The translations under genes and the position numbers were made by a program. A stretch of 64,000 nucleotides of DNA from a virus, in the IMG/VR virus record IMGVR_UViG_3300049846_002100, positions 1 through 64,000 of that record. One strand, written 5' to 3'. The notes beneath the pieces were generated by a model. It did no database searches. It had not been told where the DNA came from and saw nothing but the letters and a program-made list of their open reading frames with translations. Positions 1 through 64,000 of the stretch are shown here, one piece after another. Within the stretch, counting starts at the first letter, position 1. Every line of letters begins with the position of its first letter.

Positions 1-531
1 CGTAAACGTGACCGTGATCGTATCGTTAGTGAGAAGGGTTCGCTGCGTGAAGTTGATCTCGTGGATCATGCGGCCCGAGGTCGGGTCGTCGAAGAGCGCC
101 GTCTTCTGAACCGCCTGCGACGAACCTGTGAATGTGAACGTGCGGGCGATCGTTGTCTGGTTGCCAGAACCCGTGGGGAGGGTCACGGTGCCCTGTGCTC
201 GACCGAGGCCCGGTGCGCCGGCGTTCGTCAACTCGTTCGTCAGGGTGGTGTCGCTGTTCGATGCCGCCGTTGCGTCGTTCGTGAGAGCGATATAGTTCAG
301 CCCCACGTTCGACACGACGGGGGAGGCCGCCGAGCGCTGCGAAGACGTGCCGTACACGTACGTGTGAAGACCGACGCGGCCGGCGTTCGTAATGACGTTC
401 CAGTATTCCTCGGCGTCGAGCTGCGCGTCGACGGGACGGAAGACGTAGATGCCGCGCTTCTCGTCGTAGTCGTAGGCCCTCTGGTGGCTGATCGCGAGTC
501 GGGCACGGGCGGGGTACATTTCTCCGAGCAT
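1..531 (-). CDS. Virion-associated protein, partial (3' end beyond window)
   Basis: I read an open frame of 177 codons from an ATG at 531 to the window edge with no stop, so the C-terminus is missing. A strong GAGGAG ribosome-binding site lies 7 bases upstream. The protein starts MLGEMYPARARLAISHQ and becomes rich in Thr, Asn, Ser and Ala, with many alternating polar/hydrophobic stretches, as in beta-rich tail or fibre proteins. It is the last gene seen in the minus-strand tail operon and follows the gpI-like gene after 82 bases. Its position suggests a baseplate-attached or fibre protein, but I recognise no family; function is inferred from context only. Confidence 0.7.
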   Translation of the reverse strand, partial: MLGEMYPARARLAISHQRAYDYDEKRGIYVFRPVDAQLDAEEYWNVITNAGRVGLHTYVYGTSSQRSAASPVVSNVGLNYIALTNDATAASNSDTTLTNELTNAGAPGLGRAQGTVTLPTGSGNQTTIARTFTFTGSSQAVQKTALFDDPTSGRMIHEINFTQRTLLTNDTITVTFT

Positions 532-574
532 GGGCGTCTCCTCGTTCAGAAGACCCTGATAAAAGCGTTAGCTA

Positions 575-591
575 GGAAGACCTGCTCTTCC
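575..591 (-). terminator. Weak hairpin between tail genes
   Basis: A 6-bp perfect stem (GGAAGA / TCTTCC) with a 5-base loop lies between the gpI-like gene and the next gene. On the minus strand it is followed, about 13 bases later, by TTTT. The stem is short and the T-run distant, so it may only attenuate transcription. Confidence 0.3.
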
Positions 592-613
592 AGGCGCAAA
601 GCTCTCACGCGGG

Positions 614-1684
614 TCAGAAGTCGTTGCTGTGATCCTCATCCTCAACAACCTGCGCCTCCTTGTTGCCCAGGCGGTCGATATCTCTGAGACCGCCCCAGTA
701 GGAGCGAAAGTCATCGTAATAATAGGTACTTAGAGCCCACTTCATCGTGTCCAGGACACGGCCGATGGTGTCGTTGGGCAGGTAGCGGTCGGTGAAGATG
801 TACCGGACCCTGAAAAGGGTGTGGGCCGGGCGAATGATGTCCAGCAAGATGCGCGTGGCAGAATCGAGCGAGAACACGTCCGCTGGAAACGAGACGGGCG
901 GCGTCTCCTCCTTCCAACCGATGGAACCATTGTTCGCGTCGTTCGCGACAGCACTCGCGTTCTGGATCTTCACTGAGGAGGGGGTCAAAAACTGCGTGAC
1001 CTCGAACGTCCCATTGTTCGCCGACGAGGCCGCATTGCTGATCACGAGCCGGCGTCCGACTGAGTTGGTGCTCATGCTCGTCAAGCCGGTGACGGTGATG
1101 AGGTCGCCGTCCGTCGTCGTCAGACTGGCACCAGACCCTACTTGAATGGTCCCGCCTCCCACCGTCACATCGATCTGAAATCCGAACTGGTCCGAGATGT
1201 CGTATCCGGAGGCCCCCTCCCGAATACGAAGGAAATTCTCCGTGATCTTGACCGTCCCCGAGTAGAAGAGCTGAACAGCGTCACGCATCGACTTCGGAAC
1301 GGACCCCTGGAAGTAGATGCGGACGAGATCCAGCAAGAACTTCCGGAACTCCGAGTCATCGAAGGCCAGCGGCGGCAGGCGGCCATTCAAGAGGAGAAGA
1401 TAGCCCAACATCGAGTAGAGGAAGTCCGGCCGCGTCGTCGGGAAGGAGCGATCTGTGTCCACGTCCTCCAAGGCCAGCTCGATACGCGCCAGCTCGACAG
1501 CCACCGCCTTCATCTCGTTCGTGTAGTTCGGGCCTTGAACGAGTGAGACGTAGTTCGAGGGCAGAAGCCCTAGAAGCGTGTTGAAGATGGACTGCGCCCG
1601 CCCAATGAGTCGAAGGTTGTATTCCTTGCCGGTCTGCGTGACCGTGAAATTAAGTCGGTTTGGATCCGTGACGAACCTGGGCAT
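614..1684 (-). CDS. Baseplate gpI-like tail protein
   Basis: 356 residues. It is directly downstream of the baseplate J-like gene (with a homing endonuclease inserted between them), the usual place of the P2 gpI type protein that links baseplate to fibres. The N-terminal 150 residues are mostly helical and contain IYFQGSVPKSMRDAVQLFYSG, consistent with that family. Residues about 185-255 form a beta-rich insert (TTTDGDLITVTGLTSMSTNS ... SAANNGTF-type) that resembles modules in the 2014-residue virion protein. The ATG at 1684 follows the endonuclease stop by one base and takes its ribosome-binding site, GGGGGTG, from the end of that gene. The gpI call rests on position and general character; it is moderately sure. 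Confidence 0.55.
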   Translation of the reverse strand: MPRFVTDPNRLNFTVTQTGKEYNLRLIGRAQSIFNTLLGLLPSNYVSLVQGPNYTNEMKAVAVELARIELALEDVDTDRSFPTTRPDFLYSMLGYLLLLNGRLPPLAFDDSEFRKFLLDLVRIYFQGSVPKSMRDAVQLFYSGTVKITENFLRIREGASGYDISDQFGFQIDVTVGGGTIQVGSGASLTTTDGDLITVTGLTSMSTNSVGRRLVISNAASSANNGTFEVTQFLTPSSVKIQNASAVANDANNGSIGWKEETPPVSFPADVFSLDSATRILLDIIRPAHTLFRVRYIFTDRYLPNDTIGRVLDTMKWALSTYYYDDFRSYWGGLRDIDRLGNKEAQVVEDEDHSNDF

Positions 1685-1685
1685 T

Positions 1686-2528
1686 TTAAAACACCCCCGC
1701 TTGCTTCGCTTCGAGAATCCTTGCGTGCACTAAATGACGGCAGACACATAGGCGTTTCGCAATCGCTCGTTGACTTAAGCCTGTACGCATCAGGCTCAAC
1801 ACGGTTTCCATGGGTACATCATGTCGATAGGCCCTTGCTGTTCGGCCTGTCCTACCGCGAAGTTTCTCGGCGGCCCTAGGGCACTTCTTCTTTGGCCTTG
1901 TGATGGCTAGTCCGTCTCTTCGTGCTGCTACGAGTCGCTTTGAAATCGTTCCGACAGCAGTACCCAATTCTTGAGCAATCTGCTTTCTTGTAGCCCCTTC
2001 CGAGACTCGCTGAAGAATGACAGCCGTTGAGATGTTACATCGGAAGGGGCGGCTTCTCTCCCCGAATTTCCCGCGTAATGAGGCGCTTATTTTTTCCCTA
2101 GCTTCATGTGATTGCTGGGTGCCTTTTCGGGAACCTGGACGCCCCTTCTTCGCGAGCGACATTTTTTCTCTGGTCTCACCGCTGCATCGGCGACCACTCT
2201 GACCAAGACCTCCGTTTGTGTGGTTCGTCAGATTCGCCCCCGCACTGCGCGCAGTAGCGATCTCCTTTACCTCAAGACGATCCAATTCTTCTCTGGAGAA
2301 TGCAGTGCCAAGCTCCCTAATGATCGGACGGAGCCCTGACCGCCGCAATGATGCAAGCCAATGTGCTGAGTGGTGTGATCTAGCAAGGTTCTTCAAGGTA
2401 AGGTGCGCCTTGAGACGAACTTCGAGGGTTCTGACTGTTTGACCAACATACCGAAGAGCACCCTCACGTGGATCATACAATCCGTAGACACGACCAAAAA
2501 GCGTTGGGTCCTTGGTGAAGCGAGCCAT
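1686..2528 (-). CDS. GIY-YIG homing endonuclease
   Basis: 280 residues. A GIY-YIG nuclease domain is visible at the N-terminus (RVYGLYDP ... LRYVGQTVR, then RLKAHL). Two Ser/Lys/Arg-rich NUMOD3-type repeats follow (SGETREKMSLAKKGRPGS and SHEAREKISASLRGKFG). Two helix-turn-helix-like segments close the protein (ATRKQIAQELGTAVGTISKR and LSQRAIAKRLCVCRHLVHAR). It is a free-standing intergenic endonuclease between the J-like and gpI-like genes. Its ATG overlaps the J stop (TAATG) and its stop abuts the next ATG, so it is translationally coupled on both sides. Its first residues, MARFTKDP, resemble MPRFVTDP at the start of the downstream tail protein. Expected role: cleave the J/gpI junction in phages lacking the insertion. 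Confidence 0.88.
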   Translation of the reverse strand: MARFTKDPTLFGRVYGLYDPREGALRYVGQTVRTLEVRLKAHLTLKNLARSHHSAHWLASLRRSGLRPIIRELGTAFSREELDRLEVKEIATARSAGANLTNHTNGGLGQSGRRCSGETREKMSLAKKGRPGSRKGTQQSHEAREKISASLRGKFGERSRPFRCNISTAVILQRVSEGATRKQIAQELGTAVGTISKRLVAARRDGLAITRPKKKCPRAAEKLRGRTGRTARAYRHDVPMETVLSLMRTGLSQRAIAKRLCVCRHLVHARILEAKQAGVF

Positions 2529-5500
2529 TACGCCGTCCTGAACGTGATGGTGAAGCCGCCAAGGGCGATGGTTTCAACGTCAGAAGCCGTGATGTCGTGC
2601 GCCCCACTGTCCCCACGAATGATGTAGCTCGCAGCGTACTTGTGTTTCGTCGGTTCATCAGGCGGGGTGCCCGCACCTGAAAGCGAAACAACGAGGTGAT
2701 TCGCAGTTCGGCGGAGCCTCTCGACCTCCCGATCCACCATCGTCAAAAAGCCCGCGTTGGTCAGTGTCGTGTCGTCCGAGTACCCTTGGATGATGGCACC
2801 ACCCGAACCGATGATGAAGGCTTGGTGGGCAAGTGAGCACACGGATGCAAGAGTGGGTGAGATGCTCATGGCTTCATCATCCTGAAAGACACCCTTGTGC
2901 TCTGTTGACTGCCCGCCCCCATCCGTCGTCGGATACTGCAACGGGTTGGACAACAAGTACGCGCGGTTCGCCCCAAGGTCGAGAGACCCTACTCTCGTGT
3001 ACGTCGAGAGCACTGTCTCCCTGAGCTTCCTTGACCCGTCCGTATACGCCAGCCGTGCGTACGGCACCGGGGAGAAGTCCACACCCTCCGTGCTGTCGAC
3101 GGTGCGTATCACGTCCGATTGAGCGAGACCTTGCCCGATCGTCTTCTTATCCAGCTCAGTGCTCACATTGGAGCGAATCGCTGGATCGACACGATCCTTG
3201 GACGCACCCTTGGTGAGCTGAACGGTGTTTTCGATGTCGATCTTGTTCTCCACGGACTGCTTGACCAACACGTCCGCTGTGGTGTGTCTCCGAGCGTCAA
3301 CGGTCTGCTGAAGCTCCTGTAACACGTCGTTGATCACGTAGGTGACCGTAAAGTTCTCGTCGTGTACATAGTCAACGGAGACCTCCTCGCCGTTTCGAAT
3401 CGCGGAGGAGGCCGTCCGAACAATCTTTACCGGCGTAGTGGCCGTTCCGTCGATGATCTCGAAGTCGGGAACTGCTGCTGTCGGGCCGTCGTACTCGACG
3501 GCCCGGTCCGCAGAGAACACACGAATGGTCTTCGTGTTGATGCCGATCGAGTTGAGTGGCTCCTGCACGAAGCCGATGAGCACATGCGACTCCGCGCTGA
3601 CGGAGATGCTGTCACCGCTCGGGATGTTGTTGATCTGATTGATCGCGAGGTAGTCCTTCGCGATCGTGCTCTCTCCCGTAAGAAGAGGATCGTCGGTCTT
3701 GTAGAGGTTGTACCCGAGAGTGGGGTCCAACGCTCCCGAGACCTCGCCGACGACAGAGACAACCCTTCGGACCGGCTGCAACGTGAACCTGAATTGGTTC
3801 ACGGCGCGGAAGCGGTAGTCTGCAACAATCACGTCATCGGTTGACGTTGCCGGTTGAGGGACGGCCGTGCTGAGCTGGAAGGTGCGGTAGTCGACAAGGG
3901 ACACGCCCGTAAGGTCATAGTCCTGGCCGATTGTTGTGTTCCGAACGCCGAGCCCCTGACTCAGGTTGTTGAGCATCTCTACGATGGGCGTGTCCGGCGT
4001 GACGCGGGAGTCCAATACCCTGAACGTAAGCGTCGGGATGTCGATGACTTGGCAGACGATGTCCTTGGCAACATCGAAGGTGAACGCGAATCGCTCAGAG
4101 ACCTGGCGTTCCCGAAGGCCCTGAACCCAAATGTCGACCTTCCCTCCGATATGCTTGCGGCGAACGTCGTCGTAATCACGCATCATAAGCGGGTCACCGC
4201 TCTTGACGATCTTCGCCTTGATGATTCCGACTTGCTCGGCGGCTGTCGAAGCGTACCCGCCTTCCGTGCCGGTATCCACCGAAGCAAACGCCAACATAGA
4301 CCTCGCAGCAAGGTCTGCGTTGGACTCTCGATTCGTGCCAAAAACCGTGGCAGAGGTGTTCGTCACGAACACGCCGGCGATGCCAGAGATGTTCTTGATG
4401 GTACCGGCGGGGCGGTTCCCCGCCTCCCCAACGGTCTCGGCGACGATGTCGACCGTGATCTCGTATCGCTTCGTGTCGAAGTTGAAGAACGCGTCTGCAC
4501 TAGCTGCCGGGAGGACATACGACCCGCCGATGCGGAACCGCACCGAAGGGAGGTTGTTCGACGTATCTGCATCCGTGGACACGAAGGTGCCCGCCGGGAT
4601 GGTAATGTTCGTTGACGGACGGGTAGGGGTGTAGACGACCGCCTGCCCGACCGCGGCCCTACCCGGCAACCTGGCCTTGTTGACGTTCGCTGCGAGCTTC
4701 TCGAACTGTTGATCGATGAGGGTTTGAACCGCATCATCGTTCGAGAAGCCTAAAGCCGCCTTGAGTGCCTGTTTATAGGCGCTTCCCGCGACCGGATCTG
4801 AGATGCCGTTACCGTCAGCATCGTCGATCTGAAGGAGCGTGAGGAAGCTGCCGCTTCGGTGAACGAAGTCGACGATGAACCAGAGGCGCTCCGCTTCACT
4901 CGCAAATGGGTCCACGCTCACATCGCGAGTGGTCGATCCCGGGATGAGACTGATCTCCCGGTTGACGATGAGCACCTGCCGGAGGTACTCCTTGGTCACG
5001 TCCAAGCTCGTCCGCGTAGGCAAGTCACGCACGGCAGTGTCGATGATCAACGGCAGGCCAACCACCTCTTGGGAGTAGCCGGTCTCAACCTCTTCGTTCG
5101 TCACCGGGTCGTAGTAGACGCCCGTGACCACGTAGTAGAGCGGGCTGGTGTCATCGACAGACGCGAACTGGTCAGCGTTGATTGTATTGGGACCACCGCT
5201 GCGGAAGTGTCTGAACGAAACGAACTCTGTCAGCCTGAAGCTCTCAACCGTGCTCTTAAACCGCAGTGACCCTGTGAGAGCTACGGTGCTGTAGCGTTGA
5301 TTCAAGCGAGTGGCGGTCACTACCTCGAAGTCATCATCTTCGATGACTTGGATGCGGACGCCCGTCCCTGTGGGCTGCGTCCACGTAGTCGTGTCCTCGA
5401 AAACCGTGAAGATCGACTCCTCGTACACGGACGAGGCGAGGACTGGCTTCTCGTTGATTTTGATGTACCCCGTCGTACCCCCCGAGGGAGAATCCGAGGC

Positions 5501-5989
5501 GTAGAAGTTGAACCCGATGAGCGTTGTCGTGGAGGGTTGGACAACGGCCACACCGCTCGACGTGGTCACGATGGGAGCCGGCTTCGCCACCAAGAGATCC
5601 ACAGCTTCCCGGCGCCGTCGAACGCGAACCCCCGAGGGGATCTCTGCGACAACATCACGGAGGCTTTGAACACGCGTGATTGTTGCTGTTGAGGGGGCGC
5701 TGACACTACCGACGATGTCGACGGTGCGAATGGCGACCGTGTTGAGACCGATGTCCAGAGGCAACCCTGAGGGGTGCGCCGATGGGTTCGGCAACGTGAA
5801 GGTTTGGAGATCGAGTCGGACAAGATTCGCGTCGGAGACGAACGGCCCACCGTTGATCGAGACCTGGACATCCGCCGTGTCGACCGAGATCGTGCCCTCA
5901 AGGACCACGAAGTCCTGATTGGTCGTGAAGACCAGACTTTGCGTAAAGCCGCTGCCGTCTCGGAGCTTGATTTGGGGTGCCGTCGCCAT
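2528..5989 (-). CDS. Baseplate J-like protein (Mu gp47 / P2 gpJ / T4 gp6 type)
   Basis: 1153 residues, longer than classical gpJ. The baseplate J core is in the middle: TRPSTNITIPAGTFVST near 475, VDIVAETVGEAGNRPAGTI near 525, then TNRESNADLAARSMLAF and TGTEGGYASTAAEQVG. These are hallmarks of the family that forms the wedge ring around the hub. An N-terminal beta-rich extension of about 150 residues resembles an immunoglobulin-like domain (VVLEGTISVDTADVQVSING ... VAIRTVDIVG). The C-terminal 400 residues are extra and unrecognised. It ends in TAATG with the inserted endonuclease. Confidence 0.85.
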   Translation of the reverse strand: MATAPQIKLRDGSGFTQSLVFTTNQDFVVLEGTISVDTADVQVSINGGPFVSDANLVRLDLQTFTLPNPSAHPSGLPLDIGLNTVAIRTVDIVGSVSAPSTATITRVQSLRDVVAEIPSGVRVRRRREAVDLLVAKPAPIVTTSSGVAVVQPSTTTLIGFNFYASDSPSGGTTGYIKINEKPVLASSVYEESIFTVFEDTTTWTQPTGTGVRIQVIEDDDFEVVTATRLNQRYSTVALTGSLRFKSTVESFRLTEFVSFRHFRSGGPNTINADQFASVDDTSPLYYVVTGVYYDPVTNEEVETGYSQEVVGLPLIIDTAVRDLPTRTSLDVTKEYLRQVLIVNREISLIPGSTTRDVSVDPFASEAERLWFIVDFVHRSGSFLTLLQIDDADGNGISDPVAGSAYKQALKAALGFSNDDAVQTLIDQQFEKLAANVNKARLPGRAAVGQAVVYTPTRPSTNITIPAGTFVSTDADTSNNLPSVRFRIGGSYVLPAASADAFFNFDTKRYEITVDIVAETVGEAGNRPAGTIKNISGIAGVFVTNTSATVFGTNRESNADLAARSMLAFASVDTGTEGGYASTAAEQVGIIKAKIVKSGDPLMMRDYDDVRRKHIGGKVDIWVQGLRERQVSERFAFTFDVAKDIVCQVIDIPTLTFRVLDSRVTPDTPIVEMLNNLSQGLGVRNTTIGQDYDLTGVSLVDYRTFQLSTAVPQPATSTDDVIVADYRFRAVNQFRFTLQPVRRVVSVVGEVSGALDPTLGYNLYKTDDPLLTGESTIAKDYLAINQINNIPSGDSISVSAESHVLIGFVQEPLNSIGINTKTIRVFSADRAVEYDGPTAAVPDFEIIDGTATTPVKIVRTASSAIRNGEEVSVDYVHDENFTVTYVINDVLQELQQTVDARRHTTADVLVKQSVENKIDIENTVQLTKGASKDRVDPAIRSNVSTELDKKTIGQGLAQSDVIRTVDSTEGVDFSPVPYARLAYTDGSRKLRETVLSTYTRVGSLDLGANRAYLLSNPLQYPTTDGGGQSTEHKGVFQDDEAMSISPTLASVCSLAHQAFIIGSGGAIIQGYSDDTTLTNAGFLTMVDREVERLRRTANHLVVSLSGAGTPPDEPTKHKYAASYIIRGDSGAHDITASDVETIALGGFTITFRTA

Positions 5990-6001
5990 CTCGTGGGCCT
6001 T

Positions 6002-7141
6002 TTACTGGACGAGGACGTAATCGGTCAGGGAGCTGCGAAAAGTACCCTGAGCCGCCTTCGGTTCAACGAGATCGATCGGCACAGGGAATCGGACGCCTCG
6101 TTCGACAACCACGGGCTCCGTCGACCTGTTTTGAATCGTGACGCGAACGAAGAGGATTGTGGGATCCTGGTTGTGCGGCAGGAGGGACACCTCTTGGAGG
6201 GCAAAAGGGAACTCCTTGTCCGAAACCTGTTGGTTGACCTCGTCTTCTTGCTTCCGTTTCACCGCCTGCCAGCGGCGAAACGCTTGTTGAATGTCGCTGA
6301 CGATGAAGTTCTGGATGAACCCGGTCGTCGTGAGCTTCTGCCCCACTACATCGAGCAAGTCGGCCCCAATCCAGTTGTGGAAGGGGTTCGATGCCCGGCG
6401 CGTGTAGATCATCTTCTGAACTTCTTGGATGAGGAGGGCTTCATCCCGGACTTGGACAACCTCGCCGTTACCCCCGTACCGCCAGTCATGCTCAACCCCG
6501 ACGCCCCCGCACCGACGACATTCTTCTCGGACCGTGTTGTAGTTGATCTCAACGAAGTCCTGGTAGCCTTTGAGCGGCTGGTCAAAGAGGATAGACCTGT
6601 GAGGTCGATCAGAAAGGGTGGTGGGGTCGTTGACGAGAGTCCAACCAGGGAGGACATCACGACCCCGGTATTCCTTGTTGATCGCGATGCCCGCCGTCGA
6701 GAGGAACGTGCTCGCGGAGGACACGAACACGCACGCTGAGAGGCCCGAAGCCATCGTCCGCATAAACAAGCGCTGGCCGGACGACGCGAAGAACATACCT
6801 TGGACAGACCGATTCAAGATGTCCACGACCTGTGCAGCCGTGATGTCTTTTGCCGCCGGAAGCGTCACCGTCTGGTAGCTGCCCACCCCTACCTTGAGCA
6901 CGATTTTGTCGTTGACGCCGGCCTGAATAGTGTACGGCCCGGAACGACTTCCCGTGACTTGTGCAGGCGATTTGACGCCGGGGGAAGGAATGTCGACAGC
7001 GCCATTAAGCCGCACGGCGACCGAGGACGCCGTGGCAATAGGCCGTATGGGGCGCACGGTCATGTTGTCGTCGTCCAGGAAGAGTGCTTCCTGAAGAACG
7101 ATGTGCGGACACATCTGGTCGATCTGACGATCGTAGCTCAC
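6002..7141 (-). CDS. Baseplate wedge protein, gp25/W-like, with zinc-knuckle motif
   Basis: 379 residues, GTG start whose GTGA overlaps the stop-proximal bases of the preceding gene. It sits immediately before the J-like gene, the normal place of gp25/gpW wedge proteins. The central part has ECRRCGGVGVEHDWRYG (a CxxC knuckle) followed by ALLIQEVQKMIYTRRASNPF and HNWIGADLLDVVG, which read like the gp25 core. The C-terminal part, ending PIDLVEPKAAQGTFRSSLTD, looks beta-rich. The N-terminus carries a separate beta domain. Family assignment is inferred from motif and order. Confidence 0.6.
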   Translation of the reverse strand: MSYDRQIDQMCPHIVLQEALFLDDDNMTVRPIRPIATASSVAVRLNGAVDIPSPGVKSPAQVTGSRSGPYTIQAGVNDKIVLKVGVGSYQTVTLPAAKDITAAQVVDILNRSVQGMFFASSGQRLFMRTMASGLSACVFVSSASTFLSTAGIAINKEYRGRDVLPGWTLVNDPTTLSDRPHRSILFDQPLKGYQDFVEINYNTVREECRRCGGVGVEHDWRYGGNGEVVQVRDEALLIQEVQKMIYTRRASNPFHNWIGADLLDVVGQKLTTTGFIQNFIVSDIQQAFRRWQAVKRKQEDEVNQQVSDKEFPFALQEVSLLPHNQDPTILFVRVTIQNRSTEPVVVERGVRFPVPIDLVEPKAAQGTFRSSLTDYVLVQ

Positions 7142-7878
7142 GTCGTGCCCCCCTTGGACCCGGGCTCCTGCACGCCGCTGTACCCACGCTGAAAGGTTTG
7201 CGCCTCGCTCCCCTTAGGACCGGGCTCGTAAGCCGCGAACGGAGCATGACCCTTCTTGTTGAACGCATCCCCACCTTTCGGGGTAGCGCGGTAGTTTGGA
7301 TCGTCGATGAGCTGCTGCACCCCATTGATGATGGAATCAAGCGATCCGCGAACCTCTTCTCCGAGGTCGATCTTCCTGAGCAAAGCAATTTCATCTTGAA
7401 GCTGATCCACGTAGTCCAACATTCGCCGGATTTTTCGCTCTAGGTACTCTCGACGATAATCAAGAGTATCCTGCATCCAGGCCCTCATCTGTTGCACGTA
7501 GGCAGCCGACGGTGCATCCGCCTTCCCGGGCGCACCTAAAACTTCGCCGTTCGAGAGCATCTGCGCTGGTGCAGTCTCGTCGGTGCGGAGCAAGAAAACA
7601 GGTTGGCTGGAGCTGCGGACGTTGAGATCGTACTCAGAGTCCCCACCCAGAGCCTCGTATGCTGCAAAGAGGCGGGCCACATAAGAGGTGGTAGGCGAGA
7701 CGGTACTCCCTTTCGGGATACCCCCGCTATCATACGAGAACGAGAGGACTCCGATGCGCTCGACCTCGGCCTCCAAATGCTGGATCCGGGCCTTGATGTC
7801 TTTGCGTTGATCGGTGGCGAACTTCGCCAGCCGATCGAATTGCGCTTGGTTAAACGTTCCAAGCCAGTCGAAGGCCAT
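7138..7878 (-). CDS. Tail/baseplate protein of unknown function
   Basis: 246 residues from the ATG at 7878, which lies one base after the stop of the inserted HNH gene; an in-frame TTG at 7887 is a less likely start. The N-terminal part (DWLGTFNQAQFDRLAKFATD ... IKARIQHLEAEVERIG) and residues about 130-190 (RREYLERKIRRMLDYVDQLQ) are predicted coiled coils, with a Gly/Lys/Ser-rich tail ending GSKGGTT. It overlaps the gp25-like gene by four bases (GTGA). Position inside the baseplate operon suggests a structural or assembly role; no family recognised. Confidence 0.7.
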   Translation of the reverse strand: MAFDWLGTFNQAQFDRLAKFATDQRKDIKARIQHLEAEVERIGVLSFSYDSGGIPKGSTVSPTTSYVARLFAAYEALGGDSEYDLNVRSSSQPVFLLRTDETAPAQMLSNGEVLGAPGKADAPSAAYVQQMRAWMQDTLDYRREYLERKIRRMLDYVDQLQDEIALLRKIDLGEEVRGSLDSIINGVQQLIDDPNYRATPKGGDAFNKKGHAPFAAYEPGPKGSEAQTFQRGYSGVQEPGSKGGTT

Positions 7879-7879
7879 C

Positions 7880-8281
7880 TCAACCAACCTTTCGAGTATG
7901 CTTGGCTAAGTATCGAATAGCGGCCGCCAAGATGTTGGGATCGTCTTTTGCGAACCCCAACATCTTGTTGCATGCCCCGCAGAGCGAGCCTCGCATTTCA
8001 CCTGTGATGTGATCGTGGTCTAAGGCACTCTTCCCTGTCCCACGTTGAAGCGAAGCGTTACAAATGTCGCAACGGCGCCCCGAAAATTCAACCACGACTC
8101 CGCAACGCCTTCTTTGGATTGCACACGTCCTGCACAGACCGTAACGCCTGTTGTGAACCGGCAGACTCGGGTGGCAACTCGCCGGTGCGTGCTTGCTCAC
8201 CCGCATCTGCTTATAGCAGGCCCCGCATAACCCCTTTGCATACAAGGGTCGGTCAGGGTGGCAGGTGACAAAGGTTGGCAT
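7880..8281 (-). CDS. HNH homing endonuclease, recombination endonuclease VII type
   Basis: 133 residues. The C-terminal half has the Endonuclease VII signature: CDICNASL, then SALDHDHITGEMRGSLCGAC and NKMLGFAKDDPNILAAAIRY. Four further Cys pairs at the N-terminus (CHPDRPLYAKGLCGACYKQ and SCHPSLP ... RYGLCRTC) form two extra zinc-binding modules. It lies between the 733-residue structural gene and the 246-residue gene, ending one base before the next ATG and carrying its ribosome-binding region (AAAGG). All catalytic residues of the DHDH motif are present, so it is likely active as a free-standing intergenic homing enzyme. Confidence 0.88.
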   Translation of the reverse strand: MPTFVTCHPDRPLYAKGLCGACYKQMRVSKHAPASCHPSLPVHNRRYGLCRTCAIQRRRCGVVVEFSGRRCDICNASLQRGTGKSALDHDHITGEMRGSLCGACNKMLGFAKDDPNILAAAIRYLAKHTRKVG

Positions 8282-8312
8282 GTCTTCTCCAGTAACTAGG
8301 GCAACAAGATGC

Positions 8313-10514
8313 TTATCCGCCGAAGATGAGCTTCAGGGGGGTGATAAGCGGTCCGATGTCGGGCGCCACATACGCGATGGCCACGCCACACGTGAAACCA
8401 CCCGGACCCGACGGAGGCTTGGTACCTCCGGCCGTGTCAATGAGCTGGAACCACTGGCTCACGTCCCCGCTCGTCTCTTGGAGGAAGAGGGTGTACGCCC
8501 CGATCTGAAGGCTGAGGACGAAGTCCAGGAGAGAAATCAGGTATTGGATGAACCTCTCCAAGATGTCGATCTTCCGGATCAACAGATCGATGAAGGCAAT
8601 GATCTCATCCATGACCCCCTTGAACGCGTCCACAAGGGCTTGGATCTTGGCGATGAGGTCGTAGAGGATCTTGGCCGACCACGGGATGACATCACGGAGC
8701 AGGCTGATCCGGACCCAGTCCGGCGGAACTCCCCCGAGCGTGAAGCTCGTGACGAAGTTCACGGCGAAGAGGACGTTCTTGCGGAAGATCGCGTCTGCAT
8801 ACGCGTCCCCATACCTCACGGAGCCCGCGTAGGAGACAGTCCCGTCCGGCTGGACCTCGACGAGCGTCTTACAGAGCTTCTCGATCGTTTGCGAGTTCTC
8901 GAAGCCCTTGATTGAGACGCCTCCGGAGGGAAGTGGCCCCTGCATCATCGTACGGAACGACTCGATCGTCCCGGTCCCGTTCTCCAGCAACGCGGAAGCG
9001 ACAGTGTTCGTCAGACGCGCTGCTTGCCGACGCACGGACCCAATCTGCCACGGATGCTCCAGAGGCTTCCCGTTGATCGGATTGCGCCCAAACTGTGAGG
9101 GGTCTGCTTCGGCCGGGGAGAGCGCCTTCGCGGCAGACTTCCCGAAGAAGGGTAGATTCGTGAGGCCGCCGATGCCCGAAGCCTGTTTCACCAGGGAGCC
9201 CTTGCCGATTGACGCTGCCGTGGTCGGCGCAATTGGATCACCGTTGCCGTCGAGCTTCTCGTTCGGGCTCAACGGCAGGTGGAAGTTCAAGGAGAACGCG
9301 GTCTGGAAGAGAGCCGTGAGTGCGCCAATCACATCGAAGTTTGCGGGAATCTTCGCGAGCCTCGCAGTCACGATACCCGAACCTCGACCCATGGTTGGCG
9401 GGTGCGCATCATCTGATCCGGGCCACTTGATGATCCATGTATCCGAGTTGGGGTCCTTTCTCTTGGGCGTGTCGAACTCAACTGTAGTGCCGTCGATTTT
9501 GAGGTCCCCACTAAAAGCACGAACACGATAACGGTAAACCTTGTCGAACTGAACGTCCTTGTCGATGTACCTGAACTTCCCGAGCTGACCGAGGATGAAC
9601 GTTGACGTGTTCGAGTCGGTGGAGACGACCGTGTACTTCTGGAACTTGATGAATGGGTCTCCGTACTCATCCGTGACACGCACCGTCCGCTTCAGCTTCT
9701 TGCCGGGCTTTCCGTTGGCTTCGAAGTCCGTTGTGTAGTTGATCGTCACGATGCCGGCCGCATCCGCAACGAGCAGTTGATCGATATCGATCTCATTGGT
9801 TACCGGAATCTCCGCTCGTTCGATGAGGAACTTTGGCGGAATGATCTCCGTCCCAACGGTCACGATGAGATCACTGAACCCTGGATCCGGGGGCTGTTGA
9901 TTTGTTGGGAGCGACCACTCGACAGCGATCGCCTTGGGTTGGTCCGTGAAGACCTTGGCCAAGGCCAGGATGGGGTCACCCTTCGACCCAACGGGGAGCG
10001 CTTTCACGTTCGCTGGCGGGCCATATTGGGGCGATAACAGCTCCTTCCCGAAGAAGCGGAGCAACGTCCGGATCAGTCGAAGCAGGGTGAAGGCGTTATC
10101 GGAGTCAACCGCGAAGAGAAGGAACCCACTCTTCGTGAGTCCCGAGACCGGCTGAGGACGATTCGGGTCCTTGCCGTCGACGAGAGAGCCCTTGAAGCGC
10201 TGGATGAAGGCAGGGTAGCCGCCGGTTTGGCGGAGGAGGTTCGGATCTTTGACCGGGTCCGGGATGTCGTAGTAGCCGTAGAAGCCTGTCTTCTTCAAGC
10301 TCTCGAAGAGGTCGAGGATCTGCTTGATTAGGATCTCGACGAGCGCCTTGATCGGGTTGCCGAAGTCGATCAGGAAGATTTTGACGGTTTCCAGAATCGT
10401 CTTCAGGATCTCCAGGAAGATCAGGAGGGTTTCGAGGATACCTCGAACGCCCTCCAGTAGGTCTTGCGCCGGGATCTGGAAGCCGAAGGATCGCCACGTG
10501 AGATTCGATGCCAT
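8313..10514 (-). CDS. Large virion structural protein, unknown
   Basis: 733 residues in the baseplate operon. Residues about 15-75 are a run of hydrophobic/amphipathic helices (GILETLLIFLEILKTILETV, KALVEILIKQILDLFESL). A central beta-rich zone includes KVYRYRVRAFSGDLKIDG, reminiscent of a fibronectin-type strand pattern. A C-terminal helical zone (KIQALVDAFKGVMDEIIAFI ... LLIRKIDILERFIQYLISLL) mirrors the N-terminus. It has no family I can name. The hydrophobic flanks could be membrane-active or intertwined helices in the baseplate. It is separated from the following HNH gene by 31 bases. Confidence 0.65.
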   Translation of the reverse strand: MASNLTWRSFGFQIPAQDLLEGVRGILETLLIFLEILKTILETVKIFLIDFGNPIKALVEILIKQILDLFESLKKTGFYGYYDIPDPVKDPNLLRQTGGYPAFIQRFKGSLVDGKDPNRPQPVSGLTKSGFLLFAVDSDNAFTLLRLIRTLLRFFGKELLSPQYGPPANVKALPVGSKGDPILALAKVFTDQPKAIAVEWSLPTNQQPPDPGFSDLIVTVGTEIIPPKFLIERAEIPVTNEIDIDQLLVADAAGIVTINYTTDFEANGKPGKKLKRTVRVTDEYGDPFIKFQKYTVVSTDSNTSTFILGQLGKFRYIDKDVQFDKVYRYRVRAFSGDLKIDGTTVEFDTPKRKDPNSDTWIIKWPGSDDAHPPTMGRGSGIVTARLAKIPANFDVIGALTALFQTAFSLNFHLPLSPNEKLDGNGDPIAPTTAASIGKGSLVKQASGIGGLTNLPFFGKSAAKALSPAEADPSQFGRNPINGKPLEHPWQIGSVRRQAARLTNTVASALLENGTGTIESFRTMMQGPLPSGGVSIKGFENSQTIEKLCKTLVEVQPDGTVSYAGSVRYGDAYADAIFRKNVLFAVNFVTSFTLGGVPPDWVRISLLRDVIPWSAKILYDLIAKIQALVDAFKGVMDEIIAFIDLLIRKIDILERFIQYLISLLDFVLSLQIGAYTLFLQETSGDVSQWFQLIDTAGGTKPPSGPGGFTCGVAIAYVAPDIGPLITPLKLIFGG

Positions 10515-10519
10515 CTACC

Positions 10520-10753
10520 CTAGCTCCCGTATTGGAGCTTCTTCAGCTTCCTGCGCATGAGTTCAAGCTGGCACTCACTGGCTTTGATCGTCGCCTTGAT
10601 CACGTCCTTCATCCGGTCGTTGATCGGCAGGGTCTCCTTGTACTCCCACTTGAGTTCGGGCTCGGGGGGAGTTGGCGGAGCCTCCCCCCGGGGAGCGGCG
10701 GTCGTCTCGGGCTCCGGTTCAACGTTATCGGGCTTCGGATCTTCTGTGCTCAT
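10520..10753 (-). CDS. Small conserved-looking tail-operon protein
   Basis: 77 residues. The first 35 are Pro/Glu-rich and probably disordered; the rest (YKETLPINDRMKDVIKATIK ... LELMRRKLKKLQYGS) is helical and basic. It overlaps the 2014-residue gene by four bases (ATGA) and precedes the 733-residue gene by five bases, so it is part of the structural operon. Possibly a chaperone or linker; no family recognised. Confidence 0.65.
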   Translation of the reverse strand: MSTEDPKPDNVEPEPETTAAPRGEAPPTPPEPELKWEYKETLPINDRMKDVIKATIKASECQLELMRRKLKKLQYGS

Positions 10754-13700
10754 GAGACGGCCAACAGCTTCGTGAGGTTCTTGACTACATCGGCTTGGGT
10801 CTTCTTTCGTTGATTGACTGCCTGACCCAAACGAGTGAGGATACCCTTCTCGAAGTTGATTCGAGCGTCGATCCAGACGTACCTCTTGTCGTAGAGCTTG
10901 TCGGCACCCGAGAGGACGTTCGAGACCTTGGTCACGATGCCGTTGGGGTCCGTAACGGCATTAACACGGCTCTGAACGAGCGGCTCGCGCGTGTTGAGAT
11001 CCGCGATCGTCAGGGTGTTGGCAAACGCGATGGTGTCCGTTACGGGGCCCGGCTTAATGACCTGAGCCTGAGCCAGCTTCGCAAGGAACCCGGGGATACC
11101 GGCGACGTAGCTTTCAATGGCTGTGAGCTGCACGAAGAGGTCGGACAGTGAGTTGTACGTGACTCCGAATGAAGACACGACTCGGTAGCCCGCAGCGGGA
11201 TCTGCGCTCGGGAAAGGCGGGTCGACAGTGATCTGCGTCTCCGAATCAACGCTTGTGATCTTGTAGACGCCCGCCGCCACTCCGTTCCGGATGTACAGGA
11301 AGTGTGAGCTGCGAACGTCGGAGGATTGGAACGTGGCACCCAAGTTCGTGAGCGTCGTGCCTGAAGCGTTACCCGTTGAGGGTGTCACGATGTTTTCGAA
11401 CGCTTGCTCCAGGGTGGCTTCGAGCGCGTCCGCCTCGTTGAGTGGCTTCGGAGGGACGTTCGTGCTCAGCACATCGATCTGCCCTTGAACCGAGGTCGTA
11501 AGGATGTCGAAGAGAGACCCTGGGCCGCCGTATGTGTTGAGCGGGTTGTCGATGCGGTACCCAATGAAGGGTGTCGATGGGAGCCCCGTCGTCGTGTGCA
11601 GGAGAAGAGTGGTCGCGCTCGTCACGGTGAGGACTTGGTAGCGACCGCCGACGATCGAACCCGAGGTGAACACCACGGTGTGCCCGGCTTGAACGCCTGC
11701 GGTGACGAAGTTCGCCGAGGTGTCCGTGAGCAATGCACCGTTCACCGTCGTCGTGATTGCATTGCCAGTGACCAAGCTGTTCGACACGGTAACGGTGAAC
11801 TGGAAGCTGCTCCCGTCGAAAGTGAAAGGGGTGTCGACCGTGATCACCGTCCCGATAACAGAGACGATACGCCGGTACGCGGAAGTCGCGTTCACGCCGG
11901 AAGTGATCCGCAGAAGGTCGTATTGCTGCGGGGTCGGCGAACCAAACGCCGTAGACGACGTGATGATTGTACCACCGGCGTTCATCGTCCCCGTTCCGAC
12001 AAACGGAGCTTGAGTGGCCGCGCGGAGCGAACCTCCCGTCTTGATGATCTCATACTCGTTGTACGCGTACCCTCCGCCGGACGGAGGCAGCACTGTCGAC
12101 GGGATGACCTCTGCCTCGAACGAGGGCGTGAGAATCGGGAAAGTCAGCGACCCCGCATCATCGATCGCCAAGCCATCTAGGGCCGGAATACGGAGTGGCT
12201 CGGTCAGTGAGTTCGAGAACTGCGCGAAGCACTGCAACGGCTGTCCCGCCGGGATCTGCTTGATGACCAGCTCATTGGGAACGGGAGTCGGGGAGAAGCT
12301 CCCATCGAGCGGTGGGATCGCCTTCATGTACAGGATCAGGCCCTTCTCAGGGTCTATTGCGTAGCTTGGGGGGTTGTAGTGAACCATCTGATTCACGGTA
12401 GGCTGCGCCCCACCGCTCGCATTCGAGTCATCGATCGGAGAGCGGTAGATCGTCGAGCCCGCGGGCACGGCGGCGGGTAAGGCACTCACGGCAAGGGTTG
12501 TCGCCGACACCACGCTGGTAACGGTCACCGGGGCGAGGATGTTCGAGACGAACGTGCCATCTCTCTTCTGGATGATGCACTTCATCCCGTTCAAGAACGG
12601 CGGTCGCACCTGTTCGGCGTTACCCTGCGCATTGTCGACCGTGATCGTCGTAGAGCCAGCGGGCGCATCCCTTGTGATGATGGCGAAAGCGGGGCGCGTG
12701 GAGAGATCCACAACCGACGTAACGTTCTTGGCTTTGAGGTCGAGAACGGTCTGTCCCGTCTCGGTTGCGTTCGCGGACACGCCGTAGATAAACTTCTGCG
12801 TCGGGTAGAACCGGCTGAACGACGAAGGCAGGTAGAACTTCTGGTACGTCCCGAGCGCGCCCACGGAGAAGTTGGGGAACGTGAACGAGATTGCGAACGG
12901 GGCGTCAGAGATTTTGACGATGTCGTCGATCTGGTTCGTCGCGTTGACGGGATCGACGTTACCCGGGTTCAGGTTCCCATCGAATTTGAACCGTCCACTC
13001 CGATGTCCAACCACACGTCCGTCAACGTTCTGAAGAACATCCTCCAAGTAGTTGATCGTATCATTGTACCACTTAAGTGAAGCTCTCGCGACCACGTCCT
13101 CGTTCGCGTACCGACCCTCATCGAAGAACGCGGACGGCCGCCCTTGCTCATAGAGCTTGGGTTGGGACATGTTTGAGGTGTTGGGGCCACCCGAAGGGGT
13201 CCCAGACTTCGCCGCTTGCTCGTATTGCTGTGAAAGCTCCGCGCGGTAGTTCGTGAACGTCTCAACACGGTAGAACCACGTGTCCGGGGAGTAGAGCTGG
13301 TAGTCCATCCTCAACACTTGGTTGAGGATGCCGTTCTCTGCCGTGGGGACGATCAAGTGGCTGTATGTGGCGCGGACGTTCCGCCCCTGATTGACGATGA
13401 TGTTGCCCGTGTATAGGATCCCAAACTCCTCATCACGAAGAAGCGGAGCCTTGAACTTTACCTCGCCGCTGTCATCGATCGTGTAGTCCGTTGGTGTCGT
13501 GAGGACCGTACCCTTCTGCCCGGCGATCTTCCGGTAGACTGTGATCGGTGAAGTGGCAGGGCGAGTCGTGACGGGAGGACGCTGCGTACGTACCGCTGCT
13601 GAAGCCGAGTCAACGATAGGGCGGACAGAGTGGCGAAGGAGATGTCCGTTGGCCGATACATACTGGCGAAGGGAGTTCGTCGCGAGCGTGACCTCGGTGC

Positions 13701-16700
13701 GGTTCGTTTCGGCCTTGAAAGCGGCACCCGTGACCAGATACAGCTCCAAGAAGCTCATGGACCCATCGGTGAAGGCCGCGACCGTCCCCGATTTATAGAC
13801 GCTCGTGCGATCTCCTTCGATCGAGAACTTGTTGCTGCCCTTGGGAACCGGATCGTACGCGGCGGGCTCGGGTGCGAAGTAGCTCGGCTGCCCCGGAGAG
13901 GACACAAAAGGCGTGGGTCCCGACGACTGGAAGACCTTCGGGGCTTGGAAGTCGTTTGCGAAGACCTGAGGTGTGGTGAGCGTGACCGTTGTCGTTTGAG
14001 ACGGCGTGTCGTAGACGACGGTTCCGATGATGTAGACCTCCTCTTGCTCGATCCGAAAGAGGTGGTTCGGCTTGAAAACGGGGGTCCAATCCCCATTGAG
14101 CGTGAACTTAGAGTTTGGTTGCCCGTCATCTTCTGCGGAAATGACAAGCTGGACCATGATCATCGGAGGAGAAAGGACCGTCGTGGTCTTGTCCCCGGGC
14201 ATGGCCTCGTAAATGAAGTAGTCGACGTAGACGCGCTCCCCGGGGCCAATGATGGCGCCGTGGGGCAGAGCATCCGTGAGAATGTCGTCGGGGAGAAACT
14301 GGACTGTGCTTGGAGGACCCGCGTTGATGAGACACTGCTCCCCGGTGACTTGCGGACGACCCCCACGAAAGACTGCGGCGGGGGGGAGTGCGGCTACCCT
14401 TCGATTCGTCGGGTTGAAACTCAGGATGTTCGTGGGGTCCGGGTGGTCCAGCGTGACCTCCTTGCGAACCTGCCACGTCACTTGCTCCGTGGTGAGCACC
14501 CCGGTTGCTTCGGGCTTGTATGTCACGTACGCCTCATCGAACGCCAACGATCGTTGGTTGAAGTCGATGAAGCCGAGAGGAGCGCTGATCTGGTAGTCGA
14601 CCTGTTGCTTCAGCTTGTAGACGTGAAAGACATCTCCGCCCGCGTTCACGTCGTTCTGGCTGAAGTTAACGTTGCCCGTGTCTGCGCTGATCTCAACAGC
14701 CAGACTCAACAGAGAAGCCGGTGCTGTGAACGCTCCGTCGTTCGGTACGACCGTAACCGATTCCGAGAACGTACTGAGCCCGAAGCGGAATCGAGAACGG
14801 TCAACCTGATCCAAGGGAACGGCAAACCGTGGGGAGTTGGTGATCGCCCCGAGCTTCCTGACGCGCTCAACCTTTGTCTCCGGGTCCGCGAGGATGACCT
14901 CCTCGAAGAAGCGGTCAAGTAGGATCTCGCGCCCTCGACGAACCGTGTAGGACACGGCAGAAACGGTTCCACCGCTTGCGTCCAGCGTGAGCGACGTAGG
15001 ACTCGGAACGTCCGTGATGACGTAAACGCCTTTGGCCGAACCTCCCGGGACGATCAGAATGTCGCCAGGCTGGACTCCGGTGAAGTTCGCCGCCACATCC
15101 GTGAGAACGGTCCCCGCAATCGAGGCCCCTACTCCTTCCAAGACCAACTCTCCGTCAGTCTCAACGAAGTTGATGACGCCGCTCGTGGCATCGAGGAGAA
15201 CTTGTTGGTCGGGCACCAGGGTTGTGAAGACGTTGGTCCCGACGCCGGTCTCCAGCTCGAACGTGTACGCAGACGGCTGTACGAGGGGGTCGCCGAGATA
15301 GATGGCCCCAGACGGCTGCATGATCGGTATGATATGGTTCTGCTTTCGACGCGCGTAGCTGAGAGTGCGTTGGTCGAGGTCAAGAACGTAGCCGAACCCC
15401 GGCGGGGGTGAACCCACGTCAAGGCGCGTAAGGGGGCCCACGAAACTGCCCGACCCTTGCTCCACCTTCACGGCGAGAGGGGCAACACCATCGTCGATCG
15501 GTACGGAGGGGAGGAAGACCTGAGGTGCGCCGATGATTGGCGATGCGAGAAGCGCGTTCGTGACCGTGTATACGGAAGACACATCCTTCAGCTCGGAGTT
15601 GGCTGCATCCAGATTCACCGGGTTGCGGAAGAGCCGAAGGGCCACCCCGCGTTCGACAACAAGGTCGGCGATCATCACCGTGACCGATTGCCCGGCGAGA
15701 AGGAGGGTGTCAGTGAGCGAAAAACGGAACTCGGCGTTGCTGCCAGTCTGCTTGATCTGCACGATCCCACGCTTCCCGATTGGGTCGGAGAACGCGTCGA
15801 CGTACACGTAGCCGGGAAACTGATACGAGCCGGCTCTGATGACGAGGTCACCTCCAACCGAGGGCATGTCGGACATGTTCAGTCCGACGTACCCCCCGGG
15901 CATCGTGCCGAGGGTTTGCGTGACCAGCCCGACATCACGTGCGAACGCGACGCCCCCGTAGTAGACGCTCTTCCCCGCGTTGGCCGCCTCGTCCGAAGAG
16001 TTGAACTTGAGCAAGCCGGTGTCGAGAGCCCACTCGACGGTACCGGGGGCAGGGTTCGCAGACAGGGCGCCTTCGTTCGGTCGTTCGATCGATGTCAGAT
16101 CGCGCCCGTAACCGAAACGAATGAGCGGGAACTGCCCCGTCGCGGGCAACGGGTTAAGTATCAAGGTCGAGCCGACAGTGCCAATACGACCCTTAGAGTC
16201 TTTGAACGTGAAGAACGTCTGCCGTTGTACCCGGACGACCTGACCCGCGTACGTCGAAAGATCCACGGTGTTCCAGTTCAGGTTGCCCGTTTCAAACGAT
16301 AGTTCGACCGTACCAGGTGGGGGTGACCCGAACGATGCGTCAAGGTCCACAAGCTGGACCGTCATGGTTGTCCCGCTTCCCGTGGAACCCACAGCGATTC
16401 GCATCGGGAAGAGGGACAGATCGTCAATCGACGGCTTGGGCGCCTTCAGCCTCGTCGTGTTGGCGTTAGCATCGAGGGGGGTCGGGAGTTGGTCGAGAGG
16501 CCCTCCCGGGAGGAGCTTGAACCGCTGCTCCATTCCTTCGTAGTCGAACCGCTGGAATGCGAGCTTCTCCTTACCCTCGTTCTTCGTCCACGCGAAGCGA
16601 GCGTAGGGCAGGTTCCCATCCGCCTCGACGTACACGAGGTATTCGGTCCGCGGGTTCGGCTCTGAACCCCACGGATAGGCGGCACCGAATGCACCGCCAT

Positions 16701-16794
16701 CGAAGATGGTGTTGTCCGGAGACGCCGTAAACGCGGAGTTCGACGTGCCCAGACGAGGCTTTTCGAGCACATACCCTTTCAAACTGAAGGCCAT
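10750..16794 (-). CDS. Giant beta-rich virion protein (2014 residues)
   Basis: 2014 residues, the largest gene in the window. It is built from recurrent beta modules. One type reads like PPPGTVELSFETGNLNWNTV (near 175), APGTVEWALDTGLLKFNSSD (near 260) and SLAVEISADTGNVNFSQND (near 710). Another reads TVLTDVAANFTGVQPGDI (near 575), ALLTDTSANFVTAGVQAG (near 1700) and TTLTNLGATFQSSDVRSSHF (near 1840), each followed by a Gly-x-Tyr strand (GVYVITDV, GRYQVLTV, GVYKITSV). The C-terminus is helical and basic (RINFEKGILTRLGQAVNQRK). In the baseplate operon this suggests a peripheral baseplate, collar or fibre-scaffold protein. The ATG follows the upstream endonuclease stop by one base, with AGAAGGTGG as ribosome-binding site inside that gene. 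Confidence 0.7.
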   Translation of the reverse strand: MAFSLKGYVLEKPRLGTSNSAFTASPDNTIFDGGAFGAAYPWGSEPNPRTEYLVYVEADGNLPYARFAWTKNEGKEKLAFQRFDYEGMEQRFKLLPGGPLDQLPTPLDANANTTRLKAPKPSIDDLSLFPMRIAVGSTGSGTTMTVQLVDLDASFGSPPPGTVELSFETGNLNWNTVDLSTYAGQVVRVQRQTFFTFKDSKGRIGTVGSTLILNPLPATGQFPLIRFGYGRDLTSIERPNEGALSANPAPGTVEWALDTGLLKFNSSDEAANAGKSVYYGGVAFARDVGLVTQTLGTMPGGYVGLNMSDMPSVGGDLVIRAGSYQFPGYVYVDAFSDPIGKRGIVQIKQTGSNAEFRFSLTDTLLLAGQSVTVMIADLVVERGVALRLFRNPVNLDAANSELKDVSSVYTVTNALLASPIIGAPQVFLPSVPIDDGVAPLAVKVEQGSGSFVGPLTRLDVGSPPPGFGYVLDLDQRTLSYARRKQNHIIPIMQPSGAIYLGDPLVQPSAYTFELETGVGTNVFTTLVPDQQVLLDATSGVINFVETDGELVLEGVGASIAGTVLTDVAANFTGVQPGDILIVPGGSAKGVYVITDVPSPTSLTLDASGGTVSAVSYTVRRGREILLDRFFEEVILADPETKVERVRKLGAITNSPRFAVPLDQVDRSRFRFGLSTFSESVTVVPNDGAFTAPASLLSLAVEISADTGNVNFSQNDVNAGGDVFHVYKLKQQVDYQISAPLGFIDFNQRSLAFDEAYVTYKPEATGVLTTEQVTWQVRKEVTLDHPDPTNILSFNPTNRRVAALPPAAVFRGGRPQVTGEQCLINAGPPSTVQFLPDDILTDALPHGAIIGPGERVYVDYFIYEAMPGDKTTTVLSPPMIMVQLVISAEDDGQPNSKFTLNGDWTPVFKPNHLFRIEQEEVYIIGTVVYDTPSQTTTVTLTTPQVFANDFQAPKVFQSSGPTPFVSSPGQPSYFAPEPAAYDPVPKGSNKFSIEGDRTSVYKSGTVAAFTDGSMSFLELYLVTGAAFKAETNRTEVTLATNSLRQYVSANGHLLRHSVRPIVDSASAAVRTQRPPVTTRPATSPITVYRKIAGQKGTVLTTPTDYTIDDSGEVKFKAPLLRDEEFGILYTGNIIVNQGRNVRATYSHLIVPTAENGILNQVLRMDYQLYSPDTWFYRVETFTNYRAELSQQYEQAAKSGTPSGGPNTSNMSQPKLYEQGRPSAFFDEGRYANEDVVARASLKWYNDTINYLEDVLQNVDGRVVGHRSGRFKFDGNLNPGNVDPVNATNQIDDIVKISDAPFAISFTFPNFSVGALGTYQKFYLPSSFSRFYPTQKFIYGVSANATETGQTVLDLKAKNVTSVVDLSTRPAFAIITRDAPAGSTTITVDNAQGNAEQVRPPFLNGMKCIIQKRDGTFVSNILAPVTVTSVVSATTLAVSALPAAVPAGSTIYRSPIDDSNASGGAQPTVNQMVHYNPPSYAIDPEKGLILYMKAIPPLDGSFSPTPVPNELVIKQIPAGQPLQCFAQFSNSLTEPLRIPALDGLAIDDAGSLTFPILTPSFEAEVIPSTVLPPSGGGYAYNEYEIIKTGGSLRAATQAPFVGTGTMNAGGTIITSSTAFGSPTPQQYDLLRITSGVNATSAYRRIVSVIGTVITVDTPFTFDGSSFQFTVTVSNSLVTGNAITTTVNGALLTDTSANFVTAGVQAGHTVVFTSGSIVGGRYQVLTVTSATTLLLHTTTGLPSTPFIGYRIDNPLNTYGGPGSLFDILTTSVQGQIDVLSTNVPPKPLNEADALEATLEQAFENIVTPSTGNASGTTLTNLGATFQSSDVRSSHFLYIRNGVAAGVYKITSVDSETQITVDPPFPSADPAAGYRVVSSFGVTYNSLSDLFVQLTAIESYVAGIPGFLAKLAQAQVIKPGPVTDTIAFANTLTIADLNTREPLVQSRVNAVTDPNGIVTKVSNVLSGADKLYDKRYVWIDARINFEKGILTRLGQAVNQRKKTQADVVKNLTKLLAVS

Positions 16795-16795
16795 A

Positions 16796-17578
16796 TCAAG
16801 CCACCTTCTGTGTTTCGCGACGCATGTGTGCCCGTAGACGACGGCAACAACTACAGACGAGGTCGCACTTAGCCACCTCTTTCAGGATCCTGCCCCAGGA
16901 CCAAAGCCTGGATACGTCGGTAGCTTTAGAACCCCCCACATGATCGAACTCCATTGCCGGTACGGGAAATACACCGCCACAATCCTGGCACGGGCCCGAC
17001 TTCAGAGCTTCAAGCCTCACTCTCAGTGCGACACGATAAGGGTTGAGCGAGCGTTCTCGACGAGCCTCCGTGCGCGTTCTGTGGTAGTTGGCACGAACGA
17101 GATCACACTTCGCGATCTCCGCCAAGATGGTGTCATCCGAACATGAAACCATTTGACTCACGGGGGCAACTTCGCTTCCCCATACATGATCGAAGTCCAT
17201 GCAGACAGGTGGGTAGCTGCGGAGGCAGTCAACGCACTTTTTACCCCGCTTCATGGATTCGATGAAGGCGCGCTTTCGACTTGTGTAGTCTCGTGCAAAG
17301 GCGGCTCGTTCTGCACCCGTATAACGAGCCGCCCCGTGAGCTAGGATCTCGTTTCGATGGGTGGTGTACCATGCCCGTTTTGAAGCGTTGTATCGCTCAG
17401 GATTGGCCGCTGCCCACGCTCTAGTCGCTGCTATGCGTCGATCCCAGTTCATGTTGGTGTACGCTCTCAGGCACACCTTGCACCGGCAAGACAGCCCGTT
17501 CTTTTTCGTGCGGTCACGCTGGAAAGGGCCAAGCGAATCACACTTTACACACCTCTTCGAAGAGGGCGTAGCACCCAT
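16796..17578 (-). CDS. Tandem HNH homing endonuclease with eroded motifs
   Basis: 260 residues. An N-terminal zinc module (CVKCDSL ... CRCKVC) and a basic helical spacer precede two copies of an HNH-type domain. Copy 1 (about 113-180) has CVDCLRSYPPVCMDFDHVWG and ends CDLVRANYHRTRTEAR. Copy 2 (about 192-252) has CQDCGGVFPVPAMEFDHVGG and ends CDLVCSCCRRLRAHMR. The usual end is CxxCH: copy 1 keeps His but has lost both Cys, copy 2 keeps both Cys but has Arg for His. Activity is therefore doubtful. It sits at the junction between a 53-residue gene and the giant virion gene and supplies the latter's ribosome-binding site. Confidence 0.82.
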   Translation of the reverse strand: MGATPSSKRCVKCDSLGPFQRDRTKKNGLSCRCKVCLRAYTNMNWDRRIAATRAWAAANPERYNASKRAWYTTHRNEILAHGAARYTGAERAAFARDYTSRKRAFIESMKRGKKCVDCLRSYPPVCMDFDHVWGSEVAPVSQMVSCSDDTILAEIAKCDLVRANYHRTRTEARRERSLNPYRVALRVRLEALKSGPCQDCGGVFPVPAMEFDHVGGSKATDVSRLWSWGRILKEVAKCDLVCSCCRRLRAHMRRETQKVA

Positions 17579-17590
17579 TTTGTCGAGGCC

Positions 17591-17752
17591 TCAGTTGATC
17601 GTGATCGGGACCCAGTCATGGAAGACGCCCTCGCAGTAGAAGACGAGGAGCACGCCGTTCGATTCCAGACGGATCTTGCGGGACTGCCGCGTCGGGGTCA
17701 CCGCAAGCTGCGCGATCAAGTCACTGAGGGTGGGGACTGCATTTTCATCCAT
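17591..17752 (-). CDS. Small protein (53 residues) upstream of endonuclease
   Basis: An open frame from the ATG at 17752 to TGA at 17591-17593 encodes MDENAVPTLSDLIAQLAV ... FYCEGVFHDWVPITIN. It lies 15 bases after the 189-residue gene and 12 bases before the endonuclease start, filling an otherwise empty slot in the operon. The pattern of a short helix followed by beta strands looks protein-like rather than random. Before the endonuclease invasion it would have directly preceded the giant virion gene. Function unknown. Confidence 0.55.
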   Translation of the reverse strand: MDENAVPTLSDLIAQLAVTPTRQSRKIRLESNGVLLVFYCEGVFHDWVPITIN

Positions 17753-17767
17753 TTTGGATCTCCGATC

Positions 17768-18337
17768 TCATACGATTTGGCCGATACCAACACCCGCACC
17801 ACCGACGATGCTGGGGGGTCCTGCTACAGGCGTAGGAAGTACAAGAGAAAGAAAGGCGATGTCGAGCCCCATCCCAATGGCGCTCGCTTTCTGAATCGCC
17901 CCAAAGCCCACCATACCTACACTCGCGAAACCTGCAATCATCATCGGAGCGGCCGGTGGGGCAATGAACTTGCAGACGCCCGCTCCGAGCCCCACGCCAG
18001 GGTGCACGGTGATGACCTGACCCTGGACCATGCCGAGGCTGATGCCATTCGCGAGCCCGATGACCGTGAGGGGTGCGATCGGGCCTATCATCGCGAACGA
18101 GGCGAAGCCCGCCGAGAGGCCCGCGATCAAGAGAGGGGGTGGCACCACAAGTGGTATTACACCAGCCCCCACCCCCAACGTGCCTGCATCCACTGTGAGA
18201 ACTTTCACCAAGGGGGACCACATCATGATCCCCGCCGCGATCCCGGCTGCCAGTTGGGGCGTGGCGATGCCGAGGTGTCCGGTCGACACGAGGTTCGCGG
18301 TGATGGGGCCGATGAGTCCAGGGGGCGTCAGGGGCAT
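17768..18337 (-). CDS. Gly/Ala-rich hydrophobic virion protein with internal repeats
   Basis: 189 residues, almost free of charged residues. It shows an internal duplication: LGVGAGVIPLVVPPPLLIAG followed by LSAGFASFAMIG, and GLGAGVCKFIAPPAAPMMIA followed by GFASVGMVGFGA; the N-terminal ITANLVSTGHLGIATPQLAA may be a third, weaker copy. It comes after the spike gene, where contractile phages often place a PAAR-like tip or small spike accessory protein, and the Gly/Pro/hydrophobic pattern would suit a beta-prism tip. I do not see the classical PAAR metal residues, so a membrane-inserting or lumenal protein is also possible. Confidence 0.6.
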   Translation of the reverse strand: MPLTPPGLIGPITANLVSTGHLGIATPQLAAGIAAGIMMWSPLVKVLTVDAGTLGVGAGVIPLVVPPPLLIAGLSAGFASFAMIGPIAPLTVIGLANGISLGMVQGQVITVHPGVGLGAGVCKFIAPPAAPMMIAGFASVGMVGFGAIQKASAIGMGLDIAFLSLVLPTPVAGPPSIVGGAGVGIGQIV

Positions 18338-19094
18338 CGCGTTGGTCTTCCGTCAATATAGTCTGCCAGTCGCCTGAAAATGGCGGGGTCGGAGCAGCCC
18401 TATTTCATGGTGTTCGCGAGGTGGGAGATCACGGCGACGTTTCCGCGCACGTACCCGCCTGTGGGATCGATCCGATCGAGAGTCATTGACGTTGGGCCCA
18501 CCTTTCCGACACCAGGCTTGAACGGCACGTTCGTGATCGGGCAGATGTTGTCCGCGGATGCACGCCTGAACATCAGCAAGCGTGAGATCGAAGGGTACGT
18601 TGAAGCGGCGCGCCCTCAGTTTTGCCCCTTTGAGCAAGAGGACAACGGGCTTCGAGGTGTAATAGTCGCGTTTTTCCGGCGCACTTCTTCGCCGTTCTGT
18701 GCTCGGTATTCGCGTGCAGTGGCTCGCAGACGATCACCGTTCTTCGAGTAATAATGGTCATTGTATGCGAGGTGTTGTTCGCGATGCCGTTCATGGTTGG
18801 AACGTCGGTACGCCAGAACTCGGTCACGGTTCTGCGCGCACCATTCTTTCTTCACCTGTCGGATCCGTTCTTGGTTCCTTTCGAGGTAGGCACGTCGCGT
18901 CGCTTTTCTACCCTCTGAAGTTTGCTTCTCTCGGATAACTTTTTTTGCTGGAATGCTTCCTTGCCAAAACGAAGGATCCACCAGCGTTTCAGTGTTAGGC
19001 GAACCACACCGAAGCGCCGAGCAACCGCAGTGAAGGTCTCGTCGGTGTGGAACGCTTCGTAGGTGTCCTCAGGTTTGACTCTCGACGGGGGCAT
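18328..19094 (-). pseudogene. Decayed HNH homing endonuclease (several frameshifts)
   Basis: Pieces of one HNH endonuclease are spread over all three minus-strand frames. From the ATG at 19094: an N-terminal helix-turn-helix (ETFTAVARRFGVVRLTLKRW); a shift at a run of seven A near 18945; a basic repeat (RSNHERHREQHLAYNDHYYS); a shift at a run of five A near 18672; LLLKGAKLRARRFNVPFDLT; a further shift near 18562; then the nuclease core DNICPITNVPFKP, SMTLDRIDPTGGYVRG and NVAVISHLANTMK ending in TAG. AIFRRLADYIDGRPTR then continues in another frame, running 10 bases past the ATG of the next gene. It once filled the gap between the spike gene and the 189-residue gene. Two shifts at A-runs could be sequencing artefacts, but the others are not at homopolymers. 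Confidence 0.8.
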
Positions 19095-19126
19095 GGCACC
19101 AACTGAAGCACCTGACCTGAACTCTG

Positions 19127-21331
19127 TTAAAGACTTCGTATTAATGCCGATCCCATCAGAGGAAGACCGGTCACCCAGTCCAAACTCGGCACGCCCGGGG
19201 GCATCATCGGAATACCACGAGCAACGCCTAGCACAGCCGGAGGTCCACCGAGCAGCACCTGAGTGGATAGGAGCGAGATCATGACAGGCGAGGTGATGGC
19301 CACCGCAAGTCCCGCCGTGATCGAGACTGCGCCCGCGCCCGCCGTGATCGAGACTGCGCCCGCGCCCGCCGTGATGCCGATGGCACCGGCGGCAGCGTTG
19401 AGGACGATACCGCCCGCTCCGACGTTGACCGTGTACGCACCGGCGGGGTTGTTGAACAGCGTGGCACCGGCGAGTGTGTTGTACGTCACGGCGCCCGCCA
19501 AGACGTTCTGAACGACTGCACCAGCAAGAACGGTCGAGATTTTCCCACCTAGTACAACGGTCTCAAGCACTGCCATCGCGTAGTTGTACTGACTCTTGCC
19601 CGAGATGAGCATGTTCAGGCCGCCGTAGTTGCCCGAGAACCCGCTCTGTGCGTTGATCGAAAGAGCATCGGTGAAGATGCCGTAGCCACCGTTGACCGTC
19701 GTAGACTTGGCACCAGCGACGTTCTCAATGTTGCTGGCGGCGCAGAACTCTTCCTTGTTGCCTGCGTACTTTGCACTGTACGCTACATCGTTGGAGTCGG
19801 GGACACCCGAGTACTCAGCGGCATACGACGAGTGGTAGCGGACTTTGATCGCCTGCCCCGACACACTGGACCCGAAATCGGCGACGATGCCGCCTTCGAG
19901 CGTCAGGTGGAGCGAGACGTTGTCCGGTTTGGACGCGCCGATGCGAGCTTTGACCGCGCCATCGCAGTTAATCTCTGCGGAAATGTTGCGTGCGTCACCC
20001 GTGGCGTACTTCTCGACCTTGGATCCAGGGATGTTCGCAAAAAACTTGCCCTGTTTTGACACTGCGATGGCGAACGGCTGGTCACCATCACCGCCGATCG
20101 GCGGCTGCACCTTGAATAAGTACGCCCCCGCCATGGTATCCACTTCGGTGTCTGGGGTGAGAGGGTTGCGATCACATTCTTCTAACGTGAATTTACCACC
20201 CGATACCTGTCCGAACGAATCGAACAGCTTGGGGCGAAGGACTCGCCCATACTGGCGCTGGCCCATCCCAGAATAAAGGTCATTTCCAACGAGGGTACCG
20301 AAAACCTGCTCTATATACTTAATGCGGCGACCACTCTGTGGGGAGAAACCGTCGATTTCTTCGAGCACATCCATGGACGCATCAGTTGTATGCGCCATCT
20401 CCATGCGGTGTTCAGTATATGCATCACCACCTCCACCCAAATTCCCAGAAGACTCACTGAAAGAGTCCTCAAAGTTCACCGCATTAGTAGTGGCCGCGTA
20501 GAACGCCTTGCGTCCGTTGGAGAACGTCACCGGTGGAAACTCGGTCGAGTTATTGAAGAGGTCAAGGATACGGCCGTTCGTGTTCGAGAACTTGCTACTA
20601 CCCCCTGGCAAACCGGGGCCCGCCGCTTGAAGCTCATCCCTACCAAAATAACGATCGCTCTCACCGCGAAGAGTGCGTCCGTCAGGCCCGAAGATGTCTA
20701 AGGGCAGCCAGGCTGCACTACGACGAATGGGGCCGGACAGACGAGAGACGCCGGCCTCAGCCTCTACACGGTGAACGGTCTGAGCGACGAGAGTTCGATC
20801 GGCATCACGAAGCTCAAAGAGGTCGCCGGCGCGGTTCGCAATGCGGACATCCTTGGTCAGTGTAAACTCTGCGCCGGCGGCGGACATACCGCCCACCTCA
20901 CCGGGCCGCAGACGAAGACGCTTGAATCGAGTGACCGGAGACCCGAAGCTTTCTTCGTAGGTGTCCTGATCATCGGCCTCGATGCTAGAGGGATCCGTTG
21001 ACGCGTGTGGGTCGAAACGCAAGCCCGAGCGTGTGCCAACGGGAACGTACCCAAGGATCACGGCCTCATATAGCTGTTTGTGCTTGCGACGGTACGCGAT
21101 GATAACGATCGAGTTCACCTCGGGCACGCCGCCCCAAAAACTCCTCGGGCCAGTCATCGCTTGGGTGAGGTCGACCTCTTCCTGCGTGCCACCACCCGTC
21201 AGGATCTTGATGGTCGCTTTCATGTGGAACTCGTCCACACGAGTGATCAACCCGACCTTCAACCCGAACGGGTCGCCGCTGCTCGTGAATTCCTTGCCCG
21301 GTACGGTCCCGGGGGCGACTTTGCCGGCCAT
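19127..21331 (-). CDS. Tail spike, gpV/gp5-like with beta-helix tip
   Basis: 734 residues. Residues about 20-95 match the OB-fold of gpV/gp5 spikes: FGLKVGLITRVDEFHMKATI, then GPRSFWGGVPEVNSIVIIAY and YEAVILGYVP. The C-terminal third is a Gly/Ala/Val-rich repeat (LAGAVVQNVLAGAVTYNTLA ... NPAGAYTVNVGAGG, with AGAGAVSIT twice) typical of a triple-stranded beta-helix needle. A perfect 27-base DNA duplication encodes the last repeat. It is preceded by the gpD-like hub gene, forming the usual hub-spike pair that punctures the host envelope. The ATG has a GAGGACG ribosome-binding site. Confidence 0.8.
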   Translation of the reverse strand: MAGKVAPGTVPGKEFTSSGDPFGLKVGLITRVDEFHMKATIKILTGGGTQEEVDLTQAMTGPRSFWGGVPEVNSIVIIAYRRKHKQLYEAVILGYVPVGTRSGLRFDPHASTDPSSIEADDQDTYEESFGSPVTRFKRLRLRPGEVGGMSAAGAEFTLTKDVRIANRAGDLFELRDADRTLVAQTVHRVEAEAGVSRLSGPIRRSAAWLPLDIFGPDGRTLRGESDRYFGRDELQAAGPGLPGGSSKFSNTNGRILDLFNNSTEFPPVTFSNGRKAFYAATTNAVNFEDSFSESSGNLGGGGDAYTEHRMEMAHTTDASMDVLEEIDGFSPQSGRRIKYIEQVFGTLVGNDLYSGMGQRQYGRVLRPKLFDSFGQVSGGKFTLEECDRNPLTPDTEVDTMAGAYLFKVQPPIGGDGDQPFAIAVSKQGKFFANIPGSKVEKYATGDARNISAEINCDGAVKARIGASKPDNVSLHLTLEGGIVADFGSSVSGQAIKVRYHSSYAAEYSGVPDSNDVAYSAKYAGNKEEFCAASNIENVAGAKSTTVNGGYGIFTDALSINAQSGFSGNYGGLNMLISGKSQYNYAMAVLETVVLGGKISTVLAGAVVQNVLAGAVTYNTLAGATLFNNPAGAYTVNVGAGGIVLNAAAGAIGITAGAGAVSITAGAGAVSITAGLAVAITSPVMISLLSTQVLLGGPPAVLGVARGIPMMPPGVPSLDWVTGLPLMGSALIRSL
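19311..19364 (-). repeat. 27-bp tandem duplication in spike gene
   Basis: Two perfect 27-base copies (19311-19337 and 19338-19364), with a third copy partly preserved, encode consecutive AGAGAVSIT turns of the spike beta-helix. The repeat length is a multiple of three and so extends the needle without breaking frame. Confidence 0.85.
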
Positions 21332-21334
21332 ACG

Positions 21335-24300
21335 TCACGTCCTCTGCGTCGGTGGGATTTTGTTTAGCTCGGACTGAAGACCAGCGATCTCCTGTTGGAG
21401 ACGTGTGATGTCGGCGTTCACCTTCGCGAGCCGATCCTCTGCTGAAGTACGCCCGACGACTGTTGCCCCACCGTCGTGAAGCTCAATCTCCAAGCCCTGT
21501 TTCTCCTTCGTGAGCCGAGCGATCTCTGCCTGCTTCGTTGCGATCTGCTGTGATAGCTCGGTGCGCCTCGATCCGCTCCTTAGGTTTGCACCGAAGTTGG
21601 ACCAAGCTTCACGGAGCCCGCGAAGGTTGGATTCTGTCTGTCCGATGGTGTTGCCGGCCCCGAGGGCGTATCTGTTCGGAGCTGAAAACGGCGGAGAGAG
21701 ATCACCGAACTGTTGGACTTCACCCTCGAAGCGGTCTGTAGTTGGGTCGTTTGTGTTTGACCCACCTCGTAACTCTCGCTCCTGTGCTTGGTGCGGTGTG
21801 TCCAGTGCGCTGTAGAGCTTGTAAAGGAACTCGTCGACTCGCTGGAGAACGTTCTGTCCTTGAGCCAGCTTCAGGGGGACAGGACGATTCGCGGCTGCTG
21901 CATTCTGAATGGACGCAGCGGTCTCGGCATCTCCTGCGACTACGTCAGAACCCGGCGTTGTCGACTCGAACAAACCTGAGGCAGGTGCCACTGGCCGAAT
22001 CGTTTTCACCTGGTAGCCGGCGTTGATGAAGTTCAGCTCGGGGCGGCCGAGGAGACATGCGCAGTTGGGGTCCAGATCCGTGACTGACGGGTCCTTGACC
22101 CGTAGCTCGGCAAGAGTGAGCGCACGCGAGAGCTGAGACGCCTCCACGCTCTCAGCAAATCCCTTCTCTTCAGGTGAGCCGAGCGGACGAGCCTCGACAA
22201 AGTTCGTGCCAGAATCGTTGAGTCCGCCGTTCACGAACTCGGGCTCCTTCGTTTCGGGGTTGAGCACGGCGGCCGTCTGAAGGTCTGTCCCGTCAGGGCT
22301 CAGACGGGACAGCGTGTCCGCCGGGTCCGCGTGCCCGGTGTTGATCGTGGTAAGGCCCTGCGTTTGCGCAGCAAGGACCGCTTTCAGACTACCCGATAGC
22401 GCTTGTTGCACGTCGATGGTTGCGGCCTGGTTGGAGCCCCCGTCAGAGAGAACCAGTCGACCGTCACGAAGCGCAAGACCGCGACCGTACCTGAAGTGCC
22501 CGATCACCTCGAACCCACGTTCATCGCTCACCGGACGGATCATTGCCGTAGAGCCTTGAAAGAACTTGGTTTGATCGCCCCCTTCTTGACGCACGTCGAT
22601 ATTTGCGGTGGGTATCAAGATGATCTCGCCGATGACCTTCTTTGAGTCATAGGCGTACGTGTACACCCCGGCCGAGTTAAGACCGTACTGGTATCTGTTG
22701 TTGAAGTATTTGGCCTGTAACTCATCCAACTTATCAGCGGCGAAGCGTGCCAGTTCTTCTCCAATCTCTGCCCCCTTAGTCTCCAGTTTCTTCCTCTCCT
22801 TCGGATCGGAGTAGGGGCTTTTGGATGGTCCTGACTTAACGCCCGCTGTCGCCTTCAGCTTCTCCGTCGGGGGCTTGAATGGCCGGGTATAGACCATCAC
22901 TGCGTTCGGATAGCCTAGCTTGCGACCCGTCTTAGGGTGCGTAAGGATGATGGGCTCATTCGGATCCTGTTGGCCTGGTTGGACTTCTGAGTTGCCAGGC
23001 AGACTGGAACCGTTCAATATCTTCAACTCGAACCTCCCGCTCTGCGAGATCGTCTTCGAGCTGTACTTGACGGCGGACCCCCCGGGGTTCTGCACCGCCC
23101 CTTTTGAGAAGCCGGTGTGCTTCAAGTGCCCGATGCTTGCAGGCGCGTAAAACTTCCCCCGGCGAGACGTGAGAGTCAGTTGTGTTGTAGCCCGACCTCC
23201 AAACTGAATGTTGTGACTAATGCCAGAGACGTACCAGACCTCGTCCTTATGAGGGACGTAGACAGGGAATCCTAATCGTAGCTCGGGACGTAAAGGGATG
23301 GTCGCTGAGCCTTTGTGCCTTCGAGAGTTTTTGCGATCAAGAATGTCCATCCCATGGTAAAACATGGTTTGAACATCCCCCAAGAATTCGCTGTTGTACG
23401 TCTCGGGGCGCCAACCGTACTTCCGAAGAAGATGATAGTCTGTCACGGACGTGAACGGAGTCACCTCCTCGGGCAGGTTGTATTCGACATTCCCACCATA
23501 GCTGCCTTGTAACGTGAGCTGGGTCACAACCTCGGACTCACTCTCTGGCCAACTACAATCGATGATGTCGATGTCCTGAAGCCAACTTACTGGTTTGTTC
23601 GATAGCACGTCGAGGTTGAAGAATGGCGGCTTGAAGACGATGTCTCCAGACGGGTCCATGTACAGCTCAAAGCCGATGGCCTCCTTTGCGAGATTCGCAA
23701 TCTCAAGCTTCGTCTGATACTCTGACTGCCAGAAGTTCACGTTACCGGCGTTGCTGAACTGCGTCCGGAACGCCGTCACACTCGGCGACGCCGGGTCAAA
23801 GATCATCTGACTGCCGTCTGCCCCACCGTTGGCTCGTGATACCTCGGAAGATGCGAAGTGCTCGTGCTTGCGACCTACCTTTGGCATCTTTGCATTGAGA
23901 GTCGAACCGCGGACGGCTACTCCGTTGACGCCGTACATGACAAGATTGGAGCGAATACGACGGAACCGTTGCTCCCAATAGACCATGATGTCCGTGAGCG
24001 CCGTTGTGAACGTTGCCTTTTGCGTCTGCTCCTTATAGAGGCTGATCAGGCTTCCGGAGCCGATGACCACGTCACCGAAAGACGCTTGAGCAAGCGTCCA
24101 GATCACATCGTACGGATTCGTGCCGAAGAACACATTGCCGAAGATACTTCTCCCTTGCTGCCCGGACGGAGCCGTGAAGGCCGCATTGACGTTCATACGG
24201 CAAAGCTCCCACCACTTCAAGATGTCGGAGCACTGAATCGTGAACGTGTTCTCCCCCGATGAGTAGTTCGGGGTTGTCTCAGTGATCAGGCCCCAGAAAA

Positions 24301-24640
24301 TGGGGTAGTATTGGGGCATGCCTTCGACGAGGTAGAAGCCCTTCGCGTAAATCTCGACCTCCATCATCGGGGTGACGAGGGGGTTACCGTCGAAGTAGAA
24401 GTCGTCGATGGCATGACGAGGGATCGCCATGTTGATCGACGCCGAGCCACCCCCGGGGGAATCGACGCTAAGGTCTACCTGGATCGATGTGATATACTTA
24501 TTGAAATCGAAACGCCGACGGCATGATTGACACCCGAGAAGCTCGACCTCCCCGTTGATGTACACGAGCGCATCCGGCGCGTGGACCACGGTCGGTATAA
24601 TGCCCGACTGATATGTTCCCTGAAACGGTCCGCGCGCCAT
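21335..24640 (-). CDS. Baseplate hub protein, gpD/gp27-like, with long C-terminal extension
   Basis: 1101 residues. The N-terminal 500 residues carry the hub fold. A Cys pair lies near 37 (LLGCQSCRRRFDFNKYITSI), then SASINMAIPR, EVEIYAKG, FWGLITETTPNYSSGENTFT and IQCSDILKWWELCRMNVNAA, and late GFPVYVPHKDEVWYVSGISH, NIQFGGRATTQLTLTSRRGK. The extra 600 residues contain IILIPTANIDV, two more Cys (NCACLLGRPELNF) and a C-terminal coiled coil (KQAEIARLTKEKQGLEIELH ... DITRLQQEIAGLQSELNKIP). It would form the central trimer on which the spike sits. The order hub-spike and the neighbouring paralogous tail proteins support the call. Confidence 0.75.
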   Translation of the reverse strand: MARGPFQGTYQSGIIPTVVHAPDALVYINGEVELLGCQSCRRRFDFNKYITSIQVDLSVDSPGGGSASINMAIPRHAIDDFYFDGNPLVTPMMEVEIYAKGFYLVEGMPQYYPIFWGLITETTPNYSSGENTFTIQCSDILKWWELCRMNVNAAFTAPSGQQGRSIFGNVFFGTNPYDVIWTLAQASFGDVVIGSGSLISLYKEQTQKATFTTALTDIMVYWEQRFRRIRSNLVMYGVNGVAVRGSTLNAKMPKVGRKHEHFASSEVSRANGGADGSQMIFDPASPSVTAFRTQFSNAGNVNFWQSEYQTKLEIANLAKEAIGFELYMDPSGDIVFKPPFFNLDVLSNKPVSWLQDIDIIDCSWPESESEVVTQLTLQGSYGGNVEYNLPEEVTPFTSVTDYHLLRKYGWRPETYNSEFLGDVQTMFYHGMDILDRKNSRRHKGSATIPLRPELRLGFPVYVPHKDEVWYVSGISHNIQFGGRATTQLTLTSRRGKFYAPASIGHLKHTGFSKGAVQNPGGSAVKYSSKTISQSGRFELKILNGSSLPGNSEVQPGQQDPNEPIILTHPKTGRKLGYPNAVMVYTRPFKPPTEKLKATAGVKSGPSKSPYSDPKERKKLETKGAEIGEELARFAADKLDELQAKYFNNRYQYGLNSAGVYTYAYDSKKVIGEIILIPTANIDVRQEGGDQTKFFQGSTAMIRPVSDERGFEVIGHFRYGRGLALRDGRLVLSDGGSNQAATIDVQQALSGSLKAVLAAQTQGLTTINTGHADPADTLSRLSPDGTDLQTAAVLNPETKEPEFVNGGLNDSGTNFVEARPLGSPEEKGFAESVEASQLSRALTLAELRVKDPSVTDLDPNCACLLGRPELNFINAGYQVKTIRPVAPASGLFESTTPGSDVVAGDAETAASIQNAAAANRPVPLKLAQGQNVLQRVDEFLYKLYSALDTPHQAQERELRGGSNTNDPTTDRFEGEVQQFGDLSPPFSAPNRYALGAGNTIGQTESNLRGLREAWSNFGANLRSGSRRTELSQQIATKQAEIARLTKEKQGLEIELHDGGATVVGRTSAEDRLAKVNADITRLQQEIAGLQSELNKIPPTQRT

Positions 24641-24642
24641 TC

Positions 24643-26499
24643 TTACTGTCCCCGATCTCGATTGAAGATCGCCTGCGCTCGTGAGATGATATCCGTCAGA
24701 ACAGGGTCCGTGGAGAAGGTGGGCTGAACAACCTCGTAGCCTTCGGGCCCTTCATTCAGACTCACGGTCTGCACAGGGTTCACGGAACGGAGACGTTTCG
24801 CGGAGTCAAGGAGCTGTTGCTCGGTGGAGTCCAACAGGAACCACGCGCGGGCAACGAAGGAGAAGCTGTACTCCAGCGTATACGGTGCCGTATCCGATTC
24901 GGTGATGGTGAAGTTATCGAAGCTGCCGACGTAGAGGGTGTTGTCATAGTAGATGTAGATCGACCCGATGAGGGACATCAGGCTGTGGTTCTCGGTCCTG
25001 TTGTCGAGGAACTCCTTCATCCACAAGGCTCCGTTGCTTTTGTAGAGAAGGTAGAGCGACATGAGGTTCTGGAAGCTCAGGGAACCCGCCCTCGCGGTTC
25101 TCGTGAGGCCAGGTCCGGTGGCGTTGAACGCATCCATCGCGAAGAACGCGGCAACCTTCCCGGACCCCTCGATGCGCTCCTGACCGTCACCCCAGTGCTC
25201 GACGATGGGGCCGTTTCGGCCGTAATTTCCATCCGAAACGATCTTCTCGGCGCTCATACTAAAGCTCTCCGGGTTCACGAGCAGTCGTAGAGGGGGCATC
25301 TTCGCCATCTGCTCGATGGCTGCCTGTAGTGCCTTGCGGACGGACTCTTGCGCGGCCTGAAAGCGTTGCCCAAGAGTTGGCACTTTGAGACTCGTGCCCG
25401 CTTGCTTGTTGATGTCCTTGGCCGCGCCCTTGGCGTCTTTTGAGCCATCCTTAGCCCAAGCCTTAGAACCCTGGCCTTCAGCGACGTTCTGCCGGTCTGT
25501 GCTCGTCGATCGAGCGCCCAGACGTCGAGCGTTCTGCGCTTTGGTTATCTCGGCTGCAAAGGGGCTCCCCGCCTTCGTGGTCCAAGCTTCAACATCTTCC
25601 CGGGAGATCGCACCATCCCCGTCCCCGTACTTGGTATCGACGATATTATTCGCCTGGTATGCCAAGTCTTGCTTACCGCCAACACCACCGTCTCTGAACG
25701 CGCCATAACCCCCGTGGCTTGCTTGGTAGGCAGCGCTGGCGTACAAAACCCCTCCGGGATTGGTTCTGGCGTAAGCGTCCCCCAAGTTGCGGGCGGCTAG
25801 CTGTGCAGCAGACATACCTCTTACACCGTTGCTCTTAAAGTATTTCTCTGCCCAGAAGAGCTGTCGTTCGGCTGATAGTTTGCCGAACCGCTCATACTCT
25901 TCGGGCGGGATCCCAAGTTTCTTCGCCGTGTCCGGGGCAATCTGGTTCAGCCCTTTGGCCGTGACCTTACCGTTTCGAACGGCAACGGCGCTTGTATTGA
26001 ATCCGCTCTCGTTACGCATGACCACGGCCATGGCACCGGGATCAACCTTGAGCCGATCGCACATAGCCGTGAAGTCGACCCAAAACTGGTCCCCCAGCTT
26101 AGCCCCTCGGCCATGGTAGCTTCCGTTTTTCAATCCACCGGGGCCTTCGGGGATAGTCGGGGTCTCTGCGTCCGGAGACACGAACTCGTCGACGGGAGAC
26201 GTGGCCTTACCAGCTCTAGCCGGGCCATCTACCGGAAACGACCCAGACTGCGCAGCCACCGATGCCGAACGGTCCAACTTCTTGTCGGACAGGTTCACCG
26301 CCGGTGGCAACAACCCGATGACGAAGAGTTTCGGGTTCCGCCCCGTACGCTCAACGGGTGAGATCGGAACGAACTCCGCGGCAACCTCATCGTCCGTTGT
26401 GGACAGACGGTCGTACTTCGTCAGGGCGTCATAGACGCCCGGCGCGTGGTAGTCGGCCGTGTCGATGATCTGCCTGAAGATGTTGGTGCTGTCCGCCAT
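24643..26499 (-). CDS. Tail-associated lytic transglycosylase fused to a baseplate domain
   Basis: 618 residues. Residues about 135-300 form an SLT-type transglycosylase domain: AMAVVMRNESGFNTSAVAVR, with Glu164 as the expected catalytic acid, then KGLNQIAPDTAKKLG and YASAAYQASHGG. Residues about 405-575 form a second domain (LRLLVNPESFSMSAEKIVS, EHWGDGQERIEGSGKVAAFF, TLYVGSFDNFTITES) that is homologous to the downstream 237-residue protein. The enzyme would open the peptidoglycan during injection while the second domain anchors it in the tail. Its ATG overlaps the preceding stop (TGATG). Confidence 0.8.
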   Translation of the reverse strand: MADSTNIFRQIIDTADYHAPGVYDALTKYDRLSTTDDEVAAEFVPISPVERTGRNPKLFVIGLLPPAVNLSDKKLDRSASVAAQSGSFPVDGPARAGKATSPVDEFVSPDAETPTIPEGPGGLKNGSYHGRGAKLGDQFWVDFTAMCDRLKVDPGAMAVVMRNESGFNTSAVAVRNGKVTAKGLNQIAPDTAKKLGIPPEEYERFGKLSAERQLFWAEKYFKSNGVRGMSAAQLAARNLGDAYARTNPGGVLYASAAYQASHGGYGAFRDGGVGGKQDLAYQANNIVDTKYGDGDGAISREDVEAWTTKAGSPFAAEITKAQNARRLGARSTSTDRQNVAEGQGSKAWAKDGSKDAKGAAKDINKQAGTSLKVPTLGQRFQAAQESVRKALQAAIEQMAKMPPLRLLVNPESFSMSAEKIVSDGNYGRNGPIVEHWGDGQERIEGSGKVAAFFAMDAFNATGPGLTRTARAGSLSFQNLMSLYLLYKSNGALWMKEFLDNRTENHSLMSLIGSIYIYYDNTLYVGSFDNFTITESDTAPYTLEYSFSFVARAWFLLDSTEQQLLDSAKRLRSVNPVQTVSLNEGPEGYEVVQPTFSTDPVLTDIISRAQAIFNRDRGQ

Positions 26500-27212
26500 C
26501 AGATGATCCTTGCAGCTAGCTGAGCGTTCGAAAGCTCAATCACCTCTTGAGTGGTCGGCGCGGTGGGGGTGGTCGTTCTCGTGTAGTTTGTGCTCTGGAA
26601 TTGCGGCCCGGTACGGGAAGCGCTTTCCACCGACGGTAGGCGAAGAATCGTCTCCTGAACCTTGAAGGACCAGGAGAGGTTGAAGGTAAAGGGAGAGTCC
26701 GCCGTCTCCTCCACCTGGAACGTCCGGAAGAACCCCAAATACGTACCACGATCGAACATGAGCATGATCTGTCCCTGAAGGACGATACGCCCCGAAGGAT
26801 CTCGCACGCTACCGTTGTTGTAGTAGAGGTCGTGGAAGTCTCGGTACCGATCCCATGCGATCGTGCGCTGCCTGAGGATCGCCGAGGTGCCGGTCATGGT
26901 GTGCATGAAAGCGCCAGTCGAACCCTGCGCGCTGATCTCATCGAGGTCGTCACCCCAATGCTGCTCAACCCAACCCCCCATCGTCTGGATGCGCTCGACC
27001 TTCTTGTTGAAGGTCTGCGTGAGGTTGCTCGGGTTGACGTGCAACACAAGAGCCGTGGGCAGAAGAGCCACGTGGCGGGTCACGGGGCTGGTGACCTGGA
27101 AGGCCATCGGAATGAACGACTGCCTGGACTCCATGCCGTGCCGGTACACGGGGCTCCGTGTGGGGCCCGCGTTCGGCGTGAAGTCAGGGTTCGCTGAAGG
27201 GATCCGCGGCAT
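26499..27212 (-). CDS. Tail/baseplate protein paralogous to the transglycosylase anchor
   Basis: 237 residues. Core sequence ALVLHVNPSNLTQTFNKKVE, WVEQHWGDDLDEISAQGSTG and TYLGFFRTFQVEETADSPFT matches position by position the C-terminal domain of the neighbouring transglycosylase (LLVNPESFSMSAEKIV, EHWGDGQERIEGSG, LYVGSFDNFTITESDTAPYT). The family pattern resembles small hub-proximal proteins next to the tape measure in contractile phages. It lies between the tape measure (stop 11 bases upstream) and the transglycosylase, with a GAGGAG ribosome-binding site. Exact family name uncertain. Confidence 0.7.
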   Translation of the reverse strand: MPRIPSANPDFTPNAGPTRSPVYRHGMESRQSFIPMAFQVTSPVTRHVALLPTALVLHVNPSNLTQTFNKKVERIQTMGGWVEQHWGDDLDEISAQGSTGAFMHTMTGTSAILRQRTIAWDRYRDFHDLYYNNGSVRDPSGRIVLQGQIMLMFDRGTYLGFFRTFQVEETADSPFTFNLSWSFKVQETILRLPSVESASRTGPQFQSTNYTRTTTPTAPTTQEVIELSNAQLAARII

Positions 27213-27223
27213 GGGTCAACTCC

Positions 27224-30200
27224 TCAGTGGAACTTCTCGCGACGCTTGTACTCGTAGATCCCTTCGTTGACCTTGTTCTCCAGGTGCCGAGCGAGATCCT
27301 GGCCGCCGATGCCGTTGACATTGAGCGTGATGTTCACGGAACCACCGCCCTGTGTGGCGCCTCCTCGCGGAACAATCGTCTCGCCAGGTGCGACGGACGC
27401 GAAAAACTCGCCAGACGGGGGCCTTGCAACAACCCCCCCTTCCGCATTCGCAGGGGGCACCATGACCGTGCCCGTCGCCGTCGAGTTTTGAACAACTTGC
27501 TTCCCGAAATTTGTCGCGTTGAAAGTGCCCGCTTTGAGGCCCGCAGCGACCGATCCACGGTCCAACCCCGAGTACATGTAGTATTCGAACAGCGCCGTCC
27601 GTAGCGCATCGAGCGTGCCGTTCTCGATTGCGGGTTGGAACGTGTTCTTGACGTTGCCCTTGTCGAAGCCGAGCTTCTTCTGCCCGTCCGCAACGCTCTC
27701 AATCGCCGTCGTCGTCTGTGCTTGCTGCTCGACCGTCGCCGGCTTCTCCTTCGACGGAGGAGGGGCGATAGCAGCACTAGGTGTGGCGGCTGTTGCTCCG
27801 GAGGCAGCCGCTCCCGGGGCAACCCCCTGAAAAGTATGTGCAAGCTGGTCGTCACTCAAAGTTAGGCGGATCTTGTCGATGATTTTGGCCACATCCTCCT
27901 CACTGAACCCGGCGGCTGTACCAGCGGCTTCAATATCTCTGCCTTGAGATAGATGCCAGGCCATACTTTTCATCTTACGCTGATCGTAATCGTCGTTATT
28001 GACCTCCGCCATCCTGATGGCCTCTTGAAGACGCTGTCTCTTCAAAGAGTTACTATTACCTGCGCCGCCGAGGTTGGCCGAGATGGATCCAACCACCTTG
28101 TTGTAGGCGTTCACCAACGCTTCGCGCTCTTCTACCAAAGAACGACTTTCAGACTCTACAGCGTTAGCCTCATCAGTTTTACCCTGTTTCCGCAGCTCTT
28201 CTGCTTTCAGGCCCAACTCCTTACTACGCGCTTCTAACTCTTTTGCTTTACCAGGATTTTGGTAAATCACAGCTTCCTGTGCCTTGAACGTGCCTGTCCT
28301 GTACGCCTTCCGCTTGAAGTCCTCTTGGTCTGCGGAGGACTTGAATGCCTCCATCAGCTCCTTGTTCTTTGTCCTAGCGACGGTCATCTCCGTTCGCTTC
28401 CGGTCGTTGGCGCCACCGGGTAGAAGGTTGGAGATCGTGTCCCAAATCCCCATGAACACGTCGTAAGCTTGGTTCAGAAGGAAGTCTATGATGATCTGGA
28501 GCTTTTCGGAGACACTCTGAGTTAGCTCCGCTTGCGTCTTCGCGTAATTGGTCACCTGTTGAGCCGCGTCGAGATCCTTCTTGGCGTCCGCGCTCATTGA
28601 GCGAATGATCTCCTGACTTCCCATCTCGTCGATCTTCTTCAACTCTTCGATGCCCTTACCTTCATCAGTCGCCTGCTTCTTCATGAGCTTGCGCTGCTTA
28701 TCGACGGCTTTCTCGACCTTGATCATGGCGTCGAGCCTCTCCTGAGAGAGGCCGAGCTGCTCCGCCATCATCTCCATGCCGATCGACCCTGCACCTTCGG
28801 AGAGATTCTTCCCACCTCCGAACTTGGCGAGCGCGGCAGTGTAGAGATCAAGGACGGCACCGGGACCAGCGTTCCCCAACGCCGTGGCCTTACCGAAAGT
28901 GCCTTTACCGGCTCTCTGTTTGTCGATACCATACTGCGTGATGGCCTCTTGGAGATCGCCTCCGATGTTTGCCTTGCCGAGGTGCTTCTCCAGCGCCTCA
29001 CCACCCTGATCAATGGCCGATGCAATATCGTCGATTGAACCAGTGGCGCCCGCTGCCTTCAGCTTCTCGGCGAGGTCTTCACGCCGGTTCTTCATCTCAC
29101 GGTTGAGGATGCCCGTGACCTTCTTGTCTCCCGCGAGGAGCGACAATTTGAGCTTCTCGGTCCGCCCCATGTTCTTCAACCCTTGAGCGGTCTCCTGCAT
29201 GAACTTTTGCGCGTTACGGGGGCTCATCGCCTTACCCACGAGCTTCAGGAGTTGAACCGAGTCCTCCAGTCGGTTGTTGTACAAGGAGAGGTCGGTCGAG
29301 ATACTCCGGATCATCTGGAAGAACTTGTTCTGCGCGATCCCGGAGTCGCTGGCGGCTTGACTGATCTGCGCGAACGATCCAGCGATGTCCTTTGCCTTCG
29401 TGCCAAGCTCGGTCATCATCTCGCCTTGGAATTGGGCGATTTCAGTCAGGCTGACGCCAAAGTTACGTGAGAATGCGACGGCCACGTGAACCATGTCCGC
29501 GGAGAATCTGCCAACCTCCTTTCGGGAGGCTTCGGCTTCATCACGAATACGTCCGAGAGATACACCCTCCTGATTGAGCACACCCAAGAGGGCAAGGTGG
29601 TCCTTCGAAGTCGTACCCCATTCGAGGTTCGACTTCGCATCGAAGGCGGCACCTCGAATACTTTTCACGGTCGCGTGTAGATCCTCAAACGCTATGTCGG
29701 CTCGGCCGCCAGCGGTCGCCAGAAACTCTCCCGTGCTGGCAGTAGAGAGAAGCTCTTTCTGGAACTCCTTCGCCGCTGCGTCCGCGTCGATGAACAGTTT
29801 CACGATCGCCATGACCGCGCCGGCTGTCATCGACAGCGCAGGACCCAACTTCGTCAGCGTGCCGGCGATTCCAGTCATCGCTGAGACTGCACCGCCCATC
29901 TGAGCCATCTTGCCGACAGCGCCCTTACCAAGACCCCCGAGGGCTCCGCCAATGCCCCTAGCCATACCGCCGAAGCTCTTGCTACCTAGGCCTGACATCG
30001 CGTCAGATAGGGAGGCACCGACCTCCTTGGTCATCTTGCGCCGATCGAATCCGACGAAGCCCTTGAAGGCGCTCTCCATCTCGTCGCGGTATTCCTTGGC
30101 GTTCGCTTCGATCGCTTCGTGAAAGGCCGCGCCAAAGTCGAGACCTTTCTGATTCTCGCGGATTTCCTTGATCAGCGAGAGCCTGTCCTCAAGCCCTTGA

Positions 30201-30526
30201 ATCGATTTCTTGATGCCGACCTTTTCCTCGGCACTCGCTCGGCTAAGCTCGATTCGCGTATCGTGTAGCTGCTGATGCAAGTCCTCTTGCTTCTTGGTCA
30301 GAACGATGAGCTGCTTCTGGCTCAGCATCAACCCTTTCGAGTATTCGACACCAAACGATTCAGCAGTATCTTCCAACCCCTTTAAGAGATCGTTCGCACC
30401 CTCTGCGGCATCACCAATGCGACCGAGCCCCCGTTTGAAGGAAGCCTCCATCGCTTCGATGGTCCTCTTCGCCCGTCGGCCATCGATGTCGAGACTGAAT
30501 TGGAGCTTGGTGATGTCGGTCGGCAT
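27224..30526 (-). CDS. Tail tape measure protein
   Basis: 1100 residues. Mostly helical, with coiled coils at the N-terminus (TKKQEDLHQQLHDTRIELSR) and a Gly/Ala-rich hydrophobic zone at about 190-250 (GMARGIGGALGGLGKGAVGK, LTKLGPALSMTAGAVMAIVK), the classic tape-measure layout. Long charged helices and an Ala/Pro linker precede the C-terminal beta segment GGGSVNITLNVNGIGGQDLA. It sits after the tail tube and two putative assembly chaperones. By the usual rule of about 1.5 angstrom per residue, the tail would be about 165 nm long (inference). Confidence 0.9.
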   Translation of the reverse strand: MPTDITKLQFSLDIDGRRAKRTIEAMEASFKRGLGRIGDAAEGANDLLKGLEDTAESFGVEYSKGLMLSQKQLIVLTKKQEDLHQQLHDTRIELSRASAEEKVGIKKSIQGLEDRLSLIKEIRENQKGLDFGAAFHEAIEANAKEYRDEMESAFKGFVGFDRRKMTKEVGASLSDAMSGLGSKSFGGMARGIGGALGGLGKGAVGKMAQMGGAVSAMTGIAGTLTKLGPALSMTAGAVMAIVKLFIDADAAAKEFQKELLSTASTGEFLATAGGRADIAFEDLHATVKSIRGAAFDAKSNLEWGTTSKDHLALLGVLNQEGVSLGRIRDEAEASRKEVGRFSADMVHVAVAFSRNFGVSLTEIAQFQGEMMTELGTKAKDIAGSFAQISQAASDSGIAQNKFFQMIRSISTDLSLYNNRLEDSVQLLKLVGKAMSPRNAQKFMQETAQGLKNMGRTEKLKLSLLAGDKKVTGILNREMKNRREDLAEKLKAAGATGSIDDIASAIDQGGEALEKHLGKANIGGDLQEAITQYGIDKQRAGKGTFGKATALGNAGPGAVLDLYTAALAKFGGGKNLSEGAGSIGMEMMAEQLGLSQERLDAMIKVEKAVDKQRKLMKKQATDEGKGIEELKKIDEMGSQEIIRSMSADAKKDLDAAQQVTNYAKTQAELTQSVSEKLQIIIDFLLNQAYDVFMGIWDTISNLLPGGANDRKRTEMTVARTKNKELMEAFKSSADQEDFKRKAYRTGTFKAQEAVIYQNPGKAKELEARSKELGLKAEELRKQGKTDEANAVESESRSLVEEREALVNAYNKVVGSISANLGGAGNSNSLKRQRLQEAIRMAEVNNDDYDQRKMKSMAWHLSQGRDIEAAGTAAGFSEEDVAKIIDKIRLTLSDDQLAHTFQGVAPGAAASGATAATPSAAIAPPPSKEKPATVEQQAQTTTAIESVADGQKKLGFDKGNVKNTFQPAIENGTLDALRTALFEYYMYSGLDRGSVAAGLKAGTFNATNFGKQVVQNSTATGTVMVPPANAEGGVVARPPSGEFFASVAPGETIVPRGGATQGGGSVNITLNVNGIGGQDLARHLENKVNEGIYEYKRREKFH

Positions 30527-30532
30527 GGTCTC

Positions 30533-31813
30533 TTACTTCCGTCGGCTGAAAGGAACCGTAGGGGCTGGCCGTTGGCCGCCGGCCGGGATCACGGGGGTAC
30601 GTTCGGGTGCGGGAGGGGGCGAGTCGCCGTACCACTTTTCTCGGTGTTGTTGCCCCTTCTCGTCGAGCATTTGGGGATGGACCATGATCCGAGCGGCGTT
30701 CTGTGCCTCCACGGTCCGTCGGCGCTCGATACGATCTCGGAGCTGATCCGGGGTCAGACCAGTGATGTCACTCCCACCCGTGAGCGGTGCGTCTCCGTAC
30801 CGGGCAACGTATTGAGCCGCGATCCGCTCGCTCTCCTGCCTCTCCTCTTCACGACGCTGCCGAATCTGTTGCTCGTAGCGGTCGACGATAACGTCGTGCC
30901 AATCCTTCTCGCCCTTGAGATCCCTCTCTAGCTGCTCTGCCAGCTCATCTTCGGTGTGCGCGACAACCATGGGCACGCCGTACTTCGACTTCTGCTCTTT
31001 CAAGGGTTGGCCGAGGAGCACGTGATTCAGAAGAGCATCCTTCCGAGCAAACCGTGCATCCCGGTCTTTGCGACGGCGCGCTTCGTCTTGGCGGTAGACC
31101 TTCGAGATCCCCTTGCCAGCCATGCAGGAGCCCACGAACTTGGCGTGCTCCCACGCACGGTCGTAATCCTCCTTCTTGTCCTCGTAGTAGTTGATCGCAC
31201 GCCAGATGAGCTGCCCCCAGTTCATCCCAAGGTGCTCCGTCCCCGGGACACCCGTGAGCGTCGTTTGGGTCAGATCCAAACCCCTGATTTGGGCCCATCT
31301 GAACCGGGACTGATCCTCCATTGCGTAGGCTTCAGCAAGGCGCACCGCGTTGCTGGCTCGGCGATTGATCTCCGACAGGTGCCGGATGATCCGCGCCCTC
31401 ATCTGCGGGGGGAACTCTGCGAACGCCTTCGCCACCTCGGGGACATAGCGCCCTCGATCGACGAGTACGTTCATCCCATCGACCATGAAAACCCCGTACG
31501 CGATGAACGTGTTCCAGAACCGACTTGTCGGCTGCGGACGCGCACCACTACCGGCCACGAATTCCAAGAGGCTGAACTCATGATGGTTCAAGCTCTTGAA
31601 CACGAACCTGGTGTCGTTGATGTCCGCCGTGACCGTAAGGAACCCTCGAAAGAGAAGGTTCTCCGTATCCCGGTAGACAGCCGGATCGACTTCTGGGGCA
31701 CGGAAGGACGGCCTGATGACCCCCTCTTCAGTACTCTCTTCCTCGGGCTCTCCGAGCGCTTCGTTCTGCGCTCGGAGAGCCGCTTGCTGTTCCTCGTACG
31801 ACGGGATGGCCAT
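30533..31813 (-). CDS. Putative tail assembly chaperone / tape-measure-adjacent protein
   Basis: 426 residues, directly upstream of the tape measure gene. An N-terminal acidic linker is followed by FRGFLTVTADINDTRFVFKS LNHHEFSLLEF, similar in layout to the first chaperone (F..V..L...E...L). The rest is helical and charged (RRRKDRDARFARKDALLNHV, YEQQIRQRREEERQESERIA) with a Pro-rich end. In many phages two chaperones are made by frameshifting; here the two genes are separate, with the first stop six bases before this ATG. Role inferred from position. Confidence 0.55.
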   Translation of the reverse strand: MAIPSYEEQQAALRAQNEALGEPEEESTEEGVIRPSFRAPEVDPAVYRDTENLLFRGFLTVTADINDTRFVFKSLNHHEFSLLEFVAGSGARPQPTSRFWNTFIAYGVFMVDGMNVLVDRGRYVPEVAKAFAEFPPQMRARIIRHLSEINRRASNAVRLAEAYAMEDQSRFRWAQIRGLDLTQTTLTGVPGTEHLGMNWGQLIWRAINYYEDKKEDYDRAWEHAKFVGSCMAGKGISKVYRQDEARRRKDRDARFARKDALLNHVLLGQPLKEQKSKYGVPMVVAHTEDELAEQLERDLKGEKDWHDVIVDRYEQQIRQRREEERQESERIAAQYVARYGDAPLTGGSDITGLTPDQLRDRIERRRTVEAQNAARIMVHPQMLDEKGQQHREKWYGDSPPPAPERTPVIPAGGQRPAPTVPFSRRK

Positions 31814-31819
31814 TGGACA

Positions 31820-33073
31820 TCACGGCAATCGCGTAGGCGGTCTGTAGTACGGGTTCATCCCAACCTTCGGGGGCTGGTCGATGATCTTTCGAACCTCGTC
31901 CACGTTGACTCGTTCCGCACCACTGCCAGAGATGACGGGTACTTCAGCAGGGGCCGGCCGAGCCGCTTGCGTAGACCCCTCTAGGAGAGCCGCTGTTAGC
32001 GATGGGTCGACGCCCATCTCCATCGCTGCGTAGACTGCGCCCCGGCCGGTCTGTGGGACCGGCCCGTAGCCCGTAGGGGGCGGAGGCACGGGTGTGCCAG
32101 GCATCACTTGCCCGGGCATCACATGCACGGGGACGCCCGGTGGCATGTTTGGGCTCGCAATCGGGTATACCGGCGTGACTTGCTGTACCGGCTGCGGTGT
32201 GTACACCACCGGGGCCGGTAGAGGGACAGGCACGGGCTGCGGTTGAGCGTACTGCGGTGGCGTCGGAGGCGCGGGGGGCGGCGCATGGTAGACGGCTTGC
32301 GGGTGCTCGACCGGCTGAGGCACCGGAGCCGTTGCTGCGGCCGTCTGGTTCATGGGGACGCGCTCCCGCATCATCCGAGCCAGGTCGTATCCTTGGTTCG
32401 GCTGAACGGCAGCCTCGGAGGGCATACTCTGCGACTGAGTGCCTTGGGGCGGAGCACCCTCCGGCGGAGCACCTTCCGGGGCATCCCTACGATCGAGCGT
32501 CACCGACAGCTTGTGGTTGTAGCCGAACTCGGCGAGGGTGGTCTCGACAAGGGCGGGGGGAATCTCATCCTCCAACTCCCGGATCTCACCGAGAAGCCTT
32601 CGGAGCTTGTCCGCTGGGGCTTCCTCGGCCGTGGTGAAGGTGACTTTGTCTTTGGCCTGCTTTTCAGCGGCGCTGACTACGTCACCAAATTTTCGGTACG
32701 CGACGAAGATGGCTTCCTTCGACCATGAGTCGAGAACGTTTTTCCGTAGGAAGGCGTGAAGCTCTAGCTTCACCTTCCTCATCGACCCCTGATTCTTGGG
32801 GTCGGGTTGCTCGTCTTCGACGTACTGAGTGTCCCGGAGGTCACACCCATTCAACTCCACGATGGAGCGAGCGATGTGCGCCTTTTGAAAGGCGTTGAGG
32901 TATTCGAGGTTCTCTAGCTCGCGAAGCTCGTTGAGGACCGCCTCGTATTCGTCAGGCCGGAGATTGCGAAGGACGATGTCACAATCTCCGATCTGAAACC
33001 GCTCTTCGACGAGGCCAATGCTCTTTGCACGCGTGAGTGCTTCTCGAAGCGCCTTCGATGAAATAGTACCCAT
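31820..33073 (-). CDS. Putative tail assembly chaperone with Pro-rich tail
   Basis: 417 residues. The N-terminal 190 residues (ERFQIGDCDIVLRNLRPDEY, EYLNAFQKAHIARSIVELNG) have the layout of tail assembly chaperones, which are encoded between the tail tube and the tape measure, as here. From about residue 195 the protein becomes a Pro/Gln/Ala-rich disordered stretch (PVPQPVEHPQAVYHAPPPAP) with a short ordered end, RVNVDEVRKIIDQPPKVGMN. A GGAG ribosome-binding site lies upstream. No overlap with the following gene is seen. Confidence 0.6.
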   Translation of the reverse strand: MGTISSKALREALTRAKSIGLVEERFQIGDCDIVLRNLRPDEYEAVLNELRELENLEYLNAFQKAHIARSIVELNGCDLRDTQYVEDEQPDPKNQGSMRKVKLELHAFLRKNVLDSWSKEAIFVAYRKFGDVVSAAEKQAKDKVTFTTAEEAPADKLRRLLGEIRELEDEIPPALVETTLAEFGYNHKLSVTLDRRDAPEGAPPEGAPPQGTQSQSMPSEAAVQPNQGYDLARMMRERVPMNQTAAATAPVPQPVEHPQAVYHAPPPAPPTPPQYAQPQPVPVPLPAPVVYTPQPVQQVTPVYPIASPNMPPGVPVHVMPGQVMPGTPVPPPPTGYGPVPQTGRGAVYAAMEMGVDPSLTAALLEGSTQAARPAPAEVPVISGSGAERVNVDEVRKIIDQPPKVGMNPYYRPPTRLP

Positions 33074-33208
33074 TTGATTCCGTCTCCATCTGATGTTAGA
33101 CGGGAGGCGCGACGAGAGATGGGCCTACGGATGCTCTCCTCGTTGTTCCGAGGTCTCCTGCTGATCCGATCCCATTTCTTCTCTCGGACGCGCCTACCGT
33201 CAGTCGTC

Positions 33209-33919
33209 TTAGCCGCCGACGAGGCCGGTGTTGAGCGCCGCCGTACCACCGCCGAAGCGGATCGAGTACGTCTGGCCAGCGGAGCCACCGATGGGTGCGA
33301 GACCGGAGTCGATAAACTCGCCGTACTGCGACGTGCCATCGATGACATCAGTCACGACACACTGAGAGGTCTCCGCAACCATCGCCGAGTCCGACGCGTA
33401 GCTAACGGAGTAACTCGTGAACCAGCATCCCTCGTAGAACGTGAAGAGAGCCTTCACCGTCGTGATCGGGGAGCCAGGACCCTGTTGGACCGTGGCGTTC
33501 TTCGCACCCGGACCGTTGAGCCCCTCCTCACGCGAGGAGATTTCGCTCATGACGATCTCCTGTTTGATGTCGAAGGGCCAACGGTGGTGGCGGAGCGAAC
33601 GGACGAGGCCGTCGATGCCCCCCTTGTACCCTAGAACCTGAAACAGGTTCGCATGGTACAGAAGCGTCTTGTTGAGCGTGACCTGCATTGGCTCGGTCAC
33701 ACCCGGGACCAGCTCGGCGATCATGTCGCCATAACCAATCCCTCGGACCGGCTGGACATCACGGCTCTCGTCGTGCGAGAACTCCGAGATCGCTCCGATC
33801 TGCTGGATGGCAGCCGAACCCACGGCATAGCCAAACAATTTGTTCTTCTGCGACACCACCGCACGTGTATTGGGGGCGGTGCCCATTCGGTAGATGTATG
33901 TGCTGTTGGTGACAGGCAT
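33209..33919 (-). CDS. Tail tube protein
   Basis: 236 residues. The sequence (AISEFSHDESRDVQPVRGIG, YGDMIAELVPGVTEPMQVTL, LYHANLFQVLGYKG, and the beta-rich end) matches the tail tube family of contractile phages. It would polymerise into the inner tube. The ATG at 33919 has GTGAGGGAAAGCC in front. The upstream HNH gene runs 161 bases into this coding sequence in another frame. A 136-base spacer with a weak hairpin (CCTCG / CGAGG) separates it from the first chaperone. No sheath gene is adjacent, which is unusual for this family. Confidence 0.78.
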   Translation of the reverse strand: MPVTNSTYIYRMGTAPNTRAVVSQKNKLFGYAVGSAAIQQIGAISEFSHDESRDVQPVRGIGYGDMIAELVPGVTEPMQVTLNKTLLYHANLFQVLGYKGGIDGLVRSLRHHRWPFDIKQEIVMSEISSREEGLNGPGAKNATVQQGPGSPITTVKALFTFYEGCWFTSYSVSYASDSAMVAETSQCVVTDVIDGTSQYGEFIDSGLAPIGGSAGQTYSIRFGGGTAALNTGLVGG

Positions 33920-34616
33920 GGCTTTCCCTCACGACGTTGAGCGGAGCATCACGAAGAGCGCGGTTGTTCTTCCACGAGTTACAAGAGCGGCATGCAGGAA
34001 CGATGTTGTCGGCCGTGTGCTCCCCGCCCCGCGAGATAGGTTGCACATGATCCATCGTCAGCTTGCGAACCTGAAGGCAGTAGGCGCACCGATGACCAAA
34101 CACTTCGATGATTGAAAGCCACTCCTCGAACTTGAAGTCAGAGGCCGTGTAGCGTGCACGGCGCTCAGAGTAGAGCTTCCGAAGCGTATCTTGATTCTCC
34201 ACGTACCAGCGCTTGTAGTACGCGCGCATCTTCTCAGGGTGCGCTTGCATCCAAGCTTTGGTCCATGCGCGAGCCTTCGCTTTGTTGCCCTGACTCTTGT
34301 CCAACCATCGCTGAACGTACTCTGCACTCTTATGAGGATTCGCAGAACGCCACCTACGGCACGATGCGCTGTGCTTGTCCTTGTTGTTGTGGTAGTACGC
34401 TTTCGATCGCTCCCGTTGAGCCGGAAGCTCTTTCGCCCTCTGTAGAGCCAGCTTCTCCGGGTTTGCGTCACGCCAGCGTGCAACGCGATCGACGGCCGCC
34501 TTCCGCTTACAGGCGTCACAGGACTTGCGGCGAGGGCTCGACCCGACGGGCAGACCGCTACCGCAGGACGAACACGTCCTCGGGAGAATGGTTGCGGTGT
34601 CGAGCCCGGAGAGCAT
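33759..34616 (-). CDS. HNH homing endonuclease overlapping the tail tube gene
   Basis: 285 residues. It opens with a zinc module (CSSCGSGLPVGSSPRRKSCD), then basic repeats of the type WRSANPHKSAEYVQRW and AHPEKMRAYYKRWYVENQDT. The HNH core is HRCAYCLQVRKLTMDHVQPI, SRGGEHTADNIVPACRSCNS, WKNNRAL at about 173-220. After the core the frame has no stop and continues 161 bases (53 codons) into the tail tube gene in a different frame, giving a Cys/His-rich tail. It sits between a 272-residue gene and the tube gene, start 9 bases after the upstream stop. The nuclease motifs look intact. Confidence 0.85.
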   Translation of the reverse strand: MLSGLDTATILPRTCSSCGSGLPVGSSPRRKSCDACKRKAAVDRVARWRDANPEKLALQRAKELPAQRERSKAYYHNNKDKHSASCRRWRSANPHKSAEYVQRWLDKSQGNKAKARAWTKAWMQAHPEKMRAYYKRWYVENQDTLRKLYSERRARYTASDFKFEEWLSIIEVFGHRCAYCLQVRKLTMDHVQPISRGGEHTADNIVPACRSCNSWKNNRALRDAPLNVVRESHACHQQHIHLPNGHRPQYTCGGVAEEQIVWLCRGFGCHPADRSDLGVLARREP

Positions 34617-34625
34617 GGTCAGTCC

Positions 34626-35444
34626 TCAGACGTTGGTGGGGAAGAGCGAGTGGATAGTGTCGGCTTGACGGGCAAGTTCGACGAGGTCGTTCCTCACCCA
34701 CGGCGCCGCCAGGTCGACGTTGGCGACGATTTCTGAGACCTTCGATGCGATCTTGTGTAGGTCGGTCTTGGCCTTTGCGGCGTTGAAACGCTTGCCCGCA
34801 GCAACCAGCCGGTCGATCTTCTCGTTCGTACCGTCCACGGTCGCGAGGATTGACTCCACCACATCGGCATTGGCCTTGAGGGACTCGTACGAGGCGGTCT
34901 TCTGACCTTGCTCCTCTTGGGCCTTGGCCTGCTCCTGCTCCTTCGGAGCCTGTTCGGCTTGCTGCGCAGGCTCATCCTGAGCTTGTTCGGCGGCCACAAC
35001 GACGTAGTCGGGGTCCTTCAGTGCCGCAACGAGGCTCTTCAAAGCGGCAAACGAGCCTTGAGATGCTACCTTGGTGCCCATCGCTGTGAGTTGCTTCTCA
35101 ACAGCGGCGAGCTTCTGCTCGAAGTTCTGCGTCTCGACACTAGCCATGGCTCTTCCTTCCGTCCTCAAAGGCGTCCGATTTTCGGAGGGGATAAGAGGAC
35201 TAGCGAGCACCTGCCGGCGTGGCGAAAGTACCTCACTAATCCGTGCCGGATCGGCACGGAAGCTCCCCTTCCCGAGCTTCAAATAGGCATCTATCGCGCG
35301 ACGAGCTTCACTCGTGCTCGACGCCAGCGACGCAACGAATTGGGCCACGGAGACGGTGCCGAGGGTGTAGCGCCACCCGCCGGGGACGTCGACAAAGTCC
35401 CGAAGGCCGTCTGTTCCGATCGTGACCAGCACCTTGGTCGCCAT
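34626..35444 (-). CDS. Unknown structural-operon protein, possible two start sites
   Basis: 272 residues from the ATG at 35444, which lacks a clear ribosome-binding site. The N-terminal 85 residues (VTIGTDGLRDFVDVPGGWRY, VAQFVASLASSTSEARRAID) look globular. At residue 100 an in-frame ATG (35147) has a strong GGAAGGAAG site, so a 173-residue shorter product is likely made, or the frame joins two genes. The C-terminal part contains a Gln/Glu/Ala-rich linker (EQAPKEQEQAKAQEEQGQKT) and helices ending QADTIHSLFPTNV. It precedes the tail tube gene, separated only by the inserted endonuclease. Function unknown. Confidence 0.6.
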   Translation of the reverse strand: MATKVLVTIGTDGLRDFVDVPGGWRYTLGTVSVAQFVASLASSTSEARRAIDAYLKLGKGSFRADPARISEVLSPRRQVLASPLIPSENRTPLRTEGRAMASVETQNFEQKLAAVEKQLTAMGTKVASQGSFAALKSLVAALKDPDYVVVAAEQAQDEPAQQAEQAPKEQEQAKAQEEQGQKTASYESLKANADVVESILATVDGTNEKIDRLVAAGKRFNAAKAKTDLHKIASKVSEIVANVDLAAPWVRNDLVELARQADTIHSLFPTNV

Positions 35445-35477
35445 GTGTAAACACGGCGGCCATGAGTGGATTAGGGG

Positions 35478-36329
35478 CTACACTCGGACGAGGAGAGTCA
35501 CGAGATGCGATGGTAGGATGAGCGTCCCCGTCTCGGGTGAGCGCAACCACAAACCGTCCGTCGACCATTCCGGTAGTTCGCCCATCGCACGCTCCATGTC
35601 GTTCAGGATTCGTGCGGCGCTGACGAGGTCGAAGTCGACGTGCCCGCTCTTCTTGGACGCCAGCACATGTCGGCGGCTGTCCTTATCGGGGGAGAAGACG
35701 GTCCCACGGAGGTATCCGGCGCGATAGAGGTCCACCCAAGCGTCAAACAAAGGGCCTTCACTTTGCGCCACGACGAAGCCGTTCGTGCCCACTTCGATGA
35801 TCTTCGGTGCCGGGGTACCTCGACCCAGGTGAGGGAGGTTTCCGGTCAATACGTAGCTGTGGATCCAATCCATGGCCGTTTTGAGTCGTTCACCAGCCTC
35901 GCGTTTGCTGAGGCCCGATGGAAAGTGTGTCCGTAGACGGCGCAGGAAGCGATCTAGGTTCGGATCCAAGTGCCCTAGAAAGGCGTCGCCAAGGCGGTGC
36001 ACCATGTCGACGGACGCGTATAGCCCGGGAGCACTCGGGTGAGTGGCAATGTCCCTGTGCAGGAATAACGCCAGCGCGAAGAGAGTGTCGAAGTCTTGGA
36101 TCCGTCGTGTGCCGAACGCGATGGGCATCGGACGGCCGGAACAGAGATCCTCAAAGAAGCGCATGAGAGCGCCAGGGGATTCACGTTGGAAGCCTTCCCC
36201 ATGGTGCTCGTACACGTGAAGCGCGCGGTCACGTGTTTGCTCGACGGAAGCTCCCGTTTCGTACGTGATTGTGTCAGGTACGATCGTGGGGAGGTCTGGT
36301 TCGATGCGAATGCTGAAAGTGATTTCCAT
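35478..36329 (-). CDS. Hypothetical protein, 283 residues
   Basis: I chose the ATG at 36329 (MEITFSIRIEPDLPTIVPDT) rather than an upstream GTG that lies within the strong hairpin at 36338-36364. The sequence includes HVYEHHGEGFQRESPGALMR, FGTRRIQDFDTLFALALFLH and SVDMVHRLGDAFLGHLDPNL. The clustered His and Asp residues suggest a metal-dependent enzyme, loosely like DHH-type phosphoesterases, but I cannot match a family firmly. It is the third gene of the minus-strand run after the HU-like gene and leads into the tail genes. Confidence 0.6.
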   Translation of the reverse strand: MEITFSIRIEPDLPTIVPDTITYETGASVEQTRDRALHVYEHHGEGFQRESPGALMRFFEDLCSGRPMPIAFGTRRIQDFDTLFALALFLHRDIATHPSAPGLYASVDMVHRLGDAFLGHLDPNLDRFLRRLRTHFPSGLSKREAGERLKTAMDWIHSYVLTGNLPHLGRGTPAPKIIEVGTNGFVVAQSEGPLFDAWVDLYRAGYLRGTVFSPDKDSRRHVLASKKSGHVDFDLVSAARILNDMERAMGELPEWSTDGLWLRSPETGTLILPSHLVTLLVRV

Positions 36330-36337
36330 TCGAGGTG

Positions 36338-36364
36338 GCCCCACCCGAGAGTCTCGGGTGGGGC
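36338..36364 (-). terminator. 12-bp perfect hairpin after HU-like gene
   Basis: GCCCCACCCGAG / CTCGGGTGGGGC with a three-base loop, 7 bases after the HU-like stop codon. There is no T-run on either side, so it may stabilise the HU mRNA 3' end or act as a partial terminator before the downstream gene, whose ATG lies only 9 bases beyond. Confidence 0.6.
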
Positions 36365-36371
36365 TCCGGAA

Positions 36372-36677
36372 TCACTGCACTGCGTCCTTGAGGGCCTTGA
36401 TGGCAGATGCCTTGATCTTGTTCGACGCGGGCTTTGCAGCGATCGTGATCGGCTGCTTCGTGAACGGGTTGATTCCGTCGCGCGCCGGTCGGGCCGGCTT
36501 CTTCACCGTTCGCAGCTTGACGATCCCGGGGATCGTGAAAGTCGCCGCGTCGCTGACGAGCTGCTTGCGCGCCATCTCGGCAAGGTCGTCGAGGACCCCC
36601 TTCACTTGGTTCTTTGGAATCCCCTGCTTGTCGGCGATCTCGGCGATCAACTGGCTCTTCGTCAACGGCTTGCTCAT
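36372..36677 (-). CDS. HU/IHF-family DNA-binding protein
   Basis: 101 residues from the ATG at 36677; an upstream in-frame ATG at 36710 is less likely. The HU pattern is clear: MSKPLTKSQLIAEIADKQGI, KNQVKGVLDDLAEMARKQL, FTIPGIVKLRTVKKPARPAR and GINPFTKQPITIAAKPASNK, the last being the DNA-intercalating arm and following strand. It would bend and package phage DNA. It heads the minus-strand run and is divergent from the HD gene. The gene is monocistronic or terminates at the strong hairpin just after it. Confidence 0.92.
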   Translation of the reverse strand: MSKPLTKSQLIAEIADKQGIPKNQVKGVLDDLAEMARKQLVSDAATFTIPGIVKLRTVKKPARPARDGINPFTKQPITIAAKPASNKIKASAIKALKDAVQ

Positions 36678-36726
36678 TTGCGTTTCCATCCCTTTTGCAT
36701 GGGGCTCCACGCATCATGGCGTGAGC

Positions 36727-36807
36727 CTACGGGGAAATACACCGCGCGCTCGTTGAGCCCATAAAACCACGGAAATGGCCGTCGAAAGGTTGGTGTAGGA
36801 GTACCTT
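36727..36807. promoter_or_regulatory. Divergent promoter region with GGTGTA in both orientations
   Basis: The spacer between the divergent HU-like and HD genes holds GGTGTA at 36792-36797 on the plus strand (11 bases before the HD ATG) and at 36743-36738 on the minus strand (about 60 bases before the HU ATG). The same hexamer recurs before other genes. No good -35 hexamer is visible. It is inferred to be a phage-specific promoter element. Confidence 0.4.
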
Positions 36808-37437
36808 ATGCCGTCCACCTCGCCCGCTGATTTGACCACCGACGCGTTTCTCCGAGGAGCCTGGCGCTACGACGAGGCGTTGTATGCGCAACTTCGACAG
36901 AGACTCGATGAGCCCCACCGTGCTTACCACAACGCGACGCACATCAGCGCGTGTCTCTTGATCTCACGCATGTACACCCCAGAGAGTGTCGACCGAGAAC
37001 CTCTTGAGTTGGCGATCTGGTACCACGATGCAGTCTACGACACCAAAGCTATGGACAATGAAGAGCGAAGCGCCGCTCTGTTCAAGGAACACTCTGAACA
37101 CATGGGCCTAACCTCCGAAGTGGTTCAGCTCGTTCATGCATGCATCCTTGCGACGAAGCACGGGGACCCTAGCAGTCATACCCATCCGGTTATCGACGCC
37201 ATGCTCGACGTGGACCTGTCGATCTTGGGTGCCGAACCCACGGTGTTCGACACCTATGATGCGGCGATCCGCCGCGAGTATTGGTGGGTGGTGGAGGACT
37301 TATACCGTTTCAATCGTAAGCGCATCCTGGAGAGCTTCCTGGCCAAGCAGCGGCTTTACCGCACCGACTCGTTTCACGAGCAGTTCGATGGACAAGCACG
37401 CCTCAACCTGAAGAGGGCAATCGATCGGCTGGTGTAG
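36808..37437 (+). CDS. HD-superfamily metal-dependent phosphohydrolase
   Basis: 209 residues. It matches the predicted HD phosphohydrolase family that starts with PHRAYHNATHISACLL and continues ELAIWYHDAVYD (the HD pair) and NEERSAALFKEH, with a later metal ligand in HTHPVIDAMLDVDLSILG. Length is typical. It likely hydrolyses a nucleotide or related phosphoester; substrate unknown. A GGAG ribosome-binding site and the GGTGTA motif precede the ATG. It begins the plus-strand run of nucleotide-related genes. Confidence 0.85.
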   Translation: MPSTSPADLTTDAFLRGAWRYDEALYAQLRQRLDEPHRAYHNATHISACLLISRMYTPESVDREPLELAIWYHDAVYDTKAMDNEERSAALFKEHSEHMGLTSEVVQLVHACILATKHGDPSSHTHPVIDAMLDVDLSILGAEPTVFDTYDAAIRREYWWVVEDLYRFNRKRILESFLAKQRLYRTDSFHEQFDGQARLNLKRAIDRLV

Positions 37438-37446
37438 AACCACCCC

Positions 37447-38226
37447 ATGGATCTCCACGCGATCGCTCGACTCGTCCTTCAGGAACACCCCGAACTCGTC
37501 CGGCTGCACGGCGCAGGAAAGACTGTTCTCGGCCGCATGGTCGGCCTGATGGTGGAGAAGGCGCCACGAGGGACAGCCGTGGACGAGATCAAGCTCGTGG
37601 CAATTGAAGCCCTTCTCACGCACGGGCAGAACCGCCTCGTGCTCCCGGCTGAAGCACCTCTGGTCCGGAACACAGAAGCGCCAAAGACCGAGCTGACGGT
37701 TCTCTCGATGGATCAACCATCGAAGCGAATGAACGCCGGATGGAAGCTCTTTGAGCAACTTCCATCCGACGCAGAAGGGCCCGAAGGCAAGCTCAACCTA
37801 TCTCGATGGGGTGAGACGGACCTCGCGGACAGGTATTGGACGCACCACGCACGGCCGTACGTTCAAGAGGGGGAAACGGACGAGGAGAAGAGATGCGGGT
37901 GGATGACCATCCCCGTGTTGGAATTCTTGAAGGGGCGTCCGTGGAACAACGCCGCTCTGAACCTCGTGAGAGCGCTGCGCCCTTCTTGTATTCGAGTCAC
38001 CACGGGCCCAATCAAGACAGACGCCTGCTCCTGGCGAGTCACAGTCACCGTTGACGAGAGGGACAAGCGGACGATCAAGGACATCGAGCAAGAAGTCGAA
38101 GTGGGGATCGTGGGATGCCGCTTCGGAGCTGACGTGGCCGACTACATCGAAGGGCGGACGCCTCCTAGCAAAGTAGGTGGGATCGTCAACCCTCGTGGAT
38201 TGAAGAAACTCGCCACAAGCACCTGA
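37447..38226 (+). CDS. Hypothetical protein, 259 residues
   Basis: Starts 9 bases after the HD gene. The sequence (AIARLVLQEHPELVRLHGAG, KLVAIEALLTHGQNRLVLPA, then CIRVTTGPIKTDACSWRVTV) is a mix of helices and strands with no recognised motif. Its tight spacing suggests cotranscription with the HD and deoxyribosyltransferase-Nudix genes. A role in nucleotide metabolism is only a guess from the neighbours. Confidence 0.6.
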   Translation: MDLHAIARLVLQEHPELVRLHGAGKTVLGRMVGLMVEKAPRGTAVDEIKLVAIEALLTHGQNRLVLPAEAPLVRNTEAPKTELTVLSMDQPSKRMNAGWKLFEQLPSDAEGPEGKLNLSRWGETDLADRYWTHHARPYVQEGETDEEKRCGWMTIPVLEFLKGRPWNNAALNLVRALRPSCIRVTTGPIKTDACSWRVTVTVDERDKRTIKDIEQEVEVGIVGCRFGADVADYIEGRTPPSKVGGIVNPRGLKKLATST

Positions 38227-38247
38227 AGATCGGTGTACGGAAGGGCT

Positions 38248-39408
38248 ATGCAAGTCGTCTACGCCCGCGAGCCCTTCCCGGGCCAAGTAACCAAGTCGAT
38301 CTTCCTGGCGGGCCCCACGCCCCGAGCGGTGGGTGTGCAAAGCTGGCGACCAGAGGCGCTCGCGACCCTGAAAGCTCTTGGGTACGACGGGCACGTGTTC
38401 GTCCCGGAGGATCGTGGAGGGAGGGTGAAGTTCGACTATGACGACCAAGTCGACTGGGAGGAAGATGGGCTTCAACGGGCGGACTGCATCGTCTTCTGGG
38501 TGCCGCGCGAGATGCAGACTATGCCGGCCCTCACCACAAACGATGAGTGGGGTGCATGGAAAGCCAGTGGTAAGGTGGTCTTTGGTGCCCCTCCCGAAGC
38601 CTACAAGGTCAAGTACCAGAGGCACTACGCGAGCAAACTCGGAGTCCCACAGAGCGAGACCCTAGAAGGTACCCTGAAGGCTGCGATCGAGAAGGTGGGC
38701 AACGGGGCGGCCCGTGAAGGCGGAGCCTGTCAGGTTCCGCTTCACGTATGGGCTCGACCGGACTTTCAGAATTGGCTCCAGACGCAGCAAAGCGCAGGCA
38801 ACCGTCTTGATGGGGCCCGCGTGGAATGGTCCTTCTTCGTCGGACCCCGACGACAGAAATGCTTCTTCCTCGCCCTACATGTCAATGTTCACGTCACGTC
38901 GGAACAAAGGAACAAGACGAACGAGATCGTTCTGTTTCGCCCCCACGTATCTTCTGTTCTTCTCTACCACCGCCGAGGACCGAAGCTCGAAGACACGGAG
39001 ATCGTCTTCGTCCGGGAGTTCAGATCACCGGCCAATACTTGGTCGGGTATGGTGCATGAACTTCCGGGAGGGTCCTCGCCGGACTCGACCAAGGATGCTC
39101 GGGCCACGGCAGCGGAGGAGCTTGAAGAGGAGACCGGTTTTCACCTCGATCCTGCCCGACTCGTGCAACACCACACTCGTCAGGTAGCCGCGACACTGTC
39201 CTCGTACAAGTCCACTCTCTTCGTGGCCGAGCTGTCCACCGACGAGATGCTTCAGATGAAGGCTCGTTCCGGGCAAGCCTTCGGGCTGCAAAGCGACTCC
39301 GAACGAACGTACGTCGAGGTCTCTACACTCGGCTCCGTCCTCACGGCCAACCTCGTCGATTGGGCCACGCTTGGCCTCATATTTCAGGCTCTCGGTCCCA
39401 CCGGATGA
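38248..39408 (+). CDS. Nucleoside 2-deoxyribosyltransferase-like / Nudix hydrolase fusion
   Basis: 386 residues from ATG 38248 (GGAAGG in front). Residues about 15-135 match the deoxyribosyltransferase-like family: SIFLAGPTPR at the start, then HVFVPEDRGGRVKFDYDDQV, LQRADCIVFWVPREMQTMPA and LTTNDEWGAW. The C-terminal 140 residues hold a Nudix fold: HELPGGSSPD then ATAAEELEEETGF, in which the core EExxEE is kept but the Arg of the box is Ala and the first Glu is replaced. It could remove or swap a base from a modified nucleoside and cleave a nucleoside diphosphate. The exact substrate is unknown. It is followed by a decayed endonuclease and the dNMP kinase. Confidence 0.75.
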   Translation: MQVVYAREPFPGQVTKSIFLAGPTPRAVGVQSWRPEALATLKALGYDGHVFVPEDRGGRVKFDYDDQVDWEEDGLQRADCIVFWVPREMQTMPALTTNDEWGAWKASGKVVFGAPPEAYKVKYQRHYASKLGVPQSETLEGTLKAAIEKVGNGAAREGGACQVPLHVWARPDFQNWLQTQQSAGNRLDGARVEWSFFVGPRRQKCFFLALHVNVHVTSEQRNKTNEIVLFRPHVSSVLLYHRRGPKLEDTEIVFVREFRSPANTWSGMVHELPGGSSPDSTKDARATAAEELEEETGFHLDPARLVQHHTRQVAATLSSYKSTLFVAELSTDEMLQMKARSGQAFGLQSDSERTYVEVSTLGSVLTANLVDWATLGLIFQALGPTG

Positions 39409-39424
39409 GTAGGTGGGTATAACT

Positions 39425-39675
39425 GGCACATCTGGATGCGGTAATACGTCACGCAAGGTCTTTCGAGATCACCGAAAATTATTGGGATTTCAGCGGGGCC
39501 GCGAAGGTCAGGGGAGGATCACCCCAATGCCAAGCTTTCAGCGGATGATGTTCGTACCATTAGAAGAGTGTACGGACAACCGGGGGTGACCTGCAAGAGC
39601 CTTGGGAAACAGTTCAGAGTCGATCCTAGTGTGGTACACGCGATTGTGACCAGGAAGATGTGGAGGTTTGCGTGA
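39425..39675 (+). pseudogene. Remnant of an HNH homing endonuclease (C-terminal part)
   Basis: No intact start or HNH core remains, but the fragments are recognisable. TSGCGNTSRKVF, then HRKLLGFQRGREGQG in one frame, resembles the zinc/HNH end of the CxNxxC...HL...NM...RGR family. In another frame GEDHPNAKLSADDVRTIRRV, YGQPGVTCKSLGKQFRVDPS and HAIVTRKMWRFA is the typical C-terminal helix-turn-helix. The TGA at 39673-39675 overlaps the GTG of the dNMP kinase. The piece fills the spacer between the Nudix fusion and the kinase and is most likely the eroded tail of an old insertion. Confidence 0.7.
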
Positions 39676-40439
39676 AACTATTGGGAATTTCGGGCTTAGC
39701 GGCTGCGGGAAAAGACACAACGTCTGACATCTTGGTCAGAGACCACGGGTGGGTGCGCGTCGCCCTGGCAGACCCTTTGAAACGAATTGCGAAGGACGTA
39801 TACGACTTCACCGACGAGCAACTGTGGGGTCCCTCTTCGGCGCGCAACGCTCCGGATCGCCGATACCCGAAGACCGAGCGGGCAAAAGCTTTCGCAAAGG
39901 AGACCACGGCCCTTCTGGACTCCGTTTGGAGGGAGGTGCTCATGAAGGAGTTTGGTGAGGAAGCGGCGAAGCACTTTCTCACCCCTCGGGAGTTCCTTCA
40001 GAAGCTCGGCACGGAGTGCGGCCGCGAGTGCTACGACAACACCTGGATCGACAAGACCATTCGCACGGCCGACGCTCTCCTCGGAGAGGCCGGGCCCGAT
40101 CTACGATACACGGCTCAACGTGGGTTGTATGAGCTTGGGCGGGCCCTCTCCTTCTCCGAAGAGGAGCAACGGGAAGCCGCAAGGGTGAAGGGTGTTGCAG
40201 TCCCGGATGTCCGGTTCAAGAACGAGATGGCCGCGATCCGCGATGCGGGGGGTCTGCTCATTCGTGTGAAGCGTACTGCCGCAACCAACACCGCATGGTT
40301 CTCGGTACATGCGAGTGAGAGAGAGCAGCTCGATGTACCGGACAGCTACTTCGACTATGTCGCACAAAACGACGGACCCCTTGAGGATCTGCCTCAAAGG
40401 GTCGCCGAGATGATGACTGTGCTTCGTTCTCGTCTGTAA
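39672..40439 (+). CDS. Deoxynucleoside monophosphate kinase
   Basis: 255 residues from the GTG at 39672, chosen because GGAGG lies 5 bases before it; an alternative GTG at 39660 has no such site. A P-loop is visible at the start (KLLGISGLAAAGKDTTSDIL), then VRVALADPLKRIAKDVYDF, LTPREFLQKLGTECGRECYD and VPDVRFKNEMAAIRDAGGLL, the hallmarks of phage dNMP kinases that convert dNMPs to dNDPs. It works with the ThyX-like, nucleotidase and HD genes in nucleotide supply. Its start overlaps the stop of the endonuclease remnant (GTGA). Confidence 0.88.
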   Translation: MKLLGISGLAAAGKDTTSDILVRDHGWVRVALADPLKRIAKDVYDFTDEQLWGPSSARNAPDRRYPKTERAKAFAKETTALLDSVWREVLMKEFGEEAAKHFLTPREFLQKLGTECGRECYDNTWIDKTIRTADALLGEAGPDLRYTAQRGLYELGRALSFSEEEQREAARVKGVAVPDVRFKNEMAAIRDAGGLLIRVKRTAATNTAWFSVHASEREQLDVPDSYFDYVAQNDGPLEDLPQRVAEMMTVLRSRL

Positions 40440-40440
40440 T

Positions 40441-42258
40441 TCAGGGGAACACGAACTCACAGGTGATGATCATGTCATCACCCTTGGTGGACGACCGAAC
40501 CGAGGGCTTCACGCCCTTCGGGAGGTTGTTCCCCATGCTCTTCACGGCTTCGTCGAGCACCTTGGTGACCGCGGGCTTGGCCTTGCGAAAGGCAGTAACG
40601 TCACCCTCGCCGCCCTTCACGACGACAAAGACGACCGGACCCTCACCAGGGCGGGCCTCGATGTCGTAGCCATCGACCTTGACGGTCTTCATGAGCTTGG
40701 CCGCGACCTCTTTCATCCACCCTTTGATGAACCCGGGCGACTCTTCCTTGTCCTTCGTTGCATCGACGGCCATGCTCGCCTCCAGATATCGTAGATAGAC
40801 GATAGCCCCGGTCTTGGACCGGGACCACTGCTCGTAGAACTTCTTCTGGTGCTCCCAGGGGAGGTTCCGAATCTTGCGTTGACGGGGGTTCGACGGCGTA
40901 ACGGCCTTCGATCCATCGAAGTTGGGGTTCGGCACTTCGCGGTCGCCGACCTCCTCAAGGAACTTCATCCGCGTCGAGCCGCGTCCGTCGTCCTCCTTCG
41001 GCTTGCGCTTAGGTTTGGCCTCGCCATCCGCCTTGCCCTTCTCGTGCTTCGGTTCGTGCTTCTTCTCCGAAGCGTCGGGGTCCGGGCCGGCACGTTTGGC
41101 GGCCTCCTCGTTCATCGCCTCGACGGCATCAGCGATGTCTTTTGCGGACTTCTCGGGAAGACCCTTCAAGCTACGCCCGTAGCTGGTCTCCTTCTGAAGC
41201 TCGTAAGGTGTACCGTAGAGGGCCTTGTTGATCTCCTTGGCCGCCGCTTCGCGGTCACCGGCATCCATGTCCTTCAGGCGCTCCATGAGATCGCGCGCCT
41301 TCTGACGGATGGCTTTCGCCTTCGCAGGGTCAGGGTCCGGTGGGCCCTTGCGGTAGTGGATAAAGTTGTCGGGGTCTGCCGACTGAATCGCCTTGAGTGC
41401 GTCCTTGTTCCGTTCGTACCAGTTGTCGATGTCCGCCTGGTCAACCATGCGCTTCTTGTTCACGCGGTTGCGGGCAAGGTTCGATAGCTCCGTATCCGCT
41501 TTCTCCGGGTGGAGGAAGATGACGGATACTTCGTATCCGTTGGCCTTCGCGTGCTCGATCTGGCCCTTGAAGTCCTGTGCGTCAATGTCCTCGCCAGCCG
41601 AGTCGACGATCATGAATCCGGAGGTATCGTCGCGCTCTGTGGTGTTGCCGACGTTATCGTCAAAGCGGTGGCGAGCCTGGTCCTTGAATCGCTCCTTCGG
41701 CTTCCCCGTCTCAGGGTTCGACTCCTTCCAGTCGTCGTGCCAGCCACGCATCGACACGTAAAAGTCCGTGTTGGCCTTGCTGTGGAAGTCACGAGGGTTG
41801 TCGGGGAACTCCTCGAACTTGACGAGGGGGCCAAGCTCAACTCGCTTGCCATCCTTTGTCTCGTACCACATGTCCTTCATCGCGGATTCGAACGCCTTCT
41901 TGCCCTCGTCATGGGCCTTTTTCAGCGTGTCGAAGTGCTTGCGCGCCTCTTCGAACTGGATCGCGCGAAGGTGGTTGTCGCTCTCGTCGTAGTTCGGCCG
42001 ATCCGGGATATCCTCGTCAGAGAACAGACCTTTGGTGCTCTTTGGGAGCTTGTACCCAAAGGTTGTCTCGCGCGTCTCACCCTTCTCCGTCTGGTAGGTC
42101 TTCGTACCGCCAGTGCCCTTGTCCTTCTCGGGCTCTCCCAAGAAGAAGCCCTTGCCGGCCGCAGGCGGGCCGATCATGACGACCATCTTCTTCGATTTCC
42201 CGCCTTCGGCTGCGAACAGGAAGCGGCGGGCGATTCGGAGAGCGAGCGAGCTAGGCAT
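40441..42258 (-). CDS. Zeta-toxin-like P-loop kinase, 605 residues
   Basis: The ATG at 42258 has AGGA in front; upstream in-frame codons lack a site. It begins MPSSLALRIARRFLFAAEGG and continues with a Walker A, VVMIGPPAAGKGFFLGEP (about 26-43). DDTSGFMIVDSAG, then SVIFLHPEKADTELSNLARN and MVDQADIDNWYERNKDALKA, fit the zeta-toxin/kinase family. A Lys/Glu-rich linker separates a C-terminal domain (YDIEARPGEGPVVFVVVKGG). The length and extra domains suggest a phage-specific enzyme, perhaps a virion-packaged kinase, rather than a classical toxin with an antitoxin; no antitoxin gene is adjacent. It runs convergent to the dNMP kinase with only one base between the stops. Confidence 0.7.
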   Translation of the reverse strand: MPSSLALRIARRFLFAAEGGKSKKMVVMIGPPAAGKGFFLGEPEKDKGTGGTKTYQTEKGETRETTFGYKLPKSTKGLFSDEDIPDRPNYDESDNHLRAIQFEEARKHFDTLKKAHDEGKKAFESAMKDMWYETKDGKRVELGPLVKFEEFPDNPRDFHSKANTDFYVSMRGWHDDWKESNPETGKPKERFKDQARHRFDDNVGNTTERDDTSGFMIVDSAGEDIDAQDFKGQIEHAKANGYEVSVIFLHPEKADTELSNLARNRVNKKRMVDQADIDNWYERNKDALKAIQSADPDNFIHYRKGPPDPDPAKAKAIRQKARDLMERLKDMDAGDREAAAKEINKALYGTPYELQKETSYGRSLKGLPEKSAKDIADAVEAMNEEAAKRAGPDPDASEKKHEPKHEKGKADGEAKPKRKPKEDDGRGSTRMKFLEEVGDREVPNPNFDGSKAVTPSNPRQRKIRNLPWEHQKKFYEQWSRSKTGAIVYLRYLEASMAVDATKDKEESPGFIKGWMKEVAAKLMKTVKVDGYDIEARPGEGPVVFVVVKGGEGDVTAFRKAKPAVTKVLDEAVKSMGNNLPKGVKPSVRSSTKGDDMIITCEFVFP

Positions 42259-42362
42259 CGTGGGTTCCTGCGGGTTAGGTAGGCGCGAAGCGCTCAGCCT
42301 GGCTGACTTATCAATGGAACTTCGCAGTGATTGAATGGACGACCTACCTCCAGCTTCCATTT

Positions 42363-43094
42363 ATGGACCAACTCACGTTGACCATGGGAAGCGCAGAAGG
42401 GGCCCTAAAAACGGCCGCCAAGTTGGTAGGGGTATCCGAATCTGAGTATCGGCGCCGGATTCAGACGGAGAAGTGGTGCTCCTTCTGCAAGGACTGGCGA
42501 ACCCTCAACCTTTTCACAAAAGATCGTTCCCGCTCGGACGGTCTCAGTACCGTTTGCCAGGTGTGTCGTTCAACGCGATGTGCGCGAGACCGGCCTCGTC
42601 GACGGGAACGCGAACAACGGCCTGTGTTGAACGAGAAGATGCGTGAATGGAAAGCAAAACACCCCGAGAAGGTGGCACAAACACAAGCAACGTACAGGGC
42701 TGCCCATCGCGAGGCTTTGAATGAAATGCAAAAGGCACGATACAGGACGGATCCGGAACGACACAAGGAGACATCGCGCCGGAGCCGTCTCGCCAAGTTC
42801 GCCCACTACTTGGTGGTGTGAATCAAGAGGAGGGCCAAAGAACGTGGGATTGCATTCAACTTAGAGCCGTCGGACATCGTGCTCCCTGAGCGGTGTCCTA
42901 TCCTCGGAATCGAGTTGACTCCTACCGGGAGAGGGCAAAGAGACAGCGCCCCCAGTTTAGATCGCATACGACCGGAAGAGGGGTATGTAAGGGGCAACGT
43001 TCAGATCATCTCGATGCGAGCCAACCGAATCAAGAACGACGCCACGGTCGACGAACTCGAAAAGGTCTTGGCGTTTATGAGGAGAGGCAAATGA
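42363..43094 (+). pseudogene. HNH homing endonuclease interrupted by an in-frame TGA
   Basis: Residues from ATG 42363 or 42384 give a zinc module (WCSFCKDWRTLNLFTKDRSR, VCQVCRS) and a basic spacer (REWKAKHPEKVAQTQATYRA). After HYLVV there is an in-frame TGA (42819-42821), and the same frame continues IKRRAKERGIAFNLEPSDIV, RCPILGIELTP, SAPSLDRIRPEEGYVRGNVQ and IISMRANRIKNDATVDELEK to a stop at 43094. A single CGA-to-TGA change explains it. The core resembles the decayed endonuclease at 18.3-19.1 kb. The final ATGA overlaps the start of the lysozyme-like gene. Confidence 0.82.
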
Positions 43095-44218
43095 CAACAG
43101 CCACCGACATAAAGTGGAGTTCATACTTAGGGTGGGAGGGTCCGTTCTTCGCCGGTCTCCCTCAGGCCAAGTTCAAGTTGCCTCCCAATCCGACGGATGC
43201 CTGGCGAGTGCTGGCGGTTGTCGTGGCTGCGGAGGGCGGCAACCTGTCGGCGATCAACGGTTACGACCGAATGATCCTGTCTGCTGGAGCTATCCAATCC
43301 GGAGAAGCTGGCCTCTTCGGGGTTTCGGAGCTTCTCGGGGCGATCCTGACCGCCAAGCCGTCCCTCCGGGATCGACTACAACCCTGCTTGGACGCCTCGG
43401 ACGCAGAGTTCAAGCAGCGACCCGACGGACGTTGGCGGTTCTTTTTCCGGGACACGCGAAGCGAGGTCAACACAATCCCCGAACAACAACAGCTCTTCAG
43501 GCTGCACGCCACCGGGGAAAAAGGCACGTGGGACGACGCCTCCAAGGAACACGCAAAGGCGTGGGCCGCTGCGGTAGCCGATGTCCTCGCGGATACAGAT
43601 GTACAGTCAGTTCAGATCGAGTGGACACTCCCGCGGCTGTACACGTACGCGCTCAAGGATGCGAAGACCCTCCTCTTCGGACCCAACGAGCCGCAAAACA
43701 ACGATAGTTGGGTCGGAGTGGCGCGAGCCATCTTCTTGTCCTTCGCCGTCAACCTACCTGCGGTTGCTTCAGCACAGCTCGTCGAATACACGCAGAACGC
43801 AACGGAGCCCAAGTGGTCGCGTGAGTGGACCATCGGACTCTGCCGACAGCTTGTGTTTGGGCCGAAGATCGCAATCTACCCGCGCCGCTGGAACGACAAA
43901 CGGCCCGTGCTCGAAGCGGCCTATGGTGTCGATCTTCCCGACTTTGCGGCCGACCTGGAAAAGTGGCGCAAAGAGAACGACATCGAAGAGCCCACACCAG
44001 GTGGGCCCCCCGACTTCACGGACACGAAGACGATCCAAGAGGAGCTTCTAGCTGCTGGTCTGGACCTCGGCCCCGCTGGAGCTGACGGCCTCTACGGCAA
44101 CGCGACTCGCGCCGCCGTGAGGACCTTTCAGCAGATGAACGGGATCGAGGTCACGGGCTCAGTTGGCCCGTTGACGCGGAAGAAGCTCGTCGAGCGGTGG
44201 CTTGAGCGCCACCGTTGA
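43091..44218 (+). CDS. Endolysin: lysozyme-like domain plus peptidoglycan-binding domain
   Basis: 375 residues from the ATG at 43091, which overlaps the endonuclease stop (ATGA). The first 200 residues (LAVVVAAEGGNLSAINGYDR, MILSAGAIQSGEAGLFGVSE) look like a lysozyme/transglycosylase-type core, with Glu48 a candidate catalytic acid. The C-terminal 70 residues form a PG_binding_1 repeat (TKTIQEELLAAGLDLGPAGA, DGLYGNATRAAVRTFQQMNG). The layout is that of a modular endolysin. The catalytic family is inferred, not certain. A strong hairpin lies just after the stop. Confidence 0.72.
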   Translation: MTTATDIKWSSYLGWEGPFFAGLPQAKFKLPPNPTDAWRVLAVVVAAEGGNLSAINGYDRMILSAGAIQSGEAGLFGVSELLGAILTAKPSLRDRLQPCLDASDAEFKQRPDGRWRFFFRDTRSEVNTIPEQQQLFRLHATGEKGTWDDASKEHAKAWAAAVADVLADTDVQSVQIEWTLPRLYTYALKDAKTLLFGPNEPQNNDSWVGVARAIFLSFAVNLPAVASAQLVEYTQNATEPKWSREWTIGLCRQLVFGPKIAIYPRRWNDKRPVLEAAYGVDLPDFAADLEKWRKENDIEEPTPGGPPDFTDTKTIQEELLAAGLDLGPAGADGLYGNATRAAVRTFQQMNGIEVTGSVGPLTRKKLVERWLERHR

Positions 44219-44220
44219 CC

Positions 44221-44625
44221 TCAGCTCTCTGACTTCTCGGACTCCGCCACGAGAGCCTCGAAAACGTCGAGGCTCTCGTGCGTTTCAGTAACCTCGGGCT
44301 TCGGCTCCGTCTTGGGCTCGACCTTCGGTTCCACCTTCTCGGCTTTGGCCTTCTCCGCCTTGCCCTTCTTCGTCTTGGGAGCTTCGACAACCGGCTCGGC
44401 CTTCTTGGCCTTGGGGGCCTCGCCGGAGCGCACCTTTTCGACCTTGTCGATCAGGGCTAGGAGATGCGACGGGGAAAACGCTGCAACGTCGGCCGACACA
44501 TCCTCTCCTGCTTCCTCCGCGAGTGCCGAGACATAGTGCTCCGAACGAGCGACTTCGTACCCGTGCGCTTGCGCAAAGAGGCAGCGGCTCTTCAGGTCAG
44601 CCAAATCAGCGGAATCGAGCGGCAT
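44221..44625 (-). CDS. Lys/Glu/Pro-rich hypothetical protein
   Basis: 134 residues from ATG 44625, preferred over ATG 44637 because GGAGAAG is well spaced before it. The N-terminal 75 residues (PLDSADLADLKSRCLFAQAH, SPSHLLALIDKVEKV) are helical; the rest is repeated Lys/Glu/Ala/Pro (AEKAKAEKVEPKVEPKTEP) and probably disordered. It is convergent with the endolysin gene, with two bases between stops. Function unknown. Confidence 0.6.
   Translation of the reverse strand: MPLDSADLADLKSRCLFAQAHGYEVARSEHYVSALAEEAGEDVSADVAAFSPSHLLALIDKVEKVRSGEAPKAKKAEPVVEAPKTKKGKAEKAKAEKVEPKVEPKTEPKPEVTETHESLDVFEALVAESEKSES
44248..44280 (+). terminator. 14-bp perfect hairpin downstream of endolysin gene
   Basis: CACGAGAGCCTCGA / TCGAGGCTCTCGTG with a 5-base loop, 30 bases after the endolysin stop, followed on the plus strand by CGTTTCAG. 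It lies inside the last codons of the convergent 134-residue gene, so it must serve as both coding sequence and likely terminator. Confidence 0.6.
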
Positions 44626-44689
44626 CGTCTTCTCCATGCTAGGTTGCAGGGTATCCGACGTACGCCGCTCGATAAAAGGGTTCTGCGCT

Positions 44690-45436
44690 TCAGCGCACCG
44701 AACCTAGCAGAGGTTCGTACCCGACATGACGAGTAGGCGAAGGCAGATCCGCCGGCACGCTTTCGACCTCGGGTATCCCACCCGCATCGAGCGGAATGAG
44801 CGAGAGCGCAGTAGCGTCTTGCATCGGGACGGGGTGGTCCTTGTACCAACGCTTCGCCAAGACGAAGCGATTCGTGGACTCCTTCACCCCGCGACCACAC
44901 GAGCCTGACGCGTACACACGAAGCCGTTCGGACTCGGGTAGAGGACCACACGCGTTGAAGGACATCTTCGCGATGCGTAGACCAGCCGTGAGGCACTTCT
45001 TCCGGTCCTGGAGAAGCTCTTGCCCTGTCCACCCGATCTCGACCTCGTTCGGGGGATCCTTGTCGATAGCGAACCGCTGCTTGACCTTGTTCCACGGCCA
45101 CGTGCGGCCGGATCCGGTCTGGATCTGCATGAGACAAAAGCTACGACCGTGGTCGCCACGACCGGCAGCGATTCCGAAGTCCACGTCGCGTCGAAAGTCC
45201 GACTCGAACCGCATCATGCTCAGCACGAGAGCTGCGGTTTTGGCGCGCCCGTCGGGGCCAGCGAAGAGTGGTTTCGTCTCTGGTGCGTAAACGACATCCA
45301 CGAGATCGCGGGCAATCGATTCATAGCGAGCCAATGCCCCCTCCTTCGTCTCTCGATCACCTTCCGCGAAATGCCTCCGATCCGGGGGCGCCACCGCGAC
45401 GATGAAAGAGAGGACCCAAGCGATGATAGGTTCCAC
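44690..45436 (-). CDS. Secreted transglycosylase-like cell-wall hydrolase
   Basis: 248 residues, GTG start at 45436 with GAGGAGG in front. A hydrophobic N-terminus (PIIAWVLSFIVAVAPPD) could be a signal or signal-anchor sequence. The core TAALVLSMMRFESDFRRDVD has Glu78 in the place of the SLT catalytic acid, then GRGDHGRSFCLMQIQTG and, later, CLTAGLRIAKMSFNACG and YASGSCGRG. It is likely a peptidoglycan-cleaving enzyme exported from the cytoplasm, a third lytic activity in this region. An 8-bp hairpin lies 20 bases before the start. Confidence 0.68.
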   Translation of the reverse strand: MEPIIAWVLSFIVAVAPPDRRHFAEGDRETKEGALARYESIARDLVDVVYAPETKPLFAGPDGRAKTAALVLSMMRFESDFRRDVDFGIAAGRGDHGRSFCLMQIQTGSGRTWPWNKVKQRFAIDKDPPNEVEIGWTGQELLQDRKKCLTAGLRIAKMSFNACGPLPESERLRVYASGSCGRGVKESTNRFVLAKRWYKDHPVPMQDATALSLIPLDAGGIPEVESVPADLPSPTRHVGYEPLLGSVR

Positions 45437-45455
45437 GCGTACCTCCTCGATCAGT

Positions 45456-45480
45456 TCGGCTCTCGGGTACTAAGAGCCGA
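45456..45480. other. Hairpin upstream of the secreted hydrolase gene
   Basis: TCGGCTCT / AGAGCCGA, 8 bp, with a 9-base loop, 20 bases from the GTG start of the minus-strand hydrolase. It could lie in the mRNA leader and influence translation, or be a terminator for read-through transcription. Confidence 0.4.
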
Positions 45481-45518
45481 GGTTCCCCCTGGCAGTTCAG
45501 AGGGTGTTAGTGTTGGTC

Positions 45519-45671
45519 ATGAGACGTGCCTCATGTGGTGGTGGGGCGTCGCTTCTAACCGGAACGTCGGCCAACAGGCAAAGAAAAAATGCCTACCGCC
45601 TGGACACGAGGGGTCAACCACAGGTCACAACCCCTGGAATTTGGGCGCGTAGTCTATGGTTCAGAAACTAG
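45519..45671 (+). CDS. Possible small basic protein (50 residues)
   Basis: In the 300-base spacer between divergent genes, an ATG at 45519 opens a frame ending TAG at 45671 that encodes MRRASCGGGASLLTGTSANR, then QRKNAYRLDTRGQPQVTTPG and IWARSLWFRN. It is preceded by GAGGGTGTTAG, which weakly resembles the GGTGTA motif and a ribosome-binding site. The rest of the spacer shows nothing else. It could equally be noncoding; confidence is low. Confidence 0.25.
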   Translation: MRRASCGGGASLLTGTSANRQRKNAYRLDTRGQPQVTTPGIWARSLWFRN

Positions 45672-45736
45672 CGGCATGCGTCTTGCTGTCCGCTTCCTCG
45701 TGTCCCAGCTCATCGCGTTGGTGTACATGACCGCCC

Positions 45737-46210
45737 GTGGGCCAATTCGTTCTTTCGTTCGAGGTCGTGAAGCGCATGCACGAGATGGTCTATGGCGATC
45801 CGCCACAGGCAGAGCATCTTCGTCTCTACGAAGCTTTCCCCGAGCACCGGGGCTTCTCGGATCAATCCGAGAGCGTGCCGCGCTTTGAAGCTGCGCTTCA
45901 CTTGGCGCTACTTCAGACGATTCCCCCAGAGGGAACGCAGGGCACGTTTCGACGCTCGTATCTGCTCCTGCCGCGTACCCACCAAACGTGGGCGCTAGGG
46001 CAAGTGAAGTCGATCGCAGAGCGTATGTTCGCCGGGTTCAAGACCAGGCGTCAGATCCCTCTAGCGAAGAGCATAGGGAAGTGCTTCGAGCACATGGTTA
46101 CAGGACATCACGTACTCCAGATGCACGGTGAGCCAGAGGCGTGGGTCGCCTTCGGGTTCACGCTGTCGGATCCGCTACCTTCGTGGCTCGGAAAGAAACT
46201 CTTGCGGTAG
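45737..46210 (+). CDS. Hypothetical protein, 157 residues
   Basis: Starts at GTG 45737 (alternative ATG at 45782); neither has a strong ribosome-binding site, though GGTGTA lies at 45720. The sequence (VVKRMHEMVYGDPPQAEHLR, FRRSYLLLPRTHQTWALGQV) is globular-looking. It leads a plus-strand set of four hypothetical or zinc-binding genes. No family recognised. Confidence 0.5.
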   Translation: MGQFVLSFEVVKRMHEMVYGDPPQAEHLRLYEAFPEHRGFSDQSESVPRFEAALHLALLQTIPPEGTQGTFRRSYLLLPRTHQTWALGQVKSIAERMFAGFKTRRQIPLAKSIGKCFEHMVTGHHVLQMHGEPEAWVAFGFTLSDPLPSWLGKKLLR

Positions 46211-46244
46211 CAAACGGTGTAGGAGCCCACTAGACTCGCGAACC

Positions 46245-47144
46245 ATGGGTTCTTCTCACGATTCCGCTGTATTCCGCTGCCGGCGGCCGCTCGATCCAAT
46301 CGAGGAGGACGACGACCCTCCGGCAAGTCAGAAGCACATAGTGCCCACAAAACTGCGGGAATGGGTTCAAGACCTCGACGAAACAGATCGCCCGGTTGCG
46401 CAAACTCTCCCCGGCGATCCGAGCCAACAAACGCGTCTGATCCAAGCGCTCCTGGCTGACGTATCACCGCATGTAGTGTTGGCGGCACCCGACATCGGGG
46501 TTGAAGCGTTGACGGAGCGGTTGAAGCATCTACCCGTGCCGGGCGGGGAAGCACTCGGGTTACCCGTCGATCTCCCGTGGCAGCTCTTCTGGGCGCTCGT
46601 GTTCACGAACCCTTTGGTCGTGCCGGAGCCACTGCGAACGCACGTGGACAACTCGTTCATGCTGGCGGCGGAGCTTCACAAGGTTCTGTGGGAAGCGCGC
46701 TTTCTTGTTCGTGAGGGTACTACCACCGCCGAGTTGCAGCGGTTTGGTGGCGCCGTGATGTCATGGGCGACCGGGGCCAAACTAACACCAGACGAGAAGC
46801 GATGGCTAGCCCCCTTCGCGCTGGTGCACGAAGTGCAGTTCCCCGACGAGAGAATGGATGCCCTCGGGTTTTTCCTTACCCTCTGCCGCCAGAATGAGCT
46901 ACTGGAACGAGCCTTCGTTGTTGTCCGGGGGCTCGAAGAAGCCGTGCGGAGGCGAGACCGTGGCGCCATCCGCGGCCTCTCATTCATGCTCTCGAACGCC
47001 AAACGGTGGGCCCACCTCGGCGACTACCCCCTCGCGTTCATCATCCCGTTCAACGCAGACGTTTGGGGCTCGCGTCTCCGGCGTATAGATGCCTCATTGC
47101 ACGAAATTGTAGCTGAAGGTCTCGTCTGGACAGAGAGCGACTGA
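46245..47144 (+). CDS. Hypothetical protein, 299 residues
   Basis: From ATG 46245, 24 bases after a GGTGTA motif at 46216. The sequence is largely helical (VQDLDETDRPVAQTLPGDPS, DNSFMLAAELHKVLWEARFL, LGFFLTLCRQNELLERAFVV). It lies two bases from the next gene (stop then ATG), so it is probably cotranscribed with the zinc-finger gene. No motif recognised. Confidence 0.6.
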   Translation: MGSSHDSAVFRCRRPLDPIEEDDDPPASQKHIVPTKLREWVQDLDETDRPVAQTLPGDPSQQTRLIQALLADVSPHVVLAAPDIGVEALTERLKHLPVPGGEALGLPVDLPWQLFWALVFTNPLVVPEPLRTHVDNSFMLAAELHKVLWEARFLVREGTTTAELQRFGGAVMSWATGAKLTPDEKRWLAPFALVHEVQFPDERMDALGFFLTLCRQNELLERAFVVVRGLEEAVRRRDRGAIRGLSFMLSNAKRWAHLGDYPLAFIIPFNADVWGSRLRRIDASLHEIVAEGLVWTESD

Positions 47145-47145
47145 G

Positions 47146-47649
47146 ATGAGTTCTGCCGTCGAAGACGTTGACATGGATGACACCGCAGCGGAGTTTCCGG
47201 GCCGTCGGTACGATCTGAAGTGCCCCGACTGCGGCGGTTCTTTGATGATGCGTCGGTCCAGCAAGTTCGGACGGCCGTTCTATGGATGCACGAAATTCCC
47301 AGAGTGCCGTGGCTGCCATGGCGCTCATTTCGACGGCTCTCCGTTGGGCACCCCCGGAGACCGCGCTACTCGTGAGGCCCGGAAGCGAGTACACGAGCTT
47401 TTCGACAAGGTGTGGAAGAACCGCCTCGTCCATGACCGAAAGACCGCATACAGATGGCTCACGAAGGCCCTTGGGCTCTCGGTTGAGATGGTCCACATCG
47501 CGCGGTTGACGACCGAGCAGTGCTCGGAGCTTCACGGCAAAGTGCTCAAGCAATGGCCTCAGCTACGAACAGTGTGGGACCGCCTGCTGAAGGATGATGT
47601 TCTCGATGAGCTGATCCTCAACATCGACGACCCAAACGACTACCACTGA
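47146..47649 (+). CDS. Topoisomerase-type zinc-finger protein (DUF3268-like)
   Basis: 167 residues. Residues about 25-55 form a C4 topoisomerase zinc finger (LKCPDCGGSLMMRRSSKFGR, FYGCTKFPECRG). The rest, HGAHFDGSPLGTPGDRATRE ... LFDKVWK, TAYRWLTKALGLS, fits the zinc-finger-associated DUF3268 module found in phages and bacteria. The protein likely binds DNA or RNA; no catalytic residues are seen. Confidence 0.8.
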   Translation: MSSAVEDVDMDDTAAEFPGRRYDLKCPDCGGSLMMRRSSKFGRPFYGCTKFPECRGCHGAHFDGSPLGTPGDRATREARKRVHELFDKVWKNRLVHDRKTAYRWLTKALGLSVEMVHIARLTTEQCSELHGKVLKQWPQLRTVWDRLLKDDVLDELILNIDDPNDYH

Positions 47650-47677
47650 CAAGTCCTTCTATCGACAATCTTGGTTG

Positions 47678-48196
47678 ATGGTCGAGGTCTTCCGCACACG
47701 AGACGTAGTCGTCTTCATGAAGGGTGACGCCTACCCCGTCGCGCTGAACGCAACCCTTCTCGCTCAGGGATGGGCCGGCGGCCAAGGCGTGCAGTGGGTG
47801 GACTCACCGCACGATGAGTTCTTGGTCGGGCGTTCAACCGGACATTACGGGGGCTTCCTGCTTTGGGGGTCCGATGAGGATTCGGACCGCCTGACCACGA
47901 TCACACAATACCAAGTGGCCTCAGGCCATGGTGTTCTCGGTGTAGGTGGGTGGGTGATCTCTACGCGGACGTACGAAAAGTACACTTGGGCGTCCCGTCA
48001 AGCGGGGCCTCTCGTCGAGAACGTGTTCACGCCGGGACAGAGACTCGTCTTCAGCCTCCGGGGGTTATGGACCCCCGAGGACGAGTGGACTCTCGCTGGC
48101 GACGCTAGAGCCCCGAACGGGTTTTTCATCGCGAACGTTGTAAAAGCCCCCTCAGCCGAAACGAACGGATTCGTCACGCTTCAGACGAGCATCTAG
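47678..48196 (+). CDS. Hypothetical protein, 172 residues
   Basis: Starts at ATG 47678. Beta-rich sequence (RTRDVVVFMKGDAYPVALNA, STGHYGGFLLWGSDEDSDRL, LVENVFTPGQRLVFSLRGLW) without a recognised motif. Its stop shares CTAG with the stop of the convergent 147-residue gene (48193-48196). Confidence 0.55.
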   Translation: MVEVFRTRDVVVFMKGDAYPVALNATLLAQGWAGGQGVQWVDSPHDEFLVGRSTGHYGGFLLWGSDEDSDRLTTITQYQVASGHGVLGVGGWVISTRTYEKYTWASRQAGPLVENVFTPGQRLVFSLRGLWTPEDEWTLAGDARAPNGFFIANVVKAPSAETNGFVTLQTSI

Positions 48197-48636
48197 TTGT
48201 CGGCGATCCGCCTCGCTTGCGCCAAGCCGCGGGCGAACTCGATGAGGCTGTGCACCTCGGCCTCAAGGTTACGCATCGCGATGTCGGCCATGAACTTGTC
48301 GTGCTCTGTGGCTTCCTCGTCGGTTGCCTTCCGACGAAGACGCTCACAGTGCAGGTCCGCTTTCCCCACGCGAAGCATGAGCATCTCGATCGTTTGGGAC
48401 AGCATGTCACGGATCTCTCCGTCTTGCTGTTGACCGTGACTGACGAAGTTCACGTTCGGGTGTGCCCGTGCAATCGCCTCCCAAAAGGCTTTGGCGGCCT
48501 CATCGGGCTGGTAGTCTCCTTCGTACAGAACGACGCCATCGGGCCGGATACGTACGGTGAACTGTCCCTTCACGCCAAAGACGACCTCCCCTTCGGCCGC
48601 CTGGAGAGTCGGCTCCGTCTCTTCCTTCTCGGACAT
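48193..48636 (-). CDS. Hypothetical protein, 147 residues
   Basis: From ATG 48636 with GGAG upstream. The N-terminal half is beta-rich (GEVVFGVKGQFTVRIRPDGV VLYEGDYQPDEA), the rest helical (IRDMLSQTIEMLMLRVGKAD ... NLEAEVHSLIEFARGLAQAR). It follows the PLD gene by 12 bases. Function unknown. Confidence 0.55.
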   Translation of the reverse strand: MSEKEETEPTLQAAEGEVVFGVKGQFTVRIRPDGVVLYEGDYQPDEAAKAFWEAIARAHPNVNFVSHGQQQDGEIRDMLSQTIEMLMLRVGKADLHCERLRRKATDEEATEHDKFMADIAMRNLEAEVHSLIEFARGLAQARRIADN

Positions 48637-48648
48637 CACACCAACTCC

Positions 48649-49242
48649 TTAACGCTTCGCCGGCGTCGCGTGGTCCTTATGGGTTTCCCAGTTGCTTGTG
48701 TATGAAGTAGCGAGGTCACTGTTGTCCCAGACAAACACGCAGTTTTCCCCGTTGCGCTTTTGCGCTGCCGCCGTGTAGTTGAACGAACCCGTCTCGACGT
48801 GCTTGCCATCTACGATGATGACCTTGTCATGGGCGATAGCATGTTTGGCGTCGATCAACGTAGGGACCTTGCCAGCAAGAAGCACAGGTAGCTTCGAATA
48901 CTGGTCCTCCACGTTGCTTCGGTCGAGGATGACCTGAACGTCGATCTCGTTCGCCTTCGCTTGCACGAGCGCTTGGGCAACAGGCTCAGATGTGAACCCG
49001 TACGCCTGAAGACGGATGCTCGTCCGAGCTGAGCCAATGAATGCCACGATCAAATCGGTACATGCCGGGCGGTCTTCTGTCGCCGGGGAGAATGCCACCT
49101 CGATCTTCGGCTTCGGGCAAACAGGCGCCGGAGGAGGCGATGTTGCCGCTGTCGGTCGGGTTGCCGATACGGTCGGGACTGGCGCCCCCCGCAGACATCC
49201 GGAGAGCGCGAACGCGAAAAGGGCGGTATACTTTAGGGTCAT
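48649..49242 (-). CDS. Phospholipase D-family nuclease with lipoprotein signal
   Basis: 197 residues from ATG 49242. The start MTLKYTALFAFALSGCLRGA is a lipoprotein signal peptide with lipobox LSGC, so the mature protein would be membrane-anchored outside the cytoplasm. The core has one HKD motif (HDKVIIVD then GSFNYTAAAQKRNGEN) and DVQVILDRSNVEDQYSKLPV, as in small PLD nucleases that act as dimers. Possible roles are degradation of foreign DNA at the envelope, superinfection exclusion, or envelope lipid attack. The ATG overlaps that of the divergent nucleotidyltransferase. Confidence 0.85.
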   Translation of the reverse strand: MTLKYTALFAFALSGCLRGAPVPTVSATRPTAATSPPPAPVCPKPKIEVAFSPATEDRPACTDLIVAFIGSARTSIRLQAYGFTSEPVAQALVQAKANEIDVQVILDRSNVEDQYSKLPVLLAGKVPTLIDAKHAIAHDKVIIVDGKHVETGSFNYTAAAQKRNGENCVFVWDNSDLATSYTSNWETHKDHATPAKR

Positions 49243-50341
49243 GTTCAACTGGTCCGATGTTTACAAGGGTAACCTAGAATGGCTTCCCGAACGCACGATT
49301 TACATCACTCGACACGGGTCACACGCGTACGGGACCAATACACCGACGAGTGATCTTGACCTTCGCGGGATCGTGATCGCACCGAAGCCCTACTACCACG
49401 GGTTCATGCAGAAATTCGAGGGCTGCGTTCAGAAGCCCCCTCAGCCCGACTTCGCCACGTTCGAGATCCGCAAGTTCTTCAACCTCGCGGCCGACTGCAA
49501 CCCCAACGTGTTGGAGCTGCTCTACACGGACCCGAGCGACCACCTCCTCGTCACCCCGGTGATGGAGCGGCTCTTCGCTTTTCGGGACATGTTCCTGTCC
49601 CGAAAAGCGAAGCACACGTTCTCCGGCTACGCCATGTCGCAGTTGAAGCGGATCCAAGGCCACTACCGCTGGCTGAAGGATCCCCCGAAGGCCCCTCCGA
49701 AGCGCGAGGACTTCGGACTTCCCAACGAGACACTCATCCCGGCGGATCAACGCGCTGCCGCGGAAGCCTCCATCAGGGACAAAGTCAACTCATGGGAGCT
49801 GGACTGGCTCGAACCCTTCGACCCCGACGAGCGCATTTTCATCCAGGAGCAGTTCGCGCGCCGACTAACAGAGATCACGATGTGGTCCGACGACGAGGCC
49901 GACGAGAAGGTCTGGCTCTCTGCGGCCCGATCGATCGGCCTCGACGACAACTTCATCCTGCTCATGCAGCGCGAGCGGCAGTACACGGGGAAGCAGCGTG
50001 AGTGGGAGCAGTTCCAGAAATGGAAGAAAGAGCGGAACGAAGACCGAGCCATCCTTGAAGCCAAGTTCGGGTACGACACGAAGCACGCGACGCACCTCGT
50101 TCGGCTCATGCGTATGTGCCGTGAGATCCTCATTGAGGGCAAGGTCTACGTGCGCCGTCCCGACGCTGAGGAGTTGCTCGCCGTTCGTGCCGGACGATGG
50201 ACCTACGAAGAGTTGTTGATCTGGGCAAAGCGTCAGGACGAACTTCTCACCGAGGCCATGAAAGTCAGCATCCTCCCCAAGGAGCCGAACCGCGCCTCCC
50301 TCGATGCTATCTGTATCCAGCTCGTGGAGATGATGCTCTAG
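49241..50341 (+). CDS. RlaP-like nucleotidyltransferase (DNA polymerase beta fold)
   Basis: 366 residues from ATG 49241, which overlaps the opposite gene's ATG (CATG). The catalytic motif TIYITRHGSHAYGTNTPTSD LDLRG has Gly26-Ser27 and Asp38/Asp40. CNPNVLELLYTD and the helical rest match the predicted nucleotidyltransferase family often linked with RNA repair (RlaP-like). It may modify the 3' end of RNA, for example tRNA cleaved by host defences. A -10-like TATACT lies 19 bases before the ATG. A 17-bp inverted repeat is embedded in the coding sequence at 49573-49612. Confidence 0.8.
   Translation: MFNWSDVYKGNLEWLPERTIYITRHGSHAYGTNTPTSDLDLRGIVIAPKPYYHGFMQKFEGCVQKPPQPDFATFEIRKFFNLAADCNPNVLELLYTDPSDHLLVTPVMERLFAFRDMFLSRKAKHTFSGYAMSQLKRIQGHYRWLKDPPKAPPKREDFGLPNETLIPADQRAAAEASIRDKVNSWELDWLEPFDPDERIFIQEQFARRLTEITMWSDDEADEKVWLSAARSIGLDDNFILLMQRERQYTGKQREWEQFQKWKKERNEDRAILEAKFGYDTKHATHLVRLMRMCREILIEGKVYVRRPDAEELLAVRAGRWTYEELLIWAKRQDELLTEAMKVSILPKEPNRASLDAICIQLVEMML
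49573..49612. repeat. 17-bp perfect inverted repeat inside the nucleotidyltransferase gene
   Basis: CTTCGCTTTTCGGGACA, a six-base spacer TGTTCC, then TGTCCCGAAAAGCGAAG. Seventeen uninterrupted pairs inside a coding sequence are far above what composition would give, and the codons encode an ordinary-looking helix (RLFAFRDMFLSRKAK). Confidence 0.9.
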
Positions 50342-50574
50342 TCGGCCACGCGGAGCGCGTACTGCATGCGCTCTGCGATACCGGCCATCGCTGTCGAGGT
50401 AGCGTCGAGGACATCCTCCACGCTACCTTCAGAGGACTCATAGAGGATCACGTCCCCTACGCTGACCATGCAGATCCAGCCCGCTCCGGGGACTTCAGAA
50501 GCGCCCCGGAACGCTACCTCGCCCTTCGGATAGAGAGCACGAACCGCATCTAATAGCCGGTGGAGCTTTCCCAT
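50338..50574 (-). CDS. Small hypothetical protein, 78 residues
   Basis: From ATG 50574 with GGGAAGGG upstream. Sequence MGKLHRLLDAVRALYPKGEV AFRGASEVPGAGWICMVSVG DVILYESSEGSVEDVLDATS is a helix, strands and a helix. Its stop shares CTAG with the nucleotidyltransferase stop. Function unknown. Confidence 0.55.
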   Translation of the reverse strand: MGKLHRLLDAVRALYPKGEVAFRGASEVPGAGWICMVSVGDVILYESSEGSVEDVLDATSTAMAGIAERMQYALRVAD

Positions 50575-50657
50575 CCTGCCCTTCCCGGACCACAAGTGAT
50601 TTTCTTGCGGCACCCCACCCTCAGCTTAGAGGGTCTGTTGTGTAGGAAGAGCTTCGT

Positions 50658-51440
50658 TTAGGCTTCAGGCTCTCCCGCAGTGATCGTGGCCTTGGGAATC
50701 GTTACAGTGTTCCAACGGTCGGCGAGGACGCGCCAGAGACGCGGCCCCACGATCCATGAGATAAACATGTGGTCCGAGCCCGTGGTGCCCCCATAGTCGA
50801 GCCGATACAACTGGCCCGCGCGCTCCCACTCTTTCAGTGGATCTTTGTCCCACTTTTTCGTCGCGGGCGGCGATCCGGCGCGAACCCTGATTCCCTCGGC
50901 CGGGAACTCCGGGTTCGCGAGGTGCTCGGTCAGGTCAAGCTCAAGAACAGCTCCGGCCGCCGCCATCGCGTCCTTAAAGACCTTCGTGTTTGTGGTCGTA
51001 GTGGACACGAACGGTGGGACGATGTTCGTGTGGGCCATGGCCATGAGCGCCTCACCTTTGGCCGCTCGCGTCGCGTAGGAGGTCCAGCGCGTCAACTCCG
51101 ACGTGTGGATCCCATCCTCGACCAAGTAGGCATCGAGGCGGTCGCGCTCCTTCTGTGACCCAAGGATACCGTGCCCGAACTGCCATCCGGCACTGAAGGT
51201 GACAAGGGCTCTGCGGCCGATCTCGATGTCCTTGTTGGCGGGAGACAGTTGACGGAGAGCGGCCCGAAACACGTCCCCCGTGGCGGTCCACTCACGTCCG
51301 TAACGGATGAAGTCGCCTCCCGATCCCGGGACAACCAGGACAAGAGGCTCGTCCCTGAACAGTTCTTTGGCCATCTTGGTGCAAGGAACCATCGAGGAGC
51401 ACGCAAATGCTGTGATCACCACATCTCGGGCCATGCCCAT
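50658..51440 (-). CDS. Alpha/beta-hydrolase-like hypothetical protein
   Basis: 260 residues; ATG 51440 or 51434. LVLVVPGSGGDFIRYG could be the oxyanion-hole loop and RRALVTFSAGWQFGHG contains a nucleophile-elbow-like S (FSAG in place of GxSxG). Later Asp (YLVEDGIHT) and His (AMAHTNIVP or SDHMFISW) could complete a triad. The fold is inferred from this order only. It is a lone minus-strand gene between plus-strand genes. Confidence 0.5.
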   Translation of the reverse strand: MGMARDVVITAFACSSMVPCTKMAKELFRDEPLVLVVPGSGGDFIRYGREWTATGDVFRAALRQLSPANKDIEIGRRALVTFSAGWQFGHGILGSQKERDRLDAYLVEDGIHTSELTRWTSYATRAAKGEALMAMAHTNIVPPFVSTTTTNTKVFKDAMAAAGAVLELDLTEHLANPEFPAEGIRVRAGSPPATKKWDKDPLKEWERAGQLYRLDYGGTTGSDHMFISWIVGPRLWRVLADRWNTVTIPKATITAGEPEA

Positions 51441-51496
51441 GATCTTTCTTTAGAGCTTCCTCGATTGGAGCGGACAGGGAGAGGAAGCGTACCGGA

Positions 51497-52366
51497 ATGG
51501 CGTTCGTCGGCTTGAAAGTACCCGCGGATACGGCACGGCTGTTGGCGAGCGTCGACGCCGCGGAGCGTTTCGGAAGCCCGGAGCCCCGCGACAATTACCA
51601 CATCACGATCCTGAACTTAGGGGACGATCTCCCGGTCGATGTACTCGGGAAGGCCGTCGAGCCCCTTGTGGAAGTGGCGTCGAGAACGAAGCCCTTCGCC
51701 TTACAAACCAGCCACGTCACTACGTTTCTACCGCACCCTGAGAAGCGCACCGTTCCGATCATCGCCTTGATCGACTCCGAGCCCCTGTTGAGCCTCCACG
51801 GACGCCTCTGCAAGGCGTTCGACAAGGCCGGCATCCCGTACTCGAAGAAGTTCCCCGAGTACAAGCCCCACATCACGCTCGGGTACAGCAAGGATCCGGC
51901 CGTAGCGGAGGTCGTGAACGTGCACATCCCGACCGTCTCATGGGGCGCCGGGGAAGTCATCCTTTGGGGCGGCGACAAGGGAGACAACCGGCTGATCCTC
52001 ACGGCGCCGTTCACGCTCGGCGTGTCCGCTGAGAACAAAGCGATGGCCAAGAAGGCATCGCTGGCGGCGTACGTGAAGCTCTCGATGCTGTCGAACGACG
52101 GCACCACGCCTCCGCCTCCCGTGGACGTAAAGACGTTGGAGGAGATGTTCCGGCCGAAGAGGGCGTCCCTCGTTGAGAAGGTATTGCTTCGGTACGCGAC
52201 GAACCTGGCCACCACCTCCACCAAAGAGCCGAGCGACCCGATCCTTTGGAAGCGTGCCATCGAAGAAGCGAAGTCGCGGTACAAGCGCTACCCGAGCGCC
52301 CATGCACACGGCTTCGCCACTCGCTGGTATGCCGACAACGGCGGCAAGTGGGACAAGAAGGGCTAG
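51497..52366 (+). CDS. 2H phosphoesterase with C-terminal DUF5872-like domain
   Basis: 289 residues. Two HxT motifs define the 2H fold: NYHITILNLG (His35, Thr37) and KPHITLGYS (His125, Thr127), as in 2'-5' RNA ligase/cyclic phosphodiesterase enzymes. The C-terminus, WKRAIEEAKSRYKRYPSAHA, HGFATRWYADNGGKW, resembles the small DUF5872-type domain of phages and large viruses. It could repair RNA ends together with the nucleotidyltransferase, or degrade cyclic nucleotide alarms as anti-CBASS Acb1 (also a 2H enzyme) does; the sequence does not decide. Confidence 0.8.
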   Translation: MAFVGLKVPADTARLLASVDAAERFGSPEPRDNYHITILNLGDDLPVDVLGKAVEPLVEVASRTKPFALQTSHVTTFLPHPEKRTVPIIALIDSEPLLSLHGRLCKAFDKAGIPYSKKFPEYKPHITLGYSKDPAVAEVVNVHIPTVSWGAGEVILWGGDKGDNRLILTAPFTLGVSAENKAMAKKASLAAYVKLSMLSNDGTTPPPPVDVKTLEEMFRPKRASLVEKVLLRYATNLATTSTKEPSDPILWKRAIEEAKSRYKRYPSAHAHGFATRWYADNGGKWDKKG

Positions 52367-52372
52367 GCCCGA

Positions 52373-53212
52373 TCATCCCTCGACGAGGCGGATCGTCCAA
52401 AAGTCGTCCGCAAGGTGGGGGTTCGTGACGTACTCATATGGCATCGAAAAGTAGCCGCCTTGGCCCCAATCGCTCCCCCATGAGTTGCGGACGAGAAACC
52501 GTCGACGTGAATCGTCGTAGCCGACGAGCATGACGGCGTGACCACCGAGCGACTTCTCCTCGGGTCGGGGAAGGTTCAGAACACCCGTACGAGTCACCGT
52601 ATCGCCCTCAAAAGCATCGTAGACGGTGAACCCGAACACGATGGGGTATCCCGAGGCAAGGCATGCCTTGAGCATCTCGACCTTCGTGTTGTCCAGGCGC
52701 TCGTACTTGAGCGCCTGGTGGTTCAGCGCTTCCTTGTAGGCAGTAGCGGACGGCTTCTTGGTAAACTTCGAGATGATGTAGGGCCACGTCTTCTCGGGGC
52801 AAACTCCGAGCTTCGCGATGACCTTGATACCGTCGCGGATCTCGGCCCCGGCATCTTCGCTGATCGTGCCCTCGACCTCACGCTCGTTGTAGTAGATGAA
52901 CAACCGAGACGGCATGAAATCGGGCTTGAGCTGCTTCTTCAGCACGAACTCATACAAGGCTCCGATGGCGTTCGCCGTGCACGAACCCAACGACCCTTGG
53001 TCGTAGACCGGAGGACATCCCGGCCGGAGATCCACCTTGGCAGGCGTGCCTGCTTTGTGCGCCTCCGGAATCTCGTAATGATGGTCGCGGTAGTCCGGCG
53101 TATCTGGACGCCACCCGTACCATTCGATGTCGCGACCAGCGCGTTTCTCAGAGCAAAACAGCCCTAAGACCCATTCCCACACGGTGAAGAGCAGCTCGCG
53201 AACTTTGGACAT
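52373..53212 (-). CDS. Papain-like (C1A) cysteine protease
   Basis: 279 residues. The catalytic set is complete: VYDQGSLGSCTANAIGALYE (Gln72, Cys78), LGGHAVMLVGYDD (His225) and LVRNSWGSDWGQGGYF (Asn243). A hydrophobic N-terminus (ELLFTVWEWVLGLFCSEK) may anchor it in the membrane, and the propeptide is short (KVDLRPGCPP directly precedes the catalytic loop). Papain-type proteases are uncommon in phages; possible roles are virion maturation, host protein cleavage or attack on surface proteins. It has a GGGAGG ribosome-binding site and is a lone minus-strand gene. Confidence 0.88.
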   Translation of the reverse strand: MSKVRELLFTVWEWVLGLFCSEKRAGRDIEWYGWRPDTPDYRDHHYEIPEAHKAGTPAKVDLRPGCPPVYDQGSLGSCTANAIGALYEFVLKKQLKPDFMPSRLFIYYNEREVEGTISEDAGAEIRDGIKVIAKLGVCPEKTWPYIISKFTKKPSATAYKEALNHQALKYERLDNTKVEMLKACLASGYPIVFGFTVYDAFEGDTVTRTGVLNLPRPEEKSLGGHAVMLVGYDDSRRRFLVRNSWGSDWGQGGYFSMPYEYVTNPHLADDFWTIRLVEG

Positions 53213-53311
53213 GGGGGCCTCCCATGTCCGGCTGCTAGAAAAGGGTTACGCCTGAGAGGTGTGGTCTACACGGTAAACCTTTTGTCGATTACCCATGTTT
53301 AGGTACGACCC

Positions 53312-54082
53312 ATGCCCACGCAGCTCACGTTTTGCCGCCGATGCAACGCCCCGGTCTATGCAGAGCCGGAAGCGAGCGGCGGGTGTGCGTGCGCCGATGG
53401 TCAACTGCTCGGGCTCCTCGCCTCGATGAAGCAAGAGTCCGTGAAAACGGCGTCCGCGGCACCGGCTGCTGATCTTCCGCCGCTATCTCCCGAGATGTGG
53501 ATGTCCGAGAGCACCTTGCGCGAAGTCAGATTCGCTCAAGGAACGAAGGCAGCTACCCGCCCGGTGCCCCAAGCCGCCCCCTCGAAGCCGATAGGGCGAA
53601 CGGCGTCGACGGCCGACATTACGTTCGACGACCCATTCGATTTCAGCGAATCCAGCACACCCGACCCGGGAGACTTGGGGTCTCTTTGGATCTCCAACCT
53701 ACAGAGGGAGGGGATTGAAACGACAGGGATCGATTTCGAGTTCAGCACGGCTGATGACATCGACACGGGGACATCCGTGCATATGGGTGCCGACCGATTC
53801 CGCGCCGATCGAGCACCCCCACCGCGGCCACCGCGCGCCTACAACCGTATCAACGACGGGGAATACGTCAGGCCACTCTACTCGGTCGACGACTCTGCAC
53901 AAATGCCCATGGGAATCGCCGAGGTCCGAGCCGCTGCTCGGGGACAAACGCCCCCAACGCCAACTCGGACCATTGCCCCACGACCGCCCGGACCGCCGCC
54001 TTCTATCGATCGTAGTCCCGCGGTGTACGTCCCGACGGTATTCGAGCGACTCGTCAAAGGCGGCGGTCCGCTGGACGATTAG
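53312..54082 (+). CDS. Zinc-ribbon protein with disordered Pro-rich tail
   Basis: 256 residues. The first 30 contain FCRRCNAPVYAEPEASGGCA, a Cys-rich ribbon. The remainder is rich in Pro, Ser, Asp and Ala (RADRAPPPRPPRAYNRINDG, TRTIAPRPPGPPPSIDRS) and ends VPTVFERLVKGGGPLDD. It could be an adaptor. Its stop overlaps the convergent gene by four bases (TTAG). Confidence 0.55.
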   Translation: MPTQLTFCRRCNAPVYAEPEASGGCACADGQLLGLLASMKQESVKTASAAPAADLPPLSPEMWMSESTLREVRFAQGTKAATRPVPQAAPSKPIGRTASTADITFDDPFDFSESSTPDPGDLGSLWISNLQREGIETTGIDFEFSTADDIDTGTSVHMGADRFRADRAPPPRPPRAYNRINDGEYVRPLYSVDDSAQMPMGIAEVRAAARGQTPPTPTRTIAPRPPGPPPSIDRSPAVYVPTVFERLVKGGGPLDD

Positions 54083-54420
54083 TTCGAATCAGGGCCTTTG
54101 GGGTTGGGCTGACTGGCAGGCTTTTCGGGGATCTTCTTCGTCTTCTTCGATTGGGCCTGGACCTTCACTTGATCCAATGTGGCCCGCAGTAGACGGTGGG
54201 CCGCCTGGTCGAAGACCAACTGTGCCTGATCGAGGTCGTTGACGAGTTCGTGGACCGTGTCGGGCGTCTTCGTATCGAGCCGCTCGACATCGTGTGAGAT
54301 TTGCACGGCCAGATCGATGAGGAGCCCCTCCTTCGCAGCGGGGTCATCCTCCTCTTCGATCTCTTCGTAGAGGGCAATGGTCTCTTCGGAGAAGGAAATC
54401 GCGGGCATACGGTCGTCCAT
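54079..54420 (-). CDS. Hypothetical helical protein, 113 residues
   Basis: Begins MDDRMPAISFSEETIALYEE and continues with acidic helices (IEEEDDPAAKEGLLIDLAVQ, TVHELVNDLDQAQLVFDQAA) and a basic Lys/Pro tail. A GGTGTATAG motif lies at 54437-54429 on its strand, about 10-15 bases before the ATG. Function unknown. Confidence 0.6.
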   Translation of the reverse strand: MDDRMPAISFSEETIALYEEIEEEDDPAAKEGLLIDLAVQISHDVERLDTKTPDTVHELVNDLDQAQLVFDQAAHRLLRATLDQVKVQAQSKKTKKIPEKPASQPNPKGPDSN

Positions 54421-54537
54421 GGGGGTCTCTATACACCGAGGCGAAGCATAGGCTGCAAACCCTTGTAATTTTGATGGGCCCGACCCTACCTGCCGATTAA
54501 ACCGCCGATGACCCCGCTTCCGGTGGAGGCATTAAAA

Positions 54538-55335
54538 ATGCGGGTTCTACGGCAGGGACTAGAGGGGGACGATGTTTCGGCCTGGCAGAACTTCTTGACC
54601 GGACAGGGGTTCTACAAGAACGAGGTCGACGGGTCGTTTGGTGACAAGACCAAGCTAGCGACGCAGGACTTCCAGAGGACGTTCGGCCTGGATCCCGATG
54701 GGGCCGTGGGGGACGCCACGATTGCGAAGGCCGTCGAGTGCGGCTTCGAAGCCTACAGGGGCGAGGATGCGAGCGCAACAGGCCCGAATTGGCCCGCGCC
54801 GCCCACGAATTTGAAGCCCTTGACCTCAACGGCAGAGAGGCAACGGGAGTTCGGCGCGTTCAAGTATGCGGCGGCTCCTACGCCGGGTAACCCAGAAGCC
54901 ATCCGGGTTACCGACAACTGGTATCAGGCGAACATGACCCGAGTGGTCATCCCTCAGCTTGCGGGTGGACGTATCGTCGGTGCCCCCAAGGACGGGAGCA
55001 TCGTCTTCCACCGCCGGGGAGCGGGCCAGCTCCTTGCGATGTTTCGCGCATGGGACGACGCGGGACTCATGCCCCTCGTGCTCTCGTGGGCTGGTAGTTA
55101 CGCCCCTCGATTCATCCGGGGTAGCCGGTCCGTTCTCTCTAACCACGCCTTCGGAACCGCCTTCGACATCAACCCCGAATGGAACGGCCTCGGCGTCGTC
55201 CCTGCCCTCGTAGGGAATGTCGGTTCGGTACGGAAGCTCGCCGAGCTGGCACCTCAGTTTGGGTTCTATTGGGGCGGTCATTTCAGTGGTCGCCCTGACG
55301 GAATGCACTTTGAGCTGTGTGAGGTACGTACGTGA
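54538..55335 (+). CDS. Endolysin: peptidoglycan-binding domain plus M15 (VanY-like) peptidase
   Basis: 265 residues from ATG 54538, which has GGAGG eight bases upstream; an upstream ATG at 54508 is less well placed. Residues 1-65 form a PG_binding_1 repeat (VLRQGLEGDDVSAWQNFLTG, DGSFGDKTKLATQDFQRTFG). The C-terminal domain has the M15 zinc ligands: SNHAFGTAFDINPEWN (His203, Asp210) and DGMHFEL (His257). It would cut peptide cross-links of the host wall. Its TGA overlaps the GTG of the inserted GIY-YIG gene (GTGA). Confidence 0.88.
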   Translation: MRVLRQGLEGDDVSAWQNFLTGQGFYKNEVDGSFGDKTKLATQDFQRTFGLDPDGAVGDATIAKAVECGFEAYRGEDASATGPNWPAPPTNLKPLTSTAERQREFGAFKYAAAPTPGNPEAIRVTDNWYQANMTRVVIPQLAGGRIVGAPKDGSIVFHRRGAGQLLAMFRAWDDAGLMPLVLSWAGSYAPRFIRGSRSVLSNHAFGTAFDINPEWNGLGVVPALVGNVGSVRKLAELAPQFGFYWGGHFSGRPDGMHFELCEVRT

Positions 55336-56008
55336 AATCATTTGTGTACTGCACCACCAACGTAAAGAGCGGGAAGCGCTACGTCGGCAAGGCTAATAAC
55401 CCGACTCAACGTTGGGTAGATCATATCCGTCGTGCCAGACAAAGTGCGGAGGGGTACCTCACCAACACCATACGCAAGTGGGGAGTTGAGTCATTTAAGT
55501 TAGAGGTCGTTCAAGAACACCCTTCGGAGAAAGCGGCTTTCGAAGCGGAGGCTGAACTCACTCGTGTTTGGGAAACAAACAACTCCCAGTAGGGGTACAA
55601 CCTTGCGGGAGGTGGTCGAGGCGGCGGCCCCTCAGAGATCGTCCTTGCCAAGCTTAGACGACCAAAGTCGGAAGAGACTAAGCTACGTATGCGACGCCCA
55701 AAGTCTCCTGAACATAGGCAAAAGCTGAGTGCCGTGAAGGTCAGCGATAAGAACCTCAATTCGGCAAACCGCTCTCGGAAGAGCATCGCACCAAGATCAG
55801 TCGTGCTAATACGGGGTCTGGTAACGGCTTCGCAGGGAGGAAACATGGGGACGCAACACGCGAACGCATGCGCGCGGCCCAACAATCCCCCGAAGTGAAA
55901 CAACGGGCTTCTGAGGGGGTGCGTGCGGCGTGGGTACGTCGAAAAGCAGTCCCAAAAGTCAACGACAGCATGCATTTCGAGTTGGCAGAACCCAATTCAG
56001 CGGTGTAA
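55332..56008 (+). pseudogene. Broken GIY-YIG homing endonuclease
   Basis: The GTG at 55332 opens a GIY-YIG domain (KSFVYCTTNVKSGKRYVGKA, TQRWVDHIRRARQ, KWGVESFKLEVVQEH). After TNNSQ an in-frame TAG (55590-55592) interrupts; the same frame continues GYNLAGGGRGGGPSE and NUMOD3-like SEETKLRMRRPKSPEHRQKL. A frameshift near 55775 is needed to continue EHRTKISRANTGSGNGFAGR, KHGDATRERMRAAQQSPEVK to a stop at 56008. One nonsense and one frameshift therefore inactivate it. It lies between the M15 endolysin and the histone-like gene. Confidence 0.8.
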
Positions 56009-56066
56009 GTTAGGGATCCACGCGATAGACACATGGGTGTCTGAGATCGCATCGGAGGAGATCAAA

Positions 56067-56267
56067 ATGGCAACTAAGAGCACCGCGAAGAAGCCGGCAA
56101 CCAAGAAGACCCCGGCAAAGAAGGCAACCTCGACGACGGTGAGGAAGACGACCCGAAGCGCGCCGAAGACGGCCAAGGCTCCGGCAAAGCGCTCGGCGGC
56201 GAAGAAGCCGGTGGCGCGAAAGGCCCCCGCGCGCAAGCCGGCGGCCACCTCGACCCCGAAGAGCTGA
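56067..56267 (+). CDS. Histone H1-like basic protein
   Basis: 66 residues from ATG 56067, preceded by GGAGGAG. Almost entirely Lys, Ala, Pro, Thr and Arg in KKPA/KKTPAKKA repeats (TKSTAKKPATKKTPAKKATS). It should bind and condense DNA without sequence preference, like histone H1 C-terminal tails. A GGTGTA motif occurs at 56002, overlapping the stop of the broken endonuclease. Confidence 0.8.
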   Translation: MATKSTAKKPATKKTPAKKATSTTVRKTTRSAPKTAKAPAKRSAAKKPVARKAPARKPAATSTPKS

Positions 56268-56286
56268 GCCCCTACGCGGGAGTTGA

Positions 56287-56319
56287 AAGGGGGGAGGCGG
56301 CCACGGTCGCTTCCCCCTT
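56287..56319. terminator. Imperfect hairpin between convergent genes
   Basis: AAGGGGG ... CCCCCTT arms with a partly paired GC-rich middle, just after the histone-like stop and just before the end of the convergent 196-residue gene. CGGCTTT follows on the plus strand. Probably a shared, two-way terminator. Confidence 0.5.
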
Positions 56320-56329
56320 CGGCTTTCCA

Positions 56330-56920
56330 TCACACGGAGACGCCTCTCTTCAACCGTTCGTACACGGAGAGCACCGAGGGTTCCGGCCAATCCCCAACAT
56401 CCTCTTGCACGAGCGTTGACAGCTCATCCGGGTGTAGTGCACACGGGATCACGCCTTGCGAAGGATCGTATCCGAGCAACGGCACCGCCACCGAGAACTG
56501 CCCCGCCATGTCCCCTTGGGGAGTCACATTGATGCCCCACCCATCACTACTGACGTAGACCGTCAGTACCACGACTCTCTGAAAGAGATCGTTGAGAGAT
56601 ACACCCCCAGATGTGTACACGGATCGAACCGACGCGCATTCGAGAGTGAACGTCGAGGGGTAATCGTTGTTCTGCGCACGAGCCTTGTCGAGTTCCTCGT
56701 GCGTGATCTCCCACTCGAAGAAAAGCTTCAGCAGCCCCTCTGCCTTCTCCTGATAATTGGGGAGAAGACCTCCCGCGAAGGAGGGATCGCTCTCGTCTGA
56801 AGGAAGCCCCAACGCAAGCTCGGTGGTGAAGTTGCGTTGATAACCGGCACGAAAAACGAGCTTCGACGGTCGATCCTGAAAGTTGAAGTAAACAGTCTCA
56901 TCCGTAAAGTCGATCAACAT
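56330..56920 (-). CDS. Hypothetical protein, 196 residues
   Basis: Starts MLIDFTDETVYFNFQDRPSK, mixed alpha/beta with an acidic C-terminus (EDVGDWPEPSVLSVYERLKR). It starts 15 bases from the palindromic GGTGTAGA element, which faces it. No family recognised. Confidence 0.6.
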   Translation of the reverse strand: MLIDFTDETVYFNFQDRPSKLVFRAGYQRNFTTELALGLPSDESDPSFAGGLLPNYQEKAEGLLKLFFEWEITHEELDKARAQNNDYPSTFTLECASVRSVYTSGGVSLNDLFQRVVVLTVYVSSDGWGINVTPQGDMAGQFSVAVPLLGYDPSQGVIPCALHPDELSTLVQEDVGDWPEPSVLSVYERLKRGVSV

Positions 56921-56934
56921 CCCGTGGACCCCAC

Positions 56935-56952
56935 TCTACACCATGGTGTAGA
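56935..56952. promoter_or_regulatory. Perfect 18-bp palindrome, candidate two-way promoter or operator
   Basis: TCTACACCATGGTGTAGA reads the same on both strands and lies 15 bases from the minus-strand ATG (56920) and 9 bases from the plus-strand ATG (56961). It places the recurrent TGGTGTAGA motif in both directions at one spot, suggesting a bidirectional promoter or binding site of a dimeric regulator. Confidence 0.5.
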
Positions 56953-56960
56953 TCGTCGCG

Positions 56961-57242
56961 ATGGCCGGACCTACCGACATGACTCTCCTTTGGGCGCTCC
57001 TCTCCTCGAAGAAGCTCAAGCCCGCCGAAACGAAAGCCTTCCAGTACATGTACGACGACCTTCGCAACGGGAAGATCGTCAACTTGTCCAAGAAGCAGCG
57101 CGATTGGGTGATGCAGCGCTTCAACGATCTCGACCTGAAACTGTCATCGACACCCGCACCTCCGTCGCCAAAGAAGAGCGGGTCTGCACCGACGTACGAC
57201 TGGGAAAAGAACAAGCCTCTGAAGCCACCAGGCCGGCCCTGA
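56961..57242 (+). CDS. Small hypothetical protein, 93 residues
   Basis: MAGPTDMTLLWALLSSKKLK then PAETKAFQYMYDDLRNGKIV and SKKQRDWVMQRFNDLDL, a helical N-terminal domain resembling small modules found in replication-associated proteins, with a Pro/Ser-rich tail. It is driven by the palindromic element. Function unknown. Confidence 0.6.
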   Translation: MAGPTDMTLLWALLSSKKLKPAETKAFQYMYDDLRNGKIVNLSKKQRDWVMQRFNDLDLKLSSTPAPPSPKKSGSAPTYDWEKNKPLKPPGRP

Positions 57243-57302
57243 CGACACTACCTATCCGCTCGCTATTGCTAGGGAATGGACCGGCGACAGGGAGAGCGAC
57301 GG

Positions 57303-57635
57303 ATGGCAGCAAAGAAGACCGCCGCTAAGGCGCCCGCGAAAACGCCTGTTGAAGCGTCTTCCAAGGCGGTTCCGAAGGGACCCGCCCCGAAACGAGACCC
57401 GATTCAGGTCGCAGTAGTTGAGGTCCGGAAGGACCATTATGATGAGGTCCCACGAGACTGGCCCCGCAAACTGCTGGAGCCCGTCAAGGAAGTCGTATTA
57501 CGACCCATCGCAGAGCGGCAGAGGGTCTTGATTCGACCTGTTAGTGTCGAGATCCTCGCCCCTGTGTCAACGATGCGAGAGCTGCGCAAGAAGCTCGGCG
57601 CAAAGTTCGCGGTGATCATCACCTCGACTGGCTGA
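57303..57635 (+). CDS. Basic-tailed hypothetical protein, 110 residues
   Basis: From ATG 57303 (GGGAGAG in front). The first 33 residues are Lys/Ala/Pro-rich (AAKKTAAKAPAKTPVEASSK), like the histone-like protein nearby; the rest is a small beta/alpha domain (RDPIQVAVVEVRKDHYDEVP, RQRVLIRPVSVEILAPVSTM). The basic tail suggests nucleic-acid binding. The 320 bases to the nitrilase gene stop contain the broken gene described next. Confidence 0.55.
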   Translation: MAAKKTAAKAPAKTPVEASSKAVPKGPAPKRDPIQVAVVEVRKDHYDEVPRDWPRKLLEPVKEVVLRPIAERQRVLIRPVSVEILAPVSTMRELRKKLGAKFAVIITSTG

Positions 57636-57958
57636 ACCGACGTGCCACCGGGACGCAAGATCCGGGGCATCGTACGTGACCTGATCGTCCTCTGAGGTTC
57701 GGAACGGTGTTCGGCGTAGCATGGCCACCCCACGTTGCATGAGTACGATTGCCGTAGAGGACAAACACCACGTCACGTTCCCAAATGACTTCTTCCGGCA
57801 CCCCGTACTTCGGCTTCATCGAGCTTCCCCGCGCTCACGATCTCACCGGCTCGGGCTCTCGGGGTGAAGTGAATGAGGCAATCCTCTGCCGAAGGCATGT
57901 AGAGGATCCGACCGCCGGACCACGTCTCTTCGCCCGTGGGCACAAGAGGCGAAGTCAT
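57619..57958 (-). pseudogene. Frameshifted or overlapping gene after the nitrilase
   Basis: An ATG at 57958 overlaps the nitrilase stop (ATGA), a sign of a real coupled gene. It encodes TWSGGRILYMPSAEDCLIHF, TPRARAGEIVSAGKL and soon stops at 57773. A second frame then takes over from an ATG at 57819 with GGGGAAG in front: MKPKYGVPEEVIWERDVVFV LYGNRTHATWGGHA. Together they look like one protein of the small ART/DarT-like or toxin-like HFT...I..G.L type, broken near 57820, or else two overlapping genes. Function is unknown; the ART idea is only a resemblance. Confidence 0.4.
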
Positions 57959-58755
57959 GGGATGTCCGCGTAGACGATGCAGTCCTCGCTCCAGCGAAGG
58001 CCATCACAGTGAACCTTGCCGGAGGGCTCGATCACGCAGATACCACCCTCCCCGAAGTTGTTGTTGGCCTCTTGGCCGTAGCGGTTTGACACCACGAAGG
58101 TGACCTTATTGTCCTCGGCGAACTCCATCCAGGAGACAGCGGGGAAGCCTCCGTCCCCGAAGTTGGCCGACATGCACACGATGTCCGCATCACCTGGATC
58201 GTAGAAAGAGGACCACTTGTCGTCCTTCTTGTCCCGCACGTCACGACAGATGAGAAGGCCGACCTTGCGTGGCTTCCCGTCGCCGAGGTCCGTGGTCATG
58301 ATCGCCGGGTTGGAGCGCCCCGCGGCAGCCCACAGGTAATCATTGCCCCAACGGTTCACCTTGCGGTACGTCTCGAACATGAGGTTCGGGGCGAGGATGA
58401 CCTGGCTGTTATAGTACGTCTCACTCTGAACTTGTTGCTCGACCATGCCCCACACGATGTGCACGTCGTACTTGAGTACGAGCGCCTGCATGATCCGCAT
58501 CGTTTGACATGGATCCATGGGTGGTGCGAACTTCGTCTGGTGGAAGACGAACGCATCCGGGGTGATCAACTCTCCGAACTTGATCGCGTCATTCAGCCCC
58601 ATGAGAGAGTAGCCAGTCGTCGCCAGCTCGGGGAACACGATGAGCTGAGCCCCTTTACCAGCAGCCTCCTCAACGAACTTGACCATCTTCTGAAGGTTGC
58701 CGCGCTTGTCCCCGAAGACAGGGGCAAACTGCACCGTGGCGATACGCACGCTCAT
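57955..58755 (-). CDS. Carbon-nitrogen hydrolase (nitrilase superfamily)
   Basis: 266 residues from ATG 58755, which overlaps the preceding stop (ATGA). The Glu-Lys-Cys triad is in place: QLIVFPELATTGYS (Glu43), ETYRKVNRWGNDY (Lys132) and VGLLICRDVRD (Cys170). GFPAVSWMEFAEDNKVTFVV, SNRYGQEANNNFGEGGICVI is the typical C-terminal half. Such enzymes hydrolyse amides or nitriles, including glutamine amidases of NAD synthesis and N-carbamoylputrescine amidase; the substrate cannot be told. Phage copies are unusual. Confidence 0.88.
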   Translation of the reverse strand: MSVRIATVQFAPVFGDKRGNLQKMVKFVEEAAGKGAQLIVFPELATTGYSLMGLNDAIKFGELITPDAFVFHQTKFAPPMDPCQTMRIMQALVLKYDVHIVWGMVEQQVQSETYYNSQVILAPNLMFETYRKVNRWGNDYLWAAAGRSNPAIMTTDLGDGKPRKVGLLICRDVRDKKDDKWSSFYDPGDADIVCMSANFGDGGFPAVSWMEFAEDNKVTFVVSNRYGQEANNNFGEGGICVIEPSGKVHCDGLRWSEDCIVYADIP

Positions 58756-60476
58756 GCGGCCCTCCCGGCCCAAACAAGGGCTGCCTGTTTGATCACCCAC
58801 CCAACGTCAGAGCCTACGTCGGTTTTGAGCTGATCCAACATAGAACGCTTCGGCCTCTCGGGACGCTCTGCCTTCCGGGTCAGGAACAAGCGAAGCTCGT
58901 CACCAGATGGCCGCTTGCCCGCCTGCCATTCAGCCAACAGGCGCCGGCACAAACGCAGATCCGTAGGGTCGTTCGCATCGAAGTAGCGGAGCGTATCCTC
59001 GACATCGAAGCCAAGGTCTTGGCTCATCCGGTCGAAGAGCTTGGCCTCCCCAAATTTCATGTCCGCGAGGTCATCGACCTCCTTCAAAAGAAGTCGGACA
59101 ACACCAGGGGACTTGACCTCAACAAGGTCCCCAAACTCTTCAATGGCCCTTGCTCCGGTCTCCTCCGGGACGATGAGGCTGTCATCGGCCGCCTGTAGGA
59201 GGGCCGCGACTACACCTTGCTCGTCGGTCACCTTACGCCCAAACGTGGCCTCAACCACCTGCACGAGGGGCTTCCAATCGCCCCTCTGCACGTCGTGTAG
59301 GAAATCTACGACTGCGGACGCCCATCGCGTCCGTTTGTCCGGGAAATTCACCATCTCGGGCTCCGGGAACCGCTTCTTGGGGTCAAGGGCGCCGGTGGGA
59401 AGGCCCGTCGTGCCCACCACCTTCTCCAGGAACCCCTTGCTCGTCGCAGCCTTCTCAAAGTCCGCAAGCAGACGGTCATACCCGTCTCGAATTGCCGCGA
59501 CCCCTGCATCCACCAAGAAGTGGAGGTGATCGTAGCGGTCCGTGAAGGTCAAGTATGGCGCATACTTCTCCCGCGCCTTGGACTTCATGGCGTCGGCTTG
59601 GGCGCGAGCCGTGTCGACGAAGCGTGCACGGTACCCATCAAGATCCTCATATATCCGGACGACGACATCCGAAGGAGCGCGACCCTGAAAAACCTTCGTC
59701 AACGCTGCCCGTATCTCCTGGAGATGGGCCTTGCGCTCGCGGTTGTTGCGGCGAGAGATCACCGCCTTTACCACGTCCATGACGCCGGTGTGATCCGTCA
59801 CTGTTAGCCCATTCTTCTGAGCGATTCGGCGGATGGCCAGACAGCCTTCAAGGGCCTTGTTTCCTGCCTCTTTAGCCGGCGTCCGCATGTCCAGCATGTT
59901 GAGCATGCGGATAGGCTCATTCAACGCGTACATGTGTTGGATGATCGGGAAGTCATCCCCGGTACCAGCCGCTTGGAGGAACTCGCGAATCGCGGCCTCC
60001 AACGCCACCAGCTCATCACCTTCCGACTGTCCGATACCCCTCGTCTTAAGGCCAACCTGACGACGCCGAAGCTCTTTGATCTGGCGGTTGATCAGACTCT
60101 CAAGCGAGGACAGGTCCGTCTTAAAGGATATATGCAGGAAGTTGACGATGCACTCGGAGCCGATCAGAAGGGTCTTCTTTCGACCCTTGTTCAGGATAGG
60201 GAAGTTCCAGGTGATGGGGTGCTTTCCGCATAGTTCGCAGGTAGACCCCTCATCCCGGAAGGGAGCGCCCTTCCGGGACCACTCCTTGATCGCTTCCTTC
60301 AGTTCCTTGCTGACGGACTCGGACAAGAGCTTGTCCTTGATCGTCTGCCAGTAAACTTCGCTCGTGTTCGGCGGCCGGAGCTTTAGCTCTTCCAGGTCCC
60401 GCAGGGCCCTCGCAACCTCGGGGAGGTCGTTGATGGTCGCCCCAAGCGGGCCTCTGGTGGCGCAGATCAGGAACAT
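58752..60476 (-). CDS. Hypothetical protein with Cys-rich motif, 574 residues
   Basis: Start ATG 60476 with GAGGAGAG in front. Residues about 75-110 contain STCELCGKHPITWNFPILNK, then KTLLIGSECIVNFL, a CxxC...GSxC pattern suggesting a metal site. The rest is helical and includes SSLESLINRQIKELRRRQVG and RRLLAEWQAGKRPSGDELRL. It overlaps the nitrilase gene by ATGA and so is likely cotranscribed with it. It contains a perfect 11-bp hairpin (60253-60278). Function unknown. Confidence 0.65.
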   Translation of the reverse strand: MFLICATRGPLGATINDLPEVARALRDLEELKLRPPNTSEVYWQTIKDKLLSESVSKELKEAIKEWSRKGAPFRDEGSTCELCGKHPITWNFPILNKGRKKTLLIGSECIVNFLHISFKTDLSSLESLINRQIKELRRRQVGLKTRGIGQSEGDELVALEAAIREFLQAAGTGDDFPIIQHMYALNEPIRMLNMLDMRTPAKEAGNKALEGCLAIRRIAQKNGLTVTDHTGVMDVVKAVISRRNNRERKAHLQEIRAALTKVFQGRAPSDVVVRIYEDLDGYRARFVDTARAQADAMKSKAREKYAPYLTFTDRYDHLHFLVDAGVAAIRDGYDRLLADFEKAATSKGFLEKVVGTTGLPTGALDPKKRFPEPEMVNFPDKRTRWASAVVDFLHDVQRGDWKPLVQVVEATFGRKVTDEQGVVAALLQAADDSLIVPEETGARAIEEFGDLVEVKSPGVVRLLLKEVDDLADMKFGEAKLFDRMSQDLGFDVEDTLRYFDANDPTDLRLCRRLLAEWQAGKRPSGDELRLFLTRKAERPERPKRSMLDQLKTDVGSDVGWVIKQAALVWAGRAA

Positions 60477-60512
60477 TCGCAGCTCTCCTCGTGAGAGAGC
60501 CGCAATAAGTGC

Positions 60513-60902
60513 CTAAACGGTGTCGCTCGGGAACTGCCGGCGCCAGTGCGGGCTTGAAGTACCCCGGAACGTCTTCGGGAGCCGAGCCACGGCCTGCATC
60601 GTCGCATGAGGAACCGGGCCTACTCGACCGTTGGGGAACCGGACCTGGTAGACCTCGTTCGGGGCGATAACTCCTCGCCCCGTGATGAAGATCGAATCCA
60701 AGATCCGCTCGATGTTTGGGATGTCGGCCCGACAACGGGCAAACCGGGTGGTCCCCAAGGTGATCGTATCCAGCACCTCCAAGGTGTTGAACACGATGTT
60801 CGCCGTGCTCGCGGTCTTGAGGATCAGGTTGGCCGCGTCGGTCACCGTCTCCAGATTGCCACGCATTTGCACCCCAAAGTGCACCCATGTCTTCGCTGTC
60901 AT
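60513..60902 (-). CDS. Hypothetical protein, 129 residues
   Basis: ATG 60902 overlaps the ThyX-like stop (ATGA). MTAKTWVHFGVQMRGNLETV TDAANLILKTASTANIVFNT and IERILDSIFITGRGVIAPNE VYQVRFPNGRVGPVPHATMQ suggest a small alpha/beta domain. Likely cotranscribed with the ThyX-like gene; function unknown. Confidence 0.6.
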   Translation of the reverse strand: MTAKTWVHFGVQMRGNLETVTDAANLILKTASTANIVFNTLEVLDTITLGTTRFARCRADIPNIERILDSIFITGRGVIAPNEVYQVRFPNGRVGPVPHATMQAVARLPKTFRGTSSPHWRRQFPSDTV

Positions 60903-62230
60903 GTCTTCACCACGATGGTTTGAGCGCCTCTCCGAACATCCCAGTCATCCGAGTCCACATCGACGTGGATCGGCACTTCAGGGAGAGCGTCTTGGAACTG
61001 AGCGGCCATCCGATGAATGGCTTGGCGAAGCGTCGCGTGAACCGTCTTCGCCGATCGGATCTCCAGGACGTAGACCGCCGCAGGCAACGCGTACGTCACC
61101 TGGCACGGCATCCTGAATCCTAGCGCCGTGTAGTATTGGCGAACAACAGGGTCATCGGTGACCTGTTCGATCTCGTACGTCTGCTGGACGATGAGATCCA
61201 TCGCTGTCTGCGCCAAGTACGAGGGGAGCTGGTTGATGTACCAGGACTCGAATCCGTATTTCGTCGTGAGCAGCGGCATCCGGCAGACGCCGTTGCGGTG
61301 GCGTTGTATATCACGGAAGGAGCCGAAGTCGAGAAGGAACCGCCAGGTGACCTGGCCGAGCCCTGACATGAAGTGCGGGAGCACGACGCCGCGAGGCCGA
61401 GTTGAGATCAGCTCGGAGAACTTGGCCAGCTCGCTGTGGTCGACAGTCGAGCCGAACTCTGGGCCGTCCGTTGGGAGGTAGGTGCACGTCTCAGCTAGCC
61501 TTCTCTCCCATGCTTCTCGTGCGGCCTGCCCTTCCGTCTTCCTCACACCGGTCACGGACGGGAGGCTCGCGTCGAGACCGCTCGACGGGTACTGCTCGTG
61601 GAGAAGCGATCGCAGTGTGTTGCCGATGCGCCGGATCTCCTCCGAGGGGTGGTTCGTCAGGTGCGTGAGATGGTCCCCGGCCTGACGAAGGTTCGAGTGC
61701 CAGGAGAGCTGCGTGGTGATGCCGGCGGGTAGAAACGCACGCCGGATATCGAACGACCTAGCGTTCACCGCGCGCTCGTAGTTCTCACGCGTCTTCTCTG
61801 TCTTCAAGTCCTCGCTCGTCGGTGGGTACTTTTCCCGGATGAGTTGGACGGTGGGCTCGTGGCTCGCCTTATAGAACTCCATCCATCGACGGAGGATCTC
61901 ACCAGAGCGGGAGGAGCCGACAGGGTCCTCGATCCGTCGCAAGCCCATCTTCACGTACCGAGAGGACGTTTCCTGGCCATTGTACAATGGCCAATCCTGG
62001 ATGGCTTTGGCCGCCAGCATGCTCACGTCTTCGATAAAGATCGTTGTACTCCCACAGTCGGCGATGCTCTTGTGACCATAACCCACGACGAAGTTCTCCA
62101 TGAACTTGCCGGATCCAACCCGTCGAACTTTCTCCAGGTGTGTGTCTACCGACTCCGCGCTCCGCGAGTACAATGCCTGCAACATTGCGACATCTTCAGG
62201 GTTTAGATCATCGATAACTCTGAGCTTCAT
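60899..62230 (-). CDS. thyX-like: Tandem ThyX-like (flavin-dependent thymidylate synthase) protein
   Basis: 443 residues, about twice a normal ThyX. The N-terminal half has the ThyX pattern FVVGYGHKSIADCGSTTIFI, EDVSMLAAKA and NGQETSSRYVKM (about 77-95), but where RHR belongs it reads IQDW. The C-terminal half has TWRFLLDFGSFRDIQRHRNG VCRMPLL (RHR at 310-312) without the usual trailing Ser. So the signature RHRx7S is split between the halves. It may methylate dUMP, or a modified dUMP, with flavin and folate; activity is plausible only if the halves cooperate. The neighbours are a 5'-nucleotidase and, further off, a dNMP kinase. Confidence 0.78.
   Translation of the reverse strand: MKLRVIDDLNPEDVAMLQALYSRSAESVDTHLEKVRRVGSGKFMENFVVGYGHKSIADCGSTTIFIEDVSMLAAKAIQDWPLYNGQETSSRYVKMGLRRIEDPVGSSRSGEILRRWMEFYKASHEPTVQLIREKYPPTSEDLKTEKTRENYERAVNARSFDIRRAFLPAGITTQLSWHSNLRQAGDHLTHLTNHPSEEIRRIGNTLRSLLHEQYPSSGLDASLPSVTGVRKTEGQAAREAWERRLAETCTYLPTDGPEFGSTVDHSELAKFSELISTRPRGVVLPHFMSGLGQVTWRFLLDFGSFRDIQRHRNGVCRMPLLTTKYGFESWYINQLPSYLAQTAMDLIVQQTYEIEQVTDDPVVRQYYTALGFRMPCQVTYALPAAVYVLEIRSAKTVHATLRQAIHRMAAQFQDALPEVPIHVDVDSDDWDVRRGAQTIVVKT
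61974..61993. repeat. Perfect 20-bp palindrome within the ThyX-like gene
   Basis: TGGCCATTGTACAATGGCCA lies in the codons for DWPLYNG, exactly where the missing RHR of the N-terminal half should be. It could be a recognition site or a chance result of codon choice. Confidence 0.8.
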
Positions 62231-62785
62231 TCAGGCACTCCCGGGGTTAATATGATTGAAAATCTTCCGAATAAGGCTCAAGAACTCATCGTACGAACGA
62301 GAGCCCTTGCAGTTATTACAATCCGTGCAACAAGGCACACAGTTGCTCAGCACGTACCCAATACTGTTGTTTTTACGGTCGATGCCATTAAACCTATATG
62401 ACGTGTAGCCCTTGTTGTTGAAAACGATTGTTCGACTTGGGGCCGCGCCGCAATAATGGCAAGCTGACACAGTCAAACAGTGGAATTCATCCAAGTTCAA
62501 TCGAAAGAAGAGCCCCCGCTTCTTTGCACTGTGGTGGTATCTAGATATTAACGCTTTCATACCGCTTACACCATCCGGCGCCCTGCGGTTCTGATTTGTT
62601 TCTCGACTCCAACACCCACAGGAAACACACCGTCCCGAGCTAAGAGTGGCTGCGCTAACTTGATGTTCGGCCCCACAATCACACAAACATGCCCATCGAG
62701 CGCTACCCCCACGCTCTTTACCAACGCGATTGGTAACCATAAGCCGGCCAAACCGCTGGCCAGTTAGATCAACGAAGCGTCCCAT
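62231..62785 (-). CDS. HNH homing endonuclease with N-terminal zinc module
   Basis: 184 residues. An N-terminal DNA-binding module, VDLTGQRFGRLMVTNRVGKE, WACLCDCGAEHQVSAATLSS, CVSCGCW, is typical of AP2-like HNH homing enzymes. The nuclease core has CHYCGAAPSRT, NGIDRKNNSIGYVLSNCVPC and CTDCNNCKGSRSYDEFLSLI. It is noticeably richer in A+T than its neighbours, as expected of a recent arrival. It sits between the nucleotidase and ThyX-like genes, ending directly before the ThyX ATG (TGAATG). Likely active. Confidence 0.88.
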   Translation of the reverse strand: MGRFVDLTGQRFGRLMVTNRVGKERGGSARWACLCDCGAEHQVSAATLSSGRCVSCGCWSRETNQNRRAPDGVSGMKALISRYHHSAKKRGLFFRLNLDEFHCLTVSACHYCGAAPSRTIVFNNKGYTSYRFNGIDRKNNSIGYVLSNCVPCCTDCNNCKGSRSYDEFLSLIRKIFNHINPGSA

Positions 62786-62795
62786 CACGCCCCTT

Positions 62796-63389
62796 TCACT
62801 TCAGGGGACACAAGGCGCGCACCCCGTTGATCACCTCTTGCCAATTCGCGACACGAACGCCGATGTTTTCGGATCGCGTATGGGGGTAATCCCACAGCAT
62901 GCCGGTGCCGTGCGGGTGGTGTTCCAACCACTTCTCGATGTTCAGAGGCTTGTCATCGACGAGCACATCACCCACGACTACATACTTGGCCGCGGTGTGG
63001 ACCGTGTGAGGTATGTCGATCTGAAAGTGCTCGCGAAGCCAGAGTGTTCGTTCATACACCCACGTTTCCGTGTGGTACGGCGAGGTTACGACGTAGACAT
63101 CGCAAAAAGACTGAAGCTCGCGGACTGCCTCGACGGCCCCTTCGGTCGGCTTGATGGACCAACACCATCCTGGCTTTTCCAGCTCTCCGAGGACGGTGTC
63201 TCTGAACTCTGCGGGGATGGCGGCGAATAGGTCCCACGACGAGAAGTCGTGAATGGCCCAAGCCCGCTTCGTGTGGTGTGAGAGTATCTGAAGAAACGGC
63301 GTGGTGAAGTCCCCAAGGACATCATCAACGTCCAGGAGCACCCTCTTCCGAGCCCGACTTCGGACAGTCCTGTGAGTCGCTTGGTGCAT
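62796..63389 (-). CDS. 5'-(deoxyribo)nucleotidase, NT5C-like
   Basis: 197 residues. The HAD motif I is RVLLDVDDVLGDFTTPFL; CDVYVVTSPYHTETWVYERT gives motif II and GDVLVDDKPLNIEKWLEHHP gives motif IV. This is the family that removes phosphate from dNMPs. Next to the ThyX-like gene it could tune dUMP/dTMP pools, or discard an unwanted nucleotide while a modified base is used. The homing endonuclease inserted downstream separates the two. Confidence 0.85.
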   Translation of the reverse strand: MHQATHRTVRSRARKRVLLDVDDVLGDFTTPFLQILSHHTKRAWAIHDFSSWDLFAAIPAEFRDTVLGELEKPGWCWSIKPTEGAVEAVRELQSFCDVYVVTSPYHTETWVYERTLWLREHFQIDIPHTVHTAAKYVVVGDVLVDDKPLNIEKWLEHHPHGTGMLWDYPHTRSENIGVRVANWQEVINGVRALCPLK

Positions 63390-63435
63390 GCATCACTCCA
63401 CGCCCACCGGGAACCTAGGGAGTGATGTCTCTGGT

Positions 63436-63699
63436 TCAGCCGGCGAGCTGAAGGGCTCCTACACCGAGAAAGACGTAACCATGTCGAACACCACACCGCG
63501 ACGACTCACTCGGCGTGAGGTGCCGAAGCAAACCCTCAGTCACGAGGCTTTCCAACAGCTTTTCCGTCTCAGCGAGGGTCGCCCACCATCCAAGGTGCAT
63601 AGCGACAGCACCAATGAGTAACGGCCGGGAGGCATTACGCGCGTACTCCAACACGAGGCGGCGGACTTCATGAGGGGCGGGACGGGTCGTCTTCAACAT
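63436..63699 (-). CDS. Small winged-helix-like protein, 87 residues
   Basis: From ATG 63699, within the end of the upstream gene (32-base overlap). MLKTTRPAPHEVRRLVLEYA RNASRPLLIGAVAMHLGWWA, TEKLLESLVTEGLLRHLTP reads as helix-helix-helix with a wing, a common DNA-binding regulator. No match to a named family. Confidence 0.5.
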   Translation of the reverse strand: MLKTTRPAPHEVRRLVLEYARNASRPLLIGAVAMHLGWWATLAETEKLLESLVTEGLLRHLTPSESSRCGVRHGYVFLGVGALQLAG

Positions 63700-63955
63700 A
63701 GGCTTCCTCCGACGGCAGAACGTGGTCTGTGGCCGTGGGAAGCTGCCCCACGGCCATTTCGGGAGGTACCGTCTCAAGTGAGTCGAGACGGTACTCCTTA
63801 ATGATCCGTATACCTTCACCGAGGAGGCCAGTGCGGAACGACTCGATGTCGTCGATCGTAGTGTTGAATGTGTTGCAACCCCGCTCCAACACTACCCTTA
63901 TCGAGGGTAGTGTGATCTCACCAGGGGACCACACGACAAACGAGTAGAAGCCCAT
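63668..63955 (-). CDS. Hypothetical protein, 95 residues
   Basis: MGFYSFVVWSPGEITLPSIR then IESFRTGLLGEGIRIIKEYR, small alpha/beta. It overlaps the following gene and contains a 10-bp hairpin (63889-63913). The window ends 45 bases upstream, so its promoter is probably outside. Function unknown. Confidence 0.55.
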   Translation of the reverse strand: MGFYSFVVWSPGEITLPSIRVVLERGCNTFNTTIDDIESFRTGLLGEGIRIIKEYRLDSLETVPPEMAVGQLPTATDHVLPSEEAYVEDDPSRPS

Positions 63956-64000
63956 CGGTTCATAACCCTTCCGTCACAAGAGGATTAGTTGAGAAGCTCG

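Follow-up and report, generated by a model that had tools for sequence, protein, structure and literature searches.

The window, the 64,000-nucleotide stretch of viral DNA analysed here (the first 64 kb of an IMG/VR virus record of 88,941 bases), encodes a protein of 443 amino acids on its minus strand, in which two domains of ThyX, the flavin-dependent thymidylate synthase, lie in a single open frame (60899-62230) and the catalytic signature of ThyX is divided between them. Split ThyX is an old and common variant, present in dozens of phages and in the chromosomes of soil bacteria, and not a private oddity of this virus. Judged from its sequence, the two-domain protein is most probably a thymidylate synthase.

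The gene and its divided signature

Residues were mapped by alignment with M. tuberculosis ThyX, whose numbering is used for three-letter residue names. The features of the gene are as follows.

60899-62230, minus strand: two-domain ThyX gene, 443 codons plus stop
61586-62230, minus strand: N-terminal ThyX domain, residues 1-215 (Pfam Thy1, PHROG 36506)
62066-62074, minus strand: H53 and S55, corresponding to His69 and Ser71 (alignment)
61988-61996, minus strand: D79-W80-P81 in the place of RHR, which the N-domain has lost (alignment)
61955-61981, minus strand: N84-GQETSSR-Y92, in which S89, R91, and Y92 correspond to Ser105, Arg107, and Tyr108 (dUMP contacts, lid; alignment)
61739-61741, minus strand: R164, corresponding to Arg172, retained in N-halves and lost in C-halves (alignment)
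60902-61435, minus strand: C-terminal ThyX domain, residues 266-443 with an approximate boundary (profile comparison with bacterial C-halves; AF2 model)
61295-61303, minus strand: R310-H311-R312, corresponding to RHR 95-97 (flavin contacts; alignment)
61055-61057, minus strand: R392, corresponding to Arg199 (dUMP contact from the RHR-giving subunit; alignment)

The N-half contains AIQDWPLYNGQETSSRYVKM, with NGQETSSRY at residues 84-92 and DWP at residues 79-81. The C-half contains GSFRDIQRHRNGVCRMPLL, with RHR at residues 310-312, L320 in the place of Ser105, and T322 in the place of Arg107. The earlier note had described a tandem ThyX-like protein with its signature split over two halves, the first keeping NGQETSSRY without RHR and the second keeping RHR without the trailing serine; the 443-residue frame, these residues, and the tally of related proteins given below confirm this description in each part.

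Identification as ThyX

Pfam Thy1 (PF02511) matched only residues 5-215 of the window protein (E=1.8e-13), the N-half scoring above the curated cut-off (51.2 vs 24.8 bits), and PHROG 36506, a phage thymidylate synthase family of 491 positions, matched the same half. The C-half gave no match in the Pfam search; it is too diverged for Pfam, yet it is identified as ThyX by profile comparison. The whole protein fell below the cut-off of the NCBIfam thyX equivalog TIGR02170 (20.7 vs 87.9 bits), neither domain contains a continuous RHR-x7-S signature, RHR being confined to the C-half and the serine to the N-half, and a single-sequence search of PDB sequences returned only noise.

The AF2 model of the monomer (pLDDT 92, pTM 0.89) had ThyX structures as its top PDB matches, with TM scores by target of about 0.5-0.6, and a protein of 461 amino acids as its best match among predicted viral structures (TM 0.87). 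The order of strands and helices repeats along this model, which supports the C-domain. When the ligand residues of the active site were examined, counterparts of RHR, Arg199, Ser105, Arg107, Tyr108, Ser71, and Arg190 were all present, and Arg87 was absent. The window protein is thus recognized as ThyX by Pfam, by fold, and by residue content, and is not recognized by the continuous signature or the NCBIfam equivalog. Annotation by motifs can therefore overlook, or rank too low, the thymidylate synthases of many Acidobacteriota and large phages, as the equivalog did here.

Distribution and origin of the split

Scanning viral contigs with the single protein gave no matches; with an alignment of phage homologues as the query, 80 loci were found, and the closest shares about 60% identity. 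In Vibrio phages BONAISHI and Yong, homologues align with 94-98% of the window protein, and proteins of similar length were found in Microcystis phage LMM01 and Tunturiibacter phage Tunturi_5. In bacterial and archaeal genomes at least 594 loci were matched, and the best 80 of them all belong to Acidobacteriota. A Pfam Thy1 match was present in 113 of 149 Acidobacteriota genomes and two matches in 79 of those 113; nearly all listed pairs adjoin in one frame, mostly of 480-600 amino acids.

The tally covered 186 two-domain proteins: the window protein, 66 from phages, and 119 from Acidobacteriota, the latter named GQE (80), EKS (28), and SEQ (11) types after their N-half motifs. All 186 showed the split, that is, an N-half with S-x-R-Y/F and no RHR and a C-half with no in-register S-x-R-Y, so that the split is not a matter of chance; because the phage and GQE sets were retrieved by way of the N-half motif, selection bears on all of their results except those on RHR. 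RHR was present in the C-half of 185 of the 186 proteins, the sole exception being RQR in L017 (L017:5971-7302). A single EKS-type protein was flagged by the script for S-x-R-Y in its C-half, and this motif was out of register. The Pfam search supplied the EKS and SEQ sets, and the split was seen in 40 of 40 loci fetched from it; an SEQ-type protein in L256, beyond the 186, shows the same split by eye.

Profile comparison of phage and EKS-type bacterial proteins matched N-halves with N-halves (E=4e-30) and C-halves with C-halves (E=7e-16), and the phage and EKS comparisons of N-halves with C-halves gave no match. The bacterial C-halves also matched single-domain ThyX (E=5e-24 and 6e-18). With the SEQ type, the phage N-halves matched (E=2.5e-9) and the comparison of C-halves was not significant. 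Since like halves match across phages and bacteria, the phage, GQE, and EKS types, at least, probably descend from one ancient fusion. A tree of 64 proteins, with long branches and some unsure placements, put the window protein within a fully supported phage group, nearest to the protein of L006, and the next group comprised acidobacterial GQE proteins together with that of Tunturi_5.

Catalytic residues and subunit roles

According to a review of ThyX crystal structures, each active site is built from three subunits: subunit A gives RHR (95-97) and Arg199, subunit B gives Arg190 and Ser71, which contacts FAD, and subunit C gives Arg87, Ser105, Arg107, and the lid residue Tyr108 (PMC6514825). 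Among the two-domain proteins, every group retains RHR and Arg199 in its C-halves, and the phage N-halves have lost both. Conversely, Ser105, Arg107, Tyr108, Arg172, and Ser/Thr71 were retained in the N-halves (S89, R91, Y92, R164, and S55 in the window), and Ser105, Arg107, and Arg172 were lost from the C-halves. The catalytic residues are invariant among proteins down to about 20% identity. The second type of site has lost its elements rather than exchanging them for a new conserved set.

The fit of this partition to the subunit roles is imperfect: Arg190 (R182 in the window N-half) is retained in only half of the phage N-halves, and many EKS-type bacterial proteins have it in each of their halves; the phage proteins have lost Arg87; and Arg199 is often still present in bacterial N-halves. 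An aligned serine at position 71 was seen in 18 of 66 phage C-halves, in the poorly aligned stretch upstream of RHR. The suggestion in the earlier note that a fused pair could retain one composite type of site is nevertheless well supported by the mapping of these residues onto the published subunit contributions.

Evidence on function

In nine of nine genomes of Acidobacteriaceae, Thy1 matched nothing but the two halves of the split protein, and a ThyA match was absent from seven and partial in two. As the sole ThyX of all nine, in seven of them without any ThyA match, the split protein is most probably a thymidylate synthase, and most of the genomes examined appear to have no other de novo enzyme of this kind. 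In a published table, Acidobacteria have ThyX in six of six cases and ThyA in none of six (PMC5954106). All nine genomes also encode thymidine kinase, so thymidine salvage is possible.

No ThyA was found in the 37 phage records carrying the split gene, the window's record among them, although these records may be fragments. dCMP deaminase was found in 12 of the 37, and not in the window's own record; in Tunturi_5 its gene adjoins the split gene, with dUTPase two genes further. Thymidylate kinase is present in phages BONAISHI and Yong. Thymidylate synthesis is the simplest reading of these sequences.

Beyond the window, the record ends in a FolD gene (methylene-THF dehydrogenase/cyclohydrolase; 88197-88941 of the record, L088:13197-13941, minus strand, E=8.5e-64) that is truncated there. 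FolD as a supply of methylene-THF was dropped, as the gene lies at a cut end and occurs in none of 36 relatives; it may be host DNA, and the FolD matches in the phage collection look like stray bacterial DNA.

Genes around thyX

The earlier note had read a nucleotidase, a dNMP kinase, and a deoxyribosyltransferase-Nudix gene as neighbours of thyX hinting at a modified-nucleotide pathway. The nucleotidase does lie near thyX (62796-63389). The dNMP kinase (39660-40439) and deoxyribosyltransferase-Nudix (38233-39408) genes exist as described but are on the opposite, plus strand and more than 20 kb from thyX, so that for two of the three genes there is no neighbourhood. Among the gene neighbourhoods of 21 relatives, no modification enzyme recurred near the split-ThyX locus; NUDIX and NAD-salvage genes recurred weakly.

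Directly before the thyX start codon ends the gene for a protein of 185 amino acids (62231-62788, minus strand) that resembles an HNH homing endonuclease by eye and has no Pfam match. On the other side, a 129-residue open reading frame of unknown kind (60513-60902, minus strand) overlaps the thyX stop by 4 bases and is likely co-translated with it. A carbon-nitrogen hydrolase gene lies two genes on from thyX (57955-58800, minus strand; Pfam E=1.1e-24), and such a gene is also found near the thyX locus of one relative. A histone-H1-like protein rich in Lys, Ala, and Pro is encoded at 55923-56267 on the plus strand. Inteins (Pfam Intein_splicing, LAGLIDADG) occur in an AAA ATPase and an SNF2-type helicase (L087:5156-8131 and L088:5023-9255, minus strand; L087:9513-13760, minus strand), and DNA polymerase A likewise appears by eye to be split by an intein.

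Proposed mechanism and alternatives

We consider it probable that two chains of fused ThyX domains form a pseudo-tetramer with two live and two dead composite sites and that the product is dTMP. Following an ancestral duplication and fusion, the ThyX tetramer would have given up two of its four sites. The N-domain would have kept the parts of the partner subunits that hold dUMP and the flavin phosphate (S89, R91, Y92, and S55, also R164), and the C-domain those of the flavin/RHR subunit (R310-H311-R312 and R392). With the C-domains of the dimer as subunits A and D and the N-domains as B and C, the A/D sites would be complete, with one C-domain and two N-domains contributing to each, and the B/C sites almost empty. 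Fusion would let two of the four sites go, and complementary loss of the kind observed is therefore expected. We infer the dimer assembly, the chain that supplies each domain, the use of FAD and dUMP, and the formation of dTMP for phage DNA.

A thymidylate synthase with another arrangement of its sites, either a site made of the N- and C-domains of one chain or a higher oligomer, seems unlikely. The AF2 monomer places both domains confidently, and Arg190 departs from the simple partition; however, published ThyX sites require three subunits, and the B-type serine and the C-type serine, arginine, and tyrosine all lie in the N-half, which calls for two N-domains per site. That the protein is a non-catalytic leftover, or a pseudo-enzyme with a regulatory or structural role, is the most improbable of the readings considered. 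Neither half alone has a complete motif and the C-half is very diverged, but a dead enzyme would not retain catalytic residues unchanged at the identities noted above, and the split protein is the only ThyX in many bacteria.

The earlier note had also proposed that the fused pair could gain another substrate. It is quite unlikely that the composite site adds a group other than methyl to dUMP or uses another pyrimidine, making for example 5-hydroxymethyl-dUMP, for a modified-base genome, and slightly less likely still that the phage branch has moved from methylation to another modification of dUMP at C5, supplying a modified pyrimidine for phage DNA. The idea draws on the nucleotidase close to the gene, on the two nucleotide-metabolism genes elsewhere in the record, and on Bacillus phage SP-15, which has a hypermodified base and two Thy1 proteins, one of which, the 413-residue gp130, its authors guess to be a hydroxymethyl-dUMP synthase (PMC5977210). 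Against it, the live site keeps all canonical ligand residues except Arg87, the ordinary dUMP, flavin, and lid residues among them; the abandoned sites acquired no conserved set of their own; gp130 is not detectably close (hhalign probability 3%; TM 0.38); the loci of the 21 relatives share no modification gene; the authors of the BONAISHI genome found no DNA-modification gene (PMC6207643); and the close bacterial kin are chromosomal and appear to be, in most genomes examined, the sole de novo source of thymidylate. A gained substrate is thus unsupported, and we retain the pseudo-tetramer making dTMP as the preferred reading.

Comparison with known systems

A literature search, outside which most subscription papers lay, found no paper describing a tandem, double, fused, or split ThyX. 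The active chlamydial ThyX (CT632) is unusually long and may be of the split two-domain kind.

The proteins of BONAISHI (ORF269), Yong, LMM01 (gp020, PHROG 36506), and Tunturi_5 share the architecture and the split of the window protein at about 23-30% identity and are annotated as thymidylate synthase or hypothetical; IMG/VR relatives are closer, at up to about 60% identity. In Acidobacteriota (Edaphobacter, Terriglobus, Silvibacterium, and others), the two-domain Thy1 proteins have about 480-560 amino acids and share with the window protein the order of halves, the split, and profile matches between like halves, with about 25% identity to it in Acidobacteriaceae. Unlike in the window protein, both of their halves are recognized by Pfam, and they fall into several N-motif classes.

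SP-15 gp130 is likewise a phage Thy1 protein of 413 amino acids with a weak structural match, but it shows no significant profile match to the window protein, and SP-15 has a separate ThyX (gp9) besides its hypermodified base. By eye, gp130 (L269:25670-26911) has SNR in its first half and RQH in its second and is perhaps a remote split ThyX; its gene adjoins that of an acyl-carrier-protein reductase, and SP-15 is a dihydroxypentyluracil phage.

Ordinary ThyX (PF02511; M. tuberculosis 3gwc/2af6, T. maritima TM0449) shares with the window protein the fold and the Thy1 profile of the N-half, and the places of RHR, Arg199, Ser105, Arg107, and Tyr108 are all present, once per window chain. It differs in that the window protein has two domains per chain with the signature divided between them, and in that two live sites are predicted per four domains instead of four. 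The split proteins thus offer a natural experiment in which a symmetric many-site enzyme would have turned asymmetric: the parts that serve two of its four sites persist, and those used by the other two alone are mostly gone. Within one gene, a ThyX site can be mutated on its RHR side and on its dUMP side independently, and the prediction of one working site per two-domain chain is measurable.
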